NCBI GenBank assembly: GCA_036004685.1
Contig: DASYRE010000041.1
Coordinates: forward strand, 62,001 to 126,000
Length of the DNA stretch: 64,000 nucleotides
Direction of reading: 5' to 3'
Source of the DNA: Candidatus Polarisedimenticolia bacterium
GTDB lineage: Bacteria; Acidobacteriota; Polarisedimenticolia; Gp22-AA2; AA152
Below the pieces are notes generated by a model. That model worked only from the letters and a program-made list of their open reading frames with translations, had not been told where the DNA came from and searched no databases. Positions 1 to 64,000 of this stretch are shown piece by piece (the stretch's first letter is position 1; each line of letters starts with the position of its first letter). The position numbers were made by a program, and so were the translations under genes.

Positions 1-1140
1 CCGGGCGGCCGAGGCGGGGACCTTCAGGCCGCTTTGCGACATCAAGGCGAGCAACCCGACCGTCTTGAGGGCGACGGTCTTTCCCCCCGTGTTCGGGCCG
101 CTGATGACCAGCACGCGATGGGTGGCGGGCAGCGTGAGATCCAACGGAACGAGCCGGCGCCCCGAGCCTTCCAAGCTGCGCTCGAGGACGGGATGCCTCG
201 CCTGCACGAGCGCCATACGCGAGGCATCGGCTCCCGGCGCCCCCTCCGTCAGGTCGGGATCGACGGCCTGCATCTCTTCGGCGAGGGCGGCTTTGGCCGC
301 GAGGAGATCGGCTTCTCCGAGAAGCGCCGTGAGCAGCCGGAGATCGCCGGCGCGCGTTCTCAAGAGTCCGGTGAAGTCGAGCAAGATGCGTCGCTGCTCG
401 ACCTCCTCTTCTTCCTTCATGCGAACCAGGTCGTTGTTCAGCGGAACCGTGGAGAGGGGTTCCATGTAGACCGTGGCTCCGCTGGAGGACAGGGCGTGCA
501 CGATTCCCTCGACGAGGCTCTGACTGTCGATGCGCACGGGAAGAACCCGCCGGTTGTTGCGGAGAGCGACGAAGTCGTCCTGCAGGGCCCGCGCCATCTC
601 GGGTTTCGAGGCGATCGAACGCAGCGCCTCCTCGAGGCGGGCCGAAATCGCCGTGATCCGCCGGCGCACTTGCGTCAATTCGGGGCTGCATCGATCCTCC
701 AGATCTCCCGTGGCGGAGATTTTCCCGTCGAGATAGCGCAGGAGGTTACCGAGATCGGGGAAGCTCCGGCCGGACTCCCGGAGGCGCGGATGCTCTGAGC
801 GTGCCAGGAGAGCGCGGACTTCCTGTCCCGTCCGCATGGCCTCGACGACGAGGAGAATCTCCGGGGCCGCGAGAAGCGATCCCTCGACCTCGAGACGCGC
901 CAGCAGAGGACGGATGTCGGTGGGGAGGGATAGGGGGAGGAAGCCCGAGGTCTGCCGGAAGAGGACCATCTCGCGCGTCTCGTCCTGCAGAGACTGGACG
1001 TCGGCGCGTGAGGAGGAGGGCCTCAGGAGGGTAGCGGCCTCCCGTCCGTACACGCTCCGGCAGTGGAGAGCGAGCCGGTCCAGAATCGCCGGGAATTCCA
1101 AGGAGGACAGGGAGTTTTCGGTGGCGCCGGGGTTATCCAC
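1..1140 (-). CDS. mutS2: MutS2 family ATPase/endonuclease, N-terminal part (cut by window edge)
   Basis: This is the first 380 codons of a MutS2-type protein, a MutS-like ABC ATPase linked in known relatives to suppressing homologous recombination or rescuing collided ribosomes. The reading frame stays open to the window edge. Near its end it carries the family Walker A motif SGPNTGGKT (about bases 78-104), preceded by the helical lever/clamp region with the expected YMEPLSTVPLNN-type stretch. The C-terminal ATPase remainder and any Smr nuclease domain lie outside the window. The start is taken as GTG at 1140-1138 (protein begins VDNPGATENSL). No strong ribosome-binding site precedes it, so a slightly different start is possible. 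A weak TATACA -10 on this strand (1183-1178) overlaps the rightward promoter at 1159-1185, so the two would be divergent. Identity is secure from the Walker region. Confidence 0.92.
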   Translation of the reverse strand, partial: MDNPGATENSLSSLEFPAILDRLALHCRSVYGREAATLLRPSSSRADVQSLQDETREMVLFRQTSGFLPLSLPTDIRPLLARLEVEGSLLAAPEILLVVEAMRTGQEVRALLARSEHPRLRESGRSFPDLGNLLRYLDGKISATGDLEDRCSPELTQVRRRITAISARLEEALRSIASKPEMARALQDDFVALRNNRRVLPVRIDSQSLVEGIVHALSSSGATVYMEPLSTVPLNNDLVRMKEEEEVEQRRILLDFTGLLRTRAGDLRLLTALLGEADLLAAKAALAEEMQAVDPDLTEGAPGADASRMALVQARHPVLERSLEGSGRRLVPLDLTLPATHRVLVISGPNTGGKTVALKTVGLLALMSQSGLKVPASAAR

Positions 1141-1158
1141 AAAATATTGTGTTTTTGC

Positions 1159-1185
1159 TTGACAAGACACCAAAGGTTGTATAAA
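1159..1185 (+). promoter_or_regulatory. Sigma70-type promoter, rightward, divergent from mutS2
   Basis: TTGACA (1159-1164), a 15-bp spacer and TATAAA (1180-1185) lie just upstream of mutS2 and point away from it. The spacer is short but both hexamers are near consensus. Transcription would start near 1192. The first downstream gene begins only at 1583 and has its own promoter at 1489, so this one most simply drives a non-coding transcript through the inverted repeat at 1325-1470. Confidence 0.6.
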
Positions 1186-1324
1186 TTCCGGCCCGGATCG
1201 ACCGGATCACCCCGTACCTCGCCGATCGGACGCGCGCCACGCGGGAGGGTGAGTGACACACCGCCGGTTCGGGCTCGGAATTATTCCCCGCCGCCATTAT
1301 CTTGCCTGGTTGGACCGCTTCTCA

Positions 1325-1470
1325 TTCCCGGAACTGCCCGTCCCCTCTAGAGTCCCCGAACCGCCGGCTGTCCAGTCGTGGCTCCCCTCTCCTGCGGGAA
1401 GCGGAAAGGCCACCTTCCGCCTCCCGGATCGACCCCGCTTCTGAAGCCTTTCACCGGGCAGTTCCGGGAA
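1325..1470. repeat. Perfect 16-bp inverted repeat enclosing 114 bp
   Basis: Bases 1325-1340 (TTCCCGGAACTGCCCG) are the exact reverse complement of 1455-1470. Between them lies a second strong local hairpin, GCGGAA near 1401 pairing with TTCCGC across a short loop. A 16-bp perfect match at this spacing is very unlikely by chance. I see no target-site duplication outside the arms and no transposase, so a mobile element is not favoured. Confidence 0.9.
1325..1470 (+). ncRNA. Candidate structured RNA closed by a long terminal stem (possibly 6S-like)
   Basis: As RNA this stretch folds into a long rod: a 16-bp closing stem, a largely unpaired middle, and an internal hairpin. A long stem with a central bubble and a length near 150-180 nt is the general architecture of 6S RNA. 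The GAAGCCTT string on the 3' side (about 1444-1451) also resembles the Escherichia coli 6S 3' bubble. It sits downstream of a promoter that serves no nearby gene. No poly-T terminator follows the closing stem. Identity as 6S is a guess; the structure itself is plain in the sequence. Confidence 0.32.
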
Positions 1471-1488
1471 GTATCGTGCGCTGCGGCC

Positions 1489-1517
1489 TTGGCCGCCGGG
1501 ATCGACCGCCGTATAAT
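1489..1517 (+). promoter_or_regulatory. Sigma70-type promoter for the 1583 gene
   Basis: TTGGCC (1489-1494), a 17-bp spacer and a perfect TATAAT (1512-1517). Start of transcription would be near 1524, giving a leader of about 60 nt to the GTG at 1583. Confidence 0.7.
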
Positions 1518-1582
1518 GATGAAGCCGTCCGCACTATAACACAGGGCTTCGAAGGGCAACGGGTTCCAGGAAGGGGGAGGGA

Positions 1583-2311
1583 GTGCGCGAATTCCAAGCA
1601 GTGCGCCCGGTGGCGCTTTTCGTCTTGCTGGCCCTTCTCGGGCCGATGCACGCCTTCACTCAGGAGAAGCCTCCGGTCAAGGCGGCCCCTCCCCCGCCGG
1701 CCGCCGAGGCGGGCACGGCGACGGGCGATATGGGGACGCTGGTGGTCCATCTCGCCGGGAACCGCAAGTTCTGCGTGGATCGCAACGAAGTCGGGGCGAA
1801 GCCGGGAACCGTCAAACCGCGTCAGGAGCGTAGCTCCCCGCTGGTGACGACGTTCGGATACAAGTACCAGATTTCGGCGAGCCGCCGCGGCACGAGCTCC
1901 ATCATCAAGCTCATGGAATCGCCGACCACCCGCACCGCCTACATGCAGAAGCAGGCTCCCCGAAAATCCCTTCCCCAGCCGCGGCTCGCGACCCCCAAGG
2001 ACCTCAAGGCGATCAATCGGCCTTTCGGGGGACAGGCCCAAATCGCGCGCTGGATCCCCGAATCCACCTGCACGACGCTGGCGGCCGACTACTCGTTCCC
2101 GCTGGCACCGGGACATTACGACATCTATCTGGGGTTCGACGTGCTCGTCAGCAGCGGGCAATGGCTGCCGCTGCAGAGCGACTACGTGACGGACGTGACG
2201 ATCGACAAGGACCTGAGCACGCGCGTCGACGGCCGGGTGGATTACACGGACGGGGTCCGGACCGTCAAAATGGAATCGTCCCGCAAGCCCTCACCGCCCG
2301 CGAAGCGATGA
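1583..2311 (+). CDS. Exported protein of unknown function
   Basis: A 242-residue protein with a classical signal peptide (hydrophobic stretch about residues 8-24, LFVLLALLGPMHAFT), then a Pro/Ala-rich linker to about residue 50 and a mature domain of about 190 residues. The mature part has two Cys (in KFCVDR and ESTCTTL) and a tail rich in basic residues. I do not recognise the family. The start is GTG at 1583, set by the strong GGGGGAGG site at 1573-1580. It lies 37 bp upstream of the TMTC-like gene on the same strand, so the two may share the promoter at 1489-1517. A periplasmic or outer-membrane-associated location is inferred from the signal peptide alone. Confidence 0.75.
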   Translation: MREFQAVRPVALFVLLALLGPMHAFTQEKPPVKAAPPPPAAEAGTATGDMGTLVVHLAGNRKFCVDRNEVGAKPGTVKPRQERSSPLVTTFGYKYQISASRRGTSSIIKLMESPTTRTAYMQKQAPRKSLPQPRLATPKDLKAINRPFGGQAQIARWIPESTCTTLAADYSFPLAPGHYDIYLGFDVLVSSGQWLPLQSDYVTDVTIDKDLSTRVDGRVDYTDGVRTVKMESSRKPSPPAKR

Positions 2312-2348
2312 TCCCTTCACGGAGCGCCCGGGAGGAGCACCGACTCGT

Positions 2349-4514
2349 TTGAGTCGCCGACCGTCATCCCAGACCTCCGCGCCCCCGGATCCTCGCACCC
2401 TCCTTCGCTGCCTCCTGGTTTTCGCGCTCGCCGTGGTCGCGTACTCCAACACGCTGCGCAACGGATTCGTCTTCGACGATCGAATCCTCATCCAGCGGAA
2501 TCCGCAGCTCCGCTCCGCGGAAGGGATGGGGCAGCTCTTCGTCTCGCCCTATTGGACGGGAGAAGGGCGAACGAACCGGCTCTATCGCCCGCTGACGGCT
2601 TTCTCCTTCGCACTGAACTACCGGCTGGGAGATTCCCCTTTCGGATTCCACCTGATCAACGCGCTGCTCCACGGGTGCGTCTCGGTCCTCGGGCTCCTGC
2701 TCGTGCTTCGGCTTTTCGGGCATCCCGGAATGGCGAGTCTCGCCGCGGCGCTGTTCGCGGTGCATCCGGTCCAGAGCGAGTCGGTGGCGGGGCTGGTCGG
2801 AAGGGCGGAAATCCTGTCGGCGCTTTTCGTGGTCGGCGCGCTGCTCCTGGATCGACGAGTCTCGCTTCACCGAAGCGTCACGCGCGCGGCCTCGATGCTC
2901 TTGTTCTTCCTGGCTCTTCTGTCCAAGGAAAACGCCCTAGCCTACCCGGCCCTCCTGATCGGCACGGATCTCTTGCTCGGCCGCCCCCAGGATCTTTCAG
3001 CCCGCTCGCGCCGGGGCGAATACCTGGCGGTGGCGGGAGTCGCCGCGATCTACCTGGCGCTCCGGTTGAAGGTCCTTGGGGCCCTGATGGAACCGTCGCG
3101 AATTCCCGGAGTGGACAATCTTCTGGCGCATTCGCCGGCGGGAACCCGCGTCATGACGGCGTTTTCCCTGTGCGCCCGCTATCTGGGTCTCTTCCTCTTC
3201 CCGCGACAGCTCTCCGCCGACTACTCGGCGCGCCAGATCGAGCCGGTCTCCGGTATGGGCGACCCGGCGGTCTGGCTCGGGATGCTCGTGGTGATGGGAT
3301 TTGTCCTGGTCGTCGCCGGCCTCCGGCGCCGGCTGGCCCCCCTCTCGTGGGGACTCGGATTCGCGGGCGCCTCCTTCGTGCTGGTGTCGAACCTGCTCTT
3401 CCCCATCGGGACGATCTTTGCGGAGCGGCTCCTCTATCTTCCTCTCCTGGGTCTTTGCACCGCCGCCGCCTTCCTCGCCTCGATCGCTGCCGACAAGCGG
3501 CCGCGGACGACGGCCGCGGCCGCCGCCGCGCTGCTGGTTCTCCTCGGTTCGCGAACCTGGCTGAGGAACCGGGACTGGCGCGATGACTTTTCTCTCTTCA
3601 GCGCGGCGGCGCGGGTCAGTCCGCGCAGCGCGCGGGTCCGATACAATCTCGGGAACGCCTTCCGCCGCCGGGGAAACCTGGCGGAGGCCGAGGACAACTA
3701 CCGAGCCAGCCTGGCGCAGTATCCGGGATTCGAGGCGGCGCAGAAGAATCTGGGCGTCGTCCTGATCGATCGGGGAAGGGGAGAGGAGGCCGTCGACCTT
3801 TTCCGGCAGGCGCTGGCGCGCTCCCCCGCCGATGGGTCGCTGCACAACAATCTGGGGAACGCCTATAGGAGTCTGGGGCGGAACGCCGAGGCGGAGGCGG
3901 AGTATCTCCGGGCTCTCGAGCTGAACCCCGATTTCGCCGATTCCCACAACAACCTCGGGACGATCTTCCACGAGCGGGGGGATTGGTCGCGGGCCGAATC
4001 GGAGTATCGCAACGCGACGCGTCTCGACCCGGCCCGGGACTCCTTCCGGATCAACCTCGGGAACCTCCTCCTCCAGCGGGGAGAAGCTTCACGAGCCGAA
4101 TCGGCGTTCCGCGAGACGGCGGTGAGGAACCCCTCCCTGGCGCCGGCGCGGCGGGGCCTCGGCGAGGCGCTGCTTGCGGAGGGAAGGACGGAGGAGGCCG
4201 AGCGGGAGCTTTCCCTTTCCCTGAAGCTGGATCCCGGCCAATGGGAGGCTCCGGCTCTGCTCGGGTATCTGCACCAACGCCGGGGCGATCCGGACCGCGC
4301 CATCGATTTTTATAGGAGATCTCTGGCCCGGAAACCGGATCAGGTCGAATTGCACCAGAACCTGGGGATGCTGTATGCGACACGGCCCGGATCGCGCCGG
4401 CAGGCCCTCGAACACCTGCGCCAATGCCTGGCGCTCTCCCCGCCGCCGGCCGTGGAGGCGCAGGTCAAGAAGCTCGTCGAGGAGCTGGAGAAACGGGAAG
4501 AATCGGCGCCTTGA
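2349..4514 (+). CDS. TMTC-like polytopic membrane protein with C-terminal TPR repeats
   Basis: A 721-residue protein in two halves. Residues 1-410 are multi-spanning membrane sequence with the hallmarks of TMTC/DUF1736 proteins: an early luminal/periplasmic loop with FVFDDRILI, YRPLTAFSF and HLINALLH, then HPVQSESV and GRAEILS. Residues 415-715 are about eight TPR units (repeated NLGN, A.....Y..AL, P motifs). Eukaryotic TMTCs are GT-C-fold O-mannosyltransferases. Bacterial homologues are mostly uncharacterised, so lipid-linked sugar transfer at the membrane is an inference. The start is TTG at 2349 behind GGGAGGAG (2330-2337). Its stop is only 3 bp from the stop of the convergent DsbA-like gene. 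Confidence 0.8.
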   Translation: MSRRPSSQTSAPPDPRTLLRCLLVFALAVVAYSNTLRNGFVFDDRILIQRNPQLRSAEGMGQLFVSPYWTGEGRTNRLYRPLTAFSFALNYRLGDSPFGFHLINALLHGCVSVLGLLLVLRLFGHPGMASLAAALFAVHPVQSESVAGLVGRAEILSALFVVGALLLDRRVSLHRSVTRAASMLLFFLALLSKENALAYPALLIGTDLLLGRPQDLSARSRRGEYLAVAGVAAIYLALRLKVLGALMEPSRIPGVDNLLAHSPAGTRVMTAFSLCARYLGLFLFPRQLSADYSARQIEPVSGMGDPAVWLGMLVVMGFVLVVAGLRRRLAPLSWGLGFAGASFVLVSNLLFPIGTIFAERLLYLPLLGLCTAAAFLASIAADKRPRTTAAAAAALLVLLGSRTWLRNRDWRDDFSLFSAAARVSPRSARVRYNLGNAFRRRGNLAEAEDNYRASLAQYPGFEAAQKNLGVVLIDRGRGEEAVDLFRQALARSPADGSLHNNLGNAYRSLGRNAEAEAEYLRALELNPDFADSHNNLGTIFHERGDWSRAESEYRNATRLDPARDSFRINLGNLLLQRGEASRAESAFRETAVRNPSLAPARRGLGEALLAEGRTEEAERELSLSLKLDPGQWEAPALLGYLHQRRGDPDRAIDFYRRSLARKPDQVELHQNLGMLYATRPGSRRQALEHLRQCLALSPPPAVEAQVKKLVEELEKREESAP

Positions 4515-4517
4515 TTC

Positions 4518-5474
4518 CTACTTACCCCCGCTGGAGGCCGTCTTGGCTCCCGTCAGCTCCGCGTCGATCATCCTCTTGAAGCCCTCCAGGCTGCGATCGT
4601 TGACCTTGCGCCCGTTCAGATAAAGCGAAGGCGTGCCCGTGACGGCGGCATCCGCGCCGTCCCGGAGGTCTTTGGCGATAATCTGCTCGAGGGCCGGATC
4701 CTTCATGGTCTTCTCGAACAACGGGACGTTCAGACCAATCTGCTTGGCGAACTCGCTGAACCGGAGCTTTCCCTGCGCGTCGGCCATCGAGGCCTGGTTC
4801 TCGAAGATCTTGTCGTGCATCTCCCAGAACTTTCCTTGCTTCATTGCGGCGAGAGAGGCCAGGGCAGCCGGACGGGCGTTCTGGTGGAACGAAAGGGGAT
4901 ACTGCTTGAACACCAGCTTGACCTGCTTGGGATAGGCGTCGAGCACCTGCTTGAGAAGAGGCTCGACCCTCGCACAGTAGGGGCACTGGTAATCGGAGAA
5001 CAGGACGATGGTGACCTTGGCGCTCTTGGGGCCGCGCACGGGCGAGCCGAGGGTATCGATCTTGTAAACTTTGTTGGGATCCTCCTGGGCGCCGGGCGCC
5101 GGGGACGGGGGCGCGGCAGCCAGCTTCGCCAGCGACGCGGCAAGGTTGCTCTGCACCGTCGAGCGATCCTTGCCCGCCTTGACGTCCTGGACGACTTGCT
5201 GGGCAAGCGGCAGGCTCTTGCCACAGTGGGGATCCTTCACTCGACACTCCGCCAACGTCATCCCGCAGCCACAGTTGCATCGATTGCCGTTGAGGATTTC
5301 GGTGGCCATAGTGACTTGTTGGGGTGTCATCCCGGTGAAGTCCACGCCGTTCATGGGCGTGCCGCCGGGGGCGGGAGCTGGATTCTCCGCAGCGGGGCTG
5401 GAAGCGGCGAAGCCAAAGAGGGCAAGAACGACCGCGCCGAGGGCCAAGAATATCGTCGATCGCTTTGGTGCCAT
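4518..5474 (-). CDS. Exported DsbA-family thioredoxin with N-terminal Cys cluster
   Basis: A 318-residue exported protein. A signal peptide (about 1-29, ending SSPAAE) is followed by a small domain (45-120) with five Cys at positions 66, 68, 70, 77 and 84 (CNCGCG then two more). A DsbA/thioredoxin domain (about 140-310) has the redox pair CPYC at 164-167 and a cis-Pro loop (TGTPSLYLNG). The C-terminal domain matches DsbA-like disulfide oxidoreductases that also receive electrons from vitamin-K-type or DsbB-type partners in other bacteria; no partner is encoded nearby. The Cys-rich N-domain recalls PCYCGC-type metal-binding stretches and is unusual for DsbA. The ATG at 5474 follows its own promoter (5550-5523). 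Confidence 0.88.
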   Translation of the reverse strand: MAPKRSTIFLALGAVVLALFGFAASSPAAENPAPAPGGTPMNGVDFTGMTPQQVTMATEILNGNRCNCGCGMTLAECRVKDPHCGKSLPLAQQVVQDVKAGKDRSTVQSNLAASLAKLAAAPPSPAPGAQEDPNKVYKIDTLGSPVRGPKSAKVTIVLFSDYQCPYCARVEPLLKQVLDAYPKQVKLVFKQYPLSFHQNARPAALASLAAMKQGKFWEMHDKIFENQASMADAQGKLRFSEFAKQIGLNVPLFEKTMKDPALEQIIAKDLRDGADAAVTGTPSLYLNGRKVNDRSLEGFKRMIDAELTGAKTASSGGK

Positions 5475-5522
5475 GGAGACAATCTCCGATTGGGTTGGTA
5501 TTCAGATCAATGGGTGGCCTTC

Positions 5523-5550
5523 ATTATAGGTTTCCCCACCCAAAAGTCAA
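5523..5550 (-). promoter_or_regulatory. Sigma70-type promoter for the DsbA-like gene
   Basis: On the minus strand: TTGACT (5550-5545), a 16-bp spacer and TATAAT (5528-5523). Start near 5516, about 40 nt upstream of the ATG at 5474. Confidence 0.75.
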
Positions 5551-5616
5551 AGGGAAAGAGCCGGGGAACCCGCTGAAATCGGCGCTTTGGGGCGCTCCGG
5601 CTTCCCTCCATGTTCG

Positions 5617-5625
5617 TGCTATACT
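5617..5625 (+). promoter_or_regulatory. Extended -10 promoter for the 5656 gene pair
   Basis: TGC followed by TATACT (5620-5625) forms an extended -10 element. No good -35 is visible. It sits 31 bp before the TTG start at 5656. Confidence 0.5.
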
Positions 5626-5655
5626 GCAGACATCCTGGTCGAGCGAGGAGCGCCC

Positions 5656-6228
5656 TTGAACCGAACCGGCCGTCCGTCGCCCTGCATGGCTCTTCTTCTG
5701 ATGATAATGCTCGCGACCGCTCTCGTGGCCGAAGAAGAGAAGGCTGCCCCCGGTGCTCTCCCCGAGGTGTCGTCGCCCTGGCGCACGCAGGATTTCGTGG
5801 CGCCGCTCGAAAAGGTCCGGAGCGAGCTTCTGGCGATGGCGACCGAGGACGGTTTGACCGTCCAGGAGGGGGACAAGGAGGAAAAAAAGGAGGGTCGCTT
5901 CAAAACCGACCTGGTCGAATTCGACAGCAATCGCTTTGGCGTCGACGTCTCAATCCCTCCTCCCAAAGCCAGCCCGAAGTACCCGTTCTTCCAGCTGAAC
6001 CAGATGACTGCGGGCCGCTACGGGCTCGAGGGCCGGGTATGGAGCCTTTCCCCGACGCAGGTCCGCGTCGATCTCCGGGCGCTGCTGGAGATCCGGGGAA
6101 TGGACCAGAAGGTGCGCACTCTGCGCTGGGTTCCCCGGCTCTCCAACGGCGAAATCGAATCGAACTATTTCACGCGCCTCTCCCAACGCCTGCTGAAGGC
6201 GGCGAACGAAGGCTCCTCGCCGAGGTGA
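5656..6228 (+). CDS. Small exported protein of unknown function
   Basis: A 190-residue protein starting with TTG at 5656, chosen because GAGGAG (5645-5650) lies 5 bp upstream and the product then opens with a signal peptide (hydrophobic MALLLMIMLATALVA, cleaved before EEEK). The mature part is acidic at first, then has a conserved-looking alpha/beta segment (about residues 95-185; YPFFQLNQMTAGRYGLEG, alternating Val/Asp strands). The overall look is of a small periplasmic or lipoprotein-like assembly domain, but no Cys lipobox is present and I do not recognise the family. The DUF1015 gene starts 7 bp after its stop, so the two are probably cotranscribed. Confidence 0.7.
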   Translation: MNRTGRPSPCMALLLMIMLATALVAEEEKAAPGALPEVSSPWRTQDFVAPLEKVRSELLAMATEDGLTVQEGDKEEKKEGRFKTDLVEFDSNRFGVDVSIPPPKASPKYPFFQLNQMTAGRYGLEGRVWSLSPTQVRVDLRALLEIRGMDQKVRTLRWVPRLSNGEIESNYFTRLSQRLLKAANEGSSPR

Positions 6229-6234
6229 TCGCCC

Positions 6235-7503
6235 TTGGCGCCCGTTCTTCCTTTCCGCGCGCTCCTTTATCACCCGCGATTCGGTCCCGAAATGGGGAGA
6301 ATCGTCGCCCCTCCCTACGACGTCATCGGCGAGAATCAGCGTAGCGAGCTCGAAAGCTCCCATCCGAAGAACGTCGTCCGCCTGATCCTTCCCGGGGAGG
6401 CGGGCCGTGAGGGCGATGGCACGTTCTATGCGGGCGCGGCCGGGCTGTTGAAGAAGTGGCGGGAGGAAGGGACCTTGCAGCAGGATCCCGGAGCCTGCCT
6501 GTATCCCTATCGCCAGACGTTCCGGGGTCCCGACGGCTCGGAGTCCTCCCGCCTCGGGTTTTTCGGAGCGCTGGAGATGGAGGAAGCTCGCCAGGGGGCT
6601 CCGCTGCCGCACGAGAAGACGCTCGAAGGGCCCCGGCGGGATAGGACCCGGCTCATCGCCGCATGCCGCGCCAACTTGAGCCCGATATTCCTCATCCATC
6701 CCGATGAAAGCGGACGGGTCGGCTCGAGTCTGGAGGGCGCCGCCACCCGACCGGCGTTGTTTCGTTTCTCGGATCCGCAGGGCGTCACGCACGAGCTCTG
6801 GCGCCTGGACGATCGGGCGTCGATCGATGAAATTCGCAGCGCTATGGGGGGCGACTGGACGCTGATCGCCGACGGCCATCACCGTTACGAGTCGGCGCAG
6901 GCGGTGATGCGGGATTTCCCTGAAGAGGCGGGGGCCCGGCGGGTTCTCGCCTTTTTCTGCAGCCTCAAGGATCGGGGTTTCCGAATCTTTCCGATCCATC
7001 GGCTCGTCCGCTCGCTCGACGCGGCAAGGGCGGCCGACCTGCGCCGGAGCTTGACGGAGAGGATGACGGCGACGGCGCTTCCGGCCGGGGCCGATCCGGA
7101 GGATCTGCTCTTAATGCTCCGTAAGGGCGGCGAAGGAACCTTCGGAGCCGTGTTGCCGGCCGGCCCGCCTCTGATCTTGAAGAGCAGGCCTTCTCCCGCG
7201 CCCGGCGCCGGCCCCGCCTTGGAGGACCTGGACACGGTCGTGCTCCAGCGCGAGGTTCTTTCCGGGATTCTCGGAATCTCGCCGGCGGACGCGGAGAGGG
7301 GGGCTGTCGGCTTCACGCCCGACGCCCGGGAAGCGTTCCGGCAGGTCCGCCAGGGCGAAGCGGCGGCCGCTTTCCTGTTGAACCCTCTCCGGATCGACTC
7401 GGTGATTCGGGCGGCTCGATCGGGCCTCCGCCTGCCGCAGAAAAGCACCTACTTCTTCCCGAAGGTATTCACCGGGCTCGTCATCCGTCCCTTCGAGTCA
7501 TGA
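6235..7503 (+). CDS. DUF1015 family protein
   Basis: A 422-residue cytoplasmic protein of the DUF1015 family, recognised by the opening FRALLYHPR...VAPPYDVI, the ADGHHRYE motif (about residues 212-219), the ARRVLAFFCSL strand and the C-terminal ARSGLRLPQKSTYFFPK segment. DUF1015 proteins are widespread, often near serine biosynthesis genes, and some have been proposed to phosphorylate free serine. No serA is present here, so the substrate is open. The start is TTG at 6235 behind GAGGTG. Its end overlaps the end of the convergent desulfurase homologue by 6 bp. Confidence 0.85.
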   Translation: MAPVLPFRALLYHPRFGPEMGRIVAPPYDVIGENQRSELESSHPKNVVRLILPGEAGREGDGTFYAGAAGLLKKWREEGTLQQDPGACLYPYRQTFRGPDGSESSRLGFFGALEMEEARQGAPLPHEKTLEGPRRDRTRLIAACRANLSPIFLIHPDESGRVGSSLEGAATRPALFRFSDPQGVTHELWRLDDRASIDEIRSAMGGDWTLIADGHHRYESAQAVMRDFPEEAGARRVLAFFCSLKDRGFRIFPIHRLVRSLDAARAADLRRSLTERMTATALPAGADPEDLLLMLRKGGEGTFGAVLPAGPPLILKSRPSPAPGAGPALEDLDTVVLQREVLSGILGISPADAERGAVGFTPDAREAFRQVRQGEAAAAFLLNPLRIDSVIRAARSGLRLPQKSTYFFPKVFTGLVIRPFES

Positions 7504-8679
7504 CCTCGCTCGATCGGGTGGAGTCAAGGGAGAGATGCGCCTCAGATCTTCCACGATGGGAGGAAGAATTCGCGCCGCTTCGTCCGCGTCCTCCTCGCGG
7601 TTGAACGCGCCGAAGCTGAAGTGCACGGAGCCGCGGCCCAGGACGGCGTCGATCCGCATCGCCTTGAGCACGTGGGACTCCTTGTAAGCCTCCCGCGTGC
7701 AGGCCGATCCGCTTCCGGCCAGAACCCCCTCATCGCTGAGACGTCCCACGACCGCCTCTCCCTCCACGTAGCGAACGCAAAGACTGAGGTGCCCCGGAAT
7801 CCGCCGTCGAGGATCTCCGGTGGGCACCCACTCCAGGAGGGAGGTCTGCAGCAGACCGCGCAATCGATCCGCGCAGGCTCGGAGCCGGCGCTCCCGCGCC
7901 GGAGCTTCCTGCCGCGCCAGGCGCGCGGCCGCCCCGAAGCCCGCCGCCAGGGACGCTGAGGAAGTGCCGGCGCGCCAGCCCCCCTCCTGCGTCCCTCCCT
8001 CCTCCTGCGGGCGCAGCCGAACGCCTTTTCGCACGATCAACGCAGCGATCCCCTTGGGGCCGTGGAACAGGTGGGGCGCCAGGGTGAGGAGGTGAATCGG
8101 GGCCCGCGCCCAGATTCCCGGAAGGATTCCCGCCGTGGCGGTCGCATCGGTGTGGAACAAGGCCCCGGCGGCTTCGGCGAGCGCCGCCGCCTCCTCCACG
8201 GGCTGAAGAGTTCCCACTTCGGGATTTCCATGCATCACGGAAACCAGGGTCGGGGGCTCCTTCAAGGCGGCCGCCAGAGCTTCGAGGTCGAGGCGACCCT
8301 GGGAGTCGACTGGCAGCTCGACGCTCTGGATTCCTTCGGAGGCGAGACTCCTGGCCGGATGAATGACCGACGGGTGCTCGACGGCCGAGAGAAGGAGCTT
8401 GCTTCCCCTGCGGTTGCGGGCCCGGCAGATCCCCTTCAACGCGAGGTTGTTCGCCTCGGTCGCGGAGGAGGTGAAGACCACTTCGTCGTCGCGGCATCCC
8501 ACCAGAGCGGCCACGCCGGCGCGGGACTCCTCGAGGATGGCGAGGGCCGCTTTTCCTGCCCGATGAGGTGCGGCCGGGTTGGCGTACATCTCCGCCAGGT
8601 GAGGCAGCATAACCGCCGTGACTCGCGGATCGAGACGCGTGGTGCTGACATTGTCCAGGTAGAGCGATCGGGAAAGCAT
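7498..8679 (-). CDS. Cysteine desulfurase (NifS/IscS) homologue lacking the PLP lysine
   Basis: A 393-residue fold-type I protein with clear NifS/IscS landmarks: YLDNVSTT near the start, SSATEANNLALKG (71-83), EHPSV with the cofactor-stacking His102, HTDA with Asp178, GGWRAGT (233-239), and the active-site loop GSGSACT with Cys327. The Schiff-base site differs: where desulfurases have (S/A)xHK before xxGPKG, this protein reads LAPHLFHGPKG, so position 204 is Leu (CTG codon, plus-strand bases 8068-8070). Without that Lys it should not form the usual internal aldimine. It may be a non-catalytic paralogue, a regulator or sulfur carrier, or a changed enzyme. No iscU, sufB or other Fe-S gene is adjacent. 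The gene is full length with no frameshift, so it is not an obvious pseudogene. Confidence 0.88.
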   Translation of the reverse strand: MLSRSLYLDNVSTTRLDPRVTAVMLPHLAEMYANPAAPHRAGKAALAILEESRAGVAALVGCRDDEVVFTSSATEANNLALKGICRARNRRGSKLLLSAVEHPSVIHPARSLASEGIQSVELPVDSQGRLDLEALAAALKEPPTLVSVMHGNPEVGTLQPVEEAAALAEAAGALFHTDATATAGILPGIWARAPIHLLTLAPHLFHGPKGIAALIVRKGVRLRPQEEGGTQEGGWRAGTSSASLAAGFGAAARLARQEAPARERRLRACADRLRGLLQTSLLEWVPTGDPRRRIPGHLSLCVRYVEGEAVVGRLSDEGVLAGSGSACTREAYKESHVLKAMRIDAVLGRGSVHFSFGAFNREEDADEAARILPPIVEDLRRISPLTPPDRARS

Positions 8680-8708
8680 TCAACCTCGCGTCGCGGGACG
8701 GGCGAGAA

Positions 8709-8717
8709 ATTATAGCA
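8709..8717 (-). promoter_or_regulatory. Extended -10 promoter for the desulfurase homologue
   Basis: On the minus strand TGC precedes a perfect TATAAT (8714-8709), an extended -10 element without a clear -35. The start would lie about 25 nt before the ATG at 8679. Confidence 0.55.
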
Positions 8718-8825
8718 GCACAGGAGTTTTGGAGCAGCGGCGGGGCGCTTTTCCGCGAACAGGATAGCCCTCTTGACCGGCCGCCCACCGGAACTGGAAA
8801 TCAAGCGCGAGAGGGGATTTAGCTG

Positions 8826-8853
8826 TTGACAACGGCGTTTTTGGAGGTATTAA
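8826..8853 (+). promoter_or_regulatory. Sigma70-type promoter for the secreted-protein pair
   Basis: TTGACA (8826-8831), a 16-bp spacer and TATTAA (8848-8853). Transcription would begin near 8860, giving an untranslated leader of about 160 nt before the ATG at 9022. The whole 342-bp gap (8680-9021) holds this promoter, the divergent one at 8709-8717 and the leader; I see no further gene in it. Confidence 0.7.
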
Positions 8854-9021
8854 CGTGTCCAGATTCGAGCGCGTCTGCAAAGACAGTTGACGGAAGCAGG
8901 GATTCTCGTGGGGGAAGAGGAGACTTGCGGAGTCGGCGTCGGCCCGCGGTTCGGGCACTTCCAGGTCATGGGCGGCCCATGGGGGGTTCACGACGAGAGG
9001 ATCGGGGCGAGGGAGGAAACG

Positions 9022-9555
9022 ATGATGAGCATTTTCCGGAAGCTGCTGGCGGCCTGGACCATGGTCGTATTCGGCTTGGCGGCGGGGCAAGTCCTCGCGG
9101 GCGGGCCAGAGCAGCACAGGACCGCCCGGCGGGTGGCCCAGGGAAGCACGACGGAGCCGGCGCCGCCGCTGTCGCTGGACGTGAAATTGACGAATCTGCA
9201 GAAGAACAGCTCGGGAGGTGTCGCCACGATCTCGCTCGACGCCAGCTCGACCGTCGTGCTGGAGGGGGTGAGCGTTTCCATGAACCTCCCCGACGGGGTG
9301 ATATTCAGCGACGGCTCGCGCTCCAAGAGCTGGACCTTCGACCTGGCGGCCGGCGGGACGCTCAAGATCCCGGCGGACCTCCTGGTATCCGCCGACGGGA
9401 AATACGTCGTCTCGGCGGAGGCCATCAGCAGCTACAAGGCCAAGCCGGTCCATCGTGGCTCGTCGCTCAAACTCCTCGTGGGAGTGCAGGAAAAGACGCC
9501 GCCCTCCAAGGACGGAGCCATTGAATTCCAGGGCGTCCCCGGCGGAGGGATGTGA
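9022..9555 (+). CDS. Exported protein paired with the MopE-repeat protein
   Basis: A 177-residue exported protein. The signal peptide covers about residues 1-26 (FRKLLAAWTMVVFGLAAGQVLA). The mature part looks like a single beta-sandwich: alternating hydrophobic strands (SLDVKLTNLQ, VATISLDAS, VVLEGVSVSMNLPDGV, SWTFDLAAGGTLKIP), similar in style to CARDB or other adhesion-type domains, but no family is certain. The start is one of two adjacent ATGs (9022 or 9025) behind GGGAGGAAAC (9011-9020). The frame is open further upstream to 8887, but that extension has no ribosome-binding site. The stop is 3 bp before the next gene, so the two are translationally linked. Confidence 0.75.
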   Translation: MMSIFRKLLAAWTMVVFGLAAGQVLAGGPEQHRTARRVAQGSTTEPAPPLSLDVKLTNLQKNSSGGVATISLDASSTVVLEGVSVSMNLPDGVIFSDGSRSKSWTFDLAAGGTLKIPADLLVSADGKYVVSAEAISSYKAKPVHRGSSLKLLVGVQEKTPPSKDGAIEFQGVPGGGM

Positions 9556-9558
9556 ACC

Positions 9559-11871
9559 ATGTCCCTCCGAAAGACATTCGCCTGGGTAATCCTGGCGTGG
9601 TTCGGTTCTCTGGGCCTGTCCTATGCGAACTGGACCGCTTCGGGGACGTTCCGGTACACCGATCGGGAATTCGACCAGAATGGCTTCACCGGAGTCGAGC
9701 CGCCCGTGCCCATCCGTCTTGCCACCGTGGAGGTCCGCGACGCGAACCAATCCGGAAACAAAGGACTCCTGGCGACGACCGCCACCGACGCGAACGGCAA
9801 CTTCAGCGTCCTGGTCAGCGACACCAAGACGCGGACGGTCTACGTCCGGGTGCTTTCCGTCTCCACCGCCGTTTCCGGGCTCTTTCTCAGGGTGGAGAAC
9901 GTCATCATCCCCAAGAACGTCTATGCCGTGGCCTCCTCGAACGTGCCGAACCACTCTCCGAGCACGAACGTCAACTTCGGGACGATTACGGCCGCCATCG
10001 GGACGGGCGGCAGCGCCTTCAACATCTACGACACGGGCCTGAGAAGCGTCGACTACTTCGCCGCCCTGAACGGAGCGCGGCCGAGCTCGCAGAACCTGCT
10101 CACGCTCGAATGGGAGCCCGCGTCGGGAAACGTCGTCTCGAGCTACAACTATTCCGCGAAGCGGGTGCACGTGGGCGATCCGTCGAGCTATAACGACACC
10201 GTCATCGCGCACGAGACGGGACACTACGCCTATCACCTCGTTTCGGGACAGGACAATCCCGGCGGCGTGCATCACCTCACGGACTGCAATCAGGACGTCC
10301 GGCTCGCCTATGACGAGGGCCGGGCGACCTGGTACGGCCAGTCGGTGCGACGCTATTTCAACCTTCCGCGCCCCGACCTTTATGTGAAGACGACCGGGGC
10401 TCCTGGACCGGGCAATCTCGATTTCTACTTCGACGTGGAAACCGAAACCCCTTACTTCTGCAGCGGCAGCGCGAGCGAGGTCGCGGTCTACGCCGCGCTG
10501 TGGGACGTCAACGATTCCGCGTCGACGGCCGATGGGTCGGCGGGGGTGGACGACGAGACGCTGTCGCGGCCGGACGCCGACAATTGGGACGTCGACAAGA
10601 ACTACATCACGACGGCGACCGATCGGAGCCTCGAAGACTTCTGGGACGGCTGGTTCACTCGGGGCAAGGGATTCAAGACCGACATGATTTCCGCGTTTCA
10701 GCGCACCAACGTGGAGTTCTACCCCGACTTGCTCGAGCCGAACGGAACGGTCGCGACCGCCTCCTTCAACGCGGCGAACGGGGCGCTGGTCCATCAGACC
10801 TATTTCGCGGACGTGAACGGCGATGGGGTGGGCGAAGCGGACACCGATTACTTCTTCTTCAGCGGTGCGGCGGGGACGTCGTACACGATCGAGACCCTGA
10901 ATCCCTGGGGCGCGCCGAATACTTCTCTGGAGCTGCTGGCAAGCAACGGCTCGACCGTCCTGGCTACCGGCTCCTCGCTCATCGCCTATACCCCGTCCAC
11001 CAGCGGAACGCTGTACGTTCGCTCCTTCCACGCCGCCAGCTTCGGAGTCTACGGCAGCTATGACTTCCGGATCTCCGGGAACCTCCCGGTCGACGCCGAC
11101 GGGGACACCTACTTCAGCGACGTCGATTGCAACGATTCGAACCCGGCCATCCATCCCGGCGCGACGGAGATCTGCAACGGGGTGGACGACAACTGCGCGT
11201 CGGGGATCGACGAGGGCTTCGACGCCGATTCCGACACTTACACGACGTGCGGCGGCGACTGCAACGATGCAAACGCGGCCATCCACCCCGGCGCGACCGA
11301 GATCTGCAACGGCGTGGACGACAACTGCGCGTCGGGGATCGACGAGGGCTTCGACGCCGATTCCGACACCTACCGGACGTGCGACGGCGATTGCAACGAC
11401 GCGAATCCGGCCGTCCATCCGGGCGCGACGGAGGTCTGCAACGGGGTGGACGACAACTGCGCGTCGGGGATCGACGAGGGCTTCGACGCCGATTCCGACA
11501 CCTACACGACCTGCGGCGGCGACTGCAACGACACGAATCCGGCCGTCCATCCGGGCGTTTCCGAGGTTTGCTCGAACGGCATCGACGACAACTGCAACTC
11601 CCTGACGGACGGGGCGGATCCCGCCTGCCAGGTCGACACGGTCCTCATCACGAAAGCGGAATTCAAGAACGCCGGGCACCGGCTCACCGTATGGGCGACG
11701 AGCACCGCGGCCCCCGGGGCCGTTCTCACGCTGGTGGGATACGGGACGATGACCTACGACAGCGCCAACAACCGCTACACGTTCACGCAGAACAACACGT
11801 CCAATCCCGGGACGGTCACCGTCACGTCGAGCCAGGGCGGCTCCGACACCGAAGTCGTGACCGTGCTGTAA
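9559..11871 (+). CDS. Secreted HExxH metallopeptidase-like protein with MopE-type Cys-rich repeats
   Basis: A 770-residue secreted protein. A signal peptide (1-23) is followed by a carboxypeptidase-regulatory-like beta domain (about 30-125). A zinc-protease-like core has HETGH at 218-222 and a downstream YDEGRATW (Glu253) that could supply the third metal ligand as in gluzincins. A PPC-like domain comes next (about 390-510). Four repeats of DCND...HPGATEICNGVDDNC (about 523-690) match the MopE/putative metal-binding repeat, in which paired Cys and many Asp suggest metal binding. A final beta domain spans 695-770 and may be an anchoring or sorting module. Protease activity is inferred from the motif only. 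It is the last gene before the terminator at 11898-11934. Confidence 0.82.
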   Translation: MSLRKTFAWVILAWFGSLGLSYANWTASGTFRYTDREFDQNGFTGVEPPVPIRLATVEVRDANQSGNKGLLATTATDANGNFSVLVSDTKTRTVYVRVLSVSTAVSGLFLRVENVIIPKNVYAVASSNVPNHSPSTNVNFGTITAAIGTGGSAFNIYDTGLRSVDYFAALNGARPSSQNLLTLEWEPASGNVVSSYNYSAKRVHVGDPSSYNDTVIAHETGHYAYHLVSGQDNPGGVHHLTDCNQDVRLAYDEGRATWYGQSVRRYFNLPRPDLYVKTTGAPGPGNLDFYFDVETETPYFCSGSASEVAVYAALWDVNDSASTADGSAGVDDETLSRPDADNWDVDKNYITTATDRSLEDFWDGWFTRGKGFKTDMISAFQRTNVEFYPDLLEPNGTVATASFNAANGALVHQTYFADVNGDGVGEADTDYFFFSGAAGTSYTIETLNPWGAPNTSLELLASNGSTVLATGSSLIAYTPSTSGTLYVRSFHAASFGVYGSYDFRISGNLPVDADGDTYFSDVDCNDSNPAIHPGATEICNGVDDNCASGIDEGFDADSDTYTTCGGDCNDANAAIHPGATEICNGVDDNCASGIDEGFDADSDTYRTCDGDCNDANPAVHPGATEVCNGVDDNCASGIDEGFDADSDTYTTCGGDCNDTNPAVHPGVSEVCSNGIDDNCNSLTDGADPACQVDTVLITKAEFKNAGHRLTVWATSTAAPGAVLTLVGYGTMTYDSANNRYTFTQNNTSNPGTVTVTSSQGGSDTEVVTVL
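11125..11631 (+). repeat. Four tandem 132-bp repeats within the MopE-type region
   Basis: Units begin at 11125, 11257, 11389 and 11521, exactly 132 bp (44 codons) apart. Units 1-3 are nearly identical in DNA, for example TCTGCAACGG recurs at 11171, 11303 and 11435. The fourth ends in a diverged copy. High DNA-level identity indicates recent duplication or gene conversion. Confidence 0.92.
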
Positions 11872-11897
11872 GACGCGCGCCGTGGCAGGCCGAACGC

Positions 11898-11934
11898 AAA
11901 AAACCCCGCTCCGAGCTACGGAGCGGGGTTTTTT
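11898..11934. terminator. Strong bidirectional intrinsic terminator
   Basis: AAAAAACCCCGCTCCG (11898-11913), the 5-nt loop AGCTA and CGGAGCGGGGTTTTTT (11919-11934) form a perfect 16-bp stem that carries a T tract on both strands. It ends the rightward secreted-protein operon and the leftward 12426 gene, which stops at 11950. Confidence 0.95.
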
Positions 11935-11949
11935 GTCACGGCTAGCAGC

Positions 11950-12426
11950 TCAGGCGCGCGCGCCGTCCACGGCGTCCCTGAAGATCATTCCGAAGAACTT
12001 GTTCACGGGATTGCCCCGCGAGAGAAACGGAAGAACGGGGCGGCGCCGCCTCCCCATGGCGCGGATGTCTCCCAGGATTCCGCGATGGCTCGGATGCAGC
12101 TGGAGGCCGCGGAGCAGCACGGGGTAGGCGCGATCCCGTCGGCCCATCCTCAAATGAACCCGGGCGAGATTGTGAAAAAGATCGGGATTGTAGAACTCGA
12201 CGGTCACGGCGCTCTCGCAAAGCTCCAGAGCCGTCTGGGTCTTCGTGGAGACCATGGCCAGGCAGAGCCCGTAAAAGGAAAGGTACTTCGGCGGCGGAGT
12301 GATCTTCTCCACCTTCTTCGCCAGTTCCATGGCCGCCTCGAAATAAGCTAAGCCCGACAGGAAGTCGCCCCGGGAAACCGAATCGACCCCCTTGGCGAAG
12401 CTTTTCTCGGCAACGACGTTGCTCAT
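11950..12426 (-). CDS. Small TPR-like protein
   Basis: A 158-residue protein made of TPR-like helices: SRGDFLSGLAYFEAAMELAKK, LSFYGLCLAMV, ALELCESAVTVEFYNPDLFHNLARVHLRMGRRDRAYPVLLRGLQLHP. These give about two and a half repeats and a basic C-terminus (GRRRRPVLPFLSRGNPVNKFFG). It is probably a cytoplasmic adaptor. The start is ATG at 12426, because the promoter at 12490-12463 places the transcript start near 12455, downstream of the longer in-frame start at 12480; GGGGGTG lies just before the ATG. Partner and function are unknown. It ends at the shared terminator 11898-11934. Confidence 0.75.
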   Translation of the reverse strand: MSNVVAEKSFAKGVDSVSRGDFLSGLAYFEAAMELAKKVEKITPPPKYLSFYGLCLAMVSTKTQTALELCESAVTVEFYNPDLFHNLARVHLRMGRRDRAYPVLLRGLQLHPSHRGILGDIRAMGRRRRPVLPFLSRGNPVNKFFGMIFRDAVDGARA

Positions 12427-12462
12427 CGGCTGGCACCCCCAGTAGAGAATCGACTGTAGGGG

Positions 12463-12490
12463 AATATAGGCCGCCGCCAAGCGACGTCAA
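12463..12490 (-). promoter_or_regulatory. Sigma70-type promoter for the TPR gene
   Basis: On the minus strand: TTGACG (12490-12485), a 16-bp spacer and TATATT (12468-12463). It lies between the ppiD-like stop and the TPR gene and decides the TPR start at 12426. Confidence 0.7.
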
Positions 12491-12542
12491 CCGCCCGAAG
12501 GTACGGAACTGTAAGAGGATAGAGGGAAAAACACCCGGCCAA

Positions 12543-14462
12543 TCAGGCGCGATCGACTTGCTCCACGAGGGCGGTATTGATCTCCACACGATGGGCCGAC
12601 CGCAGCCTCTGGAGGTAAGCGCGGAACAGCCGGTCCTTCTTGGCCGCCAAGAGGTTGCTCCGCACCGTTTCCTTCTGCGCTTCGAAACCGTCGAGCGGGT
12701 CGGGACGGGCAACTATCCGCACCATGGCGACTCCGTCGGATACGGCCACCGGGCCCAGGGTCTCCCCGGGCTTGAGGGCGAAGATCCGACTCATCGCCTC
12801 CGGATCGCCCTCGAGGCCCGGCAGGGCGCCCCCGCGCGCCAGCGCCGGCTCGCTCTTCAGCTCGACCTTGAGCCTCTTAGCGGTGGACGCGAGATCGGAG
12901 GCGCCGCCCGCGGCGGCAATCATCCGCGCGGCGCCGCCGACGCGGCCCTGTTTGACCAAATCGGTCCGAACGCGCTCCTTCACCTTCGCGAGCGGCAGGG
13001 GAGCGCCGGGAGTCGCCGAAAGGAACTGGACCACCGCCACTCCCATGGAGAGAGGCACGGCCTCCCCGGCGGCGCCTGGTTTCAGCGAAAAGAGCTGCGC
13101 TTCCAGCGCCGGCTGGCGGCCCAGGGACGGGAATTCGTCGCCCCGGTGGAAGTCCCGGAAATCACGGACGGGCAAGCCCGCGGCCGCGGCGGCTTTGGCG
13201 AAATCGCCTCCCGCCGCCCTGAGCCTCGCGGCAAATTCCTGCGCGCCACGCTGCGCTTCGGGGGCGGCTCGTTCCCGCCTCAGCGAGGCGAGGATCTGGG
13301 GGCGGGCCTCCGCCAAGGACATTTCGTGGCCCGGCTGCATGTCGGTCAAGCGGATGACATGAAAGCCGAAGGGGGACCGAACCACGTCCGAGATTTGGCC
13401 GACCTTCAGCGACCAGGCGGCATCCGAGAATTCACGCACCATCTGTTCGCGAGCGAAATAGTTGAGGTCGCCGCCCGCGGAGGCGCTGGAGTCCTCCGAA
13501 ACCTCGCGGGCGACCTTGGCGAAGTCCTCTCCGGAGCGAACCCGGGCGAGCGCTTTTCTCGCCTTGTCTTCGGCGCTCTTCACTTGATCGGGCGTGGCGT
13601 CGCTCTTGAGCTTGATCAGGATGTGGCTGGCCCGGCGCCGCTCCGGCAGCGTGTACTGGGTTTTCTGCCCCTGAGCGTACTGCGACCGGATCTCCGCTTC
13701 CGGAACATCGATCTTCGAGGCGAGGTCGTTGAGGTCGAAGAGCACGAACCGCCCGGACCGTCCTTCCCCTGACGGATAGTCCGCGGCGTGCTGGCGGTAG
13801 TACTGCTCGATCGCGGCCTCGGTCGGCGGCCCGGCCGGAAGCCGCGCGCTGCTCAGGACGAAATACTGAACGGACGCCTTCTCGTTTTGCCGGGTGTAAG
13901 CCTCCCGCAGCTCGGCCTCGCTCACCATCGCGGAATCCTCGACGACCGATCGGAGCTTGTCGAGCAGCAGGTCCTGGCGTATCTGGCGCTCGAAGTCCTC
14001 GAACCTCGCCTCGTTGCCCCGGAAGAGCTGCTCGTAACGCTCCCTGCCGATGAAGACGCCGTTCTGCTGAAACGACGGGTTCTTCATGATGGCCTCCGCC
14101 ACTTCCTGCTCCGAGACTTTCAATCCCGCGTCGGCGGCCTCCCGGGTGAGGATCTCGCGGTCGACGAGGCGGTTGACCGCCGCCTGTCCGAGCCGGAGAA
14201 ACGGCCGCTGCTGCTCGAACTGCGATCCGAGAATCTGCCGGTAGGTGTACTCCATGTTGCGGGCTTCCTGCTGGAAAGCCTGAACGCCGATGATCTGATC
14301 GCCGATGCGGGCCGCCCAGGACTCGCGATCGCGATCGGCAGCGCTCCGCCCCCCCCCAATCCCTCCGCCCCAGACGGCGAAGATCGTCAGGATGAAGGAG
14401 AGGACGACGGCGACGAGGATCCATTTGAGATGCCTCAGGTTCTCCCGGAAGACGTTCAACAT
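12543..14462 (-). CDS. ppiD: PpiD/SurA-like membrane-anchored peptidyl-prolyl isomerase
   Basis: A 639-residue periplasmic foldase anchored by one N-terminal membrane helix (about 13-32, WILVAVVLSFILTIFAVWGGG). Next comes a SurA-type N-domain (about 45-240, including VDREILTREAADAGLKVSEQEV) and a parvulin rotamase domain (about 275-365: RASHILIK, SEDSSASAGGDLNYFAREQMV, SPFGFHVIRLTD). A second, degenerate parvulin-like region follows to the C-terminus. Length and order match PpiD, which chaperones proteins emerging from the Sec translocon. It is leftward and monocistronic behind a promoter at 14571-14542. The ATG at 14462 follows an adequate GGA-rich stretch. Confidence 0.88.
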   Translation of the reverse strand: MLNVFRENLRHLKWILVAVVLSFILTIFAVWGGGIGGGRSAADRDRESWAARIGDQIIGVQAFQQEARNMEYTYRQILGSQFEQQRPFLRLGQAAVNRLVDREILTREAADAGLKVSEQEVAEAIMKNPSFQQNGVFIGRERYEQLFRGNEARFEDFERQIRQDLLLDKLRSVVEDSAMVSEAELREAYTRQNEKASVQYFVLSSARLPAGPPTEAAIEQYYRQHAADYPSGEGRSGRFVLFDLNDLASKIDVPEAEIRSQYAQGQKTQYTLPERRRASHILIKLKSDATPDQVKSAEDKARKALARVRSGEDFAKVAREVSEDSSASAGGDLNYFAREQMVREFSDAAWSLKVGQISDVVRSPFGFHVIRLTDMQPGHEMSLAEARPQILASLRRERAAPEAQRGAQEFAARLRAAGGDFAKAAAAAGLPVRDFRDFHRGDEFPSLGRQPALEAQLFSLKPGAAGEAVPLSMGVAVVQFLSATPGAPLPLAKVKERVRTDLVKQGRVGGAARMIAAAGGASDLASTAKRLKVELKSEPALARGGALPGLEGDPEAMSRIFALKPGETLGPVAVSDGVAMVRIVARPDPLDGFEAQKETVRSNLLAAKKDRLFRAYLQRLRSAHRVEINTALVEQVDRA

Positions 14463-14541
14463 GGATGGTTCTCCAATCAGAAACGGAAGTCCGGCCCGGA
14501 ACCGACGGCGGGGGCTGGAGGAAAGGCCAGGGAATCAATTC

Positions 14542-14571
14542 ATTCTATCCAAAGGCCCCGGGCCGGATCAA
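14542..14571 (-). promoter_or_regulatory. Sigma70-type promoter for ppiD
   Basis: On the minus strand: TTGATC (14571-14566), an 18-bp spacer and TAGAAT (14547-14542). It is divergent from the promoter at 14619-14646. The intergenic space 14463-14722 holds these two promoters and leaders and no other gene. Confidence 0.55.
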
Positions 14572-14618
14572 GGAGGAACCGGCCGCCGGGACGACCTTCT
14601 TCTTTTGTTTCAAACGGG

Positions 14619-14646
14619 TTGCGCCCCGGGTGATTCTTCCTATATT
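14619..14646 (+). promoter_or_regulatory. Sigma70-type promoter for the FecR-GGDEF pair
   Basis: TTGCGC (14619-14624), a 16-bp spacer and TATATT (14641-14646). Start near 14653, about 70 nt before the GTG at 14723. Confidence 0.65.
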
Positions 14647-14722
14647 TGCCTGCGTGGCGGGATCGGCCCCCCGTGAGGCCCGGTCCCTGTTTCTGTTTGC
14701 CGCCGCCGCGGGAGGGCTGAGC

Positions 14723-16183
14723 GTGTCAACCCGGCAATCCGCCTCGGGGAACATCCTCCTCGACTGGTTCACCGTCTCCTACCGCACCATCGTTCTGAGC
14801 ATCGTCTTCCTGGTCGGGGCCGCCGGCGCCGTCTTTCTCTTCTATTATCTGCGCGCCGCGGCGGGGGACACTCCGGAGGGTCTCGCACTGCAAGAGCTGA
14901 CCCGGGCCGAGCGCTTGTTCAGCGAAGCGGAGTCGTCGGCGCGCGACGACCAGTTCGGACAGTCGATCACCCAGGCGGGAAGGCTGCTCGAATCGGCGAG
15001 ACGATGCTATCGAGACCGCGACTTTTCGCCATCCCGGGAGCTGTCGCTCCAATCGCAGTCGATCTCGCGGAAGATCCTGGAAGCGAACAGCACCGAGAAC
15101 AGCTTCACCGCCAAGGTCTACCGCTTCGAGGGCGACGTGAAGCTCAAGCGGGTGCGCCAGTTCGTCTGGAAAAGCGTCACGGGAAACGTCGCCTTGAAGG
15201 TCGGGGATCAGATCAAGACATCCTCCAACGGCAGCGCCCAGATCGTCTACTTCGACGGCGCCATCACGACCATCAAGCCCGGATCGCTCTTGGAAATCCG
15301 CGAGCTCTTCGAGGACCCCGCGACGAAGGTCCGGAAAGTCCGGGAGCGCCTGAATTTTGGCGGCGTCCTTTCCACGACGCAGGGGGGCAACGCCACCGGT
15401 TCCTTCCATGAGGTATCGACCGAAACCTCGGTGGCCCGGGCCGAGGATCGGGCGCAGATGGCGATCGAGTACGACCAGCAGCAGAAAGTCACCCGCGCCG
15501 CCGTCGAAAGCGGCGAAGCCGAGGTCAGTTCGGGAGGCAGCACGGTCAAGCTCGGCCGGCTGGAGCAGGTGAGGATCAGCGGGTCGCAGCAATTCGCCCC
15601 CAAGGAGGCGATTCTGGGCTCGCCCTCGCTCGTGGAACCCATCGATCAGCGGGTCTTCGTGTACGAGCCCGGCCAGAAGGCGACGACCGCGCTGAAGTGG
15701 GGCAAAGTGGCCGGCGCCGATTCCTACCGACTGCAAATCTCCCAGCAGCCTCTTTTCGGCCTGCTGCTCCTGGACAAGCCCGATGTGACCTCCACGTCGG
15801 TGGTGCTTCCCGATCTGGCTTCCGGCGGCTACTACTGGAGGGTCAGCGCCCGCGACACCCGGGGCACCGAGGGGGCGTTCTCGGAGACGCGCAAGTTCCG
15901 GATCGGGTCGGAGCGGGAAAGGGGCCCGGGCGACAAGGTCCCTCCCCCCCTGCAAATCATCGACTTCCTGCCCAGCGGGGCGCTGGTGATCGTCAAGGGG
16001 AGGACCGAGCCGGCGGCGGCCATCGCGATCGACGGACAGCCGGTGGATGTGTATGACGACGGAACGTTCACCGCGGTCGTCAAGATGAAGCACGACGGCC
16101 CCAATACTCTGGAGATCGTCTCCCAGGACACTTCGGGAAACGAGACGAGAATCCGCAAGAGCGTCTACGTGGAAACCTACTGA
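14723..16183 (+). CDS. FecR-domain membrane-anchored protein
   Basis: A 486-residue protein with a short cytoplasmic N-terminus, one membrane helix (about 25-50, VLSIVFLVGAAGAVFLFYYL), a helical segment to about 125, and a FecR domain (about 135-260: VTGNVALKVGDQIKTSSNGSAQIVYFDGAITTIKPGSLLEI). A fibronectin-like domain (about 320-410, WGKVAGADSYRLQIS) and a C-terminal Ig-like domain (about 420-486) follow. Here FecR occurs without a sigma or anti-sigma partner, as in many surface or peptidoglycan-associated proteins. The start is GTG at 14723 behind GGGAGGGC. Its stop overlaps the start of the GGDEF gene by one base, so the two are translated together. Confidence 0.8.
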   Translation: MSTRQSASGNILLDWFTVSYRTIVLSIVFLVGAAGAVFLFYYLRAAAGDTPEGLALQELTRAERLFSEAESSARDDQFGQSITQAGRLLESARRCYRDRDFSPSRELSLQSQSISRKILEANSTENSFTAKVYRFEGDVKLKRVRQFVWKSVTGNVALKVGDQIKTSSNGSAQIVYFDGAITTIKPGSLLEIRELFEDPATKVRKVRERLNFGGVLSTTQGGNATGSFHEVSTETSVARAEDRAQMAIEYDQQQKVTRAAVESGEAEVSSGGSTVKLGRLEQVRISGSQQFAPKEAILGSPSLVEPIDQRVFVYEPGQKATTALKWGKVAGADSYRLQISQQPLFGLLLLDKPDVTSTSVVLPDLASGGYYWRVSARDTRGTEGAFSETRKFRIGSERERGPGDKVPPPLQIIDFLPSGALVIVKGRTEPAAAIAIDGQPVDVYDDGTFTAVVKMKHDGPNTLEIVSQDTSGNETRIRKSVYVETY

Positions 16184-17601
16184 TGGCTTCCCCGCGGGAG
16201 ATCCTCGTCCTGATCGAGGACGAGACGAAGCCGGGCAGCCTCGTCCGGCCGGCTTCCGGCACCGGCGCGCGCCTCCGGGTGAAGCGGTGGGGGCGTCTCG
16301 CGGGGGAGGACCTCTCCCGGCGCGGCCTGGAAGCCGTCGTCTTCAAATCGGCGGACGACGACGGGGAGCGGCGCCTCCGGCGAAAGCTCTCCAGCATGCT
16401 GCCCCGGGGCGTCGCCCGCATCGCTCTGACGCCCCGCGGATCGGCGCGGGCCCTGAACGGCCGCGGGCCGGGCGCCGACCTTCATCTCTCGGCGCCCGTG
16501 GATCTCAGGATTCTGACCGCCCTTCTGGCCAAGTCACGCCGGTGCCGCGAGCTGGAGGAGATTTCGAGGAGGTCGCGCCGCGTGGCGGGTGAGCTCTCCC
16601 GCTACTTGAAGGTCCTCGGGGAGATCATGCGAAACAGCAACGCCGAATTCGAGCCGAAGCGGATCATGGACATGGCGATGCTGAAGGTCCGGAATCTCTG
16701 TCCCGTCGATTCCTGGTCGATCTTCCTGGTGGACGAGGAGAAGAGCTGCCTGGTCCTCGAGTCGGCCGGGGGTGCCGAGATGGGGGGCCGGCGGGGATCG
16801 CGCCTCGGGATGGGGGAAGGGCTGGCCGGGCGCGTCTTGCGCGCCCGGGCGCCGATCCTCATCTCCCGTCAGGGGGAATCCCGGTCCACCCTGCCGATGC
16901 CGGAGATCCCGGAGCGGTTCGAATGGTCGGGAGTCCTGGGACTTCCGCTCCTGAGCCGGGGCAAGGCGATCGGCGCGGTGGAATTGATCCAGGGGCCTCA
17001 TCGTCCAGCGTTCCGCCGGCGGGGTGTTCGCGCCCTCGCGCTGCTTCTCGAGCCGGTGGCGATCGCCATCGAAAACGCGCTGCTGCTCAAGCGCTCGGAG
17101 GAGCTTTCCATCACGGACGATCTGACCAAGCTGTTCAATTCGAGATATCTGAACAGCTATCTGCTGCGCGAGGTGCAGCGGTCGCGCCGTTACGGGGCCA
17201 GCGTCTCCTTGATCTTCCTCGATCTCGACGGCTTCAAGAACGTGAACGACGGCCACGGCCACCTGGCCGGGAGCCGCGCGCTCGTGGAAGTGGGAGCCGT
17301 GATCCGGAACATGGTGCGGGAGATCGACGTCGTGTCGCGTTTCGGAGGCGACGAGTTCACCATCATCCTCCCCCAGACCGGCCCCGAAGGGGCCATGGTC
17401 ATCGCCGAGCGCATGCGAGTCCGAATCGAGGAAACCGTTTTCCTGGAGACGTTTGGCCTGAAAGTCAGGCTCACCGCGAGCTTCGGGATCGCCTGCTTTC
17501 CGGATCACGGCCAGACGAAGGACGCCCTCATCCAAAAGGCGGATCAGGCCATGTACCGGGTGAAAGGCAGGGGCAAAAACGGTGTGGAGCTGGCCGACTG
17601 A
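16183..17601 (+). CDS. GAF-GGDEF diguanylate cyclase
   Basis: A 472-residue predicted cyclase that makes c-di-GMP from two GTP. An N-terminal region (1-130) looks like a degenerate receiver (ILVLIEDE near the start) without a clear phospho-Asp. A GAF domain spans about 150-300 (VDSWSIFLVDEEKSCL, GLAGRVL, VLGLPLLSRGKAIGAVEL) and a GGDEF domain about 310-470. The catalytic signature FGGDEF is intact at 387-392, and the inhibitory RxxD site is present at 379-382 (REID), five residues before GGDEF. It should therefore be active and product-inhibited. It is translationally coupled to the FecR protein, and the mreB promoter begins 8 bp after its stop. Confidence 0.9.
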   Translation: MASPREILVLIEDETKPGSLVRPASGTGARLRVKRWGRLAGEDLSRRGLEAVVFKSADDDGERRLRRKLSSMLPRGVARIALTPRGSARALNGRGPGADLHLSAPVDLRILTALLAKSRRCRELEEISRRSRRVAGELSRYLKVLGEIMRNSNAEFEPKRIMDMAMLKVRNLCPVDSWSIFLVDEEKSCLVLESAGGAEMGGRRGSRLGMGEGLAGRVLRARAPILISRQGESRSTLPMPEIPERFEWSGVLGLPLLSRGKAIGAVELIQGPHRPAFRRRGVRALALLLEPVAIAIENALLLKRSEELSITDDLTKLFNSRYLNSYLLREVQRSRRYGASVSLIFLDLDGFKNVNDGHGHLAGSRALVEVGAVIRNMVREIDVVSRFGGDEFTIILPQTGPEGAMVIAERMRVRIEETVFLETFGLKVRLTASFGIACFPDHGQTKDALIQKADQAMYRVKGRGKNGVELAD

Positions 17602-17608
17602 CGGAAGA

Positions 17609-17637
17609 TTGACAAGGGGGAAGGCAAAACCTATATT
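17609..17637 (+). promoter_or_regulatory. Consensus sigma70 promoter for mreB
   Basis: TTGACA (17609-17614), a 17-bp spacer and TATATT (17632-17637). Start near 17644. The short leader has a small CGGTT/AACCG hairpin (about 17660-17680) before the ATG at 17697. Confidence 0.85.
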
Positions 17638-17696
17638 GAGTTTTCTAGGGCGGGAAGCGGTTTTGTTTCGAACCGGTTAGGGGAATGGGAATCTGA

Positions 17697-18743
17697 ATGG
17701 CCAACAACGGCATGAGCTGGAGCCCGCGATCGCTCCTGAGTCTTTTCTCCAACGATCTGGCGATCGATCTCGGCACCGCCAACACGCTGGTCTATGCGCG
17801 GGGGAAGGGGATCGTGGTCTGCGAGCCCTCGATCATCGCCGTGAACCAGAAGACGGGCCGCGTCGAAGCGGTGGGCAAGGAAGCGAAGGAGATGCTCGGG
17901 AGGACGCCGGGAAACATCATTGCGATCCGTCCGATGAAGGACGGCGTCATCGCCGATTTCGAGCACACCGAGAAGATGCTGGACCACTTCATCAAGAAGG
18001 CCCATAACCGGTCCCTCGGGGTCCGCCCGCGGATCGTCATCGGGGTTCCCTCCGAGATCACCCAGGTGGAGAAGCGCGCCGTGAAGGACTCCGCCTACCG
18101 CGCCAAGGCCTCCGAGGTCTATCTGGTGGAGCAGGCGATGGTGGCGGCCGTCGGAGCCGGTCTTCCGGTCACCGAGCCGACCGGCAACATGGTGGTGGAC
18201 ATCGGCGGGGGAACGACGGACGTGGCGGTGATATCGATGGCCGGAATCGTATACAGCCGATCGGTGCGCATCGCCGGCAACAAGATGGACGAGGACATCG
18301 TCCAGTACATCAAGAGAAAATACAATCTCCTGGTGGGGGAGAGGACGGCGGAGGAGATCAAGATCAACATCGGCTCCGCGTTTCCGCTCGAAGAGGAACT
18401 CACGATGGAGATCAAAGGGCGGGACTTGGTGGAGGGAATACCCAAGACGCTGGTGATCTCCGACGAAGAGATCCGCGAAGCCCTGTCGGAGACGGTTTCC
18501 AACATCATCGAGGCGGTGCGGGTGGCTTTGGAGCAGACGCCGCCGGAGCTCTCGGCCGACATCGTCGACAAGGGGATCGTCCTCACGGGAGGAGGGTCCC
18601 TCCTCAAGAACCTCGACAAGCGGCTCCGGGAGGAGACCGGTCTCCCCGTCTCGATGGCGGACGATCCCCTGGCGTCGGTGGTGCTGGGCACCGGGAAGAT
18701 GCTGAACGACTTCAATCTTCTCCGGAAGATTTCCATCGACTAA
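17697..18743 (+). CDS. mreB: Rod-shape determining protein MreB
   Basis: A 348-residue actin-like ATPase that forms membrane filaments guiding lateral wall synthesis. Actin-fold phosphate loops are clear: AIDLGTANTLVY (phosphate 1), VVDIGGGTTDVAVIS (phosphate 2) and LTGGGSLLKNLD (adenosine). The length is typical. It is the first gene of mreBCD-mrdA-rodA, preceded by a consensus promoter. The N-terminal extension MANNGMSWSPRSLLSLFSNDL could act as a membrane-binding amphipathic segment, as in other MreB proteins. Assignment is certain. Confidence 0.98.
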   Translation: MANNGMSWSPRSLLSLFSNDLAIDLGTANTLVYARGKGIVVCEPSIIAVNQKTGRVEAVGKEAKEMLGRTPGNIIAIRPMKDGVIADFEHTEKMLDHFIKKAHNRSLGVRPRIVIGVPSEITQVEKRAVKDSAYRAKASEVYLVEQAMVAAVGAGLPVTEPTGNMVVDIGGGTTDVAVISMAGIVYSRSVRIAGNKMDEDIVQYIKRKYNLLVGERTAEEIKINIGSAFPLEEELTMEIKGRDLVEGIPKTLVISDEEIREALSETVSNIIEAVRVALEQTPPELSADIVDKGIVLTGGGSLLKNLDKRLREETGLPVSMADDPLASVVLGTGKMLNDFNLLRKISID

Positions 18744-18794
18744 CCGCCGGCGGGCCGCGGGGACCGGCGGGCCGGTACCCCTCTCCGAAAAAAG

Positions 18795-19640
18795 ATGAAC
18801 AAGTCCCTTCCGGAGCGAAGACCCTTTCTCCTCCTGGTCCTGCTCCTCTCCTCCCTGCTGGTCCTGATGTCCTCGCAGGTGCGGACCGGCCGCGGGACGA
18901 GCCTCCTCGAGGACAGTCTCCTGAACGTCACCGGACCGCTTGTCCGCGGGGTCTCGGGAGGCGCGGGTTCGGTGGCGGGCCTTTGGGCCTCGTACGTCGA
19001 TCTGCGCGGCGTCCGCGCCCAAAACCTGGAGCTCCGGTCCCGGCTGGGGCGGCTCGAGGAACAGGGGCGCGAAGGCGAGGAATTCCGGCGCGAAAACCTG
19101 CGCCTGAGGGAGCTGCTCGATCTGAAGCGGGCCCAGGAATTCCCCTCCCTCGCGGCCGAAGTGCTCGCTCTGGGAGCCGTGGGACAGTCACGCACCGCCC
19201 TGATCGGGCGCGGGACGCGGGACGGGGTCCGGCGCGACATGCCGGTGGTGAACCGTCATGGGGTCGTGGGCCGCGTCATCGCCGTGGGGGAGCGCGTGGC
19301 CAAGGTGCAGCTGCTGATCGACCCGAACAGCGGCGTGGCGGGAATCTTCCAGCGAACCCGCGGGCAGGGGATGGTGGTGGGCATGGGCGATCGAGGCTGC
19401 CGGATGGAGTACGTCTCCGAGCTGGAGAACGTCGAGGTCGGAGATGTCGTGGTCACGTCGGGGCTGGATCAGATTTACCCCAAGGGACTGACGATCGGCG
19501 TGGTGCTCTCTGTCGAGGAGGGCGACCAGCTGACGAAGAACATCGTAATCCGGCCCGAAGTCGATTTCCGGCGCCTGGAGGAGATCCTCGTCCTGCTGAA
19601 TCCGGAGACGGAGAGGCCCCCGCGCGAGGTCTCGCCATGA
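18795..19640 (+). CDS. mreC: Rod-shape determining protein MreC
   Basis: A 281-residue bitopic inner-membrane protein: an N-terminal helix (about 11-28, LLLVLLLSSLLVLMS), a periplasmic coiled coil (about 72-110, LELRSRLGRLEEQGREGEEFRRENLRL) and the MreC beta-barrel domains (about 120-270: GTRDGVRRDMPVVNRHGVVGRV, QLLIDPNSGVAGI, VVTSGLDQIYPKGLTIG). It scaffolds PBP2/RodA to MreB. It starts 51 bp after mreB and its stop overlaps the mreD start. Confidence 0.96.
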   Translation: MNKSLPERRPFLLLVLLLSSLLVLMSSQVRTGRGTSLLEDSLLNVTGPLVRGVSGGAGSVAGLWASYVDLRGVRAQNLELRSRLGRLEEQGREGEEFRRENLRLRELLDLKRAQEFPSLAAEVLALGAVGQSRTALIGRGTRDGVRRDMPVVNRHGVVGRVIAVGERVAKVQLLIDPNSGVAGIFQRTRGQGMVVGMGDRGCRMEYVSELENVEVGDVVVTSGLDQIYPKGLTIGVVLSVEEGDQLTKNIVIRPEVDFRRLEEILVLLNPETERPPREVSP

Positions 19641-20107
19641 AGTCCCTGTGGCGCGGCGCGGCCGGGCTCCTGGCGGCGGCGGGGGGGCAGTTTCTGCTCG
19701 TCCGCTACCTGCCGGCTCTGGGCCGCTCGGTGGATCTCTTTACGGTGCTGGTCATCTTCTACGCGGTGACGCGCCGGCGCGTCGGTGTCATGATGATGGG
19801 AACCGCCGCGGGCCTGACGGAGGATCTGCTGACCCACACCTTCCTCGGGATGAACGCTTTCAAGAAGACGCTGGTCGGTTACCTGATGGGGACCCTGGGC
19901 TCCTTCTTCATGCTCAGCCAGCCGATTCCCCGCTTCGGCGTGCTGATCGTCGCGACCTTCCTGGAGGCGGTCACGGAAGCGGTGCTCGTCCTGGTTCTGG
20001 GGCAGCACCTGGTCCTCCCGAACGGCTCCGATCTCTTGTGGCTGGGCCTCGGCAACGGGATCGCGGGGATTCTGGGATACTGGTTGATCGCGAAGATGGT
20101 GGATTGA
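19637..20107 (+). CDS. mreD: Rod-shape determining protein MreD
   Basis: A 156-residue membrane protein with about five hydrophobic helices and the MreD-type motif GTAAGLTEDLLTHTFLGMNAFKKTLVGYL. The ATG at 19637 overlaps the mreC stop (ATGA), which fixes the start. It works with MreC to localise the elongasome. Identity rests on motif and position between mreC and mrdA, the usual order. Confidence 0.94.
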   Translation: MKSLWRGAAGLLAAAGGQFLLVRYLPALGRSVDLFTVLVIFYAVTRRRVGVMMMGTAAGLTEDLLTHTFLGMNAFKKTLVGYLMGTLGSFFMLSQPIPRFGVLIVATFLEAVTEAVLVLVLGQHLVLPNGSDLLWLGLGNGIAGILGYWLIAKMVD

Positions 20108-20110
20108 GCC

Positions 20111-21994
20111 GTGCCCTGGGACTACCGCAGCAGCAAGGACTTCAAGGATTTCTACGAAGAGCGGCGCCTGCATCGGCGGATCACCTTCATCTTCGTCCTG
20201 CTCGCGGGCCTTTTTCTCTCCTACCTTTCCAACCTCTGGTACCTGCAGGTGGTCAACGGGGAGAACTACCGCAGGCTGGCCGACAACAACCGGCTGCGCC
20301 AGGTCGTGCTCAATCCTCTCCGGGGGACGATCCTGGATCGGGCCGGCCGGCCCATCGTCCGCAACCGGCTCTCCTTCAACGTCCTGCTCGATCGGGAGAA
20401 GGTGATCGACCGGGAGGGCATCATCCGCACGCTCTCTCGGGTGCTGAACCTTCCCGAGGAGACGATCCGGGACCGGATCGCGCGCTACAAGAACCGCCCC
20501 GTCTTCGAGCCCGTCATCGTCAAGGAGGACGTTGATCTCTCGGAGGCGGCGTACCTGGAATCCCGCCGTCTGGAGCTCCCGGAGATCTCCGTGGCCGTCG
20601 AGCCGAAGCGGAGCTACGAGCAAGGGGAGCTGGCCGCCCACGCGCTGGGTTACGTAGGGGAGATTTCGGAAACCCAGCTCTCGAAGCCGCGCTACGCTGG
20701 GTTCCAGCTCGGGGACGTGGTGGGAAAGGCCGGCCTCGAAAGCTTCTACGACGGCGATCTCACGGGCCAGAAAGGCTGGAAGCAGATGATTGTGAACAGC
20801 CTGGGCCGGGAAATCCGCGAGCTCCCGGTGGGACGAAGACCGGTCTCCGGAAACTCCCTGCGCCTCACGATCGACCTCGACCTTCAACGGGAGCTGGAGG
20901 AGGCTTTCGCCGACAAGGGCGGATCCGCCGTATTCCTGGATCCCGACTCGGGGGAGATTCTGGCGCTGGTAAGCCGGCCGGCGTTCGATCCGAATATTTT
21001 CGCCCGGCGCTTCTCGGCCGCGGAGTGGGGGAGCCTGATCAACTCCCCGGCGCATCCCTTGCAGAACCGGGCCATCCAGAGCAAGTTCGCCCCGGGATCG
21101 GTCTTCAAGATCGTGCTGGCGGTCGCGGCGCTGGAGTCGGGCAAGGCCGGTCCAGGCCGCACCGATTCGTGCCCCGGTTACGCCTACATCTACGGCCGGA
21201 AATTTCTCTGCCACCAGGAGGGCGGCCATGGCACCATCGCCATGGTGGAGGCGATCAAGAAGTCCTGCAACGTCTATTTCTATCACCTCGGCCGGGATCT
21301 CGGGATCGGGTTGATCTCGCAGTGGGCCCACAACCTGGGCTTCGGATCGCGGACGGGCATCGACCTGCTCCACGAGGAGGCCGGCACCGTTCCGGACGAG
21401 GAATGGAAGCGCCGCACCCGGAAGGAGCCCTGGTATCCCGGGGAAACGATTTCCGTGTCGATTGGCCAGGGAGCGCTTGAAGTCACTCCGATTCAGATGG
21501 CGAGCTTTGCGGCCGCCATCGGCAACGGCGGGGTGTTCTACCGGCCCTTCCTGCTGAAGAGCCGGGAAGTGCGCGACGGAGTGGAGGAGGCGGAGCGCGC
21601 GGGAGAAGTCGTGCGCCGCATCCATCTCAAGCCCTCGACGTTGCAGGTGGTCAAGCAGGCGATGTGGGAAGTGGTGAATCAAGGGGGGACGGGGACCCGG
21701 GCCATGATTCCGGGCAAGGATGTCTGCGGCAAGACCGGCACTGCGCAGGTCGTGAAGGCCTCCGCCGGGGTAAAGAGCGAGAAGCTGGCGGAGTCGATCC
21801 GCGACAACGCCTGGTTCGTGGGCTTCGCTCCGCGAGACCGGCCCCGCATCGCGTTCGCGGTGTTTGTGGAGCGGGGAGGCCACGGCGGGGAGGCCGCGGC
21901 CCCGATCGCCCAACGCGTCATGCTGAAGTTCTTCGAAAAACAGGAACATCACGAGGAGCCCGCCCAGATTGCTCGAACGGCGCAGCATCCATAA
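20111..21994 (+). CDS. mrdA: Penicillin-binding protein 2 (elongasome transpeptidase)
   Basis: A 627-residue class B PBP that cross-links peptidoglycan during elongation. It has one N-terminal helix (about 23-44), the pedestal domain (about 60-240, LNPLRGTILDRAGRPIVRN) and the transpeptidase domain. Active-site motifs are present and spaced as expected: SVFK with Ser330, SCN at 385-387, and KTGTAQ from Lys541. The start is GTG at 20111, 3 bp after mreD. It overlaps the RodA gene by 26 bp. Identity with PBP2 rather than FtsI follows from the neighbours mreBCD and rodA. Confidence 0.97.
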   Translation: MPWDYRSSKDFKDFYEERRLHRRITFIFVLLAGLFLSYLSNLWYLQVVNGENYRRLADNNRLRQVVLNPLRGTILDRAGRPIVRNRLSFNVLLDREKVIDREGIIRTLSRVLNLPEETIRDRIARYKNRPVFEPVIVKEDVDLSEAAYLESRRLELPEISVAVEPKRSYEQGELAAHALGYVGEISETQLSKPRYAGFQLGDVVGKAGLESFYDGDLTGQKGWKQMIVNSLGREIRELPVGRRPVSGNSLRLTIDLDLQRELEEAFADKGGSAVFLDPDSGEILALVSRPAFDPNIFARRFSAAEWGSLINSPAHPLQNRAIQSKFAPGSVFKIVLAVAALESGKAGPGRTDSCPGYAYIYGRKFLCHQEGGHGTIAMVEAIKKSCNVYFYHLGRDLGIGLISQWAHNLGFGSRTGIDLLHEEAGTVPDEEWKRRTRKEPWYPGETISVSIGQGALEVTPIQMASFAAAIGNGGVFYRPFLLKSREVRDGVEEAERAGEVVRRIHLKPSTLQVVKQAMWEVVNQGGTGTRAMIPGKDVCGKTGTAQVVKASAGVKSEKLAESIRDNAWFVGFAPRDRPRIAFAVFVERGGHGGEAAAPIAQRVMLKFFEKQEHHEEPAQIARTAQHP

Positions 21995-23060
21995 CATCGA
22001 CTGGCTTCTGGCATTCTCCGTGCTGGCGATCGCGGCCATCGGAGCGGGAATGGTCTACTCCGCCACCGTCGGTGGGCCTCTCTCCGGCCTCGCGGGCAAG
22101 CAGGCGGTGTATCTGCTGATCGGACTCCTGGCGCTCGTTCTGGCGGTTTCGATCGACTACCATACGCTCTCCGAGCTAAGTCCCATTCTTTACGGGACCA
22201 GCGTGGTCCTGCTGATCTACCTGCTCTTCTTCGGGCGGGCGATCGCCAACACCCGGGGATGGCTCGAGCTCGGGCCCGTAAACTTTCAGCCGGCCGAGAT
22301 GGCGAAGGTGACGACGCTGCTGGCGCTGTCCAGCTTCATGAGCCGCCGGAGGACCGCGGAGCTCGGTTTCTCCAACATGACCTCGATCCTGGCCATCGTC
22401 GGCCTTCCGGTCCTCCTCATCGCGCGCCAGCCCGATCTGGGAACGGCGCTGACGTTTCTTCCCCTGATTGCCGTGGCGGCGTTTCTGGGGGGAATCCGGG
22501 TCCGCACCATTGCCATTCTCGTCCTGATCCCGATCCTGGCGCTCCCCCTGCTGTGGAATCACTACCTCCAGGCCTACCAGAAGGTCCGCGTGCTGACCTT
22601 TCTCGATCCGGCGCGCGATCCCAAGGGGGCCGGATACCAGGTGCTCCAGTCGAAGATCGCCGTCGGTTCCGGAGGCCTGGTGGGCAAAGGCTTCCTGGAG
22701 GGGACCCAGGGACAGCTCAACTTCCTTCCGGCGCAGCACACCGACTTTATCTTCGCCCTGCTGGCCGAGGAGCGCGGGTTCCTCGGCTCGATGATTGTCT
22801 TGTCTCTCTACTTCGTAGTAATCTACCGCTGCATCGCCATCGCCCGCTCCGCCCGGGATCGCCTGGGGGTCTTCCTCGCGATGGGAATGGTGGCGCTCTT
22901 TGCCTGCCAGGTTCTCATCAACATCGGGGTCGTCGTGGGTCTCATGCCGACGACGGGAGTGCCGCTTCCGCTGATGAGCTACGGCGGATCCTCCCTGATC
23001 AGCAGCCTCGCCGGGATGGGGCTCGTGCTGAACGTCTGGATGAGGCGCCTGGTCAACTGA
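21969..23060 (+). CDS. rodA: RodA, SEDS peptidoglycan glycosyltransferase
   Basis: A 363-residue SEDS-family membrane protein with about ten helices. It polymerises lipid II in complex with PBP2. Family motifs include NTRGWLELGPVNFQPAEMAK, the catalytic-loop region YQKVRVLTFLDPARDPKGAGYQVLQSKIAVGSGG and LMPTTGVPLPLMSYGGSSL near the C-terminus. The start is TTG at 21969 inside the end of mrdA, with GAGGAG about 10 bp upstream. The overlap indicates tight coupling to PBP2. Confidence 0.96.
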   Translation: MLERRSIHNIDWLLAFSVLAIAAIGAGMVYSATVGGPLSGLAGKQAVYLLIGLLALVLAVSIDYHTLSELSPILYGTSVVLLIYLLFFGRAIANTRGWLELGPVNFQPAEMAKVTTLLALSSFMSRRRTAELGFSNMTSILAIVGLPVLLIARQPDLGTALTFLPLIAVAAFLGGIRVRTIAILVLIPILALPLLWNHYLQAYQKVRVLTFLDPARDPKGAGYQVLQSKIAVGSGGLVGKGFLEGTQGQLNFLPAQHTDFIFALLAEERGFLGSMIVLSLYFVVIYRCIAIARSARDRLGVFLAMGMVALFACQVLINIGVVVGLMPTTGVPLPLMSYGGSSLISSLAGMGLVLNVWMRRLVN

Positions 23061-23085
23061 GCCGGACGGCGTGGCTGGAGGAAAG

Positions 23086-25701
23086 GTGAGCCGCTACACC
23101 GAGGCCATCGAAGCGATCCTTCCAAAGGTCCAACGGCCCACGCGCTACATCGGCGGCGAGTGGAACGCCGTCCTCAAAGATCCCTCCGGCGTCGACGTCC
23201 GCCTGGCGCTCGCCTTCCCCGACAGCTACGAAATCGGCATGTCGCACCTCGGGCTCCGGATACTCTATGCGCTGCTGAATTCCCGGCCCGGGATTTGGGC
23301 CGAGCGCGTCTTCTGCCCGTGGATCGACATGGAGGCCGAGCTTCGCGCCGGCCGAATTCCCCTGACGACGCTGGAAAGCGAGACCCCTCTGTCGGAATTC
23401 GACATCGTCGGGTTCTCCCTTCAATACGAGCTCAACTACTCGAACATCCTGACGATGATGGACCTCGGGGGCATCCCGTTCTTCTCGGCGGACCGGCGCG
23501 AAGGCGATCCCTTGATCATCGGGGGCGGCTCCATGGCGTTCAACCCGGAGCCGCTCGCCGATTTCTTCGACTGCATTCTCATCGGCGACGGCGAGGACCT
23601 GATTCTCGACTTCGTCGAGAAGTTCAGGCGTCTGCGCCGGGACGGCGCCTCACGTCGCGAGATGCTGCGGGGGCTGGCGGCGGTGGAGGGAGTCTACGTG
23701 CCCTCGCTGTACGACACGCGGCCCGATCCGAAGACGGGCTTCCTGCTGCCGCAGCCGACCGCGCCGGCTCCGTTCCCCGTGAAACGCCGAATCCTCTTCG
23801 ACATCGATCGTTACCCCTTTCCCGACGACGTCGTGGTGCCTTTCAGCGAAATCGTGCACGATCGTGTTTCAGTGGAAATCATGCGCGGCTGCACGGTCGG
23901 CTGCCGCTTCTGCCAGGCCGGCATCATCTACCGCCCGGTGCGCGAGCGCTCGCCGGAGTCGATCAAGGCGGTCTTGGAGAAGAGCTTGCGGAGGACCGGT
24001 TTCGACGAGGCTTCCCTGACCTCCTTGAACTCGGGCGAATACGGGGGGGTGGCGGATCTGATCTCGGATCTCATGGACGGCTTCCAGGAAGATCGGACTT
24101 CGCTCTCCCTCTCCTCCCTGCGTCCCTCCAGCCTCAACGAGCGAATCGCCGAGCAGATACGGCGCGTGCGCAAGACCGGGTTCACCATGGCCCCGGAGGC
24201 GGGCACCCAGCGGCTGCGGGACGTCATCAACAAGGGAACGAGCGAGCGCGACATCCTGTTCGGCGCGGAGAACGCTTTCCGCCAGGGATGGGAGGTTCTG
24301 AAGCTCTACTTCATGATTGGGCTGCCGACGGAGACCGACGCCGACATCCAGGGAATTCTCGAGCTGACCCATCGGATTCTCCGCCTCGGCCGGCAGTACG
24401 CGAAGCGGGCTGCACGCATCACCCTGTCGGCCTCCTCGTTCATTCCGAAGCCGCACACCCCGTTCCAGTGGCTCCCGATGGAGCGCATGGAAGCGCTGCG
24501 CGAGAAACAGTCCCGGATCCGGAGCGGCGTGCGCGGATCGGCGATTCAATTCAAATGGCACGACGTGGAGATTTCGTGGCTGGAGGGGATCTTCGCGAAA
24601 GGGGACCGGACGCTGGGACGGACGCTCCTCCGGGCCTGGGAGCGCGGGTGCCGCTACGACGGGTGGACCGAGCACTTTCGCTACCGCGATTGGGTCGAGG
24701 CGTTGTCGGAGACGGGCGTGGATCCGGAGCGCTTCTTGTATCAGAGACTGGAGGTCGGCTCGCGGCACACCTGGGATCACATCGACTCGGGAGTCTCCGA
24801 GCGCTACCTGGCCAAGGAACTCACGATGAGCCTGACGTCCGTGCCGACCGACACCTGCGGGATCGACAAGTGCTACGGGTGCGGCTCTTTCGCGCGGCAG
24901 TGCGTTTCCGGAGAGCTCGTTCCCGGGACGATGGGGGAGCTGTGCCAGATCGAGCGACCGGCGTCGCTGCCTCCGCCCCCGCCGAGCCCGCGCCATCGCT
25001 ACCGGGCGCGATACCACAAACTGGGACGGATGAGGTTCCTCTCCCACCTGGAGCTGTCCCGGACCATGATGCGGGCCTTCCGTCGTGCCGGCATCTCCCT
25101 GGCTCACACCGAAGGATTCCATCCCATGCCGCGGCTCGCTTACGCGTCGGCGCTGGCGGTCGGGGTCGAATCCACCGGGGAGTATCTCGATTTCGAGACG
25201 GTGGAGCCCGTCGACCCCGCCGCGGTCGCCCCGCGGATCAACGGCTGCCTGCCCGCGGGGCTGGGGCTGGATCAAGTGGAAGAGGTCGAGGCCGGATCGC
25301 GCTCCTTGGGAGACCTGGTGAACGCGGCGCGGTACGCGGTGCGCCTCCGGCAGCCGCCGCCGGGACGCTCCCTTCGCGAGGATCTGGCGGAAAGGATTCA
25401 AGCCTCGCCCAGAAGGTTGATCACCCGGGACCGCAAAGGCCGGACGGAAGAGCTGGACATCCTGCCCTCGATCGTCCGGATCGACGCCGACGAGCAGGGG
25501 GAGATCGAGATGATCCTGCGCCTGGGCGAGACCGGCTCGGCGCGTCCCGACGACGTGATCCGCGGGCTGTACGGACCGGAGGCCTCGGCGGAGAGAATAT
25601 TCCGCAGGGATCTCCTCGTTCTCCGGGAGTCCGGCCTGGTGACGCCCATGGAGTGCCGGCGGCAGGAGGTTCCCGAACCGCTCCCCCCTTCGGCCGCCTA
25701 G
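23086..25701 (+). CDS. B12-binding-type radical SAM protein fused to DUF2344
   Basis: An 871-residue fusion. The first about 630 residues match the TIGR03960 radical SAM group: a B12-binding-like N-domain (FPDSYEIGMSHLGLRILYALLN), the [4Fe-4S] motif CTVGCRFC with Cys269, 273 and 276, and a Cys-rich C-segment (DTCGIDKCYGCG). From about residue 635 a DUF2344/TIGR03936 domain follows (YHKLGRMRFLSHLELSRTMMRAFRRAG). In many bacteria these are separate adjacent genes next to rng. The function is not established; a tRNA or rRNA modification role is often suspected. Start: GTG at 23086 is preferred over GTG at 23071 because GGAGG at 23077-23081 sits 4 bp upstream. Confidence 0.9.
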   Translation: MSRYTEAIEAILPKVQRPTRYIGGEWNAVLKDPSGVDVRLALAFPDSYEIGMSHLGLRILYALLNSRPGIWAERVFCPWIDMEAELRAGRIPLTTLESETPLSEFDIVGFSLQYELNYSNILTMMDLGGIPFFSADRREGDPLIIGGGSMAFNPEPLADFFDCILIGDGEDLILDFVEKFRRLRRDGASRREMLRGLAAVEGVYVPSLYDTRPDPKTGFLLPQPTAPAPFPVKRRILFDIDRYPFPDDVVVPFSEIVHDRVSVEIMRGCTVGCRFCQAGIIYRPVRERSPESIKAVLEKSLRRTGFDEASLTSLNSGEYGGVADLISDLMDGFQEDRTSLSLSSLRPSSLNERIAEQIRRVRKTGFTMAPEAGTQRLRDVINKGTSERDILFGAENAFRQGWEVLKLYFMIGLPTETDADIQGILELTHRILRLGRQYAKRAARITLSASSFIPKPHTPFQWLPMERMEALREKQSRIRSGVRGSAIQFKWHDVEISWLEGIFAKGDRTLGRTLLRAWERGCRYDGWTEHFRYRDWVEALSETGVDPERFLYQRLEVGSRHTWDHIDSGVSERYLAKELTMSLTSVPTDTCGIDKCYGCGSFARQCVSGELVPGTMGELCQIERPASLPPPPPSPRHRYRARYHKLGRMRFLSHLELSRTMMRAFRRAGISLAHTEGFHPMPRLAYASALAVGVESTGEYLDFETVEPVDPAAVAPRINGCLPAGLGLDQVEEVEAGSRSLGDLVNAARYAVRLRQPPPGRSLREDLAERIQASPRRLITRDRKGRTEELDILPSIVRIDADEQGEIEMILRLGETGSARPDDVIRGLYGPEASAERIFRRDLLVLRESGLVTPMECRRQEVPEPLPPSAA

Positions 25702-25733
25702 TCGCCGCGCCGAAGCGGCCCCCGAAAACAGCC

Positions 25734-27230
25734 GTGAAACACGAATTGATCATCAACGCCGGCCCCCAGGAGACGCGCATCGCGCTTCTCGAGGACGGCC
25801 TGCCCGTCGAGGTTTTCCTCGAGCGCTCGAGCGCTCCCTCCATCCTCGGGAACGTCTACAAGGGACGCGTCAGCAACGTCCTGCCCGGGATGCAATCGGC
25901 GTTCGTGGATCTGGGTCTGGACCGGGACGCTTTCCTCTACGTCACCGATCTGCTCCCCTCGGAGCAAGCGCCGGGAGATCCAGAGCCGGGTTCGGCGGAG
26001 GGGGAGCGCCCGGGCGGACGCGCCTCGCGGCGGGGGCCCGCGATCGAGAGTCTCCTGCAGGCCGGGCAGGAAATCCTGGTCCAGGTCACCAAAGAGGCGC
26101 TCGGCAGCAAGGGTCCCCGGGTGAGCACCCAGATCGCCCTTCCCGGCCGGCTCCTCGTGTTCCTTCCCGCGGGCACCTGCCGCTCCGTCTCGCGGCGGAT
26201 CACCTCAGACGAAGAGGGCGGGCGCCTGGTGGAGCTCGTCAAAAACCTCCCAGGGACGGGCGGCTTCATCGCCAGGACGGCGGCCGCGGGGATCGATTCG
26301 GCCGCCCTGGAGCGCGAAGCACGGCAGCTCCGTCTCTACTGGGAGGATCTGCGCCGGAGCGCGGAGGCGGCGCCCGTTCCCTCCTGCCTCCACCGGCAGG
26401 CCGGCCTGGTTCTCAAGATTCTGCGCGATCTCGCTTCGTCCGACCTGGAGCGCATCGTCGTGGACGACGACGCCACCCTCCGGCGCTGCCGGGAGTGGGT
26501 GGAGGAGCTTCTTCCGGTCACGGGCCCCGCGGTCCAGAGCCATGGGGGAACGGAGGAGATCTTCGAAGCGTTCGGGATCGAGCGGGAGCTGGAGAAGGCC
26601 TTGAGACGCCGCGTCTGGCTTCCCTCGGGAGGCTTCCTGTTCATCCAGCCCACCGAAGCCCTTGTGGCGATCGACGTGAACACCGGCAAGTTCGTGGGGG
26701 AGCGTCGGTTCGAGGAGACCGCCTTGAAGACCAACCTCGAAGCGGCTCGGGAAGCGGTCCGGCAGATTCGGCTGCGCGATCTCGGGGGAATCCTGGTCAT
26801 CGACTTCATCGATCTCGAGGAGGAGGAAAGCCGGCGAGCGCTCGCCGGTGCTCTCGAGGAAGCGCTCAAGTCGGATCGGGCGCGGAGCAGGATGTTGCAG
26901 ATGAGCGACTTCGGACTCGTGCAGATCACCCGCCAGCGGCTCAGAAAGGGTCTCGAGGGCCTCTTGTGCCGCTCCTGTCCCACCTGCCGCGGGACGGGGC
27001 GGGTGAAGAACGCGGAGACCGTGCGATTTCAGATCCAGCGCGAGTTGAAAAAGATGGTTCCGCTGTTGGAGCGGGGCATCGTGATTCGCGCCCATCCGGA
27101 GGTCGCCGGCTTGATGGACGCGGACCGGGCTCTCCTGAGCCGCGCGACCGGGCTTAGCCCGGCCCATGAGGTGCGCATCGAGGCGGTGGCGGGGTTTCAC
27201 CCGGAGGAGTTCGAAATCCGCGGCGCCTAA
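25734..27230 (+). CDS. rng: Ribonuclease E/G family endoribonuclease
   Basis: A 498-residue RNase G-type protein that cuts single-stranded A/U-rich RNA and matures 16S rRNA 5' ends in known relatives. It has the N-terminal MKHELIINAGPQETRIAL-like opening, an S1 domain (about 35-145) carrying a non-conserved insert of about 30 residues rich in Gly, Pro, Glu and Arg (about 80-108), and the DNase I-like domain with metal-binding Asp314 (AIDVNTGK) and Asp357 (VIDFIDLE). The zinc-link motif CRSCPTC is also present. The start is GTG at 25734 with no good ribosome site, so coupling to the gene ending at 25701 is likely. The frame is open further upstream, but that sequence is a shadow of the rSAM gene. 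Confidence 0.93.
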   Translation: MKHELIINAGPQETRIALLEDGLPVEVFLERSSAPSILGNVYKGRVSNVLPGMQSAFVDLGLDRDAFLYVTDLLPSEQAPGDPEPGSAEGERPGGRASRRGPAIESLLQAGQEILVQVTKEALGSKGPRVSTQIALPGRLLVFLPAGTCRSVSRRITSDEEGGRLVELVKNLPGTGGFIARTAAAGIDSAALEREARQLRLYWEDLRRSAEAAPVPSCLHRQAGLVLKILRDLASSDLERIVVDDDATLRRCREWVEELLPVTGPAVQSHGGTEEIFEAFGIERELEKALRRRVWLPSGGFLFIQPTEALVAIDVNTGKFVGERRFEETALKTNLEAAREAVRQIRLRDLGGILVIDFIDLEEEESRRALAGALEEALKSDRARSRMLQMSDFGLVQITRQRLRKGLEGLLCRSCPTCRGTGRVKNAETVRFQIQRELKKMVPLLERGIVIRAHPEVAGLMDADRALLSRATGLSPAHEVRIEAVAGFHPEEFEIRGA

Positions 27231-27412
27231 TTCGGGGCAGGTTTGGACCCGGCGGCTGAAACCCGCCGCGGGTCAACCCGCCTCGACGGCCTTGCCGCCG
27301 CCGGCGTCCGATCGCTGCCGAGCTCCGCGCCGCGCCCGCATCCAGGGGGATTCGGCTTCCAAGTCGTTGGATGCGTGCCGCCGCCCGAAGGTTTTTCCGG
27401 AGAGGGGGGAGT

Positions 27413-27895
27413 CTACATTGAAGGGCGGTTCCGGAGCCGATAGGCGCGGCGCTCGGATGCCTCCTGCGCCAGACGGAGGTCCTCGTCGGTCTCAAGAAGG
27501 AGAGGGGGAGCGGGGATCGGGACTCCCCGAGGATCGATGGCCACGACGGTGACGAAGGCCGTGGTCGTGTGTCGCCGCTTCCCGGTGAAAGGATCCTCGG
27601 ATTCCACTCGGACTCCGATTTCCATCGAGGATCGGAAGACGTTGTGGATCCTGCCTTCGAGGATGACGATGCTCCCGAGGCGCACGGGGGAGTGGAAGGT
27701 CAGGCCGTCGACCGACGCGGTGGCAATCTGGGTCTTGCAGTGCCGCATTCCGACGATGGCTGCCGCCTTGTCAATCAGGGCCATCACACGGCCGCCGAAG
27801 ATGTTCCCCTGAGGATTCGTGTCCTCGGGGATGACCAGCTCGGTCATGGTCACCCGCGAAGCCGAAGCCGGTTTGCCCTCCAGCGTGTCGGTCAT
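27413..27895 (-). CDS. Hotdog-fold acyl-CoA thioesterase
   Basis: A 160-residue single hotdog-domain protein of the YciA/BACH acyl-CoA hydrolase type, with the catalytic-region signature ELVIPEDTNPQGNIFGGRVMALIDKAAAIVG and the second strand TFHSPVRLGSIVILEGRIHNVFRSSMEIGV. It hydrolyses acyl-CoA to free acid and CoA in the cytoplasm; chain-length preference cannot be read from sequence. It is leftward and convergent with rng across a 182-bp gap (27231-27412) that holds an imperfect GC-rich hairpin near 27257-27285 and no gene. Confidence 0.9.
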   Translation of the reverse strand: MTDTLEGKPASASRVTMTELVIPEDTNPQGNIFGGRVMALIDKAAAIVGMRHCKTQIATASVDGLTFHSPVRLGSIVILEGRIHNVFRSSMEIGVRVESEDPFTGKRRHTTTAFVTVVAIDPRGVPIPAPPLLLETDEDLRLAQEASERRAYRLRNRPSM

Positions 27896-27921
27896 CCTCG
27901 GAATGCGCCTCCCGAAAAGCC

Positions 27922-27950
27922 TCTATAGCACGGATCTCCCCTCCCTCCAA
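27922..27950 (-). promoter_or_regulatory. Sigma70-type promoter for the thioesterase
   Basis: On the minus strand: TTGGAG (27950-27945), a 17-bp spacer and TATAGA (27927-27922). The ATG at 27895 follows at about 20 nt from the expected start. Confidence 0.6.
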
Positions 27951-28048
27951 GCTCCTCCGGACGTCGGCAAAGGTTCGGCGGAGGGCGCCATGGATCGGCG
28001 GACCTCGGTCGGGTTCGAGGCCTCCGCCGGGGCGGTGCTGCAATCGGA

Positions 28049-28077
28049 TTGACAAGGCTCCAGGAGGCCGGTAGACT
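28049..28077 (+). promoter_or_regulatory. Sigma70 promoter for the flavin operon
   Basis: TTGACA (28049-28054), a 17-bp spacer and TAGACT (28072-28077). The start would be near 28084, immediately upstream of the palindrome at 28088-28106. Confidence 0.75.
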
Positions 28078-28087
28078 TCGCCCCCAT

Positions 28088-28106
28088 ATTGAGACTGAGT
28101 CGCAAT
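28088..28106. promoter_or_regulatory. 19-bp operator-like palindrome (possibly Fur-like)
   Basis: ATTGAGACT-G-AGTCGCAAT has 8 of 9 positions symmetric around a central G. It lies at about +5 to +23 of the flavin-operon promoter, where a bound repressor would block transcription. Its TGAGACT-N-AGTCGCA core matches the 7-1-7 Fur pattern at 9 of 14 positions, which is suggestive only; another dimeric repressor is possible. Confidence 0.5.
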
Positions 28107-28436
28107 TTCTGATCGCCGGAGCCGGCGTCCCATGGATGGAAGAAACGAAGCGCATCGGCCGTCGCTCGAAGGCGCGAAAGCTCCGTTCGGCCACGGCACG
28201 CCGGGCGATCCTCGAAGCGCACCATGGCGTTCGGCGCCGCCTGATCCGGCGCCTGAGCCGGGGGGCGGGTGGCCGTCTTCGAAGGGGTTGCGGGAGCCCG
28301 CCGGCACGGCCCCGATCGGCAGCGCCGGCGGTGTCCTCGATTTACGTACGGGACGGATCCGGCACCTCCCCGGGGAGCCCTGGCGCCGAAGACGATTCCG
28401 GCCGGCGCGCCACGTTCCGCGAGGACTTCGCCAGGG
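28107..28436 (+). other. Long untranslated leader without a recognisable gene
   Basis: About 330 bp between the operator-like palindrome and the ApbE start. Frames open here have biased, Arg/Pro/Gly-rich composition and no similarity I recognise on either strand. No terminator, known riboswitch or tRNA is evident. A CCCGG-ATTCGAT-CCGGG hairpin (about 28445-28461) sits just inside the assigned start. Confidence 0.5.
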
Positions 28437-29531
28437 ATGCGCCCCGGATTCGATCCGGGATCTTGGGCCTGTCCGTTGAGGGGGACCGCTGCCGCGGCGC
28501 TGGTCGCGCTCCTGACTTCGTGGGCGATCGCCGGAGCGTCACCTCCGAAAAAACCTCCCTCTTCCCTAGTGCGGGCACGGTTCCTGATGGGAACCGTTTT
28601 CCGGTTCGAAGCGTCTGAGGGAATCCCGGCCGCAGCGCGCGCGGCAGCGCTCGAGTCGGCGCTGGACGAAGTGGATCGCCTCGAGCGGATTCTGAGCAAT
28701 TGGCGGAGCGAGAGCGAGCTCTCGCGCCTGAATCGAAGCGCGCGGCGAAGGGCGACGCGCGTCTCGGCCGATCTCTTCGAAGCGGTCGAGCGCGCCTTGT
28801 ACTGGGCGCGCGAAACCGAGGGGGCCTTCGATCCCACGGTCGAGCCTCTGACGCGCCGATTCAGACACACGCCTTCCCAGGGGAGCCCGGCCTCTTCGGC
28901 CGACTGGCGCGCGGGGCACGGGAATTGGCGAGACGTCTCGCTGAACCGGCGCTCCCGCACGATTCGCTTTCGCCGCGGCGTCCAGGGATTGGACCTGGGA
29001 GGGATCGCCAAGGGATTCGCTCTGGATCGGGCGGCGGCGGTTCTTCGCCGGCAGGGGATGAATGCCTTCTTGCTGGACGCCGGAGGTCAGGTCCTGGCGG
29101 CGGGCGCGCCGGCGGGGATGCGGGGATGGCCCGTGGCGGTGGCCGATCCCGCGCGCCGGGACAGGCCATTCCTGCCGCTGCTGGTGACCGATGTCTCCGC
29201 CGCCACTTCCGGCAATGCGGAGAGGCCGGGGGAGATCGTCGATCCGGTCACGGGCGCGACGCTTCGCTGGAAGGGAAGCGCGACCGCGGTGGCGCCCGAC
29301 GCGACTTCCGCCGACGCTCTATCCACCGCCCTCTTCGTCCTGGGATCGGAGCGAGGAACGCGGTGGGCCCGGCGACGCCACGACGTGGCGGCGGTTTTCT
29401 TGGATCCGGGAGATCGCGGACCAACGAGGATTTCCGGGACCGTGTCGGAGACGGAGGCCCGGAACCGGCCGATCGAGTTCTTCTCAACGACCGATCACCA
29501 GGGGAGGATCCGGCATGTTTCGTTCCGGTAG
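28437..29531 (+). CDS. apbE: ApbE-family FAD:protein FMN transferase
   Basis: A 364-residue exported enzyme that attaches FMN covalently to Ser/Thr of FMN-binding domains. It has the ApbE features RFLMGTVFRFE, LERILSNWRSESELSRLN, DLGGIAKGFALDRAA, FLLDAGGQVLAAG, ATSGNAERPGEIVDP and TSADALSTALFVLG. A signal peptide (LVALLTSWAIAGA) precedes it. The start is uncertain: ATG at 28437 has GAGGA at 11 bp; TTG at 28476 would give a more classical signal peptide but has no ribosome site. Its likely substrate is the FMN-binding protein two genes downstream. It overlaps the porin gene by 17 bp. Confidence 0.87.
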   Translation: MRPGFDPGSWACPLRGTAAAALVALLTSWAIAGASPPKKPPSSLVRARFLMGTVFRFEASEGIPAAARAAALESALDEVDRLERILSNWRSESELSRLNRSARRRATRVSADLFEAVERALYWARETEGAFDPTVEPLTRRFRHTPSQGSPASSADWRAGHGNWRDVSLNRRSRTIRFRRGVQGLDLGGIAKGFALDRAAAVLRRQGMNAFLLDAGGQVLAAGAPAGMRGWPVAVADPARRDRPFLPLLVTDVSAATSGNAERPGEIVDPVTGATLRWKGSATAVAPDATSADALSTALFVLGSERGTRWARRRHDVAAVFLDPGDRGPTRISGTVSETEARNRPIEFFSTTDHQGRIRHVSFR

Positions 29532-30933
29532 GTTTCTTGGCATCGCCTTCGCGCTGCTTGGACTCATCCTGAATCCGGGGGGAGCCTTGTGGGCCGAATC
29601 GCCCGCTCCGCCGGTCTCCTCTTCCGGCGATCTGGAGACTAGGATTCGCGACTTGGAGGCGCAGGTCAAGAAACTGGCGGCGGCGGTGGAGGCTTTGCGG
29701 AGCGAAGCGCCGCCCGGAAAGCCGGACGGCATCGCGGAGCTGGAACGGCAGATCGATGTGTTGACCCGCGAGATCGAGCGCTTGCGGCTCGGCGAGGCGG
29801 CGGGGACCGAGGCCGGGGAATCGAGACACGGATTCGGGCCCGCCGCCTCGAAGATCTATCAGGTCCGTCACGGCGTCTCGGTCGGAGGCTATGGAGAGCT
29901 GGCGTATCGGAACTTCCGGAATGAGACGGACGATGGGTCGCCCGCGGGGGTAAACGATACCCTGGACCTCTCTCGAGTGGTGCTCTATTTCGGCTACAAA
30001 TGGACCGATCGGTTTCTCTTCAATTCCGAGATCGAATTCGAGCACGCGACCACCGGAGAAGGGGACGAGGAGAAGGGAGAAGTCTCCGTGGAATTCGCCT
30101 ACCTCGACTTTCTGCTCCGCAAGGGATTGAACGCACGGGCCGGGCTCCTCCTGGTGCCCGTCGGATTCATCAACGAGCTTCACGAGCCGACCGCTTTCCA
30201 CGGCGTCCTTCGCCCCGAGGTGGAACGGGTCGTAATTCCCTCCACCTGGAGGGAGGCGGGGGCCGGAGTATTCGGGGAGGCCGGAAAGTTCACCTACCGT
30301 GCCTACCTCATGACGGGATTGAACGGACTCGGCTTCTCGGGCGACGAGGGGCTGCGCGAAGGAAGACAGGGAGGATCCTCTGCCGCGGCCGAGGATTTCG
30401 CCCTGGCGGGCCGCCTCGATTTCACCGGCTTTGCCTCGTTTCTCGCCGGCGTCTCCGGCTACGCCGGAGACTCGTCGCAAGGCGCGGTTTCGGCGGGAGC
30501 GCGCGTGACCCTGGCCGACGCTCACGTCCAGTATCAGTGGAGGGGGCTCGAGCTCCGCGCCCTCTGGACGCAGGTCGCCATCCACGATGCCGACGACCTG
30601 AACGCCGCCTTGGGAATCCTTCCGGGCTCGAACGAAACGATCGGGGAGAAGCTCCGCGGGTGGTACGCTCAGGCCGCCTGGGATATTCTCTCCCTACGAG
30701 CTGCGTCGTCCGTTTCGCTGATCCCGTTCGTCCGCTACGAGTCCTTGGATACCCAGGCGCGCGTGCCCGCCGGATTCTCGGCGGATCCGGGGAACGACCG
30801 GAGGATTCTGACCATGGGCCTTTCCTGGAAGCCGATCGCGCAGATCGTGGTGAAGGCCGACTATCAGAACGCCTCGAACGACGCCGGCACGGGTCTCGAT
30901 GAATTCAATCTCGGCTTGGGGTGGATATTCTGA
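29515..30933 (+). CDS. Outer-membrane porin with N-terminal coiled coil
   Basis: A 472-residue exported protein. It has a signal peptide (1-27), a periplasmic coiled coil (about 36-105, LETRIRDLEAQVKKLAAAVEALR then a second heptad block), and from about residue 115 a beta-barrel with alternating aromatic strands (VGGYGELAYRNFRN, VVLYFGYKWTDRFLFNSEIEFEH) ending in a C-terminal Phe (LGLGWIF), the usual BamA signal. The architecture resembles OprO/OprP-like or carbohydrate-selective porins. It sits between ApbE and the FMN-binding protein, so it may admit the electron acceptor or donor for that module. The start is ATG at 29515 with GGGGAGGA upstream, inside the end of apbE. Confidence 0.82.
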   Translation: MFRSGRFLGIAFALLGLILNPGGALWAESPAPPVSSSGDLETRIRDLEAQVKKLAAAVEALRSEAPPGKPDGIAELERQIDVLTREIERLRLGEAAGTEAGESRHGFGPAASKIYQVRHGVSVGGYGELAYRNFRNETDDGSPAGVNDTLDLSRVVLYFGYKWTDRFLFNSEIEFEHATTGEGDEEKGEVSVEFAYLDFLLRKGLNARAGLLLVPVGFINELHEPTAFHGVLRPEVERVVIPSTWREAGAGVFGEAGKFTYRAYLMTGLNGLGFSGDEGLREGRQGGSSAAAEDFALAGRLDFTGFASFLAGVSGYAGDSSQGAVSAGARVTLADAHVQYQWRGLELRALWTQVAIHDADDLNAALGILPGSNETIGEKLRGWYAQAAWDILSLRAASSVSLIPFVRYESLDTQARVPAGFSADPGNDRRILTMGLSWKPIAQIVVKADYQNASNDAGTGLDEFNLGLGWIF

Positions 30934-30934
30934 A

Positions 30935-31486
30935 ATGTCCCGATCGACGCGCTTGCTTGCCGCGCTGGCGACCCTGCTTCACCTCCTGGCGGCGGATTCC
31001 GCCGCGGGCAAGGTCTATCTCACCCAGACGGAGGCGCTCGCGACGGCGTTTCCCGCTCCTGCCAAGAGCGAGCGGCGGAGCCTGTTCCTGGATGACGCCC
31101 AGGCGGCCCGCGTGGAGCGGGAATCGGGGCAGAAACTCGCTTCCCGGCTGGTCATCTATTATGTCGGGACGGCGGCAGGCGGAGCCGCCGGCTACGCTTA
31201 TTTCGACACGCACCTGGTGCGGACGCTTCCGGAGACGATCATGGTCCTGGTGAAGCCCGACGGGGCCGTCGGGAAGATCCTGGTGCTCTCGTTCGCGGAG
31301 CCGGAGGACTATCTGCCCCGCGGCGCCTGGCTCGGGCAGTTTCCGGGGCGGAGCCTCGACCCCGACCTGGCGCTCCGGCGAGGCCTACGCAACCTGACCG
31401 GAGCCTCCCTCACCGCCGAGGCGATCACCGCGGCGTGCCGCCGAATTCTCGCGATTCACCGGATCGTCCGGGCCGGGCCTCCATGA
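30935..31486 (+). CDS. Exported FMN-binding-domain protein (covalent flavinylation target)
   Basis: A 183-residue protein with a signal peptide (1-24) and one FMN-bind domain like RnfG/NqrC. The flavinylation motif reads NLTGASLTAEAI (residues 153-164), with Ser158 as the likely FMN-bearing residue in place of the more common Thr. Upstream features fit the family: YYVGTAAGGAAGYAYFDTHLV and the redox-domain strand IMVLVKPDGAVGKILVLSFAEPEDYL. It starts 2 bp after the porin stop and its stop overlaps the next start (ATGA). It is predicted to carry electrons in the periplasm, loaded by the ApbE of this operon. Confidence 0.88.
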   Translation: MSRSTRLLAALATLLHLLAADSAAGKVYLTQTEALATAFPAPAKSERRSLFLDDAQAARVERESGQKLASRLVIYYVGTAAGGAAGYAYFDTHLVRTLPETIMVLVKPDGAVGKILVLSFAEPEDYLPRGAWLGQFPGRSLDPDLALRRGLRNLTGASLTAEAITAACRRILAIHRIVRAGPP

Positions 31487-31992
31487 TCCGTCGGGGCGAG
31501 AAGATCCTTCTGTGGCTTTCGACGGTTCTGACGGCCGGATCGGGTGCGCTGTATGCCTGGATGAAGTACCTGATGAAGCCGGAGGACCCGCTGTCCGTCG
31601 TGAACCATCCATGGCAGCCCGGTCTGCTGGCCGCTCACGTCCTCGCGGCGCCTCTGCTGCTCTTCGGGATCGGGCTGATTACCCGCGAGCATATCCTCGG
31701 CCGATTTCATGATCCGCGCGCCAGAAAGAGGCGCTTGAGCGGAACGATGGTCGCCCTGGCGGCGGCGCCCATGGTCGCTTCGGGCTATCTCCTCCAAGTT
31801 CTCACTGCGGCGCCGGCACGCCGGACGGCCGGCCTGATCCACCTGGCGCTGGGGGCCGCATTCGTGACGGCCTATTCCCTGCACGCGGCGCTCGGCCGGC
31901 GCGCCGAGAAGGTCTCAACCCCGAAACCTGCCGGGTCGCTGCCGGGCCCCTCCCGGACCCGGCGCCGGCGGGTCTCGGCGGGTCCGAATTGA
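31483..31992 (+). CDS. Four-helix membrane protein with conserved-position histidines (cytochrome b-like)
   Basis: A 169-residue inner-membrane protein with four predicted helices (about 8-27, 46-67, 87-108, 114-136). His42, His52, His70, His120 and His134 lie in or next to helices 2 and 4, a pattern expected for b-type haem ligation as in DUF4405-like quinol/flavin-linked proteins. It is translationally coupled to the FMN-binding protein and is the last gene of the operon. The inferred role is to pass electrons from the membrane to the flavoprotein. No similarity is certain beyond topology. The C-terminal about 30 residues are basic and Pro-rich, probably cytoplasmic. Confidence 0.72.
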   Translation: MIRRGEKILLWLSTVLTAGSGALYAWMKYLMKPEDPLSVVNHPWQPGLLAAHVLAAPLLLFGIGLITREHILGRFHDPRARKRRLSGTMVALAAAPMVASGYLLQVLTAAPARRTAGLIHLALGAAFVTAYSLHAALGRRAEKVSTPKPAGSLPGPSRTRRRRVSAGPN

Positions 31993-32017
31993 ACCCCCAC
32001 CGGCTTGTCCCTATAAT
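31989..32017 (+). promoter_or_regulatory. Sigma70 promoter for the secreted TPR gene
   Basis: TTGAAC (31989-31994), a 17-bp spacer and a perfect TATAAT (32012-32017). The -35 overlaps the stop of the preceding gene. Start near 32024. Confidence 0.8.
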
Positions 32018-32060
32018 TGAGTGCAATCGCGGGAATTCCAGAGGGCCAGGGAGGAAAGCC

Positions 32061-33431
32061 ATGAATCATCGCATCAAGCGGATCACGCGCGTGTTGGCGG
32101 CTGCGGCCTGCCTGTCCGGAGCCGTATCTTGGTGGGCGGCCCCGGCGAGGGCGGAAAGCACCACGAAGGTCAGCGGCACGATTGTGGACGACAAGGGAGA
32201 ACCCTTGGAAAAAGTCGACGTGTGGTTCGAGAACGTCACCATCAAGGAGAAAAAGGTCGGCCCGGTCAAGACGAACAAGAAGGGAAGATACATCCATCCT
32301 CACCTGGACGTGGGGATCGAGCCGAATTGGAGGGTGGTTCCGAAGCTCCCGGGCTACATGGTCTTGAAAGTCTCGTACAAGCTCGTCGACTCGCAGCGCA
32401 ACGATCGCGGCAGCAGCGAATCGATTCTCAACTCGAAGCAGGAGTTCCCGTCGATCCACCCCGTCCTGGTGGGAGACTCCGGCTTCAACACCGTCGACTT
32501 CGTGATGGTGAAGGAAGCGGATTTTCAGAATGCGATGCGCGCGGCGGTGGCCAAGAAGCAAGGGGGCAGCTCGAGCGGCGCGGCCGCCCCTCCGGCGGGC
32601 GCGGCGTCGCCGGCGCCGGCCGCCGGAGCCGCCGCTCCCGGCGAAGCCGCCGCTCCCCCGGCGGCTCCCATCAAGAACGTGAGCGATGCGATCGCCCTGA
32701 TCACCGCCGGCAAGAACGAGGAGGCCATTCCCATCCTCAAGGACTACCTCGAGAAGAATCCGAACAACGCGCCGGTCCAATTCGCGCTGGGCAAGGCCTA
32801 CATCTCCACGAAACAGTACGACGAAGCGGTGCCGGCCCTCACGAAGACGTTGGCCATCAAGCCGGACCAGGGGGGCGCTCACTTCTACCTCGGCATCGCG
32901 CACGCGCAGATGGGACGGGACGAGGAGGCGATCAAGGAGTTCCAGGCGGAGATCCCGATCAGCCCGGATCAGGATTCGACCTACTCCAACCTGGCCTCGA
33001 TCTACGAGAAGCAGGGGAAGCTGGACGACGCCCTGGAGAACTACAAGAAGGCGGCGGAGATCAACCCCAAGCGGCCGGAGATTCACGCCAGCATGGCGGC
33101 CATCTATGAAAAGAAGGGGAATCAGGCGCTGGCGGAGGCGGAGTACAAGGCGCTGGCCGATGTCGATCCGGCGAACGCCTCGGTCACCTGGTACAACATC
33201 GGCGCGATTGCCAAGAACAACGACAAGAATCCCGACGCCGTCCGGGCGTTCAAGAAGGCGGTGGAGCTCGATCCGAAATACGCCCAGGCGCATCGAGAGC
33301 TGGGCTACGCGCTGGTCCAGCAGGGAGATTTCAACGGAGCGGTGGAGCACTTCAAGAAATATATCGAGCTGGCGCCGAGCGCTCCGGACGCGGGACAGAT
33401 CAAGTCCATGGTTCAACAGCTGTCGCGCTGA
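32061..33431 (+). CDS. Exported protein with carboxypeptidase-regulatory-like domain and TPR repeats
   Basis: A 456-residue exported protein. A signal peptide (1-31, ending APARAE) is followed by a CarboxypepD-reg-like beta domain (about 35-150: KVSGTIVDDKGEPLEKVDVWFEN), a low-complexity Ala/Pro linker (about 172-212) and six TPR units (about 213-450; LGKAYISTKQYDEAVPAL, NLASIYEKQGKLDDALENYKKA). The start is ATG at 32061 behind AGGGAGGAAAG. It is probably periplasmic and may organise envelope complexes; the function is unknown. Similar fusions are common in Acidobacteriota-type genomes, which is my recollection and not shown here. Confidence 0.82.
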   Translation: MNHRIKRITRVLAAAACLSGAVSWWAAPARAESTTKVSGTIVDDKGEPLEKVDVWFENVTIKEKKVGPVKTNKKGRYIHPHLDVGIEPNWRVVPKLPGYMVLKVSYKLVDSQRNDRGSSESILNSKQEFPSIHPVLVGDSGFNTVDFVMVKEADFQNAMRAAVAKKQGGSSSGAAAPPAGAASPAPAAGAAAPGEAAAPPAAPIKNVSDAIALITAGKNEEAIPILKDYLEKNPNNAPVQFALGKAYISTKQYDEAVPALTKTLAIKPDQGGAHFYLGIAHAQMGRDEEAIKEFQAEIPISPDQDSTYSNLASIYEKQGKLDDALENYKKAAEINPKRPEIHASMAAIYEKKGNQALAEAEYKALADVDPANASVTWYNIGAIAKNNDKNPDAVRAFKKAVELDPKYAQAHRELGYALVQQGDFNGAVEHFKKYIELAPSAPDAGQIKSMVQQLSR

Positions 33432-33450
33432 TCCCCGCGGCGCGCGAGAA

Positions 33451-33483
33451 TCCCCGCCGGACTCCGGACCGCTCCGGCGGGGA
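33451..33483. terminator. GC-rich hairpin between convergent genes
   Basis: TCCCCGCCGGA (33451-33461) pairs perfectly with TCCGGCGGGGA (33473-33483) across an 11-nt loop. It sits between the stop of the TPR gene and the stop of gmhA. There is no T tract, so it may be an mRNA 3'-end stabiliser or weak terminator. Confidence 0.5.
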
Positions 33484-33503
33484 CGATGGTCGGAATGGAA
33501 TCG

Positions 33504-34103
33504 TCAGATCGGCTTCCCGCCCGGAATGTTCGGAACGAGCAGCGCTTCCACTTCCTCGCAGATCAGGTGGCCGATCAGGATGTGAACCTCCTGAATCCTG
33601 GCCGTCACCCCATGCCTCACGATGACGGGGTGCTCGCACAGCGCCGCGGCCCCGCCGCCGTCGTTTCCCAGAAGGCCGACTGCCGGCAGGCCCAGCGCGC
33701 GGGTGCGGCGCAGCCCTTCCAGAATGCTCGGGGACTTTCCCGAGGTCGAGATGGCCACGACGGCGTCTCCGGGCCGGGCCAGCGCCTCGATCTGCCTGGC
33801 GAAGATCTGATCGTACGCCGAGTCGTTCGCGACGCTCGTGAGGATCGAGGAATCGGTGGTCAGGGCGAGCGCCGAGAGCGCGCGCCGGTCCCGGGTCATG
33901 CGGTTCACGAGCTCGGCCGAAAGATGCTGCGCGTCGGCCGCGCTCCCCCCGTTTCCGAACAGGAGAATCTTGCCGCCGCCCGCCAGGGCGCGCGCCAGGA
34001 GCTCCGCGGCCCGCTGAACATCGGCCGCGTGCGCGTCGAAAAACTCACTCACCACGTCGAGGTGCGCCTGGACGTCGCGACGGCAGCGATCGGCGAAGCT
34101 CAA
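33504..34103 (-). CDS. gmhA: Sedoheptulose 7-phosphate isomerase
   Basis: A 199-residue SIS-domain enzyme making D-glycero-D-manno-heptose 7-phosphate, the first step to the heptose of lipopolysaccharide core. Motifs: LLFGNGGSAADAQHLSAELVNR, LALTTDSSILTSVANDSAYDQIFARQI, AISTSGKSPSI, and the C-terminal EVHILIGHLICEEVE with the catalytic-region His. The length is typical. It has its own promoter overlapping the end of pgeF. Its presence implies a heptose-containing LPS. Later heptose genes are outside this window. Confidence 0.96.
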   Translation of the reverse strand: MSFADRCRRDVQAHLDVVSEFFDAHAADVQRAAELLARALAGGGKILLFGNGGSAADAQHLSAELVNRMTRDRRALSALALTTDSSILTSVANDSAYDQIFARQIEALARPGDAVVAISTSGKSPSILEGLRRTRALGLPAVGLLGNDGGGAAALCEHPVIVRHGVTARIQEVHILIGHLICEEVEALLVPNIPGGKPI

Positions 34104-34139
34104 GACAGCCTCCTTGTCCCGGGCCGGGATGGATGGAGC

Positions 34140-34169
34140 ATGTTAGGGAGGGTCTTCCGCGTCTGTCAA
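34140..34169 (-). promoter_or_regulatory. Sigma70-type promoter for gmhA
   Basis: On the minus strand: TTGACA (34169-34164), an 18-bp spacer and TAACAT (34145-34140). The -35 lies across the pgeF stop codon. Confidence 0.65.
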
Positions 34170-34903
34170 GGCAGGGAGGAGCCGACGAACCCCAGAAGGC
34201 GGCCGGCCCCGGGGCCCTCGCGGCGAAACGAGGGGAAGAGGTCGTCCCGGCAGAAGGTGCACAGACCGCCGAGGAGCACTCTCTCGGGAAGAAGGCCCGA
34301 CTGCAGGAGCAGCCAGCGGTTGGCGGCGGGCAGGTCCAGGCGCGAGGAGCCCTCCCGGCGCGCGACGACGACCTCTTCCGGAATCCCCGCGCTGCGAAAC
34401 GCCTGCAGCACGTCGTTCCCCACTTCGTAACAGCAACCTCCGATCGACGGGCCGACCAGCGCCATCAGATCCCGGCCGCCGGAGCCCCATCGATCGCGGA
34501 ACGTCCCGACGGCCTCCCGGACGATCCCCGCGACGGTTCCCCGCCATCCCGCGTGCAACACGGCGCCGGCCTCCCGCACCGGGTCGAACAGGACGATGGG
34601 AACGCAGTCCGCCGCCGCGACCGCCATCACGATCCCGCGCGCCCGCGTGGCGAGCCCGTCTCCTTCCCGGCGGGAACCGGCGTCGTCGAGGGCCGGGTCG
34701 ACCGCCACGATCCGGTGGCCGTGGACCTGCGCCAGCCGATAGGTCGGAAGAGCGCTCCATCCGAGGATCGGCAGAACCGCGTCGAGACTTCCGGCGGCGC
34801 GCCGAGTCGTGAAACCGCAATTCCAGCCCCCGGCGGACGGAAAAGCGGGGCAGTGCAGGTAGAGTCCGGAAGGATGAAGACGTAAGGGTGACGCAGAGTG
34901 CAA
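34166..34903 (-). CDS. pgeF: PgeF/YfiH (LACC1-type) purine nucleoside phosphorylase-like protein
   Basis: A 245-residue YfiH-family protein, once called polyphenol oxidase. Family members cleave purine nucleosides or edit a peptidoglycan precursor error (PgeF). The metal-site signatures are intact: QVHGHRIV, EGDGLAT, AADCVPIVLFD, LHAGWRGTVAGIV, GPSIGGCCYEVG and CTFC near the C-terminus. It is leftward behind TTGACC/TAAACT at 34976-34948. The ATG at 34903 gives the usual family length. Adjacency to gmhA may be incidental because gmhA has its own promoter. Confidence 0.93.
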   Translation of the reverse strand: MHSASPLRLHPSGLYLHCPAFPSAGGWNCGFTTRRAAGSLDAVLPILGWSALPTYRLAQVHGHRIVAVDPALDDAGSRREGDGLATRARGIVMAVAAADCVPIVLFDPVREAGAVLHAGWRGTVAGIVREAVGTFRDRWGSGGRDLMALVGPSIGGCCYEVGNDVLQAFRSAGIPEEVVVARREGSSRLDLPAANRWLLLQSGLLPERVLLGGLCTFCRDDLFPSFRREGPGAGRLLGFVGSSLP

Positions 34904-34947
34904 GAGAAGCGGCGCCTCCAGGGAGGCCCGGAGCGGGCCCGTCGAGG

Positions 34948-34976
34948 AGTTTAGTGACGAAGATCCGCAGGGTCAA
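34948..34976 (-). promoter_or_regulatory. Sigma70-type promoter for pgeF
   Basis: On the minus strand: TTGACC (34976-34971), a 17-bp spacer and TAAACT (34953-34948). Start near 34941, about 38 nt before the ATG. Confidence 0.65.
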
Positions 34977-35018
34977 GAGAGGCCGGTGCCGGACGCCGCC
35001 GCGCCGATCTTCGCCGGC

Positions 35019-35059
35019 CTGGAGCGACCTTGACATTTTTTTATGATTCGGGCACTCTT
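35019..35059 (+). promoter_or_regulatory. Promoter region for yajC-secD-secF (two overlapping readings)
   Basis: Either CTGGAG (35019-35024), 17 bp, TATGAT (35042-35047), or TTGACA (35030-35035) with a poor -10 near 35053-35059. The first has the better -10, the second a perfect -35. The gap 34904-35154 otherwise holds only the divergent pgeF promoter and a leader. Confidence 0.55.
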
Positions 35060-35154
35060 ACGCGTCCCACGGCGACAGAGACCGTTCCCGCCGGATCCTC
35101 CCGGCCGGAACGGTTCTGTTTTGATTCCACCGGAACGAGCGATAAGGAGGTTTC

Positions 35155-35469
35155 TTGGTTCCTCCGGCAGTGGTGGCAATCGGCGCGCCGCCCGCGCCTG
35201 GACAGCCCTCTCCGAACCTTTTCGTGCAGATGCTGCCCTTGCTGGCCATCTGCGCGATTTTTTACATCTTCGTGATCCACCCGACCAAGAAGAAGCAGCG
35301 GGCGCTGCAGAGCATGATCGAAAGCCTGAAGCCCGGGGATCGCGTGATCACGAGCTCCGGGATGCACGGAACGGTCGTGGCGCTTTCGGACGACATCGTG
35401 CAGCTCCGCATCGCCGAGAACGTGAAGGTCGACTTCTCCAAGAGCGCCATCGTCGGGAAGAAGGAGTGA
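35155..35469 (+). CDS. yajC: Preprotein translocase accessory subunit YajC
   Basis: A 104-residue bitopic protein: a Pro/Ala-rich N-terminus, one helix (about 24-41, MLPLLAICAIFYIFVIHP), then the cytoplasmic YajC domain (KKKQRALQSMIESLKPGDRVITSSGMHGTVVALSDDIVQLRIAENVKVDFSKSAI). It binds SecDF. The TTG start at 35155 is fixed by a strong AAGGAGG at 35144-35150. secD begins 4 bp after its stop. Confidence 0.95.
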   Translation: MVPPAVVAIGAPPAPGQPSPNLFVQMLPLLAICAIFYIFVIHPTKKKQRALQSMIESLKPGDRVITSSGMHGTVVALSDDIVQLRIAENVKVDFSKSAIVGKKE

Positions 35470-35473
35470 CATC

Positions 35474-37063
35474 ATGCCGCTGAAATGGCGCTGGGTCCTG
35501 ATCGCCTTCGTCACCCTCCTGAGCGTTTACCTCTGCTATCCCCTGCAACAAAAGATCAAGCTGGGATTGGATCTCAAGGGCGGAATCCATCTGGTCATGC
35601 AGGTCAAGACCGACGACGCCATCAAGGCGTCCCTCGACCTGGACATGGAGACGCTGCGCGCCGAGCTGGCCAAGCGCGGAGTGACTCCGGAGCGGATCGA
35701 GCATTCCGGCGTGGACCGGATGATCGTGAGCGGCGTCGATCCGGCGAAAGGGTCGGAGCTTCGCGAACTGGTCTCCGCGCAATTCTCGGCCTACGATCTT
35801 TCCGCCAAGGGCGGGGGCGCGTTCGAGCTTCGTCTCAAACCCGCCCAGGCGCGCGCCATTCGTGAGACCTCGGTTCGCCAGGCGCTGGAGACGATCCGCA
35901 ATCGCATCGATAAGTTCGGAGTCTCCGAGCCCGTCGTGCAGCAGATCGGTTTCGCCGGCGGGGGCGGGGAGCAGATCCTGGTCCAGCTTCCCGGAATCCA
36001 GAACACGGAACGGGTGAAGGAGTTGATCGGCTCGCCCGCCTACCTGGAGTGGAAGCTGGTCAGCATCCCGCCCGGATACCGTCCCGAGGACTTCCAACGA
36101 GTCTGTCCGGCACCCCAGGAACGCATCCTGTCCCTGTTCAACGGGTCGCTTCCGGGAGACACGGAACTCTATCCTTCCGAGCACCAGCAAGCGGGCGAAA
36201 CGCTGTACTGGCCTTGTAAGAAGGCCTCCCCGATCACCGGGAAGGACCTGAAGGACGCGCGCCGTGGATCGGGGCGCATCGGGGAGGCCGTCGTGGACTT
36301 CCGGCTGACGCCGGATGCTGGACAGCGTTTCGAGGACCTGACGCGCGCCAACGAAGGGCAGCTGCTGGCGATTCTCCTGGACAAGAAGGTCATCTCGGCG
36401 CCTCGGATCAACGCCGTGATCCGCGACAGCGGCGTGATCGAAGGGAGCTTCGACGTCGACTCGGCGGAAGATCTGGCGATCAAACTGCGCTCCGGCGCCC
36501 TGCCCGCCGGAATGGAGCTTCTGGAAGAGCGCACCGTCGGCCCTTCCCTCGGCGCGGATTCGATCCGGCAGGGAATCGTGGCGTCCTTGCTGGGGGCGGT
36601 TCTGGTCGTCATCTTCATGCTCGTCTATTACCGGTTTTCCGGCGTCAACGCGAACCTGGCGCTCGCCCTGAACATCCTTCTTCTGCTCGGGGCGATGGCC
36701 TACTTCCGCGCCACCCTGACGCTCCCGGGAATCGCCGGAATCGCCCTGACGATCGGCATGGCGGTGGACGCGAACGTCTTGATATTCGAGAGGATCCGCG
36801 AGGAGCTGCGGCTCGGTCGGACGGTGAAGTCGGCGATTTCGGGCGGATTCGGCAAGGCCTTCAGCAGCATCGTCGACTCGAACCTTACGACCCTCATCGC
36901 GGCGCTTTTCCTTTTCGCCTACGGCTCCGGGCCCGTGCGCGGGTTCGCGGTGACCCTGTGCATCGGCATCCTGGCCAACCTCTTCACTGCCATCTTCGTC
37001 TCCCGGGCCATTTTCGATTGGTTCCTGGGGACGAAGGGGCGCGTGGAGCAACTGAGCATATGA
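35474..37063 (+). CDS. secD: Protein translocase subunit SecD
   Basis: A 529-residue RND-type membrane protein with six helices: one at the N-terminus (about 7-23), then the large periplasmic P1 region, then five in the C-terminal third. SecD motifs: GLDLKGGIHLVMQV near the start, FGVSEPVVQQIG in the periplasmic domain, and IAGIALTIGMAVDANVLIFERIREELRLG in the RND core. With SecF it uses the proton gradient to pull translocating proteins out of SecYEG. It lies between yajC and secF. Confidence 0.97.
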   Translation: MPLKWRWVLIAFVTLLSVYLCYPLQQKIKLGLDLKGGIHLVMQVKTDDAIKASLDLDMETLRAELAKRGVTPERIEHSGVDRMIVSGVDPAKGSELRELVSAQFSAYDLSAKGGGAFELRLKPAQARAIRETSVRQALETIRNRIDKFGVSEPVVQQIGFAGGGGEQILVQLPGIQNTERVKELIGSPAYLEWKLVSIPPGYRPEDFQRVCPAPQERILSLFNGSLPGDTELYPSEHQQAGETLYWPCKKASPITGKDLKDARRGSGRIGEAVVDFRLTPDAGQRFEDLTRANEGQLLAILLDKKVISAPRINAVIRDSGVIEGSFDVDSAEDLAIKLRSGALPAGMELLEERTVGPSLGADSIRQGIVASLLGAVLVVIFMLVYYRFSGVNANLALALNILLLLGAMAYFRATLTLPGIAGIALTIGMAVDANVLIFERIREELRLGRTVKSAISGGFGKAFSSIVDSNLTTLIAALFLFAYGSGPVRGFAVTLCIGILANLFTAIFVSRAIFDWFLGTKGRVEQLSI

Positions 37064-37088
37064 ACTCCGGCTTGCGGGGGAATCGGGC

Positions 37089-38297
37089 GTGAAGCAGCTG
37101 CAGCTCCTGACCGGCGCGAACTTCGACGTGATGGGCAGAAAATTCTTCTTCATCGGCGTGTCGGTCGTCGCCATGGCGATCAGTCTCTTTTTCCTGATGT
37201 CGCGCGGCTTAAATTATGGGATCGACTTCCGCGGCGGCACCGAAGTCCGGGTCAAGTTCTTGGGCGAGCCCGCCGTGGAACAGATCCGCAAGACTCTCGA
37301 GTCCCTCGGGATCGGCGACGTGAACATCCAGAGGATCGGCAAGGCGGAAGAGCGGGAGCTGTTGATCCGCATCGGACAGAAGAGCGGCGCCAAGACGGAA
37401 GGGGGTCTCGTGGGCGCCGGGGACATCTCGGCCCGGATCCTCGCGGCTCTGCGGCCCGCCAAGGACCAGCGGCTCGTTGCCGAGGGCAAGTTCAACCTGA
37501 ACGAAGCAAGCGCCGGGGCACTCGAGACGTGGCTCGTCTCGCGGGTGGAGGAGGGGCGCAAATCGGGCAAAATTTCCGGCTCGGCCGCTCTCGACCCACG
37601 GGCTGCGGCGGAGGCGATCGTGGCCGCCCGGGACTCCCGGGGAGGGATCTTCTCGTCGATGGCGGATCTCCGCGGGCTTCCGGGAGTGACCGCAGACTTG
37701 CAGTCGATCATTCAGGAAGGGGCCTTTCTCGGGGAGATGGCCCCGCGCAGCTTCGAATTCGTCGGGCCGAGCGCGGGAAGGGACCTGATCCAGAAGGCGA
37801 CCTGGGCGGTCGTGGGATCCAACCTCGGAATCCTGATCTACGTCTGGGTCCGGTTCAGGTTCATCTGGGGAGTGGCCGGCGTCCTGGCCCTGGTGCACGA
37901 CGTGGTGATCGCCATGGGCGCTCTGGCTTTCACGCAGAAGGAGTTCAGCCTCACCGTCGTTGCGGCCCTGCTCACCATCGTCGGTTATTCGATCAACGAC
38001 ACGGTGGTGGTCTTCGACCGGATCCGCGAAAACCTGCGGATCCACCGGACCAAGGACTACGAGCTCGTGGTGAACGCCTCGATCAACCAGACCTTCAGCC
38101 GGACCATCCTGACGCAGTTCACGGTCATGCTGTGCACCACCGCCCTCTATCTCTTCGGCGGCGATCGCCTCGACGCCCTTTCCTTCACGCTGCTCGTGGG
38201 CTTCCTTTCCGGGGCCTATTCCTCCATCTTCGTCGCCAGCCCCATCCTCGTCCTTCACCAGCGCTGGTGGCAGTCGCGCAAGCGGAAGCGCGCCTGA
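37089..38297 (+). CDS. secF: Protein translocase subunit SecF with an inserted helix-hairpin-helix-like region
   Basis: A 402-residue SecF, about 100 longer than usual. Canonical parts: helix 1 (about 18-37), NYGIDFRGGTEVRV (42-55), then after the insert FEFVGPSAGRDLIQKATW and a five-helix RND core (GYSINDTVVVFDRIRENLR, NQTFSRTILTQFTVML). The periplasmic first domain is interrupted at about 100-215. Within it FNLNEASAGALETWL (135-149) and AAEAIVAARDSRGGIFSSMADLRGLPGV (173-200) resemble the ComEA/T2SK-type helix-hairpin-helix repeat. The insert is in frame and the rest is intact. The start is GTG at 37089, 25 bp after secD. Confidence 0.93.
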   Translation: MKQLQLLTGANFDVMGRKFFFIGVSVVAMAISLFFLMSRGLNYGIDFRGGTEVRVKFLGEPAVEQIRKTLESLGIGDVNIQRIGKAEERELLIRIGQKSGAKTEGGLVGAGDISARILAALRPAKDQRLVAEGKFNLNEASAGALETWLVSRVEEGRKSGKISGSAALDPRAAAEAIVAARDSRGGIFSSMADLRGLPGVTADLQSIIQEGAFLGEMAPRSFEFVGPSAGRDLIQKATWAVVGSNLGILIYVWVRFRFIWGVAGVLALVHDVVIAMGALAFTQKEFSLTVVAALLTIVGYSINDTVVVFDRIRENLRIHRTKDYELVVNASINQTFSRTILTQFTVMLCTTALYLFGGDRLDALSFTLLVGFLSGAYSSIFVASPILVLHQRWWQSRKRKRA

Positions 38298-38310
38298 GCC
38301 GCCCGCAGGT

Positions 38311-38339
38311 TTGCGGACCCCTTTTCGGTAAGCTATCCT
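38311..38339 (+). promoter_or_regulatory. Sigma70-type promoter for rel
   Basis: TTGCGG (38311-38316), a 17-bp spacer and TATCCT (38334-38339), placed between secF and rel. Start near 38346. Confidence 0.5.
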
Positions 38340-38409
38340 AAATCATGCCTTCGAGGTTCCGCGGGGCTCCGCCAGCCAGCGTGGCGAGCTTCGCAGGGGA
38401 AACGCGGTC

Positions 38410-40554
38410 TTGATCCGTTTCGAGGACATCCAGGAGAAAGTCCAGGAGTACATGCCCGGCGCGGACATGGAGTTCCTGCGCCGCGCCTACGTCTTCTCCG
38501 CCATGGAGCACCGAGGGCAGGTCCGCTCCTCCGGAGAGCCCTACCTCACCCACCCTCTGGAAGTGGCCCACATTCTCGCCGAGCTCCGTCTCGACCTGAC
38601 TTGCGTGGTGGCCGGATTGCTGCACGACGTCATCGAGGACACGCTGACGACGCGGGAGGTCCTGGAGGAGTATTTCGGGAAGGACATCGCCCATCTGGTG
38701 GAGGGGTTGAGCAAAATCAGCCGGATCTCGTTCACCTCCCGGGAAGAGGCCCAGGCGGAGAACTTCCGGAAGATGATGCTCGCCATGGTGGACGACATCC
38801 GGGTCATCCTCGTGAAGCTCGCGGATCGGCTCCACAACATGAGGACGCTCGAGCATCTCTCGCCCCGCCAGCAGGAGCGCATCGCCCTGGAGACGATGGA
38901 AATCTACGCGCCGATCGCCAACCGTCTCGGCATGGGAAAAATCAAGACGGAGCTCGAGGATCTGGCGATCCGATACCTGGATCCCCAGGGGTACGCCTCG
39001 TTGATGGGGGCTCTCGAGGAGAAGCGCAAAGTCAGCAAGACCTTCATCAACGAGATCCAGAAGACGCTCGAGGCCAAGCTCGCGGAGCAGGGAATCCCGT
39101 GCGAGATTACCGGCCGCGTCAAGCACTTCTACAGCATCTACAAGAAGCTGCGGGTCCAGGGGATCGACGTGAGCCAGGTCTACGACTACGTCGCCTTCCG
39201 GATCATCACGCCGTCGGTGAAGGACTGCTACGCCGCGCTCGGGACGATTCATTCGATCTGGAGGCCCGTCCCGGGCCGGATCAAGGACTTCATCGCCATG
39301 CCCAAGCCGAACATGTACCAGTCGCTCCACACCTCCGTGATCACCGAGAAGGGCCAGCCGTTCGAGGTGCAGATCCGCACCCCCGAGATGCACGCCATCG
39401 CCGAGGAGGGGATCGCCGCGCACTGGAAATACAAGGAGGGCAAGGCGCCGCGCGGCGAGGTCGACACGAACATCCAGTGGCTGCGGCAGATCATGGAATG
39501 GCAGCAGGAGCTCCGCGATCCGCGCGAGTTTCTCAAGATGGTGAAAGTGGACCTCTACCCGGAAGAGGTCTATGCCTTCACGCCGCAGGGACAGGTCAAG
39601 AGCTTCCCGCGCGGGGCCACTCCGGTGGATTTCGCCTACTCCGTCCACACCGAGGTCGGACACCAATGCGTCGGGGCGCGGGTGAACGGCAAGCTGGTTC
39701 CCCTGAAGACGCCTCTCCAGAACGGCGACATCGTCGAGATCCTGACGACCCCGACCCACCGCCCGAGCCAGGATTGGCTGAATTTCGTCAAGACCTCCCG
39801 CGCCCGCAGCAAGATCCGCCAGTGGCTGAACGTGGATCGCCGGAACAGCAGCATCGAGCTCGGCAGGACGCTTCTGGAGAGGGAGCTGAAGCGCTACCGT
39901 CTGTCCATGAAGGGCCTCCTCGGCAACGGCAAGCTCGCCGAGGCGTTGCACTCCCTCGGCTGCGCCACCCTCGACGATTTCCTGGCCGCCGCGGGCTACG
40001 GGAAGCTGTCGCCGCGGCAGCTGGTGACCAAGCTCGTGCCCGAGTCGGAGCTCAAGGAGCAGCCGGAGTCCCGGATCGCCCGGGTGATGAAGAAGGCTCT
40101 GGGCCTGTCCGGAGCGCCGGTGCGGGTCCACGGGCTGGATAACGTCATGGTCTATCTGGCCAAGTGCTGCGAGCCGATCCGCGGGGAGCCGATCGTCGGG
40201 TACATCACGCGGGGCAAGGGGGTCTCGGTGCACGCGGAGCGCTGTCCGAACGTCGAGCGCCTCCTCTACGATCCCGAGCGGAGAATCGAGGTCGCCTGGG
40301 CCTCGGAGGAGACGCGCTTCCAGGTGAAGCTCAACATCTTCTCGGAGGATCGACAGGGAGTCCTGGCCCGCGTGACTTCAGCCATCGCCGACGAGAAATC
40401 CAACATTATGAACGTCAGCGCCCAGACCTTCGAGGATCGCAAGGGGCAGATCACCCTGATCCTGGACATCGCCGATCTCGGTCATCTGGAGCGGATCCTC
40501 CAGCGTCTCCGGGGAATCGCCGGCGTCCATAGCGTGGAACGTCACACCGGATAG
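38410..40554 (+). CDS. Bifunctional (p)ppGpp synthetase/hydrolase (Rel/SpoT)
   Basis: A 714-residue long RSH protein controlling the stringent response. In order: HD hydrolase domain (about 25-180, with GEPYLTHPLEVAHILAEL and LLHDVIEDT intact), synthetase domain (about 230-345, YDYVAFRIITP, PGRIKDFIAMPKPNMYQSLHT), TGS domain (about 388-448, YAFTPQGQVKSFPRGATPVDFAY), helical/zinc-finger-like region, and a C-terminal ACT domain (about 640-714). RIKD is the RxKD form typical of bifunctional enzymes, not the ExDD of synthetase-only RelA. The start is TTG at 38410; the ribosome site is weak. ridA follows after 17 bp. Confidence 0.95.
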   Translation: MIRFEDIQEKVQEYMPGADMEFLRRAYVFSAMEHRGQVRSSGEPYLTHPLEVAHILAELRLDLTCVVAGLLHDVIEDTLTTREVLEEYFGKDIAHLVEGLSKISRISFTSREEAQAENFRKMMLAMVDDIRVILVKLADRLHNMRTLEHLSPRQQERIALETMEIYAPIANRLGMGKIKTELEDLAIRYLDPQGYASLMGALEEKRKVSKTFINEIQKTLEAKLAEQGIPCEITGRVKHFYSIYKKLRVQGIDVSQVYDYVAFRIITPSVKDCYAALGTIHSIWRPVPGRIKDFIAMPKPNMYQSLHTSVITEKGQPFEVQIRTPEMHAIAEEGIAAHWKYKEGKAPRGEVDTNIQWLRQIMEWQQELRDPREFLKMVKVDLYPEEVYAFTPQGQVKSFPRGATPVDFAYSVHTEVGHQCVGARVNGKLVPLKTPLQNGDIVEILTTPTHRPSQDWLNFVKTSRARSKIRQWLNVDRRNSSIELGRTLLERELKRYRLSMKGLLGNGKLAEALHSLGCATLDDFLAAAGYGKLSPRQLVTKLVPESELKEQPESRIARVMKKALGLSGAPVRVHGLDNVMVYLAKCCEPIRGEPIVGYITRGKGVSVHAERCPNVERLLYDPERRIEVAWASEETRFQVKLNIFSEDRQGVLARVTSAIADEKSNIMNVSAQTFEDRKGQITLILDIADLGHLERILQRLRGIAGVHSVERHTG

Positions 40555-40571
40555 CCGGCGAGGAGCGCAGC

Positions 40572-40958
40572 ATGCCCACGAAAAAAGCGGTGAGAACGGA
40601 ACGGGCCCCGGCCGCCATCGGCCCGTACTCCCAGGGAATGGCCGCCGCAGGGTTCCTCTTCGTTTCGGGCCAGGTGCCCCTGGATCCGAGCCGGGGGGAG
40701 ATGGTGTCCGGGGAGATCGAAGAGCAAGTCGAGAGAGTGCTGGAGAACCTGAAGGCGATTCTGGAGTCCGGAGGAGCGGCGCTGGGGTCGGTCGTCAAGA
40801 CGACGGTTTACCTGGCCGATCTCGGCGATTTTGCGCGGATGAACGAGGTCTACGCGCGATTCTTCGGCGCCGACCCTCCGGCGCGCTCGACCGTGGAGGT
40901 TTCGGGTCTTCCCCGGGGCGCCCGGGTCGAGATCGACGCCATCGCGCTGCTTGATTGA
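40572..40958 (+). CDS. ridA: RidA family enamine/imine deaminase
   Basis: A 128-residue trimeric cytoplasmic protein that hydrolyses reactive enamines and imines released by PLP enzymes. Motifs: APAAIGPYSQGMAAAGFLFVSGQVPLDP, VVKTTVYLADLGDFARMNEVYARFF and ARSTVEVSGLPRGARVEIDAIA, which includes the substrate-binding Arg of canonical RidA. The start is ATG at 40572 with GAGGAG at 40560-40565. It is 17 bp after rel, probably the same transcript. It is convergent with rpmB. Confidence 0.95.
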   Translation: MPTKKAVRTERAPAAIGPYSQGMAAAGFLFVSGQVPLDPSRGEMVSGEIEEQVERVLENLKAILESGGAALGSVVKTTVYLADLGDFARMNEVYARFFGADPPARSTVEVSGLPRGARVEIDAIALLD

Positions 40959-40978
40959 GTTTCCTGGAGGGGCAGGAG

Positions 40979-41173
40979 TCAGGAGATCGATTTGGCCACG
41001 GCACCGGAGCGGATGCAGCGCGTGCAGACCCGCAGCCGCTTGCGCGCGCCTTTCATGGCGACGCGGACTCTCTGGAGGTTGGGATACCAGATTCGCTGGG
41101 AGATGTTGTGGGCGTGACTGACCTGATTCCCGAATCGGGGCGTCTTGCCACAGATTGCACAGGCCCGCGCCAT
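40979..41173 (-). CDS. rpmB: 50S ribosomal protein L28, zinc-ribbon form
   Basis: A 64-residue L28. The start is ATG at 41173, set by GGGAGGAG just upstream; a longer in-frame start at 41206 would lie before the transcript start and is rejected. It opens MARACAICGKTPRFGNQVSHAHN, then PNLQRVRV and VCTRCIRSG. The CxxC...CxxC pairs mark the zinc-binding (C+) form. It has its own promoter (41225-41197). rpmG is not adjacent. Confidence 0.96.
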   Translation of the reverse strand: MARACAICGKTPRFGNQVSHAHNISQRIWYPNLQRVRVAMKGARKRLRVCTRCIRSGAVAKSIS

Positions 41174-41196
41174 CGCTCCTCCCGAATGAAAGGCAC

Positions 41197-41225
41197 ACTG
41201 TAGCACATCGCATCGGGTGGATCAA
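41197..41225 (-). promoter_or_regulatory. Sigma70-type promoter for rpmB
   Basis: On the minus strand: TTGATC (41225-41220), a 17-bp spacer and TACAGT (41202-41197). Start near 41190. The gap 41174-41506 holds this promoter, the divergent pilM promoter and an AT-richer middle without a gene. Confidence 0.65.
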
Positions 41226-41402
41226 CCCCCGGCCGGCTCATGGCGCGTCGGCCGCCGTCAAAATAACCACAAACGGCGCTCTCTAGGTTCACGCGGCCGC
41301 CGCCCCGAGACGGCGCCCGGACTCTCCAAGTCTCTCCCTTTGACGAACTAAGATACACATGCAGTATCTGGATTCCGACAATTAAATTCTTGACGCCGAG
41401 CC

Positions 41403-41430
41403 TTGCAAAGATAGGCCACTGACATATATT
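41403..41430 (+). promoter_or_regulatory. Sigma70-type promoter for pilMNOPQ
   Basis: TTGCAA (41403-41408), a 16-bp spacer and TATATT (41425-41430). Start near 41437, about 70 nt before the pilM GTG at 41507. Two further TTGACG hexamers (41340, 41390) lie upstream without good -10 partners. Confidence 0.6.
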
Positions 41431-41506
41431 GGATTTCCGTGACGTGGCTTGGCGGGAAAACGCACGGTATTTCGTCGCGCAACCTGTTGAAATAAGGAGA
41501 GATGGG

Positions 41507-42571
41507 GTGTTCTTCTCAAGGAGCAAGAACCTGGTGGGCCTGGACATCGGCTCGAGCAGCATCAAGCTCATCGAGCTCAAGGATCTGGGAAAGGGCAAGG
41601 GCTTCCACCTCCTCAACGCGTCGGTCGAGCCTCTTTCTCCGGAAGCCATCGTGGACGGCGCCATCATGGACTCGGGTCTCGTGGTCGACGCGATCCAGCG
41701 CAGCTTCGCCTCGCGGAACATCAAGGCCTCCGATTGCGCCATCGCCCTGTCGGGACACTCGGTCATCATCAAGCGGATCTCGCTGCCCGTGATGTCGGAG
41801 GAGGAGCTCGCCGAATCGATCCAGTGGGAGGCCGAGCAGTACATCCCCTTCGACGTCGAGGACGTGAACATCGCTTACCAGATCCTCAAGGGGACGAACC
41901 TGGCCGGCGACGGGAACATGGACGTGCTCCTGGTCGCGGCGAAGAAGGACAAGATCAACGACTACACGGCGGTCGTGGGCCAGGCGGGGAAGAACGCCGC
42001 CCTGGTGGACGTCGACGTGTTCGCCCTGCAGAACGCCTACGAATTGAACTACGAGGTCGACTCGGGACAGACGTGCGCTCTGGCGAACCTCGGCGCCACC
42101 GTGACGAACGTCGCCGTGCTGAAGGGCAGCTCCTCGATCTTCTGGCGCGACATCTCTATCGGCGGAAGTCACTACAACGACGCCATCCGCAAGGAGCTGA
42201 ACCTCAGCTTCGAGCAATCCGAGAAGCTCAAGCGGGGTGAGGACGTCGAAGGCGTCCCGACCGAGAACGTGACGCCCATCCTCTCCAGCGTCAACGACTA
42301 CGTCGGCGCGGAGTTGCAGAAGACCCTGGACTTCTTCAAGAACACGACTCCCGGGGAGAGCATCGACAAGATCTACGTGTCGGGCGGCAGCAGCCGCGTC
42401 CCGAACCTCCTGGAGTCGCTCGGTGAAAGGTTCGGGATTCCCGTGGAGAGGCTGGACCCCTTCCGCCACGTGACGCTGGGGAAGGACATCCCCTCCGAGG
42501 TGGCGGAAGAGCTTTCCTCCAGCGCGGCGGTCGCCGTGGGTCTGGCGAGCAGAAAGGTGGGAGACCGATGA
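41507..42571 (+). CDS. pilM: Type IV pilus assembly protein PilM
   Basis: A 354-residue actin-like ATPase at the cytoplasmic face of the alignment complex, where it binds the PilN N-terminus. Motifs: LVGLDIGSSSIKLIELK (phosphate 1), SIQWEAEQYIPFDVEDVNIAYQIL (subdomain 1C), LANLGATVTNVAVLKG (phosphate 2) and VSGGSSRVPNLLESL (adenosine). The start is GTG at 41507 with AGGAGA at 41494-41499; a longer frame from 41429 is open but has no ribosome site and lies before the transcript start. Its stop overlaps pilN (ATGA). Confidence 0.95.
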   Translation: MFFSRSKNLVGLDIGSSSIKLIELKDLGKGKGFHLLNASVEPLSPEAIVDGAIMDSGLVVDAIQRSFASRNIKASDCAIALSGHSVIIKRISLPVMSEEELAESIQWEAEQYIPFDVEDVNIAYQILKGTNLAGDGNMDVLLVAAKKDKINDYTAVVGQAGKNAALVDVDVFALQNAYELNYEVDSGQTCALANLGATVTNVAVLKGSSSIFWRDISIGGSHYNDAIRKELNLSFEQSEKLKRGEDVEGVPTENVTPILSSVNDYVGAELQKTLDFFKNTTPGESIDKIYVSGGSSRVPNLLESLGERFGIPVERLDPFRHVTLGKDIPSEVAEELSSSAAVAVGLASRKVGDR

Positions 42572-43164
42572 TCCGAATCAACCTGCTCTCCGAGGCGAAG
42601 CCCGCCAAGAGCCGCTCCTTCAAGCCCAGCATGCAGATGCCGGGAAACATCCCCCAGAATCTGCTGATGATCGCCCTGGTGGCGCTCACCCTAATCTTCG
42701 TGAGCTGGAAGTGGTACAGCCTCAAGGCGGAGCACTCCGATCTCTCCGAAAAGATCGTCAAGGCCGAGGCGGAAAAGAAGCGCCTGGACGAGATCATCAA
42801 GAAAGGGGACATGTACAAGGCCCAGCGCGACCTCCTCAACAAGAAGATCGGGCTGATCACCCAGCTGAAGAAGAACCAGAGCGGCCCGGTGCACCTGCTG
42901 GACGAGATCAGCCGCAAGCTTCCCGATTTTCTGTGGCTCGATCAGATGAGCGGCGTGAACAACGGCATCACCATTGCCGGCAAGGCGACCACGTACAACG
43001 CGGTCTCCAACTTCTACAACAACCTGACCGGCTCGAAGTTCTTCGATCAGGTGGTCCTCGGCCCGATCGCCTCCACTCCGGGCGGGATCACCTTCTCCCT
43101 GACCTGCAAGTTCGTTCCGGCGAGCGAACCAACCTCCACGGAGCAGGGTTCCACGGGCCTCTGA
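42568..43164 (+). CDS. pilN: Type IV pilus assembly protein PilN
   Basis: A 198-residue bitopic protein. It opens with the PilM-binding motif MIRINLL, has one helix (about 32-48, NLLMIALVALTLIFVSW), a coiled coil (about 52-85) and a periplasmic ferredoxin-like domain (LPDFLWLDQMSGVNNGITIAGKATTYNAVSNFYNNL). The ATG at 42568 overlaps the pilM stop by 4 bp. It pairs with PilO in the inner-membrane alignment complex. Confidence 0.95.
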   Translation: MIRINLLSEAKPAKSRSFKPSMQMPGNIPQNLLMIALVALTLIFVSWKWYSLKAEHSDLSEKIVKAEAEKKRLDEIIKKGDMYKAQRDLLNKKIGLITQLKKNQSGPVHLLDEISRKLPDFLWLDQMSGVNNGITIAGKATTYNAVSNFYNNLTGSKFFDQVVLGPIASTPGGITFSLTCKFVPASEPTSTEQGSTGL

Positions 43165-43180
43165 GGCCCTCGAGGATGCC

Positions 43181-43768
43181 ATGGCGATGGACTTCAAGAA
43201 TCTACCGTTCTGGGGGCAGGTCGCCCTGGTGGCGATGCTCTGCGTCACGATGGTGTGCGTGGCCTTCTGGGCCTTCCCCAACTTCAGTCAGATGCAGCAG
43301 CAGAACCAGGCGGACACCAAGCGACTGGAGGATCTCCAGACCGATATCCGGCGCGGCGCGGCCATCGAAGCCAAGCTGCCGGAGTTCGAAAGGGAGATCG
43401 CCAACCTCCAGAAGAAGCTCGAGGACCTTCTCCAGATCCTGCCGACGGAGCCCGAGACCGGAGAGCTGCTGAAGTGGGTGAAGAACCTGACCGACCAGTC
43501 GAATCTGGACCTCCAGCGGTTCGATCCCGGCGCGCTGAAGCCGGTGGAGTTCTACCGCGAGTTCCCCATCAACATGGACGTCGTGGGCGACTACCACGAT
43601 CTGGGAGTGTTCTTCGATCGGATCAGCAAGTACTCGCGCATCATCAACGTGGACAACGTTCAGATCTCGGCTAATTCCTCGGGGAAGGGGAGCATCCACT
43701 CCACGTTCACGGCCACCACGTTCGTCTACGACGACAAGGCCGCCAGCAACCAGGGGAGCCCGCAATGA
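43181..43768 (+). CDS. pilO: Type IV pilus assembly protein PilO
   Basis: A 195-residue bitopic protein: a short cytoplasmic N-terminus, one helix (about 12-30, VALVAMLCVTMVCVAFWAF), a coiled coil (about 40-90, RLEDLQTDIRRGAAIEAKLPEFEREIANLQKKLEDLL) and a periplasmic domain with VDVVGDYHDLGVFFDRISKYSRIINVDNV-type PilO features. It heterodimerises with PilN and contacts PilP. It overlaps pilP by 4 bp. Confidence 0.95.
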   Translation: MAMDFKNLPFWGQVALVAMLCVTMVCVAFWAFPNFSQMQQQNQADTKRLEDLQTDIRRGAAIEAKLPEFEREIANLQKKLEDLLQILPTEPETGELLKWVKNLTDQSNLDLQRFDPGALKPVEFYREFPINMDVVGDYHDLGVFFDRISKYSRIINVDNVQISANSSGKGSIHSTFTATTFVYDDKAASNQGSPQ

Positions 43769-44328
43769 ACCGGAAGAGACTCGCCCGACTCCTTTTGGGC
43801 CCGGCGGCGACCGGCCTCCTCCTGGCGCTGGGGCTGTCCATCGCCCGGGGCGCCGAACAGGCGCCCGCCGCTCCCGGCGGCGCCGCGGCCACCGAGGGGC
43901 AGAAAGCCAAGGACGAGCAGAACAGCAAGGCGATCGAGAAGATCATCGAAGAAAGCGAAAGCGTTCTCGCCGGACGCGGCTTCACCTATGACCCCGCGGG
44001 ACGACGCGATCCCTTCCGATCCCTGGTGGAGCAGACGAAGGCCGATCGGGGGCCCCGGCCCAAAGGGATCGCGGGCATGCTGATCTCCGAGGTGGACTTG
44101 GTGGGGATCGTTCAGAAAGGTAAGGACAATCGGGCCTTTTTCAACGGCAGCGACAACAAAGGCTATTTCCTGAGAGTGGGAGATCAGCTTTACGACGGTC
44201 GGATCATCCAGATCAACCGTACCACAGGCCAGGTGGTCTTCCGCCAGGAGATCAACGACCCCCGATCCATCAAGCCCTATCGAGACATCACGAAGAGGCT
44301 CTATTCCGCGGAGGAGGAAAAGTTATGA
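43765..44328 (+). CDS. pilP: Type IV pilus assembly protein PilP
   Basis: A 187-residue exported protein. The N-terminus is hydrophobic (LARLLLGPAATGLLLALGLSIARGAEQ), a signal peptide or anchor without a clear lipobox Cys. A Pro/Ala-rich linker follows, then the PilP C-domain (YDPAGRRDPFRSL, ISEVDLVGIVQKGKDNRAFFNGSDNKGYFLRVGDQLYDGRI). PilP links PilNO to the secretin PilQ. It overlaps both neighbours by 4 bp, so pilMNOPQ is one translational unit apart from the 16-bp gap before pilO. Confidence 0.93.
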   Translation: MNRKRLARLLLGPAATGLLLALGLSIARGAEQAPAAPGGAAATEGQKAKDEQNSKAIEKIIEESESVLAGRGFTYDPAGRRDPFRSLVEQTKADRGPRPKGIAGMLISEVDLVGIVQKGKDNRAFFNGSDNKGYFLRVGDQLYDGRIIQINRTTGQVVFRQEINDPRSIKPYRDITKRLYSAEEEKL

Positions 44329-46829
44329 GTTCCTGGAAGATCGCCGCGCTGCTGGCGCTCCTGGCCGTCGCCGCGGGCTGCACGGCCAACCCGCGAGTCA
44401 GCGAACCGGCGCAGCAAGTGCAGCCGATGCCGTCGTCCGTGACGATCGGCTCGGTGGAACAGGCGTCGAACGACGGCTCGACCCGCCTCACGCTTCACGG
44501 GAACTTCCCGTTCAGCTACACCTCGTACGAGCCCGACTGTTCGACCCTGGTCCTCGAGCTGCTGGACGTAGACGCCGCGGCCATCGAAGGGGTGACGAAG
44601 GTGGACAGCCCCGAGGTGGAGAGCGTCGAGACCAGCGTGCACGGCGAGGGGCTTGAGGGAGGCAAGGTCTCGCAGGTCACGGTGCACTTCAAGCGGCCCA
44701 CCATCCATGAACTCAAGATGCAAGGCAACGATCTGATCGTCGAGCTCCGGGCCGATCCGGCCCATCCGGCCTTCCCCGAGAGCGTCGTCGCGTCCGCGCC
44801 CGCTCTGGAGCCTCTCGAGGAAGCCGCCCCGGCCGGCCCGACGCCCGAGGAGCAGGCGGCTCTCGCCAAGGCCAGGCCGGCGACGGCGCTTCTGTCGGTC
44901 GTCGCCAAGGGCCCCGACTCCCAGCGGACCGTCCAGCTCAAGACGAACGGCAAGGTGAGCTACAAGGCGTTCGAGCTGAAGAACCCCGAGCGGCTGGTGA
45001 TCGACATGGAGGGGATCCGGTCGCAGGTGCCGCCGGCGCAGCGCTCGATGCAGCCGAAATCCGATTTCCTCGAGAAGATCCGCGTGGCCCAGTTCGCGAC
45101 CGCGCCGCAGCCGGTGGCCCGGGTCGTCTTCGACATGAAGTCGAGCCGCGCTTACGACATCCATCCGACGCCGGCGGGCCTGACCGTCGATTTCAGCGAT
45201 GCCGTCGCTTCCCGTCAGGGCCGTCCCTCGGACAGCGGCGTGACCGTCGCGTCCCAGTCCGCCGACGGGACGCCGGCCGCCTCCGAAGCGACGCGGCTGT
45301 CGCCTCAGGGCGAATCCGCCGCGAAGGAATCGTCCGCGTCCGCCTCGCCGAGCCACCCGCCTTCCGACGAAGAGGCCTCCTCGCTGGGAGTGAACCTGGC
45401 CGCGCAGACCCCCGAGGGGGCGGCGAGCACCGGCCTCACTCCGGTCCAGATCCCCGCCGAGACCCCGGCGGAGGGAGCGGAGACTTCGGAGGGCTCCGGG
45501 ACGGCCGCCGATCTGGTGCCGACGACGCCGGCGCCCAAGCCGCGGGCCCAGGTCCCGCGCGAGACGACGATCACCGGACCACAGAACCGGTTCTCGGCGC
45601 GCACCATCTCCGACACCGGCCAGAAATACACCGGCAAGAAAATCTCCCTCAACTTCAAGGATGCCGATCTCAAGGACGTCTTCCGGATCTTCCATGAGAT
45701 CAGCGGCTACAACATCGTGCTGGATCCGAGCGTCTCCGGCAACGTGACGATCGTGCTGGAGAGCGTCCCGGAGGATCAGGCGCTCGACATCATCCTGAAG
45801 AACAACGGCCTGGACAAGATTTTCGAGAACAACGTCATCCGGATCGCCAGCACGCAGAAGCTGTCCCAGGAGGCGGCGGCGCGGAAGCAGCTGCAGGAGG
45901 CGAAGGAGCTCGAGGAGAACCCGGTGACCTTCACCCGCAGCCTGAGCTACGCCAAGGCGAAGGACGTGGTCCCCATCGTGAAGCGGATCATGTCGAAGCG
46001 GGGCGACGTCATCATGGACGATCGAACCAACACCCTGGTGATCAGCGACATCGCGGCGAAGCGGGACCCGATCAACCGGCTCATCGACTCGCTCGACGAG
46101 CAGACGCCGCAGGTCAGCATCGAGGCGCGGATCGTCGAGACCGACCGCGAGTTCGAGCGGGACCTCGGCATCACCTGGGGCGCGAACGCCCGCTGGGACC
46201 CGGCGCTCGGGACCCAGACGGGTCTCCAGTTCCCGCATACCGCCGACGTGAGCTATGACGTCACGCTCCCGGCCAAGGCGACGGCGGGCAGCCTCGGCGT
46301 GAGCTTCGGCAACGTCTTGAACAGCTTCACCCTGCAGGCCAAGCTGGACGCCTTTGAGCTGAACGGCGACGTGAAGATCCTCTCCGCGCCCCGGGTGGCG
46401 ACCCAGAACAACCAGACGGCGATCATCGAGCAGGGCACGCAGATCCCCGTCGTCAACACCACCGCCACCGAGATCAACGTGGAGTTCATCTCCGCCTCCC
46501 TGCGCCTGGAAGTCACTCCTCAGATCACCAAAGAGGGCACCGTCATCATGATGGTGAAGGTGGACAACTCGTCGCCCGACTTCGTCAACCGGGTCGGGGA
46601 CGTGCCGCCCATCATCACCGAGCGCGCCCAGACCCAGATCCTGGTCGAGGACGGCGGGACGGCGGTGATCGGCGGCATCTTTACCATCCGGGACTCGGTG
46701 TCGGAGACCGGCGTGCCGGGCCTGAAGCGGATCCCCGGCCTCGGCTGGCTCTTCAAGAACAAGTCGATGAACCGGAAGAACACCGAGCTGCTCATCTTTA
46801 TCACGCCCCGCATCCTGAAGAAGGCCTAG
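44325..46829 (+). CDS. pilQ: Type IV pilus secretin PilQ
   Basis: An 834-residue outer-membrane secretin. The lipoprotein-type signal LLAVAAGC puts the modified Cys at about residue 19. Two AMIN domains (about 38-130 and 190-295) bind peptidoglycan. A Ser/Glu/Pro/Ala-rich linker spans about 300-425. The STN/N0 domain (about 442-500, KKISLNFKDADLKDVFRIFHEISGYNIVLDPSV), the N1 domain and the secretin core (about 600-834, VEFISASLRLEVTPQIT and TELLIFITPRIL) follow. It forms the pore for the pilus fibre. A lipoprotein gene follows 21 bp downstream. Confidence 0.97.
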   Translation: MSSWKIAALLALLAVAAGCTANPRVSEPAQQVQPMPSSVTIGSVEQASNDGSTRLTLHGNFPFSYTSYEPDCSTLVLELLDVDAAAIEGVTKVDSPEVESVETSVHGEGLEGGKVSQVTVHFKRPTIHELKMQGNDLIVELRADPAHPAFPESVVASAPALEPLEEAAPAGPTPEEQAALAKARPATALLSVVAKGPDSQRTVQLKTNGKVSYKAFELKNPERLVIDMEGIRSQVPPAQRSMQPKSDFLEKIRVAQFATAPQPVARVVFDMKSSRAYDIHPTPAGLTVDFSDAVASRQGRPSDSGVTVASQSADGTPAASEATRLSPQGESAAKESSASASPSHPPSDEEASSLGVNLAAQTPEGAASTGLTPVQIPAETPAEGAETSEGSGTAADLVPTTPAPKPRAQVPRETTITGPQNRFSARTISDTGQKYTGKKISLNFKDADLKDVFRIFHEISGYNIVLDPSVSGNVTIVLESVPEDQALDIILKNNGLDKIFENNVIRIASTQKLSQEAAARKQLQEAKELEENPVTFTRSLSYAKAKDVVPIVKRIMSKRGDVIMDDRTNTLVISDIAAKRDPINRLIDSLDEQTPQVSIEARIVETDREFERDLGITWGANARWDPALGTQTGLQFPHTADVSYDVTLPAKATAGSLGVSFGNVLNSFTLQAKLDAFELNGDVKILSAPRVATQNNQTAIIEQGTQIPVVNTTATEINVEFISASLRLEVTPQITKEGTVIMMVKVDNSSPDFVNRVGDVPPIITERAQTQILVEDGGTAVIGGIFTIRDSVSETGVPGLKRIPGLGWLFKNKSMNRKNTELLIFITPRILKKA

Positions 46830-46850
46830 GCCGCTGGAGGAGATGACATC

Positions 46851-47477
46851 ATGCACGCGTCGAGAAAGAACAGCCTGCTGGCCTCGGTCCTGGCCCTCGT
46901 GGCCCTGGTGGCCGTCATCGCCTGCAACAGTGTATCGAACAACCCGGACCGATCGGACGTCCTGATCGAGGTGGTGTCCACGCCCCTGGTCTCCTCGGAC
47001 CCGACGAACACGGCGGTGAGCGATTCGGCGAATATTACGGTCCAGTCGGTGCCGCGGAACCCCGGCGCGACGACGGTCTTCAACGACGTGACCTTCACCG
47101 ACTACCGGGTGGAGTATTCGGCGCTGATGGCGCCCCTCAGCGGCGTCATCACGACGGGATTCCTGCCCGCCGGCGGCACCGCCACGCTGACGCTCATCGT
47201 CGTCCCCGGGGCCCTGAAGCAGGGCGGATGGGCGGGCAGCACCATCACCGCGCGCATCACCGTCCATGGGAAGGACGTGAGCGACCACGACGTGCAGTTC
47301 ACGGCCACGACGGCGATCATGTTCACGACGGCGCCCGACACCGACAACGACGGCATTCCGGACGCCTCGGACAACTGCCCGCTCGTGTTCAACCCCAGCC
47401 AGCTCGACAACGACATCGACGGCATCGGCGACTGCTGCGACCCGAATACTCCAATTCCTCCGGGTTGCTCACCCTAG
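46851..47477 (+). CDS. Lipoprotein with C-terminal thrombospondin-type-3-like calcium motif
   Basis: A 208-residue lipoprotein with signal [10 protein letters not shown] (modified Cys at about 25). The mature part is beta-rich and Thr/Ser-rich ([31 protein letters not shown]), ending in one thrombospondin type 3-like repeat ([34 protein letters not shown]) with the DxDxDGxxDxxDNC calcium-binding pattern. It is the last gene after pilQ and before the terminator at 47501, so it is probably cotranscribed with pilMNOPQ. A role as a secretin partner or pilotin-like factor is conceivable but unproven; it has no TPR pilotin fold. Confidence 0.75.
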
Positions 47478-47500
47478 CCGTCTCAGGCGCGACGCATTCG

Positions 47501-47537
47501 GGGGGTTCCCGGGGAAAGAAACCGGGAACCCCCTTTT
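47501..47537 (+). terminator. Intrinsic terminator of the pilMNOPQ operon
   Basis: GGGGGTTCCCGG (47501-47512) and CCGGGAACCCCC (47522-47533) form a perfect 12-bp stem with a 9-nt loop, followed by TTTTCTTT. Confidence 0.93.
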
Positions 47538-47577
47538 CTTTGGGAGCTTGCCGTTCGATGACGCCGGCCGCCGAGGT

Positions 47578-47606
47578 TTGACAGTCCCGGAAGGCTTTCC
47601 TAGAAT
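47578..47606 (+). promoter_or_regulatory. Sigma70 promoter for the TPR-roadblock-accBC operon
   Basis: TTGACA (47578-47583), a 17-bp spacer and TAGAAT (47601-47606). It follows directly after the pil terminator, so the next genes are a separate unit. Confidence 0.85.
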
Positions 47607-47675
47607 GGCGGCTCTCCACGCTCGTGTCGCGGCGCGTTCCCGCCGAAGATCTGCAGGGTGCGGGAGGAGGCCTTT

Positions 47676-48407
47676 TTGGCCCGAATCGAAGAACTGAAAT
47701 CGCGCTGGGAGCGCGAGCCGGCCTCGCGGACTTTCGTGCCGCTGGCCGAGGAATACCGCCGTCTCGGGCGCCTCGGCGATGCCGAAAGGGCCTGCCGGGA
47801 AGGCCTCCAGCGGCATCCCAACTATCACTCCGCCCGGGTCCTTCTGGGGCGCACGCTCCTGGAGCTGGATCGCCCGGAAGAAGCGGCGGAAGAGTTCCGC
47901 AAAGTGCTCCAATCGGAGCCGCAGAATCTGCTGGCGGGCAAGCTGCTCGCCGGAATCTACCGCAGTCAGGGACGCTGGGGGGACGCCCTGGAGACCTTCC
48001 GGCGTTTGCAGCTCTTCTATCCCGAGAACGCCGAGGTGCGCACCCAGGTCTATCAGCTGGAGCGGGGTCCTGAGAACCCCGATCCGGGATCGACGAGCTC
48101 TCCCGGAACGAGTCCGGCGACCGGAGACGCGCTGGCGACGAACACCCTCGCCGAAATCTATCTCCGGCAGGGTCTCGTCGACCGCGCCGTGGCGGTTTAT
48201 GAGAACATGCTCCGGGCGGACCCGGACAACCGGGCGGTGCGGCGGCGGATCACGGAGATCCTCGGAGGGGACCCGGGCCGTCCCCGGCCGTCCCCTGCGT
48301 CTCTGCCCCGGACCGAGCCGCCGCTGGCGCCGGCGCCGCTCGCGGATCCCCGCCGCCGGGTGATCGAGGGGCTCCGGCATTGGTTGATTGGCATTCAAAA
48401 GGGGTGA
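47676..48407 (+). CDS. TPR protein upstream of a roadblock protein
   Basis: A 243-residue soluble protein of about four TPR units (TFVPLAEEYRRLGRLGDAERACREGLQRHPN, SARVLLGRTLLELDRPEEAAEEFRKVLQ, GIYRSQGRWGDALETFRRLQLFYP, and LAEIYLRQGLVDRAVAVYENMLRADPDN), then a Pro-rich tail and a final amphipathic helix. TTG at 47676 is preferred over GTG at 47658 because GGGAGGAGG (47662-47670) lies 5 bp before it. The roadblock gene starts 1 bp after its stop, so the two proteins probably work together. The role is unknown. Confidence 0.8.
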   Translation: MARIEELKSRWEREPASRTFVPLAEEYRRLGRLGDAERACREGLQRHPNYHSARVLLGRTLLELDRPEEAAEEFRKVLQSEPQNLLAGKLLAGIYRSQGRWGDALETFRRLQLFYPENAEVRTQVYQLERGPENPDPGSTSSPGTSPATGDALATNTLAEIYLRQGLVDRAVAVYENMLRADPDNRAVRRRITEILGGDPGRPRPSPASLPRTEPPLAPAPLADPRRRVIEGLRHWLIGIQKG

Positions 48408-48408
48408 T

Positions 48409-48762
48409 ATGTTTAAGGAAGTTCTCCAGGGTCTCGTGAGCCGAGTCGACGAGGCCCGAGGAGCGGCGATCGTCGGAGTTGACGGCATTCCGCTGGAGGA
48501 GCACGCGCGCGGCAGCTTGGATCTCGAGAAGTTCGCCGCCGAATGCACGACGCTGATCAAGAGCGCCGCCGAGACCGGCAAGGCCTTGGATCAGGGTACG
48601 GCGAGAGAAGTGGTCCTCCGGTGCGACGCCGCGCAGACGATCCTCCGATCGCTCTCGGGCGATTACTTCCTTTGTCTGGTCCTGGGGCCCGCTGCGCCGC
48701 TGGGCCGGGCCCGGTACGAGCTTCAGAAAGCCTGCAGCCGCCTGGAAGGCGAGCTCGGCTGA
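48409..48762 (+). CDS. Roadblock/LC7 domain protein
   Basis: A 117-residue single roadblock/LC7 domain: FKEVLQGLVSRVDEARGAAIVGVDGIPLEEHAR, then the helix FAAECTTLIKSAAETGKALD and the strand pair REVVLRCDAAQTILRSLSGDYFLCLVLGP. Such proteins (for example MglB) regulate Ras-like GTPases such as MglA that set pole identity and T4P activity. No GTPase is encoded beside it here, so the partner is elsewhere or the role differs. The start is ATG at 48409 with AAAAGGGGTG upstream. It is paired with the preceding TPR gene. Confidence 0.85.
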   Translation: MFKEVLQGLVSRVDEARGAAIVGVDGIPLEEHARGSLDLEKFAAECTTLIKSAAETGKALDQGTAREVVLRCDAAQTILRSLSGDYFLCLVLGPAAPLGRARYELQKACSRLEGELG

Positions 48763-48865
48763 GACGATTCGCTCGGCAGCGCCCGCGTTCGCCACGATCC
48801 CCGATCTCCCGGTCCGCGCACCGGCACGGTCCGGGGCGCCCCGGGGCCCGCCGGAGGAGCCGTCC

Positions 48866-49336
48866 TTGGACAAGGAAATCCTGGAACTGATCGAGTTTAT
48901 CTCCCAGAGCAATTTCATCGAGTTCGAGCTGGAGCGGGAAGGGTTCAAGATCCGCCTGGTCAAATCGGGGGGCCGCGCGGCTGTCCCGCCGGGCGTTCCG
49001 GCGCCGATGGCCCTCCCGGCCGCCGACCATCCGGTCGCCGCTCCGGCGATCGAGGCGGCGCCCGCGGCCCAACCCGCGCCGCGCTTCCACGAAATCAAGT
49101 CCCCCCTGGTCGGGACGTTCTACCGCTCACCGAGCCCCGAGGCGCCGGCGTTCACCGATCGGGGCAAGCCGGTGAAGGCGGGACAGGTCCTGTGCATCGT
49201 CGAAGCGATGAAGCTCATGAACGAGATCGAGTCCGACATGGACGGCGTGATGGAGGAGATCCTCGTCTCCAACGGCCAGCCCGTCGAGTACGGCGAGGTG
49301 CTCTTCCGGATTCGTCCGACCTCGCCGGCGGACTGA
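48866..49336 (+). CDS. accB: Biotin carboxyl carrier protein of acetyl-CoA carboxylase
   Basis: A 156-residue BCCP. The N-terminal helix region DKEILELIEFISQSNFIEFELEREGFKIRL is typical, an Ala/Pro linker follows (about 37-72), then the biotinyl domain (75-156). Biotin attaches to Lys116 in VEAMKLMN; the second Met of the usual AMKM is Leu here, a common variant. The protruding thumb (about 86-99) is present. The start is TTG at 48866. accC follows after 3 bp. It provides malonyl-CoA for fatty acids together with the carboxyltransferase genes, which are outside the window. Confidence 0.96.
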   Translation: MDKEILELIEFISQSNFIEFELEREGFKIRLVKSGGRAAVPPGVPAPMALPAADHPVAAPAIEAAPAAQPAPRFHEIKSPLVGTFYRSPSPEAPAFTDRGKPVKAGQVLCIVEAMKLMNEIESDMDGVMEEILVSNGQPVEYGEVLFRIRPTSPAD

Positions 49337-49339
49337 GCC

Positions 49340-50704
49340 GTGTTCAAGAAGATCCTCATCGCGAATCGCGGGGAGATCGCCCTCCGGATCCTCTGGGCCT
49401 GCCGCGAGCTCGGAATCGCCACGGTGGCGGTCCACTCCGAGGCCGATTCGGAATCGCTCCACGTGAAATTCGCCGATGAGGACGTCTGCATCGGCCCGGC
49501 GCGCAACAGCGAGAGCTATCTGAACATCAGCAGCATCATCGCGGCGGCCGAGATTACCGACGCCGACGCGATCCACCCCGGATACGGGTTCCTGGCGGAG
49601 AACGCGCACTTCGCCGAGGTCTGCGAGGCCTGCAAGATCAAGTTCATCGGCCCGTCTCCCGCGGTGATCCGGCAGATGGGCGACAAGGCGAAGGCGCGCG
49701 AGCTCATGGAGAAGGCGGGTGTTCCCTGCGTCCCGGGGAGCAAGGGGCTCCTCCGGAGCGAGCAGGAAGCGGTCACCCTGGCCCGCAAGATCGGCTACCC
49801 GATCATCGTGAAAGCCTCGGCCGGAGGGGGAGGCCGCGGCATGCGGATCGCCCGGAGCGAGGACGAGATCCGGACGGCCGTCCAAACCGCCATGAATGAG
49901 GCTAAGAAGGCGTTCGACGTCGCGGACGTCTACCTGGAGAAATACATCGAAGATCCGCGGCACGTGGAATTCCAGATCCTGGGCGACGAGCACGGCAACG
50001 TGGTCCACCTGGGGGAGCGGGAATGCTCGATCCAGCGCCGGCACCAGAAGCTGGTCGAGGAATCGCCCTCGACGGCGCTGAACCCGAAGCTCCGCCGGAA
50101 GATGGCCGACGCGGCCCTCGCCGGCGCGCGCGCCGTCAATTACCAGAACGCCGGGACGATCGAATTCCTGCTCGGGCCCGACGGCAGGTTCTTCTTCATC
50201 GAGATGAACACCAGGATTCAGGTGGAGCATCCGGTGACGGAAATGGTGACCGGCATCGATCTCATCAAGGAGCAGATCCGGATCGCCGCGGGCGCGCCTT
50301 TGGGTTACGGACAGGACGACATCCAGTTCACCGGGCACTCCATCGAATGCCGCGTGAACGCCGAGGACTCCGAGAGCTTCGTGCCTTCGCCCGGCCGGAT
50401 CACGACGTTCCAGATGTCCGGGGGGCCGGGCGTGCGTGTCGACACCGCGGCGCACGCGGACTGCGTCATCTCCCCCTATTACGATTCGCTGGTGGCGAAG
50501 GTCATCACCCGGGGGAACAGCCGGCAGGAAGCGGTGTCGCGCATGCGGCGGCTGTTGGACCTGATGGTCATCGAAGGGATCAAGACCACCATCCCGCTGT
50601 TGCGCCGGATTATGGTCGATGCGCAGTTCATCGAAGGCAAGATCTCGACCCATTACCTGGAAAGGCTCCTCGCCCAGGGCAAGTCGGCCGCCGCCAACTC
50701 CTGA
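49340..50704 (+). CDS. accC: Biotin carboxylase subunit of acetyl-CoA carboxylase
   Basis: A 454-residue ATP-grasp enzyme that carboxylates biotin on AccB. Signatures: [50 protein letters not shown]-type glycine loop ([14 protein letters not shown]), [55 protein letters not shown] and [14 protein letters not shown]. The length is standard. The start is GTG at 49340. aroK follows 11 bp downstream. Confidence 0.98.
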
Positions 50705-50715
50705 AGGAATCTCCC

Positions 50716-51243
50716 ATGGCCCGCACCGCGGCCGGACAGGTGTATCTCGTCGGATTCATGGGGGCGGGAAAGACCACAGCCGGACGCCATTTGTCATCTC
50801 TTCTGGGCTGGGAATTCGCCGATCTGGACGAGATGATCTGCCTGGGCGAGGGAAGGAGCATCCCCGAGATATTCCGCGAGAAAGGCGAGCCTCATTTCCG
50901 GCTTAGGGAGCGCGAGGCGCTGATCGCCGTCACGGCGATCCCGCGCCTGGTCGTGGCGACCGGAGGAGGAACCTACGTCGCGGAAGAGAACCGGAACCTG
51001 GTGGAAGCCGCCGGATGGAGCGTCTGGCTCCAGGTCTCTCTCGCCGAGGCCCTGCGGCGCGCGGCGGGCGGCGAAGCGCGGCCCCTGATGGCCTCCCGCG
51101 CGGAGGTGGAGGGACTCTTCCGCTTTCGCCAGGAGTTCTACCGGTGCGCCCGCCTCCGCATCGACACCGAGCGCCTGCCGCCCGGGAAGGTGGCTCCGGC
51201 GATCCTTGAAAGCCTTCTCGAAAGCGGCTTCCAGCCCGCGTAG
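50716..51243 (+). CDS. aroK: Shikimate kinase
   Basis: A 175-residue P-loop kinase that phosphorylates shikimate in aromatic amino acid synthesis. Motifs: VYLVGFMGAGKTTAGRHL (Walker A), FADLDEMI (shikimate-binding Asp), FREKGEPHFRLREREAL (substrate Arg) and VVATGGGTYV (GGG loop). RPLM marks the lid region. The ATG at 50716 follows AAGGAATC. It is cotranscribed with accC by position. Confidence 0.95.
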   Translation: MARTAAGQVYLVGFMGAGKTTAGRHLSSLLGWEFADLDEMICLGEGRSIPEIFREKGEPHFRLREREALIAVTAIPRLVVATGGGTYVAEENRNLVEAAGWSVWLQVSLAEALRRAAGGEARPLMASRAEVEGLFRFRQEFYRCARLRIDTERLPPGKVAPAILESLLESGFQPA

Positions 51244-51253
51244 GTCCGCGCCG

Positions 51254-51994
51254 ATGCGAACCGTGATTTTCAGCGATCTTCATTCCAACCTGGAAGCGAC
51301 CCGGGCGGTTCTGGCGTCGGCGCGCTCGCACTCGTTCGACGCGGCCGTGGTGCTCGGCGATCTGGTCGGATACGGCGCCAGCCCCGCGGAAGTGATCGAG
51401 GCCGTCCGGGAGTTGAATCCGGTCGCGCTCGTCCGCGGAAACCACGACAAGGTCGTGGCGGGAATCGACGACGGGGAGGGTTTCAACCCGGTGGCCCTTG
51501 AATCGGCGCGGATCAACCGGGGCCTGCTGCGGCCCGGGCAGCGGGAGTTCCTCACGGCGATGCCTCGGGGCCCCTTCCCGGTCGGAGGCGGGTTCTGGAT
51601 CGCGCACGGCAGCCCCGCCGATGAGGACGAGTACCTCGTGGAGGAGAGGCAGGCGGCCTGGATTTTCGAGCAGAGCGATTTCCGGATCTGTTTCTTCGGG
51701 CACACGCATGTCGCCGGCGCCTTCGTCCTCAAGGAGGGGCGCGTCGAGCGTTTTCTTCCGCGGGGGGCGCAGACCACCTTGCTCTTGAAGCCGGAGGCGC
51801 GCTACTTGATCAATCCCGGATCGGTGGGACAGCCGCGCGACGAAGACCCGCGGGCGTCCTACGCGATCTACGACGAGGCGGCGGGAGAGACCGTCTTTCA
51901 CCGGGTGGATTACCCGATCCCGAGCGCCCAGGAGCGCATGCGGCGGCTGGGGCTCCCTTCGGTGCTGGCCGAGAGGCTGGCGTGGGGAGTCTGA
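51254..51994 (+). CDS. YfcE-like metallophosphoesterase
   Basis: A 246-residue calcineurin-like phosphoesterase with all metal-site motifs: FSDLHSN, LGDLVGYG, RGNHDK, IAHGSPADE and FFGHTHVAG, then NPGSVGQPRD. This set places it with small YfcE/DUF-type phosphodiesterases; the substrate is unknown. The start is ATG at 51254, 10 bp after aroK, so it is the likely last gene of that operon. It is convergent with the glycosyltransferase-like gene ending at 51996. Confidence 0.92.
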   Translation: MRTVIFSDLHSNLEATRAVLASARSHSFDAAVVLGDLVGYGASPAEVIEAVRELNPVALVRGNHDKVVAGIDDGEGFNPVALESARINRGLLRPGQREFLTAMPRGPFPVGGGFWIAHGSPADEDEYLVEERQAAWIFEQSDFRICFFGHTHVAGAFVLKEGRVERFLPRGAQTTLLLKPEARYLINPGSVGQPRDEDPRASYAIYDEAAGETVFHRVDYPIPSAQERMRRLGLPSVLAERLAWGV

Positions 51995-51995
51995 A

Positions 51996-53129
51996 TCAGC
52001 CGACCCACCAGCCGCACGCGAACATCGCCATCAGAAGCCCGGAGAGCGGCAGGCAGAGGCCGAGGTAGGCGAGCAGGAAGCCGGGTCGACGCCGGGAGGC
52101 CTCTCCCGCCAGGACGTGGAAGGGGAACGCCGCCAGCGACAAGCGGCTGAAGGACCAGAGCGTCGAGCCGAGAGGGACCAGTACCGAAAGCAGCGCGTGA
52201 GTCGCCCAGGAACGCGGGAAGCGCCACAAGAGGACCGGCAGCGCCGAAAGAAACAGAAGCGCCGCGACGAGCTCGAGGAGCGAGTTGTGAGCGCCGTGCA
52301 GCTGGGGCGGCTGCTCGAAGAACCGCTGGAAGGCGCGCCAGGGGCCTGACCACGCTCCGCGCCAGCGCTCCTGTCGATGGGCCCAGGCAAGGGGATCGCC
52401 GAACTTGCGGGCGCAATAGAAACTGAACGACCCCAGACCGGCCGGAAATCCCCAAAGCGAGCCCCACCCCTTCCACCCTCCATGATTCTCGAGGACTTCC
52501 CACGCCAGGGGAACCGCCACGAGGAACCCCGCGGGACGGCACAGCGCGCACAGGAATCCCAGGACCAGAACGGCCTCCCAGCGGCGGCGCCGCGCCGCGA
52601 GGAAGCATCCCAGCAGGAGAGCGAGAAACAGGGACTCGCTGTAGACGGCGGAGAGGAAGAGCGACGTCGGAAAAGCGAGGAGTCCCCAGAGAGATGCGTT
52701 CGCCGCCTCTTCGCCGAAGCGGTCCGCCGCGAGGCGATGGAGAAGGGTCAGCGCGCCCAGCAGCGAGAGGTTCGAGATGAGCACTCCCGCGAGCACCGGG
52801 TCCAGGCCGAGGGCCGACAAGGAGCGGATCAGAAGAGGGTAGAGGGGAAAGAAGCCGGCGGTGTCCGCCGCCACGTAACGCCCGGCATAGCGCGACAGCG
52901 GCTCGGCCCCGACGTATCCCTGGTCGGCGACGTAGAGGTACCATTCCGCATCCCAGCGCGCCCAGATTTCCAGGGGAAGCGCCCGGGGATCATGGGCCAC
53001 CAGGTTGCCCGGCATCCTCTCCCGGACCGATCCCATCAGCCCCAGAGCCAGGACTCCCACGACCAGCAGCGCGGCCCGGGTGACCGCGAAAGGGAAGAAG
53101 ATCCGGCGCAGCCATTCCGAAAGGCTCAC
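51996..53129 (-). CDS. PIG-V-like integral-membrane glycosyltransferase-family protein
   Basis: A 377-residue protein with about eight to nine helices and the mannosyltransferase/PIG-V-like signature in its first loop: WARWDAEWYLYVADQGYVG, then GFFPLYPLLIR, FPTSLFLSAVYSESLFLALLLG and a long Trp-rich loop (AHRQERWRGAW). The paired WDAxWY acid is the probable catalytic Asp of GT-C enzymes. It would use a polyprenyl-phosphate sugar at the membrane; acceptor unknown. The start is GTG at 53129 (GTGA overlap with the upstream stop) with GGGGGGGAA before it. An in-frame extension to 54236 is a shadow and is rejected. Confidence 0.82.
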   Translation of the reverse strand: MSLSEWLRRIFFPFAVTRAALLVVGVLALGLMGSVRERMPGNLVAHDPRALPLEIWARWDAEWYLYVADQGYVGAEPLSRYAGRYVAADTAGFFPLYPLLIRSLSALGLDPVLAGVLISNLSLLGALTLLHRLAADRFGEEAANASLWGLLAFPTSLFLSAVYSESLFLALLLGCFLAARRRRWEAVLVLGFLCALCRPAGFLVAVPLAWEVLENHGGWKGWGSLWGFPAGLGSFSFYCARKFGDPLAWAHRQERWRGAWSGPWRAFQRFFEQPPQLHGAHNSLLELVAALLFLSALPVLLWRFPRSWATHALLSVLVPLGSTLWSFSRLSLAAFPFHVLAGEASRRRPGFLLAYLGLCLPLSGLLMAMFACGWWVG

Positions 53130-54289
53130 TTCCCCCCCGAGACCGTCGGCGCCAGCAGGGCGGGAGAGCCCCGGCGCCGGCCGAGCGCGAGACGGGCCCG
53201 GTCGAGGGTCAGCGACAGCGGGATCGCCGACAGCGCCACGGGAACCATGAGAAAGCGGTTTCCATAGTGACTGGTGGCCCACCAGCGGTAGGTGCTGAAA
53301 AGGAGGAAGGTGAATTCGCAGAGGCAGAGCACCAGCAGCCCTTCCCAGGGACGGCGGCGCAGGAGGATGAAGAAGCCCGGGACCGCCAGGAGCAGGGCCG
53401 GCGAGGTGGGAAGCAGCCCCGTCCGGGCGGAGAAAAGCTGTCCCCGGACGCCCTCGGAGATCGGCAGATCGAAGAACCCCCGGTGGGAGACGGTGACGGC
53501 CTCTCCATGGGCCAGCACCAGGGTCCGATCGTAACCGGTGGTCGTCGGCGATCCGAACATCAAGGAGTTGATCAAGGCCAGCAGGAGCAGGGGGGGGAGG
53601 GCCCCCACCGCCAGCCGGAGCGCCGGTCTGCGATCGTGCCGGCAGCAGGCGAACGCCGCCACGATCAGCAGTGCGAAGAGATTCGTGATCTTGGCGAGAA
53701 CCGCCATCCCGAGGAAAAGCCCCCCGCCCAGGGGGCGTTCCCGCAGAACGAGTAAAAGGCCGCCGAGGAAGAGCAAGGCGGCGAACAGGTCGGGCGAATA
53801 GTTGTAGACGTAGGCCCGAACGAAGGTTCCCGCGAGCAAGGTCGTGGTCGAAAGGGTGGCGAGGCAAGGTGTCACGTGCCGGCGGCAGAGCGCCCAGATC
53901 ACTCCGGCCAGGCATCCCACGACGAGCAGGTTGAACAGAAGAAAGCCGGCGATCCCCAGGCCGGCGTAGAAGGGGACCGACAGCGCCGACATGAGAATCG
54001 GATGCTTCGGATACCACTCGCCGTGCAGGCCGAGGGCGACCTGCTTCTGGTGGACCTCGAGGCCTCCCTTGAGCTGGTTCTTGAGATCGAGATCCCCGTC
54101 GACGAGGAGGGAGACGGCAGCGGAGGCGTAGTAGGGGCAATCGCCGATGAGGAAGGAGCCCGAGCGAATCTCCCTTCCCCAAAGGGAAAGGAAGATCCCC
54201 GCCGCCACCATGAGATAGAGCAAAGGCAGCCCCCACCCCCCCCCGCAGCGCCCGAAAAGGCTTCCGGAGACGGTTTTTTTCGGCTCCAA
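53126..54289 (-). CDS. GT-C-like integral-membrane protein
   Basis: A 387-residue protein with about ten helices. The first periplasmic loop holds GDCPYYASAAVSLLVDGDLDLKNQL, an acidic loop typical of GT-C glycosyltransferases and ArnT/PMT-like proteins, followed by WYPKHPILMSALSVPFY and a Tyr/Asp-containing loop (YVYNYSPDLFAALLF). The start is TTG at 54289 with AGGAGG just upstream. A longer in-frame GTG at 54322 is excluded because it lies upstream of the expected transcript start (about 54319). It overlaps the next gene, so the two probably act together in glycan or glycolipid assembly. Confidence 0.78.
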   Translation of the reverse strand: MEPKKTVSGSLFGRCGGGWGLPLLYLMVAAGIFLSLWGREIRSGSFLIGDCPYYASAAVSLLVDGDLDLKNQLKGGLEVHQKQVALGLHGEWYPKHPILMSALSVPFYAGLGIAGFLLFNLLVVGCLAGVIWALCRRHVTPCLATLSTTTLLAGTFVRAYVYNYSPDLFAALLFLGGLLLVLRERPLGGGLFLGMAVLAKITNLFALLIVAAFACCRHDRRPALRLAVGALPPLLLLALINSLMFGSPTTTGYDRTLVLAHGEAVTVSHRGFFDLPISEGVRGQLFSARTGLLPTSPALLLAVPGFFILLRRRPWEGLLVLCLCEFTFLLFSTYRWWATSHYGNRFLMVPVALSAIPLSLTLDRARLALGRRRGSPALLAPTVSGGK

Positions 54290-54325
54290 AGCTCCCTCCT
54301 GTGGGTTTAAGGCCGACGGCACAAG

Positions 54326-54354
54326 AATATAGAATTAGTGATAAATATTGTCAA
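54326..54354 (-). promoter_or_regulatory. Consensus sigma70 promoter for the GT-C-like pair
   Basis: On the minus strand: TTGACA (54354-54349), a 17-bp spacer and TATATT (54331-54326). It lies in an AT-rich 130-bp gap and is divergent from the pilB promoter. Confidence 0.85.
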
Positions 54355-54391
54355 TTAATAGATAAATCATATGCAATTATCTTGTATTGAC

Positions 54392-54421
54392 TTGACAAAA
54401 ATTGTTCCTGAACACTATATT
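54392..54421 (+). promoter_or_regulatory. Sigma70 promoter for pilBTCSR
   Basis: TTGACA (54392-54397), an 18-bp spacer and TATATT (54416-54421). Its -35 region (TTGACAA) is the reverse complement of TTGTCAA at 54348-54354, which contains the -35 of the divergent promoter. Confidence 0.85.
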
Positions 54422-54535
54422 AAGCGAGGCTCATAAGTTGCGTAACTTACACCCATGGAATGGGTTAGAAATCTTGACCACGACGTCACCCGGCACCGCA
54501 CTCCCGTCTTCAGAATATTCCCGAGGGCTAACCCG

Positions 54536-56254
54536 ATGGCGGTAAAGCTCGGCGAGATGCTGATCAAAGCGAATCTGCTGACTCCCAAAAAGCTCCAGGA
54601 AGCGCTGGAGTACCAGAAGACGAACGGCGGCAAGCTGGGTTTCAACCTGGTCAAGCTCGGTCTGGTCAGGGAAGAAGACATCACGCGCGTGCTGTCCCAG
54701 CAGCACGGCGTTCCCGCCATCAACCTCCGCACCATGGAGCTGGACGAAGTCGTCGTCAAGCTCATCCCGTCCGAAGTGGCCCAGAAGTACCTGATCCTGC
54801 CGATCTCGCGCAACGGCGCCACCCTTACCGTGGCCATGGTGGATCCGACGAACGTCTTCGCCATGGACGACATCAAGTTCATGACCGGCTACAACGTCGA
54901 GCCGGTCGTGGCCTCGGAAGTGGCCATCAAGGAGGCGATCGATCGGTACTACGGCTCGATCCATGCACTGGAGCTCAAGAAGGTCATGGACGAGATGGCG
55001 GAGACGGACGACCCCGCCGCGCTCGAGGTCCTCGAGGACAGCGACGACGTCGATCTGGCGAAGCTGGAGGCCTCGACGGAGGAAGCGCCCGTCGTGCGCT
55101 TGGTGAACCTCATTCTCACCGACTCGATCAAGCGGGGGGCCTCGGACATCCACGTGGAGCCCTATGAAAAGGACTTCCGGGTCCGGTTCCGGATCGACGG
55201 CGTGCTCTACGAGATCATGAATCCTCCCATGAAGCTGAAGGACGCGATCACCTCCCGGCTGAAGATCATGGCCAAGCTGGACATCTCCGAGAAGCGCCTT
55301 CCGCAGGACGGCCGGATCAAGATCAAGATGAAGCTCCAGGGGAAGAACAAGGAGATGGACTATCGCGTCTCCGTCCTGCCCACCCTGTTCGGCGAGAAGA
55401 TCGTGCTGCGGCTGCTGGACAAGGAAAACCTGATGCTGGACATGACCCGCCTGGGGTTCGAGGAGGAGTCGCTCGGCAAGTTCGAGAAGGCGATCTTCAA
55501 GCCCTACGGGATGGTCCTGGTCACCGGGCCGACGGGCTCGGGAAAGACGAACACCCTGTATTCCTCGATCAGCCGGGTGAACACGCCCGAGACGAACATC
55601 ATGACGGCGGAGGATCCCGTGGAGTTCAACCTTCACGGGATCAACCAGGTGCAGATGAAGGAGCAGATCGGCCTGAATTTCGCCGCCGCGCTGCGGTCCT
55701 TTCTGCGCCAGGATCCGAACATCATCCTGGTCGGAGAGATCCGCGACTTCGAGACGGCCGAGATCGCCGTCAAAGCCGCGCTCACCGGGCACCTCGTCCT
55801 CTCCACGCTCCACACCAACGACGCCCCCTCCACGATCAACCGGCTGATGAACATGGGAATCGAGCCCTACCTGGTGGCCACCTCCGTGCACCTCATCTGC
55901 GCGCAGCGCCTGGTGCGCCGGTTGTGCAAGGAGTGCAAGGAGGAGATTCACATGCCGCAGCAGGCGCTGGCCGACATCGGGTACACGCCCGAGGAAGCGG
56001 CTAAGGTGAAGCTCTACAAAGGGCGCGGCTGCCCCGTGTGCAACAACACCGGCTACAAGGGCCGGGTCGGCTTGTACGAGGTCATGGAGATCTCCGATGA
56101 GATCCGCGAGATGATCCTCTGCGGAGCTTCCTCATTGGAGCTGAAGAACAAGGCGCTCGAGCAGGGAATGATCTCGTTGCGCAAGAGCGGCCTGCGAAAA
56201 ATCCGGGATGGGCTGACCACCGTCGAGGAGGTCGTCCGGGAAACGGTGCTCTAG
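54536..56254 (+). CDS. pilB: Type IV pilus extension ATPase PilB
   Basis: A 572-residue hexameric ATPase that powers pilus assembly. It has an N-terminal GSPII_E_N domain (about 1-150, LGEMLIKANLLTPKKLQEALEYQK), then the ATPase: GPTGSGKT at 331-338, the Asp box (EDPVEF), Walker B (RQDPNIILVGEIRD), His box (TGHLVLSTLHTNDA) and the tetracysteine zinc motif (LCKEC and CPVC). The start is ATG at 54536 behind GAGGG. An upstream ATG at 54455 is open in frame but has no ribosome site. It is first in pilB-pilT-pilC-pilS-pilR. Confidence 0.96.
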   Translation: MAVKLGEMLIKANLLTPKKLQEALEYQKTNGGKLGFNLVKLGLVREEDITRVLSQQHGVPAINLRTMELDEVVVKLIPSEVAQKYLILPISRNGATLTVAMVDPTNVFAMDDIKFMTGYNVEPVVASEVAIKEAIDRYYGSIHALELKKVMDEMAETDDPAALEVLEDSDDVDLAKLEASTEEAPVVRLVNLILTDSIKRGASDIHVEPYEKDFRVRFRIDGVLYEIMNPPMKLKDAITSRLKIMAKLDISEKRLPQDGRIKIKMKLQGKNKEMDYRVSVLPTLFGEKIVLRLLDKENLMLDMTRLGFEEESLGKFEKAIFKPYGMVLVTGPTGSGKTNTLYSSISRVNTPETNIMTAEDPVEFNLHGINQVQMKEQIGLNFAAALRSFLRQDPNIILVGEIRDFETAEIAVKAALTGHLVLSTLHTNDAPSTINRLMNMGIEPYLVATSVHLICAQRLVRRLCKECKEEIHMPQQALADIGYTPEEAAKVKLYKGRGCPVCNNTGYKGRVGLYEVMEISDEIREMILCGASSLELKNKALEQGMISLRKSGLRKIRDGLTTVEEVVRETVL

Positions 56255-56296
56255 CGCCGTCGGAACGGGGGTCCGCCCCCAGGAGGAGAACGAACC

Positions 56297-57418
56297 ATGT
56301 CCGTGACGCTCCATCAGCTTCTGAAGACCCTGGTCGAACAGGGCGGAACCGACCTGCATCTGACCACGAATTCTCCGCCTCAGATTCGGGTGGATGGAAA
56401 GCTGGTGCCCCTGCAGCTGCCCCCGCTCACGGCGCCCGAGACGAAGCAGCTCACCTACTCGGTGCTGACCGATCAACAGAAGCACCGCTTCGAGGAGAAC
56501 ATGGAGCTCGACTTCTCCTTCGGCGTGCGGGGCCTGGCGCGGTTCCGCGCCAACTTCTTCAACCAGCGGGGCGCCGTCGCCGCCGCCTTCCGTGCCATTC
56601 CCTGGGAGATCAAGGGATTTGACGAGCTTGGGCTTCCGGACGTCCTCAAGAAGCTGTGCGAGAAGCCCCGCGGCCTGGTCCTCGTCACCGGCCCGACGGG
56701 TTCCGGAAAATCCACGACGCTGGCGGCGATGATCGACAAGGTCAACAACGAGCGCTCCGAGCATATCGTCACGATCGAGGATCCCGTGGAGTACCTCCAC
56801 TCCCACAAGCGTTGCATCGTGAACCAGCGGGAGCTGTTCGCCGACACCCACTCCTTCCCGAACGCGCTCCGCTCGGTGCTGCGCCAGGACCCGGACGTCG
56901 TCCTGATCGGTGAGATGCGTGACCTGGAGACGATCGAATCCGCTCTTCGCATCGCCGAAACCGGCCACCTCACGTTCGCCACCCTGCACACGAACTCCGC
57001 GGTGCAGACGATCAACCGAATCATCGACGTCTTCCCGGCGCACCAGCAGGCGCAGATCCGCGCGCAGCTCTCCTTCGTGCTGGAGGGAATCCTCTGCCAG
57101 TCCCTGCTCCCCAAGGCGAACGGCAAGGGGCGCGCCTTGACGATGGAGATCCTGGTTCCGAACTCCGCGATCCGGAACCTGATCCGCGAGGACAAGGTCC
57201 ACCAGATCTACTCCATGATGCAGACCGGGCAGCTTCTCTACGGCATGCAGACCTTCAACCAGTCGCTGGCGACCCTCTATTTCAAGAAGCAAATCTCCCT
57301 GTCGACGGCTCTGTCTCGATCCTCCAACCCCGACGAGCTCCAAGAGATGATCAACCGGGGAGCCGGTCTGATCTACAACTCGCCGCCGGCCGGTACAGGC
57401 AGGCTGGCACGCAAATAG
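56297..57418 (+). CDS. pilT: Type IV pilus retraction ATPase PilT
   Basis: A 373-residue ATPase that retracts pili. It has a PAS-like N-domain, Walker A GPTGSGKS at 132-139, EDPVEYLHSHKRCIVNQRE, Walker B RQDPDVVLIGEMRD, His box TGHLTFATLHTNSA, and the PilT-specific AIRNLIRE (C-terminal AIRNLIRE motif needed for retraction), which tells it from PilU and PilB. The start is ATG at 56297 with AGGAGG before it. It lies 42 bp after pilB. Confidence 0.97.
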   Translation: MSVTLHQLLKTLVEQGGTDLHLTTNSPPQIRVDGKLVPLQLPPLTAPETKQLTYSVLTDQQKHRFEENMELDFSFGVRGLARFRANFFNQRGAVAAAFRAIPWEIKGFDELGLPDVLKKLCEKPRGLVLVTGPTGSGKSTTLAAMIDKVNNERSEHIVTIEDPVEYLHSHKRCIVNQRELFADTHSFPNALRSVLRQDPDVVLIGEMRDLETIESALRIAETGHLTFATLHTNSAVQTINRIIDVFPAHQQAQIRAQLSFVLEGILCQSLLPKANGKGRALTMEILVPNSAIRNLIREDKVHQIYSMMQTGQLLYGMQTFNQSLATLYFKKQISLSTALSRSSNPDELQEMINRGAGLIYNSPPAGTGRLARK

Positions 57419-57439
57419 GCGAAAGCAAGGAGAGAAGCG

Positions 57440-58642
57440 ATGCCAAGTTATTCGTGGAAGGGCAAGGGCAAAGGGGGAAAGGTCCAGCAGGGCGTCATCG
57501 CCGCCGACAGCAAAGAGTCGGTCGTCGCCTTGCTGCGCAAGCAGCAGATTCTGGTGACGGCGGTTACGGAGAAGGGCAAGGAGATCGCGCTCCCGAAGAT
57601 GGGCGGCGGCGTGAAGCAGAAAGAGATCGCCATCTTCACGCGCCAGTTCTCGGTCATGATCGACGCGGGACTCCCGCTGGTGCAGTGTCTCGAGATCCTG
57701 GGCAGCCAGCAGAAGAACCGGGTCTTCCAGAAGGTCCTGTTCGAGGTCCGTCAGGACGTCGAGTCCGGAGCGACCCTGGCGGATTCCCTCCGCAAGCACC
57801 CCAAGGTCTTCAACGATCTCTTTTGCAACATGATCGCCGCGGGAGAAGCCGGCGGCATCCTGGACACGATCCTGCAGCGGATGTCCACGTACATCGAAAA
57901 GCGGGTCAAGCTGCAGGCGGCGGTCCGCTCCGCGATGATCTATCCGGCCGCCGTCGTCACCATCGCGGTCGGCGTCGTGATCGTCATCTTGTGGAAGGTC
58001 ATCCCCACCTTCGCGGCCCTGTTCGAAGGGCTGGGCGCGCAGCTGCCGCTCCCCACCCGCATCACGATCGCCGTCAGCAAGTTCCTGGGGCGATACATGT
58101 GGCTCCTGGCGCTGCTGTTCGGCGCCGGGGTCTTCGGCCTGTTCCAATATCACAAGACCCACAAAGGGAAGCGGCAAATCGACCGGATCGTCCTGAAGCT
58201 GCCGGTCCTCGGAATGCTCATGAGGAAGATCGCGGTGGCGCGCTTCTGCCGCACTCTCGGAACCCTCCTGACTTCCGGAGTGCCGATCCTGGACGGCCTC
58301 GAGATCACGGCCCGCACGTCGGGCAACTCGATCGTCGAAGACGCCATCATGGCGACCCGCAAGAGCATCGAGGAGGGAAAGACCATCGCCCAGCCGCTGG
58401 AGGAGACCGACGTCTTCCCCCCGATGGTCATCCAGATGATTTCCGTCGGAGAGCAGACGGGAGCCCTCGACGCCATGCTCAGCAAGATCGCCGACTTCTA
58501 TGAGGACGAGGTCGACGAGGCGGTCGAGAATCTCATGGCGCTCCTCGAGCCGGCGATGATCCTGTTCCTGGGCGTCATGATCGGCGGCATCGTCATTTCG
58601 ATGTACATGCCGATGTTCAGCCTCATCGGGAAGATCTCCTAA
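57440..58642 (+). CDS. pilC: Type IV pilus inner-membrane platform protein PilC
   Basis: A 400-residue GspF-family protein that anchors the motor ATPases. Two GspF repeats (about 70-193 and 270-395) each have a cytoplasmic helical bundle and membrane helix: FTRQFSVMIDAGLPLVQCLEIL and FCRTLGTLLTSGVPILDGLEI. Three membrane helices (about 170-190, 215-240, 370-395). The start is ATG at 57440 with GGAGAG. pilS follows 17 bp downstream. Confidence 0.96.
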   Translation: MPSYSWKGKGKGGKVQQGVIAADSKESVVALLRKQQILVTAVTEKGKEIALPKMGGGVKQKEIAIFTRQFSVMIDAGLPLVQCLEILGSQQKNRVFQKVLFEVRQDVESGATLADSLRKHPKVFNDLFCNMIAAGEAGGILDTILQRMSTYIEKRVKLQAAVRSAMIYPAAVVTIAVGVVIVILWKVIPTFAALFEGLGAQLPLPTRITIAVSKFLGRYMWLLALLFGAGVFGLFQYHKTHKGKRQIDRIVLKLPVLGMLMRKIAVARFCRTLGTLLTSGVPILDGLEITARTSGNSIVEDAIMATRKSIEEGKTIAQPLEETDVFPPMVIQMISVGEQTGALDAMLSKIADFYEDEVDEAVENLMALLEPAMILFLGVMIGGIVISMYMPMFSLIGKIS

Positions 58643-58659
58643 CCGATCCGCCGGGAGGC

Positions 58660-60332
58660 ATGAGGATGACGCGGCAGGAGACGCAGCGGCCAATCGTCGG
58701 CTTGATGACCTATCGGGTCGTGGTCATCACGACCCTCCTCATCTCCACGTTCATCATCGAGCTGATCTTCCGCCCGGCGATTCCTCTGCGGCCCTTCTAT
58801 CAGCTGGGCGGAGTCACGTACGTGCTGAGCCTGGCCTACGCGCTGCTGTATCCGCGCATGAAAGGGAACCCGGTCTTCGTGCCGCTGCAGCTCGGCGGAG
58901 ACCTGCTGGTGGTCACGGGACTCGTCTACGTGACCGGAGGTCCAGAGAGCCCATTCTCGTTCCTGTACCTGATCCTGATCATCACGGCGTCGATCCTGCT
59001 GTTCCGCCGGGGCGCGATTCTCATCGCCACGGGGGCGTGGCTGCTCTACGCGGTTCTCGTCGAGGCCACCTACTTCCGCCTGCTTCCGTTGTATCCGCGC
59101 GGGGACTTCGAGGGGGCGGATCTTTCCGAGCGGCGGATCCTCTATCTCCTGTTCGCGCACCTCTTCTCCTTCCTGACGGTGGCGTACCTGATTTCCCACG
59201 TTTCCGAGATGCTGCGCAAGGCGGGGGAGAAGCTCACGGCCAAGGAGAACGACCTTGCCGAGCTGCGGGCCTTCAACGAGGACATCATCGACAGCATGAA
59301 CAGCGGGCTCCTCACCACCGGCCTCGAGGGGCGCATCACGTTCACCAACCGTGCGGCGTCCCAGATCACGGGATACTCGGCCGCGGAGCTCGCGGGGCGG
59401 GGAGTGACGGACCTCCTCGGTGCGGGTCCGGGCTTCCTGGGCGAGGTGCGCGAGGGACTCGGGAGAGCCAACCGATTCCGGTTCGAGAAGGAATTCCAGG
59501 CGCGCGGGGGCGAGAATCTCTTTCTCGGCTTCACGGCCTCGATTCTGAAGAACAAGGAGGCGACTCCCCTGGGGTTCATCTTCATCTTCCAGGACCTCAC
59601 GGAAATCCGCGTCCTGGAGGAGGAGGTCGGGCTCCAGAAGAGGATGGCGGCCCTGGGCGAGATGGCCGCCGGCATGGCCCACGAGCTGCGCAATCCGCTC
59701 GCCTCGATCAGCGGATCGGTGCAGGTCCTGAAGCGAGATCTTCCCCCGGGCTCGGAGCAGAGCGAGCTGATGGGGATCATCCTCAAGGAATCCCGCAGGC
59801 TCGACCAGACGATCCGCGATTTTCTCCTGTTCGCGAAGCCGGGGCGCTTCACCCCCGAGCGGGCCGACCTCTCCGAGATCCTCTCGGATTCCCTCAAGCT
59901 CCTGCAGAACAGCGAGGAATTCCGGCCGTCGCACCGGTTGAAGACCCAGTTCCATCCCGAGAAGATCCCGGTGGTCGTGGACGCGAACCGGATGCGGCAG
60001 GTGTTCTGGAACCTGGCGAAGAACGCCCTCAAGGCGATGCCGGAAGGGGGAACGCTGACCGTGAAGGCGCTCGGAGAAGTCGACGGCCAGGTGCTCATCT
60101 CGTTCCAGGACGAGGGCATCGGCATGGGAGAAACGGAAGTGACCCGGAACTTCCAGCCGTTCCACGGGTCCTTCCAGACCGGCACGGGGCTGGGATTGGC
60201 GATTGTCTACCGGATCGTCCAGGAGCATCAGGGGCGGATCCGGGTGAAGAGCCGGCGCAGTGCCGGCACGGAAGTGCAGATACTGCTGCCCAAGAAGCAC
60301 GGGGAGGCCCGGCGCGCCGCGCAGGAGGAAAC

Positions 60333-60348
<16 letters not shown>
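58660..60348 (+). CDS. pilS: PilS-type sensor histidine kinase
   Basis: A 562-residue membrane kinase. Six N-terminal helices (about 14-190) are the PilS hallmark. A PAS domain (about 205-320, SMNSGLLTTGLEGRITFTNRAASQITGYSAAE) follows, then HisKA with phospho-acceptor His341 (MAHELRNPLASISGSV) and an ATP-binding domain with N (WNLAKNALKAM), G1 (DEGIGM) and G2 (GTGLGLAIVYRIV) boxes. It phosphorylates PilR to control pilin and related genes in known systems. It starts at ATG 58660 (58666 is a near alternative). The pilR start overlaps its end. Confidence 0.95.
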
Positions 60349-61733
<1,385 letters not shown>

Positions 61734-61741
61734 AGGAGCCG

Positions 61742-64000
61742 GTGGGCGCATCCTTCAGGGCGACGGGCGCCCCGCTCCGCCGCCGCCTCGCGGCGGCGTG
61801 CCTCGTCCTCGCGGTCGCCCTCCTGTTCCACAGGGTCCTGCTTGGCGAAGGACTCCTCTACTTCCGCGACGTCTCCCTGAACCACCTCCCCAGCCGGATT
61901 TACACCACGCCGCTCCTGCGCTCCGGGCATCTGGCTCTGTGGAATCCTTACCTATCGGGAGGGATGCCCTTCGCAGCGAATCCGAACAACCTGTTGCTCC
62001 ACCCCATCAGCCTCCTGTTCCTGGCGCTTCCCGTGATGGTCGCCTTTCATGCTTCCATCCTCCTCCAGTACGTGCTGGCGGGCTGGGGAATGCTCCTGTG
62101 GGCAAGGGGAGAGGGCCTGCGGGAGGAAGCGGGCCTGGCAGGCGCCGTGACCTACGCCTTGGGCGGGGCCATGGCCTCCTGCGGCTCCCTCCAGAACCTC
62201 CTCTCCTCGTGGGCCTGGGTGCCTCTCGCTCTCTTCGCGGCTCAACGTCATCGGCAAAGCGGGAGCCGATGGGCGCTGCTCGGCTTCTCGGGCGCGGTGG
62301 GCGTGCAGGTCCTGGCGGGAGATCCGCTGGCGGCCGGCACCGCGCTCCTCCTCGCCCTCGCCGATGCGCGCTGGGGGGCGGGCGCGGAAGGGAAGCGGTT
62401 CGGACGCGCCGCCGGCCGACTGGCCGCGGGCTTCCTGCTGGGCTGCGGGATGGCGCTGGCTCAAGTGATTCCGGCGCGCGAGATGCTGATGGAATCGAGC
62501 CGGTCCTCCGGGGTTCCCTTCAAGGACGCGGCGGTCTGGTCGATCGCGCCGATCCGGCTGCTGGAGACGATCGTCCCGTCGCTCTACGGCGATCCCACGA
62601 TGCTCCGCGTCACGAGTTATTGGGGAGGCTTGGTTTTCGAGAAAGGATACCCCTTCCTGCTGAGCATCTATGTCGGCGCGGTTCCGGTCCTGCTCGGCCT
62701 CTGCGCGCTGGGTGCGAAAGGCCGGCTCGCCAAGGCGCTCGGTGCGCTCACCGGATTCTTCCTGCTGGCCTCCCTGGGACCGCGGGGTTTCCTTTACACG
62801 GCGCTCTACCACGGAGTGCCGCTGCTGGCGAGCCTGCGGTACCCCTCCCGCTTTTTGATTCCGGCCTCGCTGTGCCTGTCGATGCTCGCGGCGCTCGGAC
62901 TGGCGCGCTTTCGGGAGGAGTTGCCCCGCCGGAGGCTGGGTCCGGGGACGCGCCTGCTGCTGGGGGGGGCGGGACTCCTCGCCGCCGTCACGGCGGCCCT
63001 GGCGTGGTTCCCGCCCTGCCGGGAATGGCTCGTCGGCGGAGGATTGGGAGTCGCCGCGCACGTCGGCGCGGCGGAACTGGGGGTCATCACCGGCAAGATC
63101 CAAGTAGAGCTTCTGCGCTGCACGCTCCTGTCCGCCGGGGCGGGGGTCACGGTCCTGGCGCTCCGGAGGCTGCGGATGGGACCGGCGCTAGCCTCGCTTC
63201 TGGCGCTCCTCGCGATCGGCGTGGATCTGGTCTCGGCGAACTCCCACGTGAATCCCGTGGTGCCTCCGGCGTTCTACGAAGCGACCCCGCCGATCTTGAA
63301 GATCGTGGAGGACGCCAATCCGGCCAAGCGCGTCTACTCCGAGCCGCGCCCGGCGGGCTTCGCCGTGATGGCGCTGAGCGATTCCGCCTGGTGGGGCTAC
63401 TACTGGGACCAGCTTACCGGCCGAGTGGGCACTTCGCTGCCACACCGGGTTCGGATGGCCTACGACAAGAGCACCGATCTCCTAAGTCCGCGCCGCGTCA
63501 ACGAGCTCGCGGATCAGATGAGAGATCTCGACGCGAAGAGCCTCCGCCGGCTCGCCGAGATCGCGGAGGTCGGCACGCTGGCCACCTACCGGGAATTGAA
63601 CGACCCGGGCCTCATTCCGGCGGGACAGGTCGCGAGGCAGACGAACGTTCCTCTGCGCTTCTACCGGACGCGGGACCCCTTGCCGAGGGCTTTTCTCGTC
63701 GCGCGCGCCCGACCGGAGAGGGGCAAAGCCCTCGAGGCGCTGACGCGCGACGACTTCGATCCGCGGGCGGAAGCCTACGTCGAAGGGATCCGCTCGGCGC
63801 GCGGCGATCCGGGGGCGGCGGGCAGCGCGCGCGTCGTGGTCGATGCGCCCGAGCGGTTGGTCGTGGAGGTTTCCGCCGCGCGGCCCGGCTGGCTCATCGT
63901 GACGGACAATTTCTATCCCGGATGGATCGCGCAGCGCGACGGAACGTCTCTGCCGATCCGGCGGGGAAATTTCCTGTTTCGAGCCGTGGAAGTCCCCGCC
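61742..64000 (+). CDS. YfhO-like polytopic membrane protein (runs off the window)
   Basis: At least 753 codons open to the window edge. A polytopic protein with about twelve or more helices: FRDVSLNHLPSRIYTTPLLRSGHLALWNPYLSGGMPFAANPN near the start is the YfhO/DUF2723-like first loop with acidic residue. Near the window edge VVDAPERLVVEVSAARPGWLIVTDNFYPGWIA is typical of YfhO C-terminal beta strands. YfhO proteins are GT-C-like; some add sugars to teichoic acids, but substrates in Gram-negatives are unknown. GTG at 61742 has AGGAG at 61734-61738. It is 9 bp after pilR, probably cotranscribed. Confidence 0.85.
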   Translation, partial: MGASFRATGAPLRRRLAAACLVLAVALLFHRVLLGEGLLYFRDVSLNHLPSRIYTTPLLRSGHLALWNPYLSGGMPFAANPNNLLLHPISLLFLALPVMVAFHASILLQYVLAGWGMLLWARGEGLREEAGLAGAVTYALGGAMASCGSLQNLLSSWAWVPLALFAAQRHRQSGSRWALLGFSGAVGVQVLAGDPLAAGTALLLALADARWGAGAEGKRFGRAAGRLAAGFLLGCGMALAQVIPAREMLMESSRSSGVPFKDAAVWSIAPIRLLETIVPSLYGDPTMLRVTSYWGGLVFEKGYPFLLSIYVGAVPVLLGLCALGAKGRLAKALGALTGFFLLASLGPRGFLYTALYHGVPLLASLRYPSRFLIPASLCLSMLAALGLARFREELPRRRLGPGTRLLLGGAGLLAAVTAALAWFPPCREWLVGGGLGVAAHVGAAELGVITGKIQVELLRCTLLSAGAGVTVLALRRLRMGPALASLLALLAIGVDLVSANSHVNPVVPPAFYEATPPILKIVEDANPAKRVYSEPRPAGFAVMALSDSAWWGYYWDQLTGRVGTSLPHRVRMAYDKSTDLLSPRRVNELADQMRDLDAKSLRRLAEIAEVGTLATYRELNDPGLIPAGQVARQTNVPLRFYRTRDPLPRAFLVARARPERGKALEALTRDDFDPRAEAYVEGIRSARGDPGAAGSARVVVDAPERLVVEVSAARPGWLIVTDNFYPGWIAQRDGTSLPIRRGNFLFRAVEVPA

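Follow-up and report, generated by a model that had tools for sequence, protein, structure and literature searches.

The window, i.e. the whole stretch of 64,000 nucleotides that was analysed, carries an operon of four genes preceded by a promoter and an operator-like palindrome. The following features were recognized:

28049-28077, + strand: sigma-70-type promoter TTGACA-N17-TAGACT (10/12 consensus)
28088-28106, strand-neutral: Fur-box-type operator ATTGAGACTGAGTCGCAAT (footprint across the operon loci and a site before the sole fur gene)
28136-28216, + strand: possible fur remnant, first 27 codons (frame-tolerant score; suggestive only)
28437-29531 (alternative TTG start at 28476), + strand: apbE, exported FAD:protein FMN transferase (PF02424, E 4e-58)
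29515-30933, + strand: porin, 16-stranded barrel with N-terminal helices (predicted coiled coil) (AlphaFold2, Foldseek, Porin_O_P matches in the family)
30935-31486, + strand: exported FMN_bind protein with putative flavinylation site Ser158 (TGAS) (family matches to PF04205 and RnfG)
31483-31992, + strand: four-helix membrane protein (4TM), candidate di-haem cytochrome b (alignment, AlphaFold2, weak PF01292 matches)

The apbE and porin genes overlap by 17 nt, a gap of 1 nt separates the porin and FMN_bind genes, and the latter overlaps the 4TM gene by 4 nt. This set of genes, with the same order and overlaps, had been proposed in a preliminary description of the locus and was re-found in full, and the promoter, which had been called near-consensus, merits that term. 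The 19-bp palindrome reported downstream of it is present, but not perfect, as its arms (ATTGAGACT and AGTCGCAAT) pair at 8 of 9 positions. Since translation of apbE starts either at ATG 28437 or at TTG 28476, a leader of 330-370 nt lies between the palindrome and the gene. In relatives this interval is shorter or is occupied by a fur gene, and in three genomes of the same family a second fur lies directly between the palindrome and apbE, where the window has its 330-nt leader. The leader may hold an N-terminal remnant of a fur gene, which is suggestive only: the segment 28136-28216 scored 40.7, compared with 26.8 +/- 3.6 in shuffles (0/120 reached it), and its score was tied by 1 of 80 random window segments. 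Two other interpretations of the leader were rejected: (i) a riboswitch or other known RNA, with no Rfam match anywhere in the window, and (ii) a genuine gene, with no Pfam match for the leader ORF, which was taken instead as the weakly supported fur remnant. Directly 3' of the operon lies a gene for a predicted secreted TPR protein (31989-33431) with its own promoter-like site (31989-32017), and several related loci keep this gene next to the operon.

The conservation of the operon was assessed at 64 loci with a relative of the FMN_bind gene (the window and one duplicate were excluded). Such a relative is present in 46 of 120 related genomes, and the 4TM protein in 104 of 396 genomes of the phylum, which the named loci indicate to be Acidobacteriota; most of the loci belong there. 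Co-conservation had been set beforehand as the point on which the description could fail, and it held: the 4TM gene was found at 60 loci and the porin gene at 59, both accompanied the FMN_bind gene at 56, and at 49 of these apbE was also present. Twelve of the 64 loci, some of them truncated by contig ends, have no apbE in the cluster, yet all ten genomes of this kind that were checked carry ApbE elsewhere, which argues against a requirement for apbE within the cluster itself.

The product of apbE is the only ApbE of the window's genome. The window FMN_bind protein is divergent and alone gave no Pfam match; 43 of the 44 members of its family matched PF04205 (E<=1, best 2e-8) and the family profile matched RnfG (E 1.2e-11). 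The TGAS motif with Ser158 had been correctly placed, as the flavin acceptor column is occupied by Ser or Thr in all 44 members (T in 36, S in 8), preceded by G156 (44/44) and A157 (43/44), in agreement with an [ST]GA[ST]-type flavinylation motif. The operon's own ApbE would be the enzyme that attaches FMN to Ser158.

The AlphaFold2 model of the 4TM protein (pLDDT 90) consists of four helices. Histidines H52 and H70 are located near opposite ends of helix 2, and H120 and H134 in helix 4, as had been noted for these two helices before; all four are invariant in the 37 aligned sequences. Thirteen of the 37 members also showed weak matches to cytochrome b561 (PF01292), and on the basis of the invariant histidines and this weak similarity the protein is a candidate di-haem cytochrome b, which would hold two b haems between helices 2 and 4. 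A structure search with the model returned nothing significant (the best hits were cytochrome b6 and HyaC, E 0.4-0.8), and neither the 4TM nor the porin family gave an informative match to the sequences of solved structures. DUF4405 and FezC, which are flavinylation or ferrosome cytochromes, are likewise small, membrane-bound and linked to flavinylation and iron, and their haem histidines are conserved (PMC11334425). An assignment of 4TM to DUF4405 was rejected: that family has six helices, not four, and the Pfam similarity is weak (PF14358 weakly matched in 6/37 members, best 0.041).

The porin model (pLDDT 86.9) comprises 16 strands and N-terminal helices, and Foldseek matched it to OmpM1 (7e-13) and the phosphate-selective porin OprP (1.4e-12). 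OmpM1 and the OprO/OprP porins share the 16-strand fold. Similarity in sequence to Porin_O_P (PF07396) is weak, this profile being matched by 15 of 39 porin members, and by the window protein only with E 0.05. Five residues (E172, E174, E176, E193 and H223) are invariant. The first three alternate along one strand, and their side chains should therefore face one side, presumably the pore; where OprP has an arginine ladder, the porin described here has invariant E172, E174, E176 and E193, and these glutamates could favour cations. One might suppose that this is an unrelated nutrient porin that sits in the operon by chance, and its fold does resemble that of ordinary 16-stranded porins. We consider this very improbable, since the porin accompanies the FMN_bind gene at all but five of the 64 loci, has no close paralogue in the window's genome and is kept in proteobacterial copies. 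Moreover, where the porin is missing from FMN_bind/ApbE/4TM sets, another predicted outer-membrane barrel can fill the slot before the FMN_bind gene, as at loci L134, L135 and L147. These replacement barrels are encoded at L134:7870-8835 (DUF6662 by Pfam), L135:5573-6469 and L147:4831-5919 and are similar by eye; such replacement suggests that an outer-membrane partner belongs to the function of the module.

Regulation by iron had been offered as a possibility only, and it is now supported from several sides. A 400-bp stretch upstream of the operon was scored in 40 copies: the operator core TTGAGACTGAGTCGCAA was found with at most 2 mismatches to a degenerate pattern before 25 copies (0.02 expected from Markov shuffles), and with at most 3 mismatches before 30 copies (0.7 expected); the pattern was drawn after some of the sites had been seen, which makes the exact ratios of observed to expected optimistic. 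The 17 operator bases of the window recur exactly or nearly so in distant families. The promoter recurs as well, in the form TTGACA-N17/18-TAGAGT or TAGACT, at L003, L040-L046 and other loci, and its spacing to the box is kept, the palindrome beginning 11-12 bp after the -10 element. At L071 and L121 the operator reads TTGAGAATGATTCTCAA, which we take to be a match to the classical Fur box. Within the window's genome (3.84 Mb), the closest further operator-like site, TTGAGAATGATTCGCAA, immediately precedes the single gene of the Fur family, which heads an FTR1 iron-permease cluster. The palindrome at the promoter is thus of the Fur type, conserved, and common to other iron genes of the same genome. 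Two tandem Fur-type boxes (3748-3764 and 3813-3829, about 65 bp apart) precede the fur-apbE operon of L038. Two weaker palindrome-like sites with 2-3 mismatches occur in the window's genome at L084:1211-1227 and in L085 (contig C51), of which the one on contig C34 has no obvious iron gene adjoining it.

In the cluster headed by the single fur gene (L083:7864-12924, contig C19), Fur is followed by an FTR1 permease that carries a fused FtrD-like domain, by a pair of FtsX permeases and by an ABC ATPase; a DtxR-type metal-binding dimerisation domain at its C-terminus makes the latter an unusual fusion protein. Direct adjacency of fur and FTR1 recurs in six more genomes belonging to the same family and order. 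A Fur-family gene also adjoins the module itself at 19 of the 64 loci, and most of the linked Fur sequences show, by eye, the HHDH-type motif of iron-sensing Fur. Taken together, the operator footprint, the box before the sole fur, the adjoining fur genes and the iron permeases found in clusters of relatives make control of the operon by the iron sensor Fur well supported at the level of sequence.

These permeases are of two unrelated kinds. FeoB is encoded in the same cluster as the module at four loci (L055, L116, L132 and L133), where fur and FeoB lie upstream of apbE-porin-FMN_bind-4TM, in some cases with a DtxR-FeoA fusion. FTR1 is encoded in the cluster at three loci: (i) L056, with the order fur-FTR1-apbE-porin-FMN_bind-4TM, (ii) L131, where a divergent fur and FTR1 lie just upstream and a Fur-type box precedes each transcription unit, and (iii) L134, where FTR1 directly follows the 4TM gene. 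The presence of two unrelated iron permeases beside one reductase-like module is the strongest hint as to its probable function. The DtxR-type domain fused to FeoA beside FeoB is encoded at L055:9324-10022 and L132:9941-10795, and in these extended clusters two kinds of iron regulator may be acting.

A respiratory (dissimilatory) role, in which external acceptors such as Fe(III) or quinones would receive the electrons of the chain for energy gain while Fur control would reflect mere iron sensing, has to be weighed against these data. Flavinylated proteins do serve respiration in other systems (PMC8238504), and the module occurs widely in the phylum, as the count for 4TM given above shows. The Fur-type operator, the adjoining fur genes and the FeoB or FTR1 genes in the clusters point instead to assimilation, and shut-off at iron sufficiency is not what one would expect of a respiratory system, so that we regard this role as improbable.

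We favour, with a probability of about 0.72, a role of the operon in iron assimilation under starvation: ferric iron would enter through an outer-membrane portal of the operon's own, would be reduced in the periplasm by extracytosolic electron transfer based on flavinylation, and would then be passed on to FTR1 or FeoB. With ample iron, the sole Fur, encoded before the FTR1 cluster, would occupy the palindrome a short way 3' of the -10 element and block transcription, and iron shortage would lead to expression. The porin would then let in ferric iron or small ferric chelates, ApbE would attach FMN to Ser158, and the 4TM protein, in which helices 2 and 4 would hold a stack of two b haems, would conduct electrons from the quinone pool or the cytoplasm to the flavoprotein. 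The latter would reduce Fe(III), and the resulting Fe(II) would be taken up by the inner-membrane permease, which is FTR1 in this genome and FeoB in some relatives. The window's genome gave no convincing match to FeoB (weak GTPase-domain matches only), which makes FTR1 the likely client of the operon. FTR1 is not part of the window's own operon; it is encoded in the separate cluster with a like operator. That cluster, as far as it was read, contains neither the thioredoxin nor the FMN protein known from its relatives, and no P19 protein was found in the genome, whereas the operon, whose operator is alike, encodes an FMN protein together with ApbE, the candidate cytochrome and the porin. The two would most simply form a single pathway, with entry through the porin, reduction by the flavoprotein via 4TM and uptake by FTR1. 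Some observations weigh against assimilatory ferric reduction as proposed here. Co-occurrence of FTR1 with the operon across the 120 genomes is modest (21/46 genomes with the operon vs 17/74 without it, Fisher p 0.015 with kinship ignored), and about four strong matches to TonB receptor plugs in the window's genome mean that the porin is not the sole possible iron route. A bolder version, in which the porin and the flavinylated protein dock as a conduit and ferric iron is reduced at or inside the glutamate-lined pore, not after free diffusion into the periplasm, seems to us doubtful; if true, this porin-flavoprotein conduit would be the flavin-based equivalent of MtrAB and other porin-cytochrome conduits.

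Several known systems resemble parts of this arrangement. The FTR1/P19 systems (Campylobacter jejuni 1649-1656 and Bifidobacterium bfeUO-sifABCDE) likewise contain FTR1, FtsX permeases and an ABC ATPase (PMC6083913, PMC5449479), and that of Campylobacter is under Fur-box control, as proposed here (PMC6083913). The reductant of ferric iron was proposed to be a thioredoxin in Campylobacter and an FMN-binding protein in other phyla, and the route or receptor at the outer membrane was left unidentified (PMC6083913). The locus described here differs in that it has no P19 and that the reductant genes form a separate operon with ApbE, the candidate cytochrome and the porin. The module is a testable candidate for both gaps, outer-membrane entry of ferric iron and its reduction. 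Fur-regulated PepSY-like/DUF2271 clusters (Caulobacter CC_3060-3063, Shewanella) also combine ApbE, a flavinylated periplasmic protein and a membrane electron carrier (PMC8238504, PMC3751524), but here the flavoprotein is of the FMN_bind type, the membrane protein is different and a porin is present, while some PepSY clusters have a TonB receptor. Periplasmic ferric reduction followed by ferrous uptake has been described for Bradyrhizobium FsrB and FeoAB, as is proposed here, but with no ApbE, FMN_bind or porin module, and the reductase for inorganic iron was stated to be unknown (PMC10760861). A porin inside a flavinylation operon had been thought to be undescribed, and no such description was found in the full-text literature searched, in which subscription journals are thinly covered and priority is accordingly not certain; the word porin does not occur in either large survey of flavinylation (PMC8238504, PMC11334425). 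A gene set of this kind with a dedicated pore thus seems not to have been described previously. With it, the known flavinylation systems would be extended by a porin and by a new candidate cytochrome with four helices, in a soil phylum with little-studied iron uptake.

Beyond the Acidobacteriota, the spread of the module was read from the contig scan and from plasmids. Relatives were found in Planctomycetota, Myxococcota and Proteobacteria, including a Planctomycetota and a Myxococcaceae MAG. Diverged copies with the order porin-FMN_bind-ApbE-4TM are present on plasmids of Ideonella, Bradyrhizobium and Methylocystis (L143, L144 and L145), and these keep, by eye, the four histidines and the ExExEH strand. 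The Ideonella copy lies beside a cytochrome c peroxidase gene and the Methylocystis copy near copper oxidases, and contexts such as the latter count against the iron reading for some proteobacterial copies. Both neighbourhoods would fit an iron-sparing replacement, in which the flavoprotein takes over a periplasmic redox task (e.g. delivery of electrons to a peroxidase, copper enzyme or reductase) from iron carriers without handling iron, for which the exchange of ferredoxin for flavodoxin is a precedent (discussed in PMC8238504). Against this stand the module's own contents, among them a porin and a presumed haem protein, and the iron permeases as its most informative neighbours, so that we regard an iron-sparing role as unlikely and prefer assimilatory ferric reduction. 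The plasmid-borne gene sets suggest spread by plasmids and, perhaps, use with other metals. The Bradyrhizobium plasmid that carries the gene set is conjugative.
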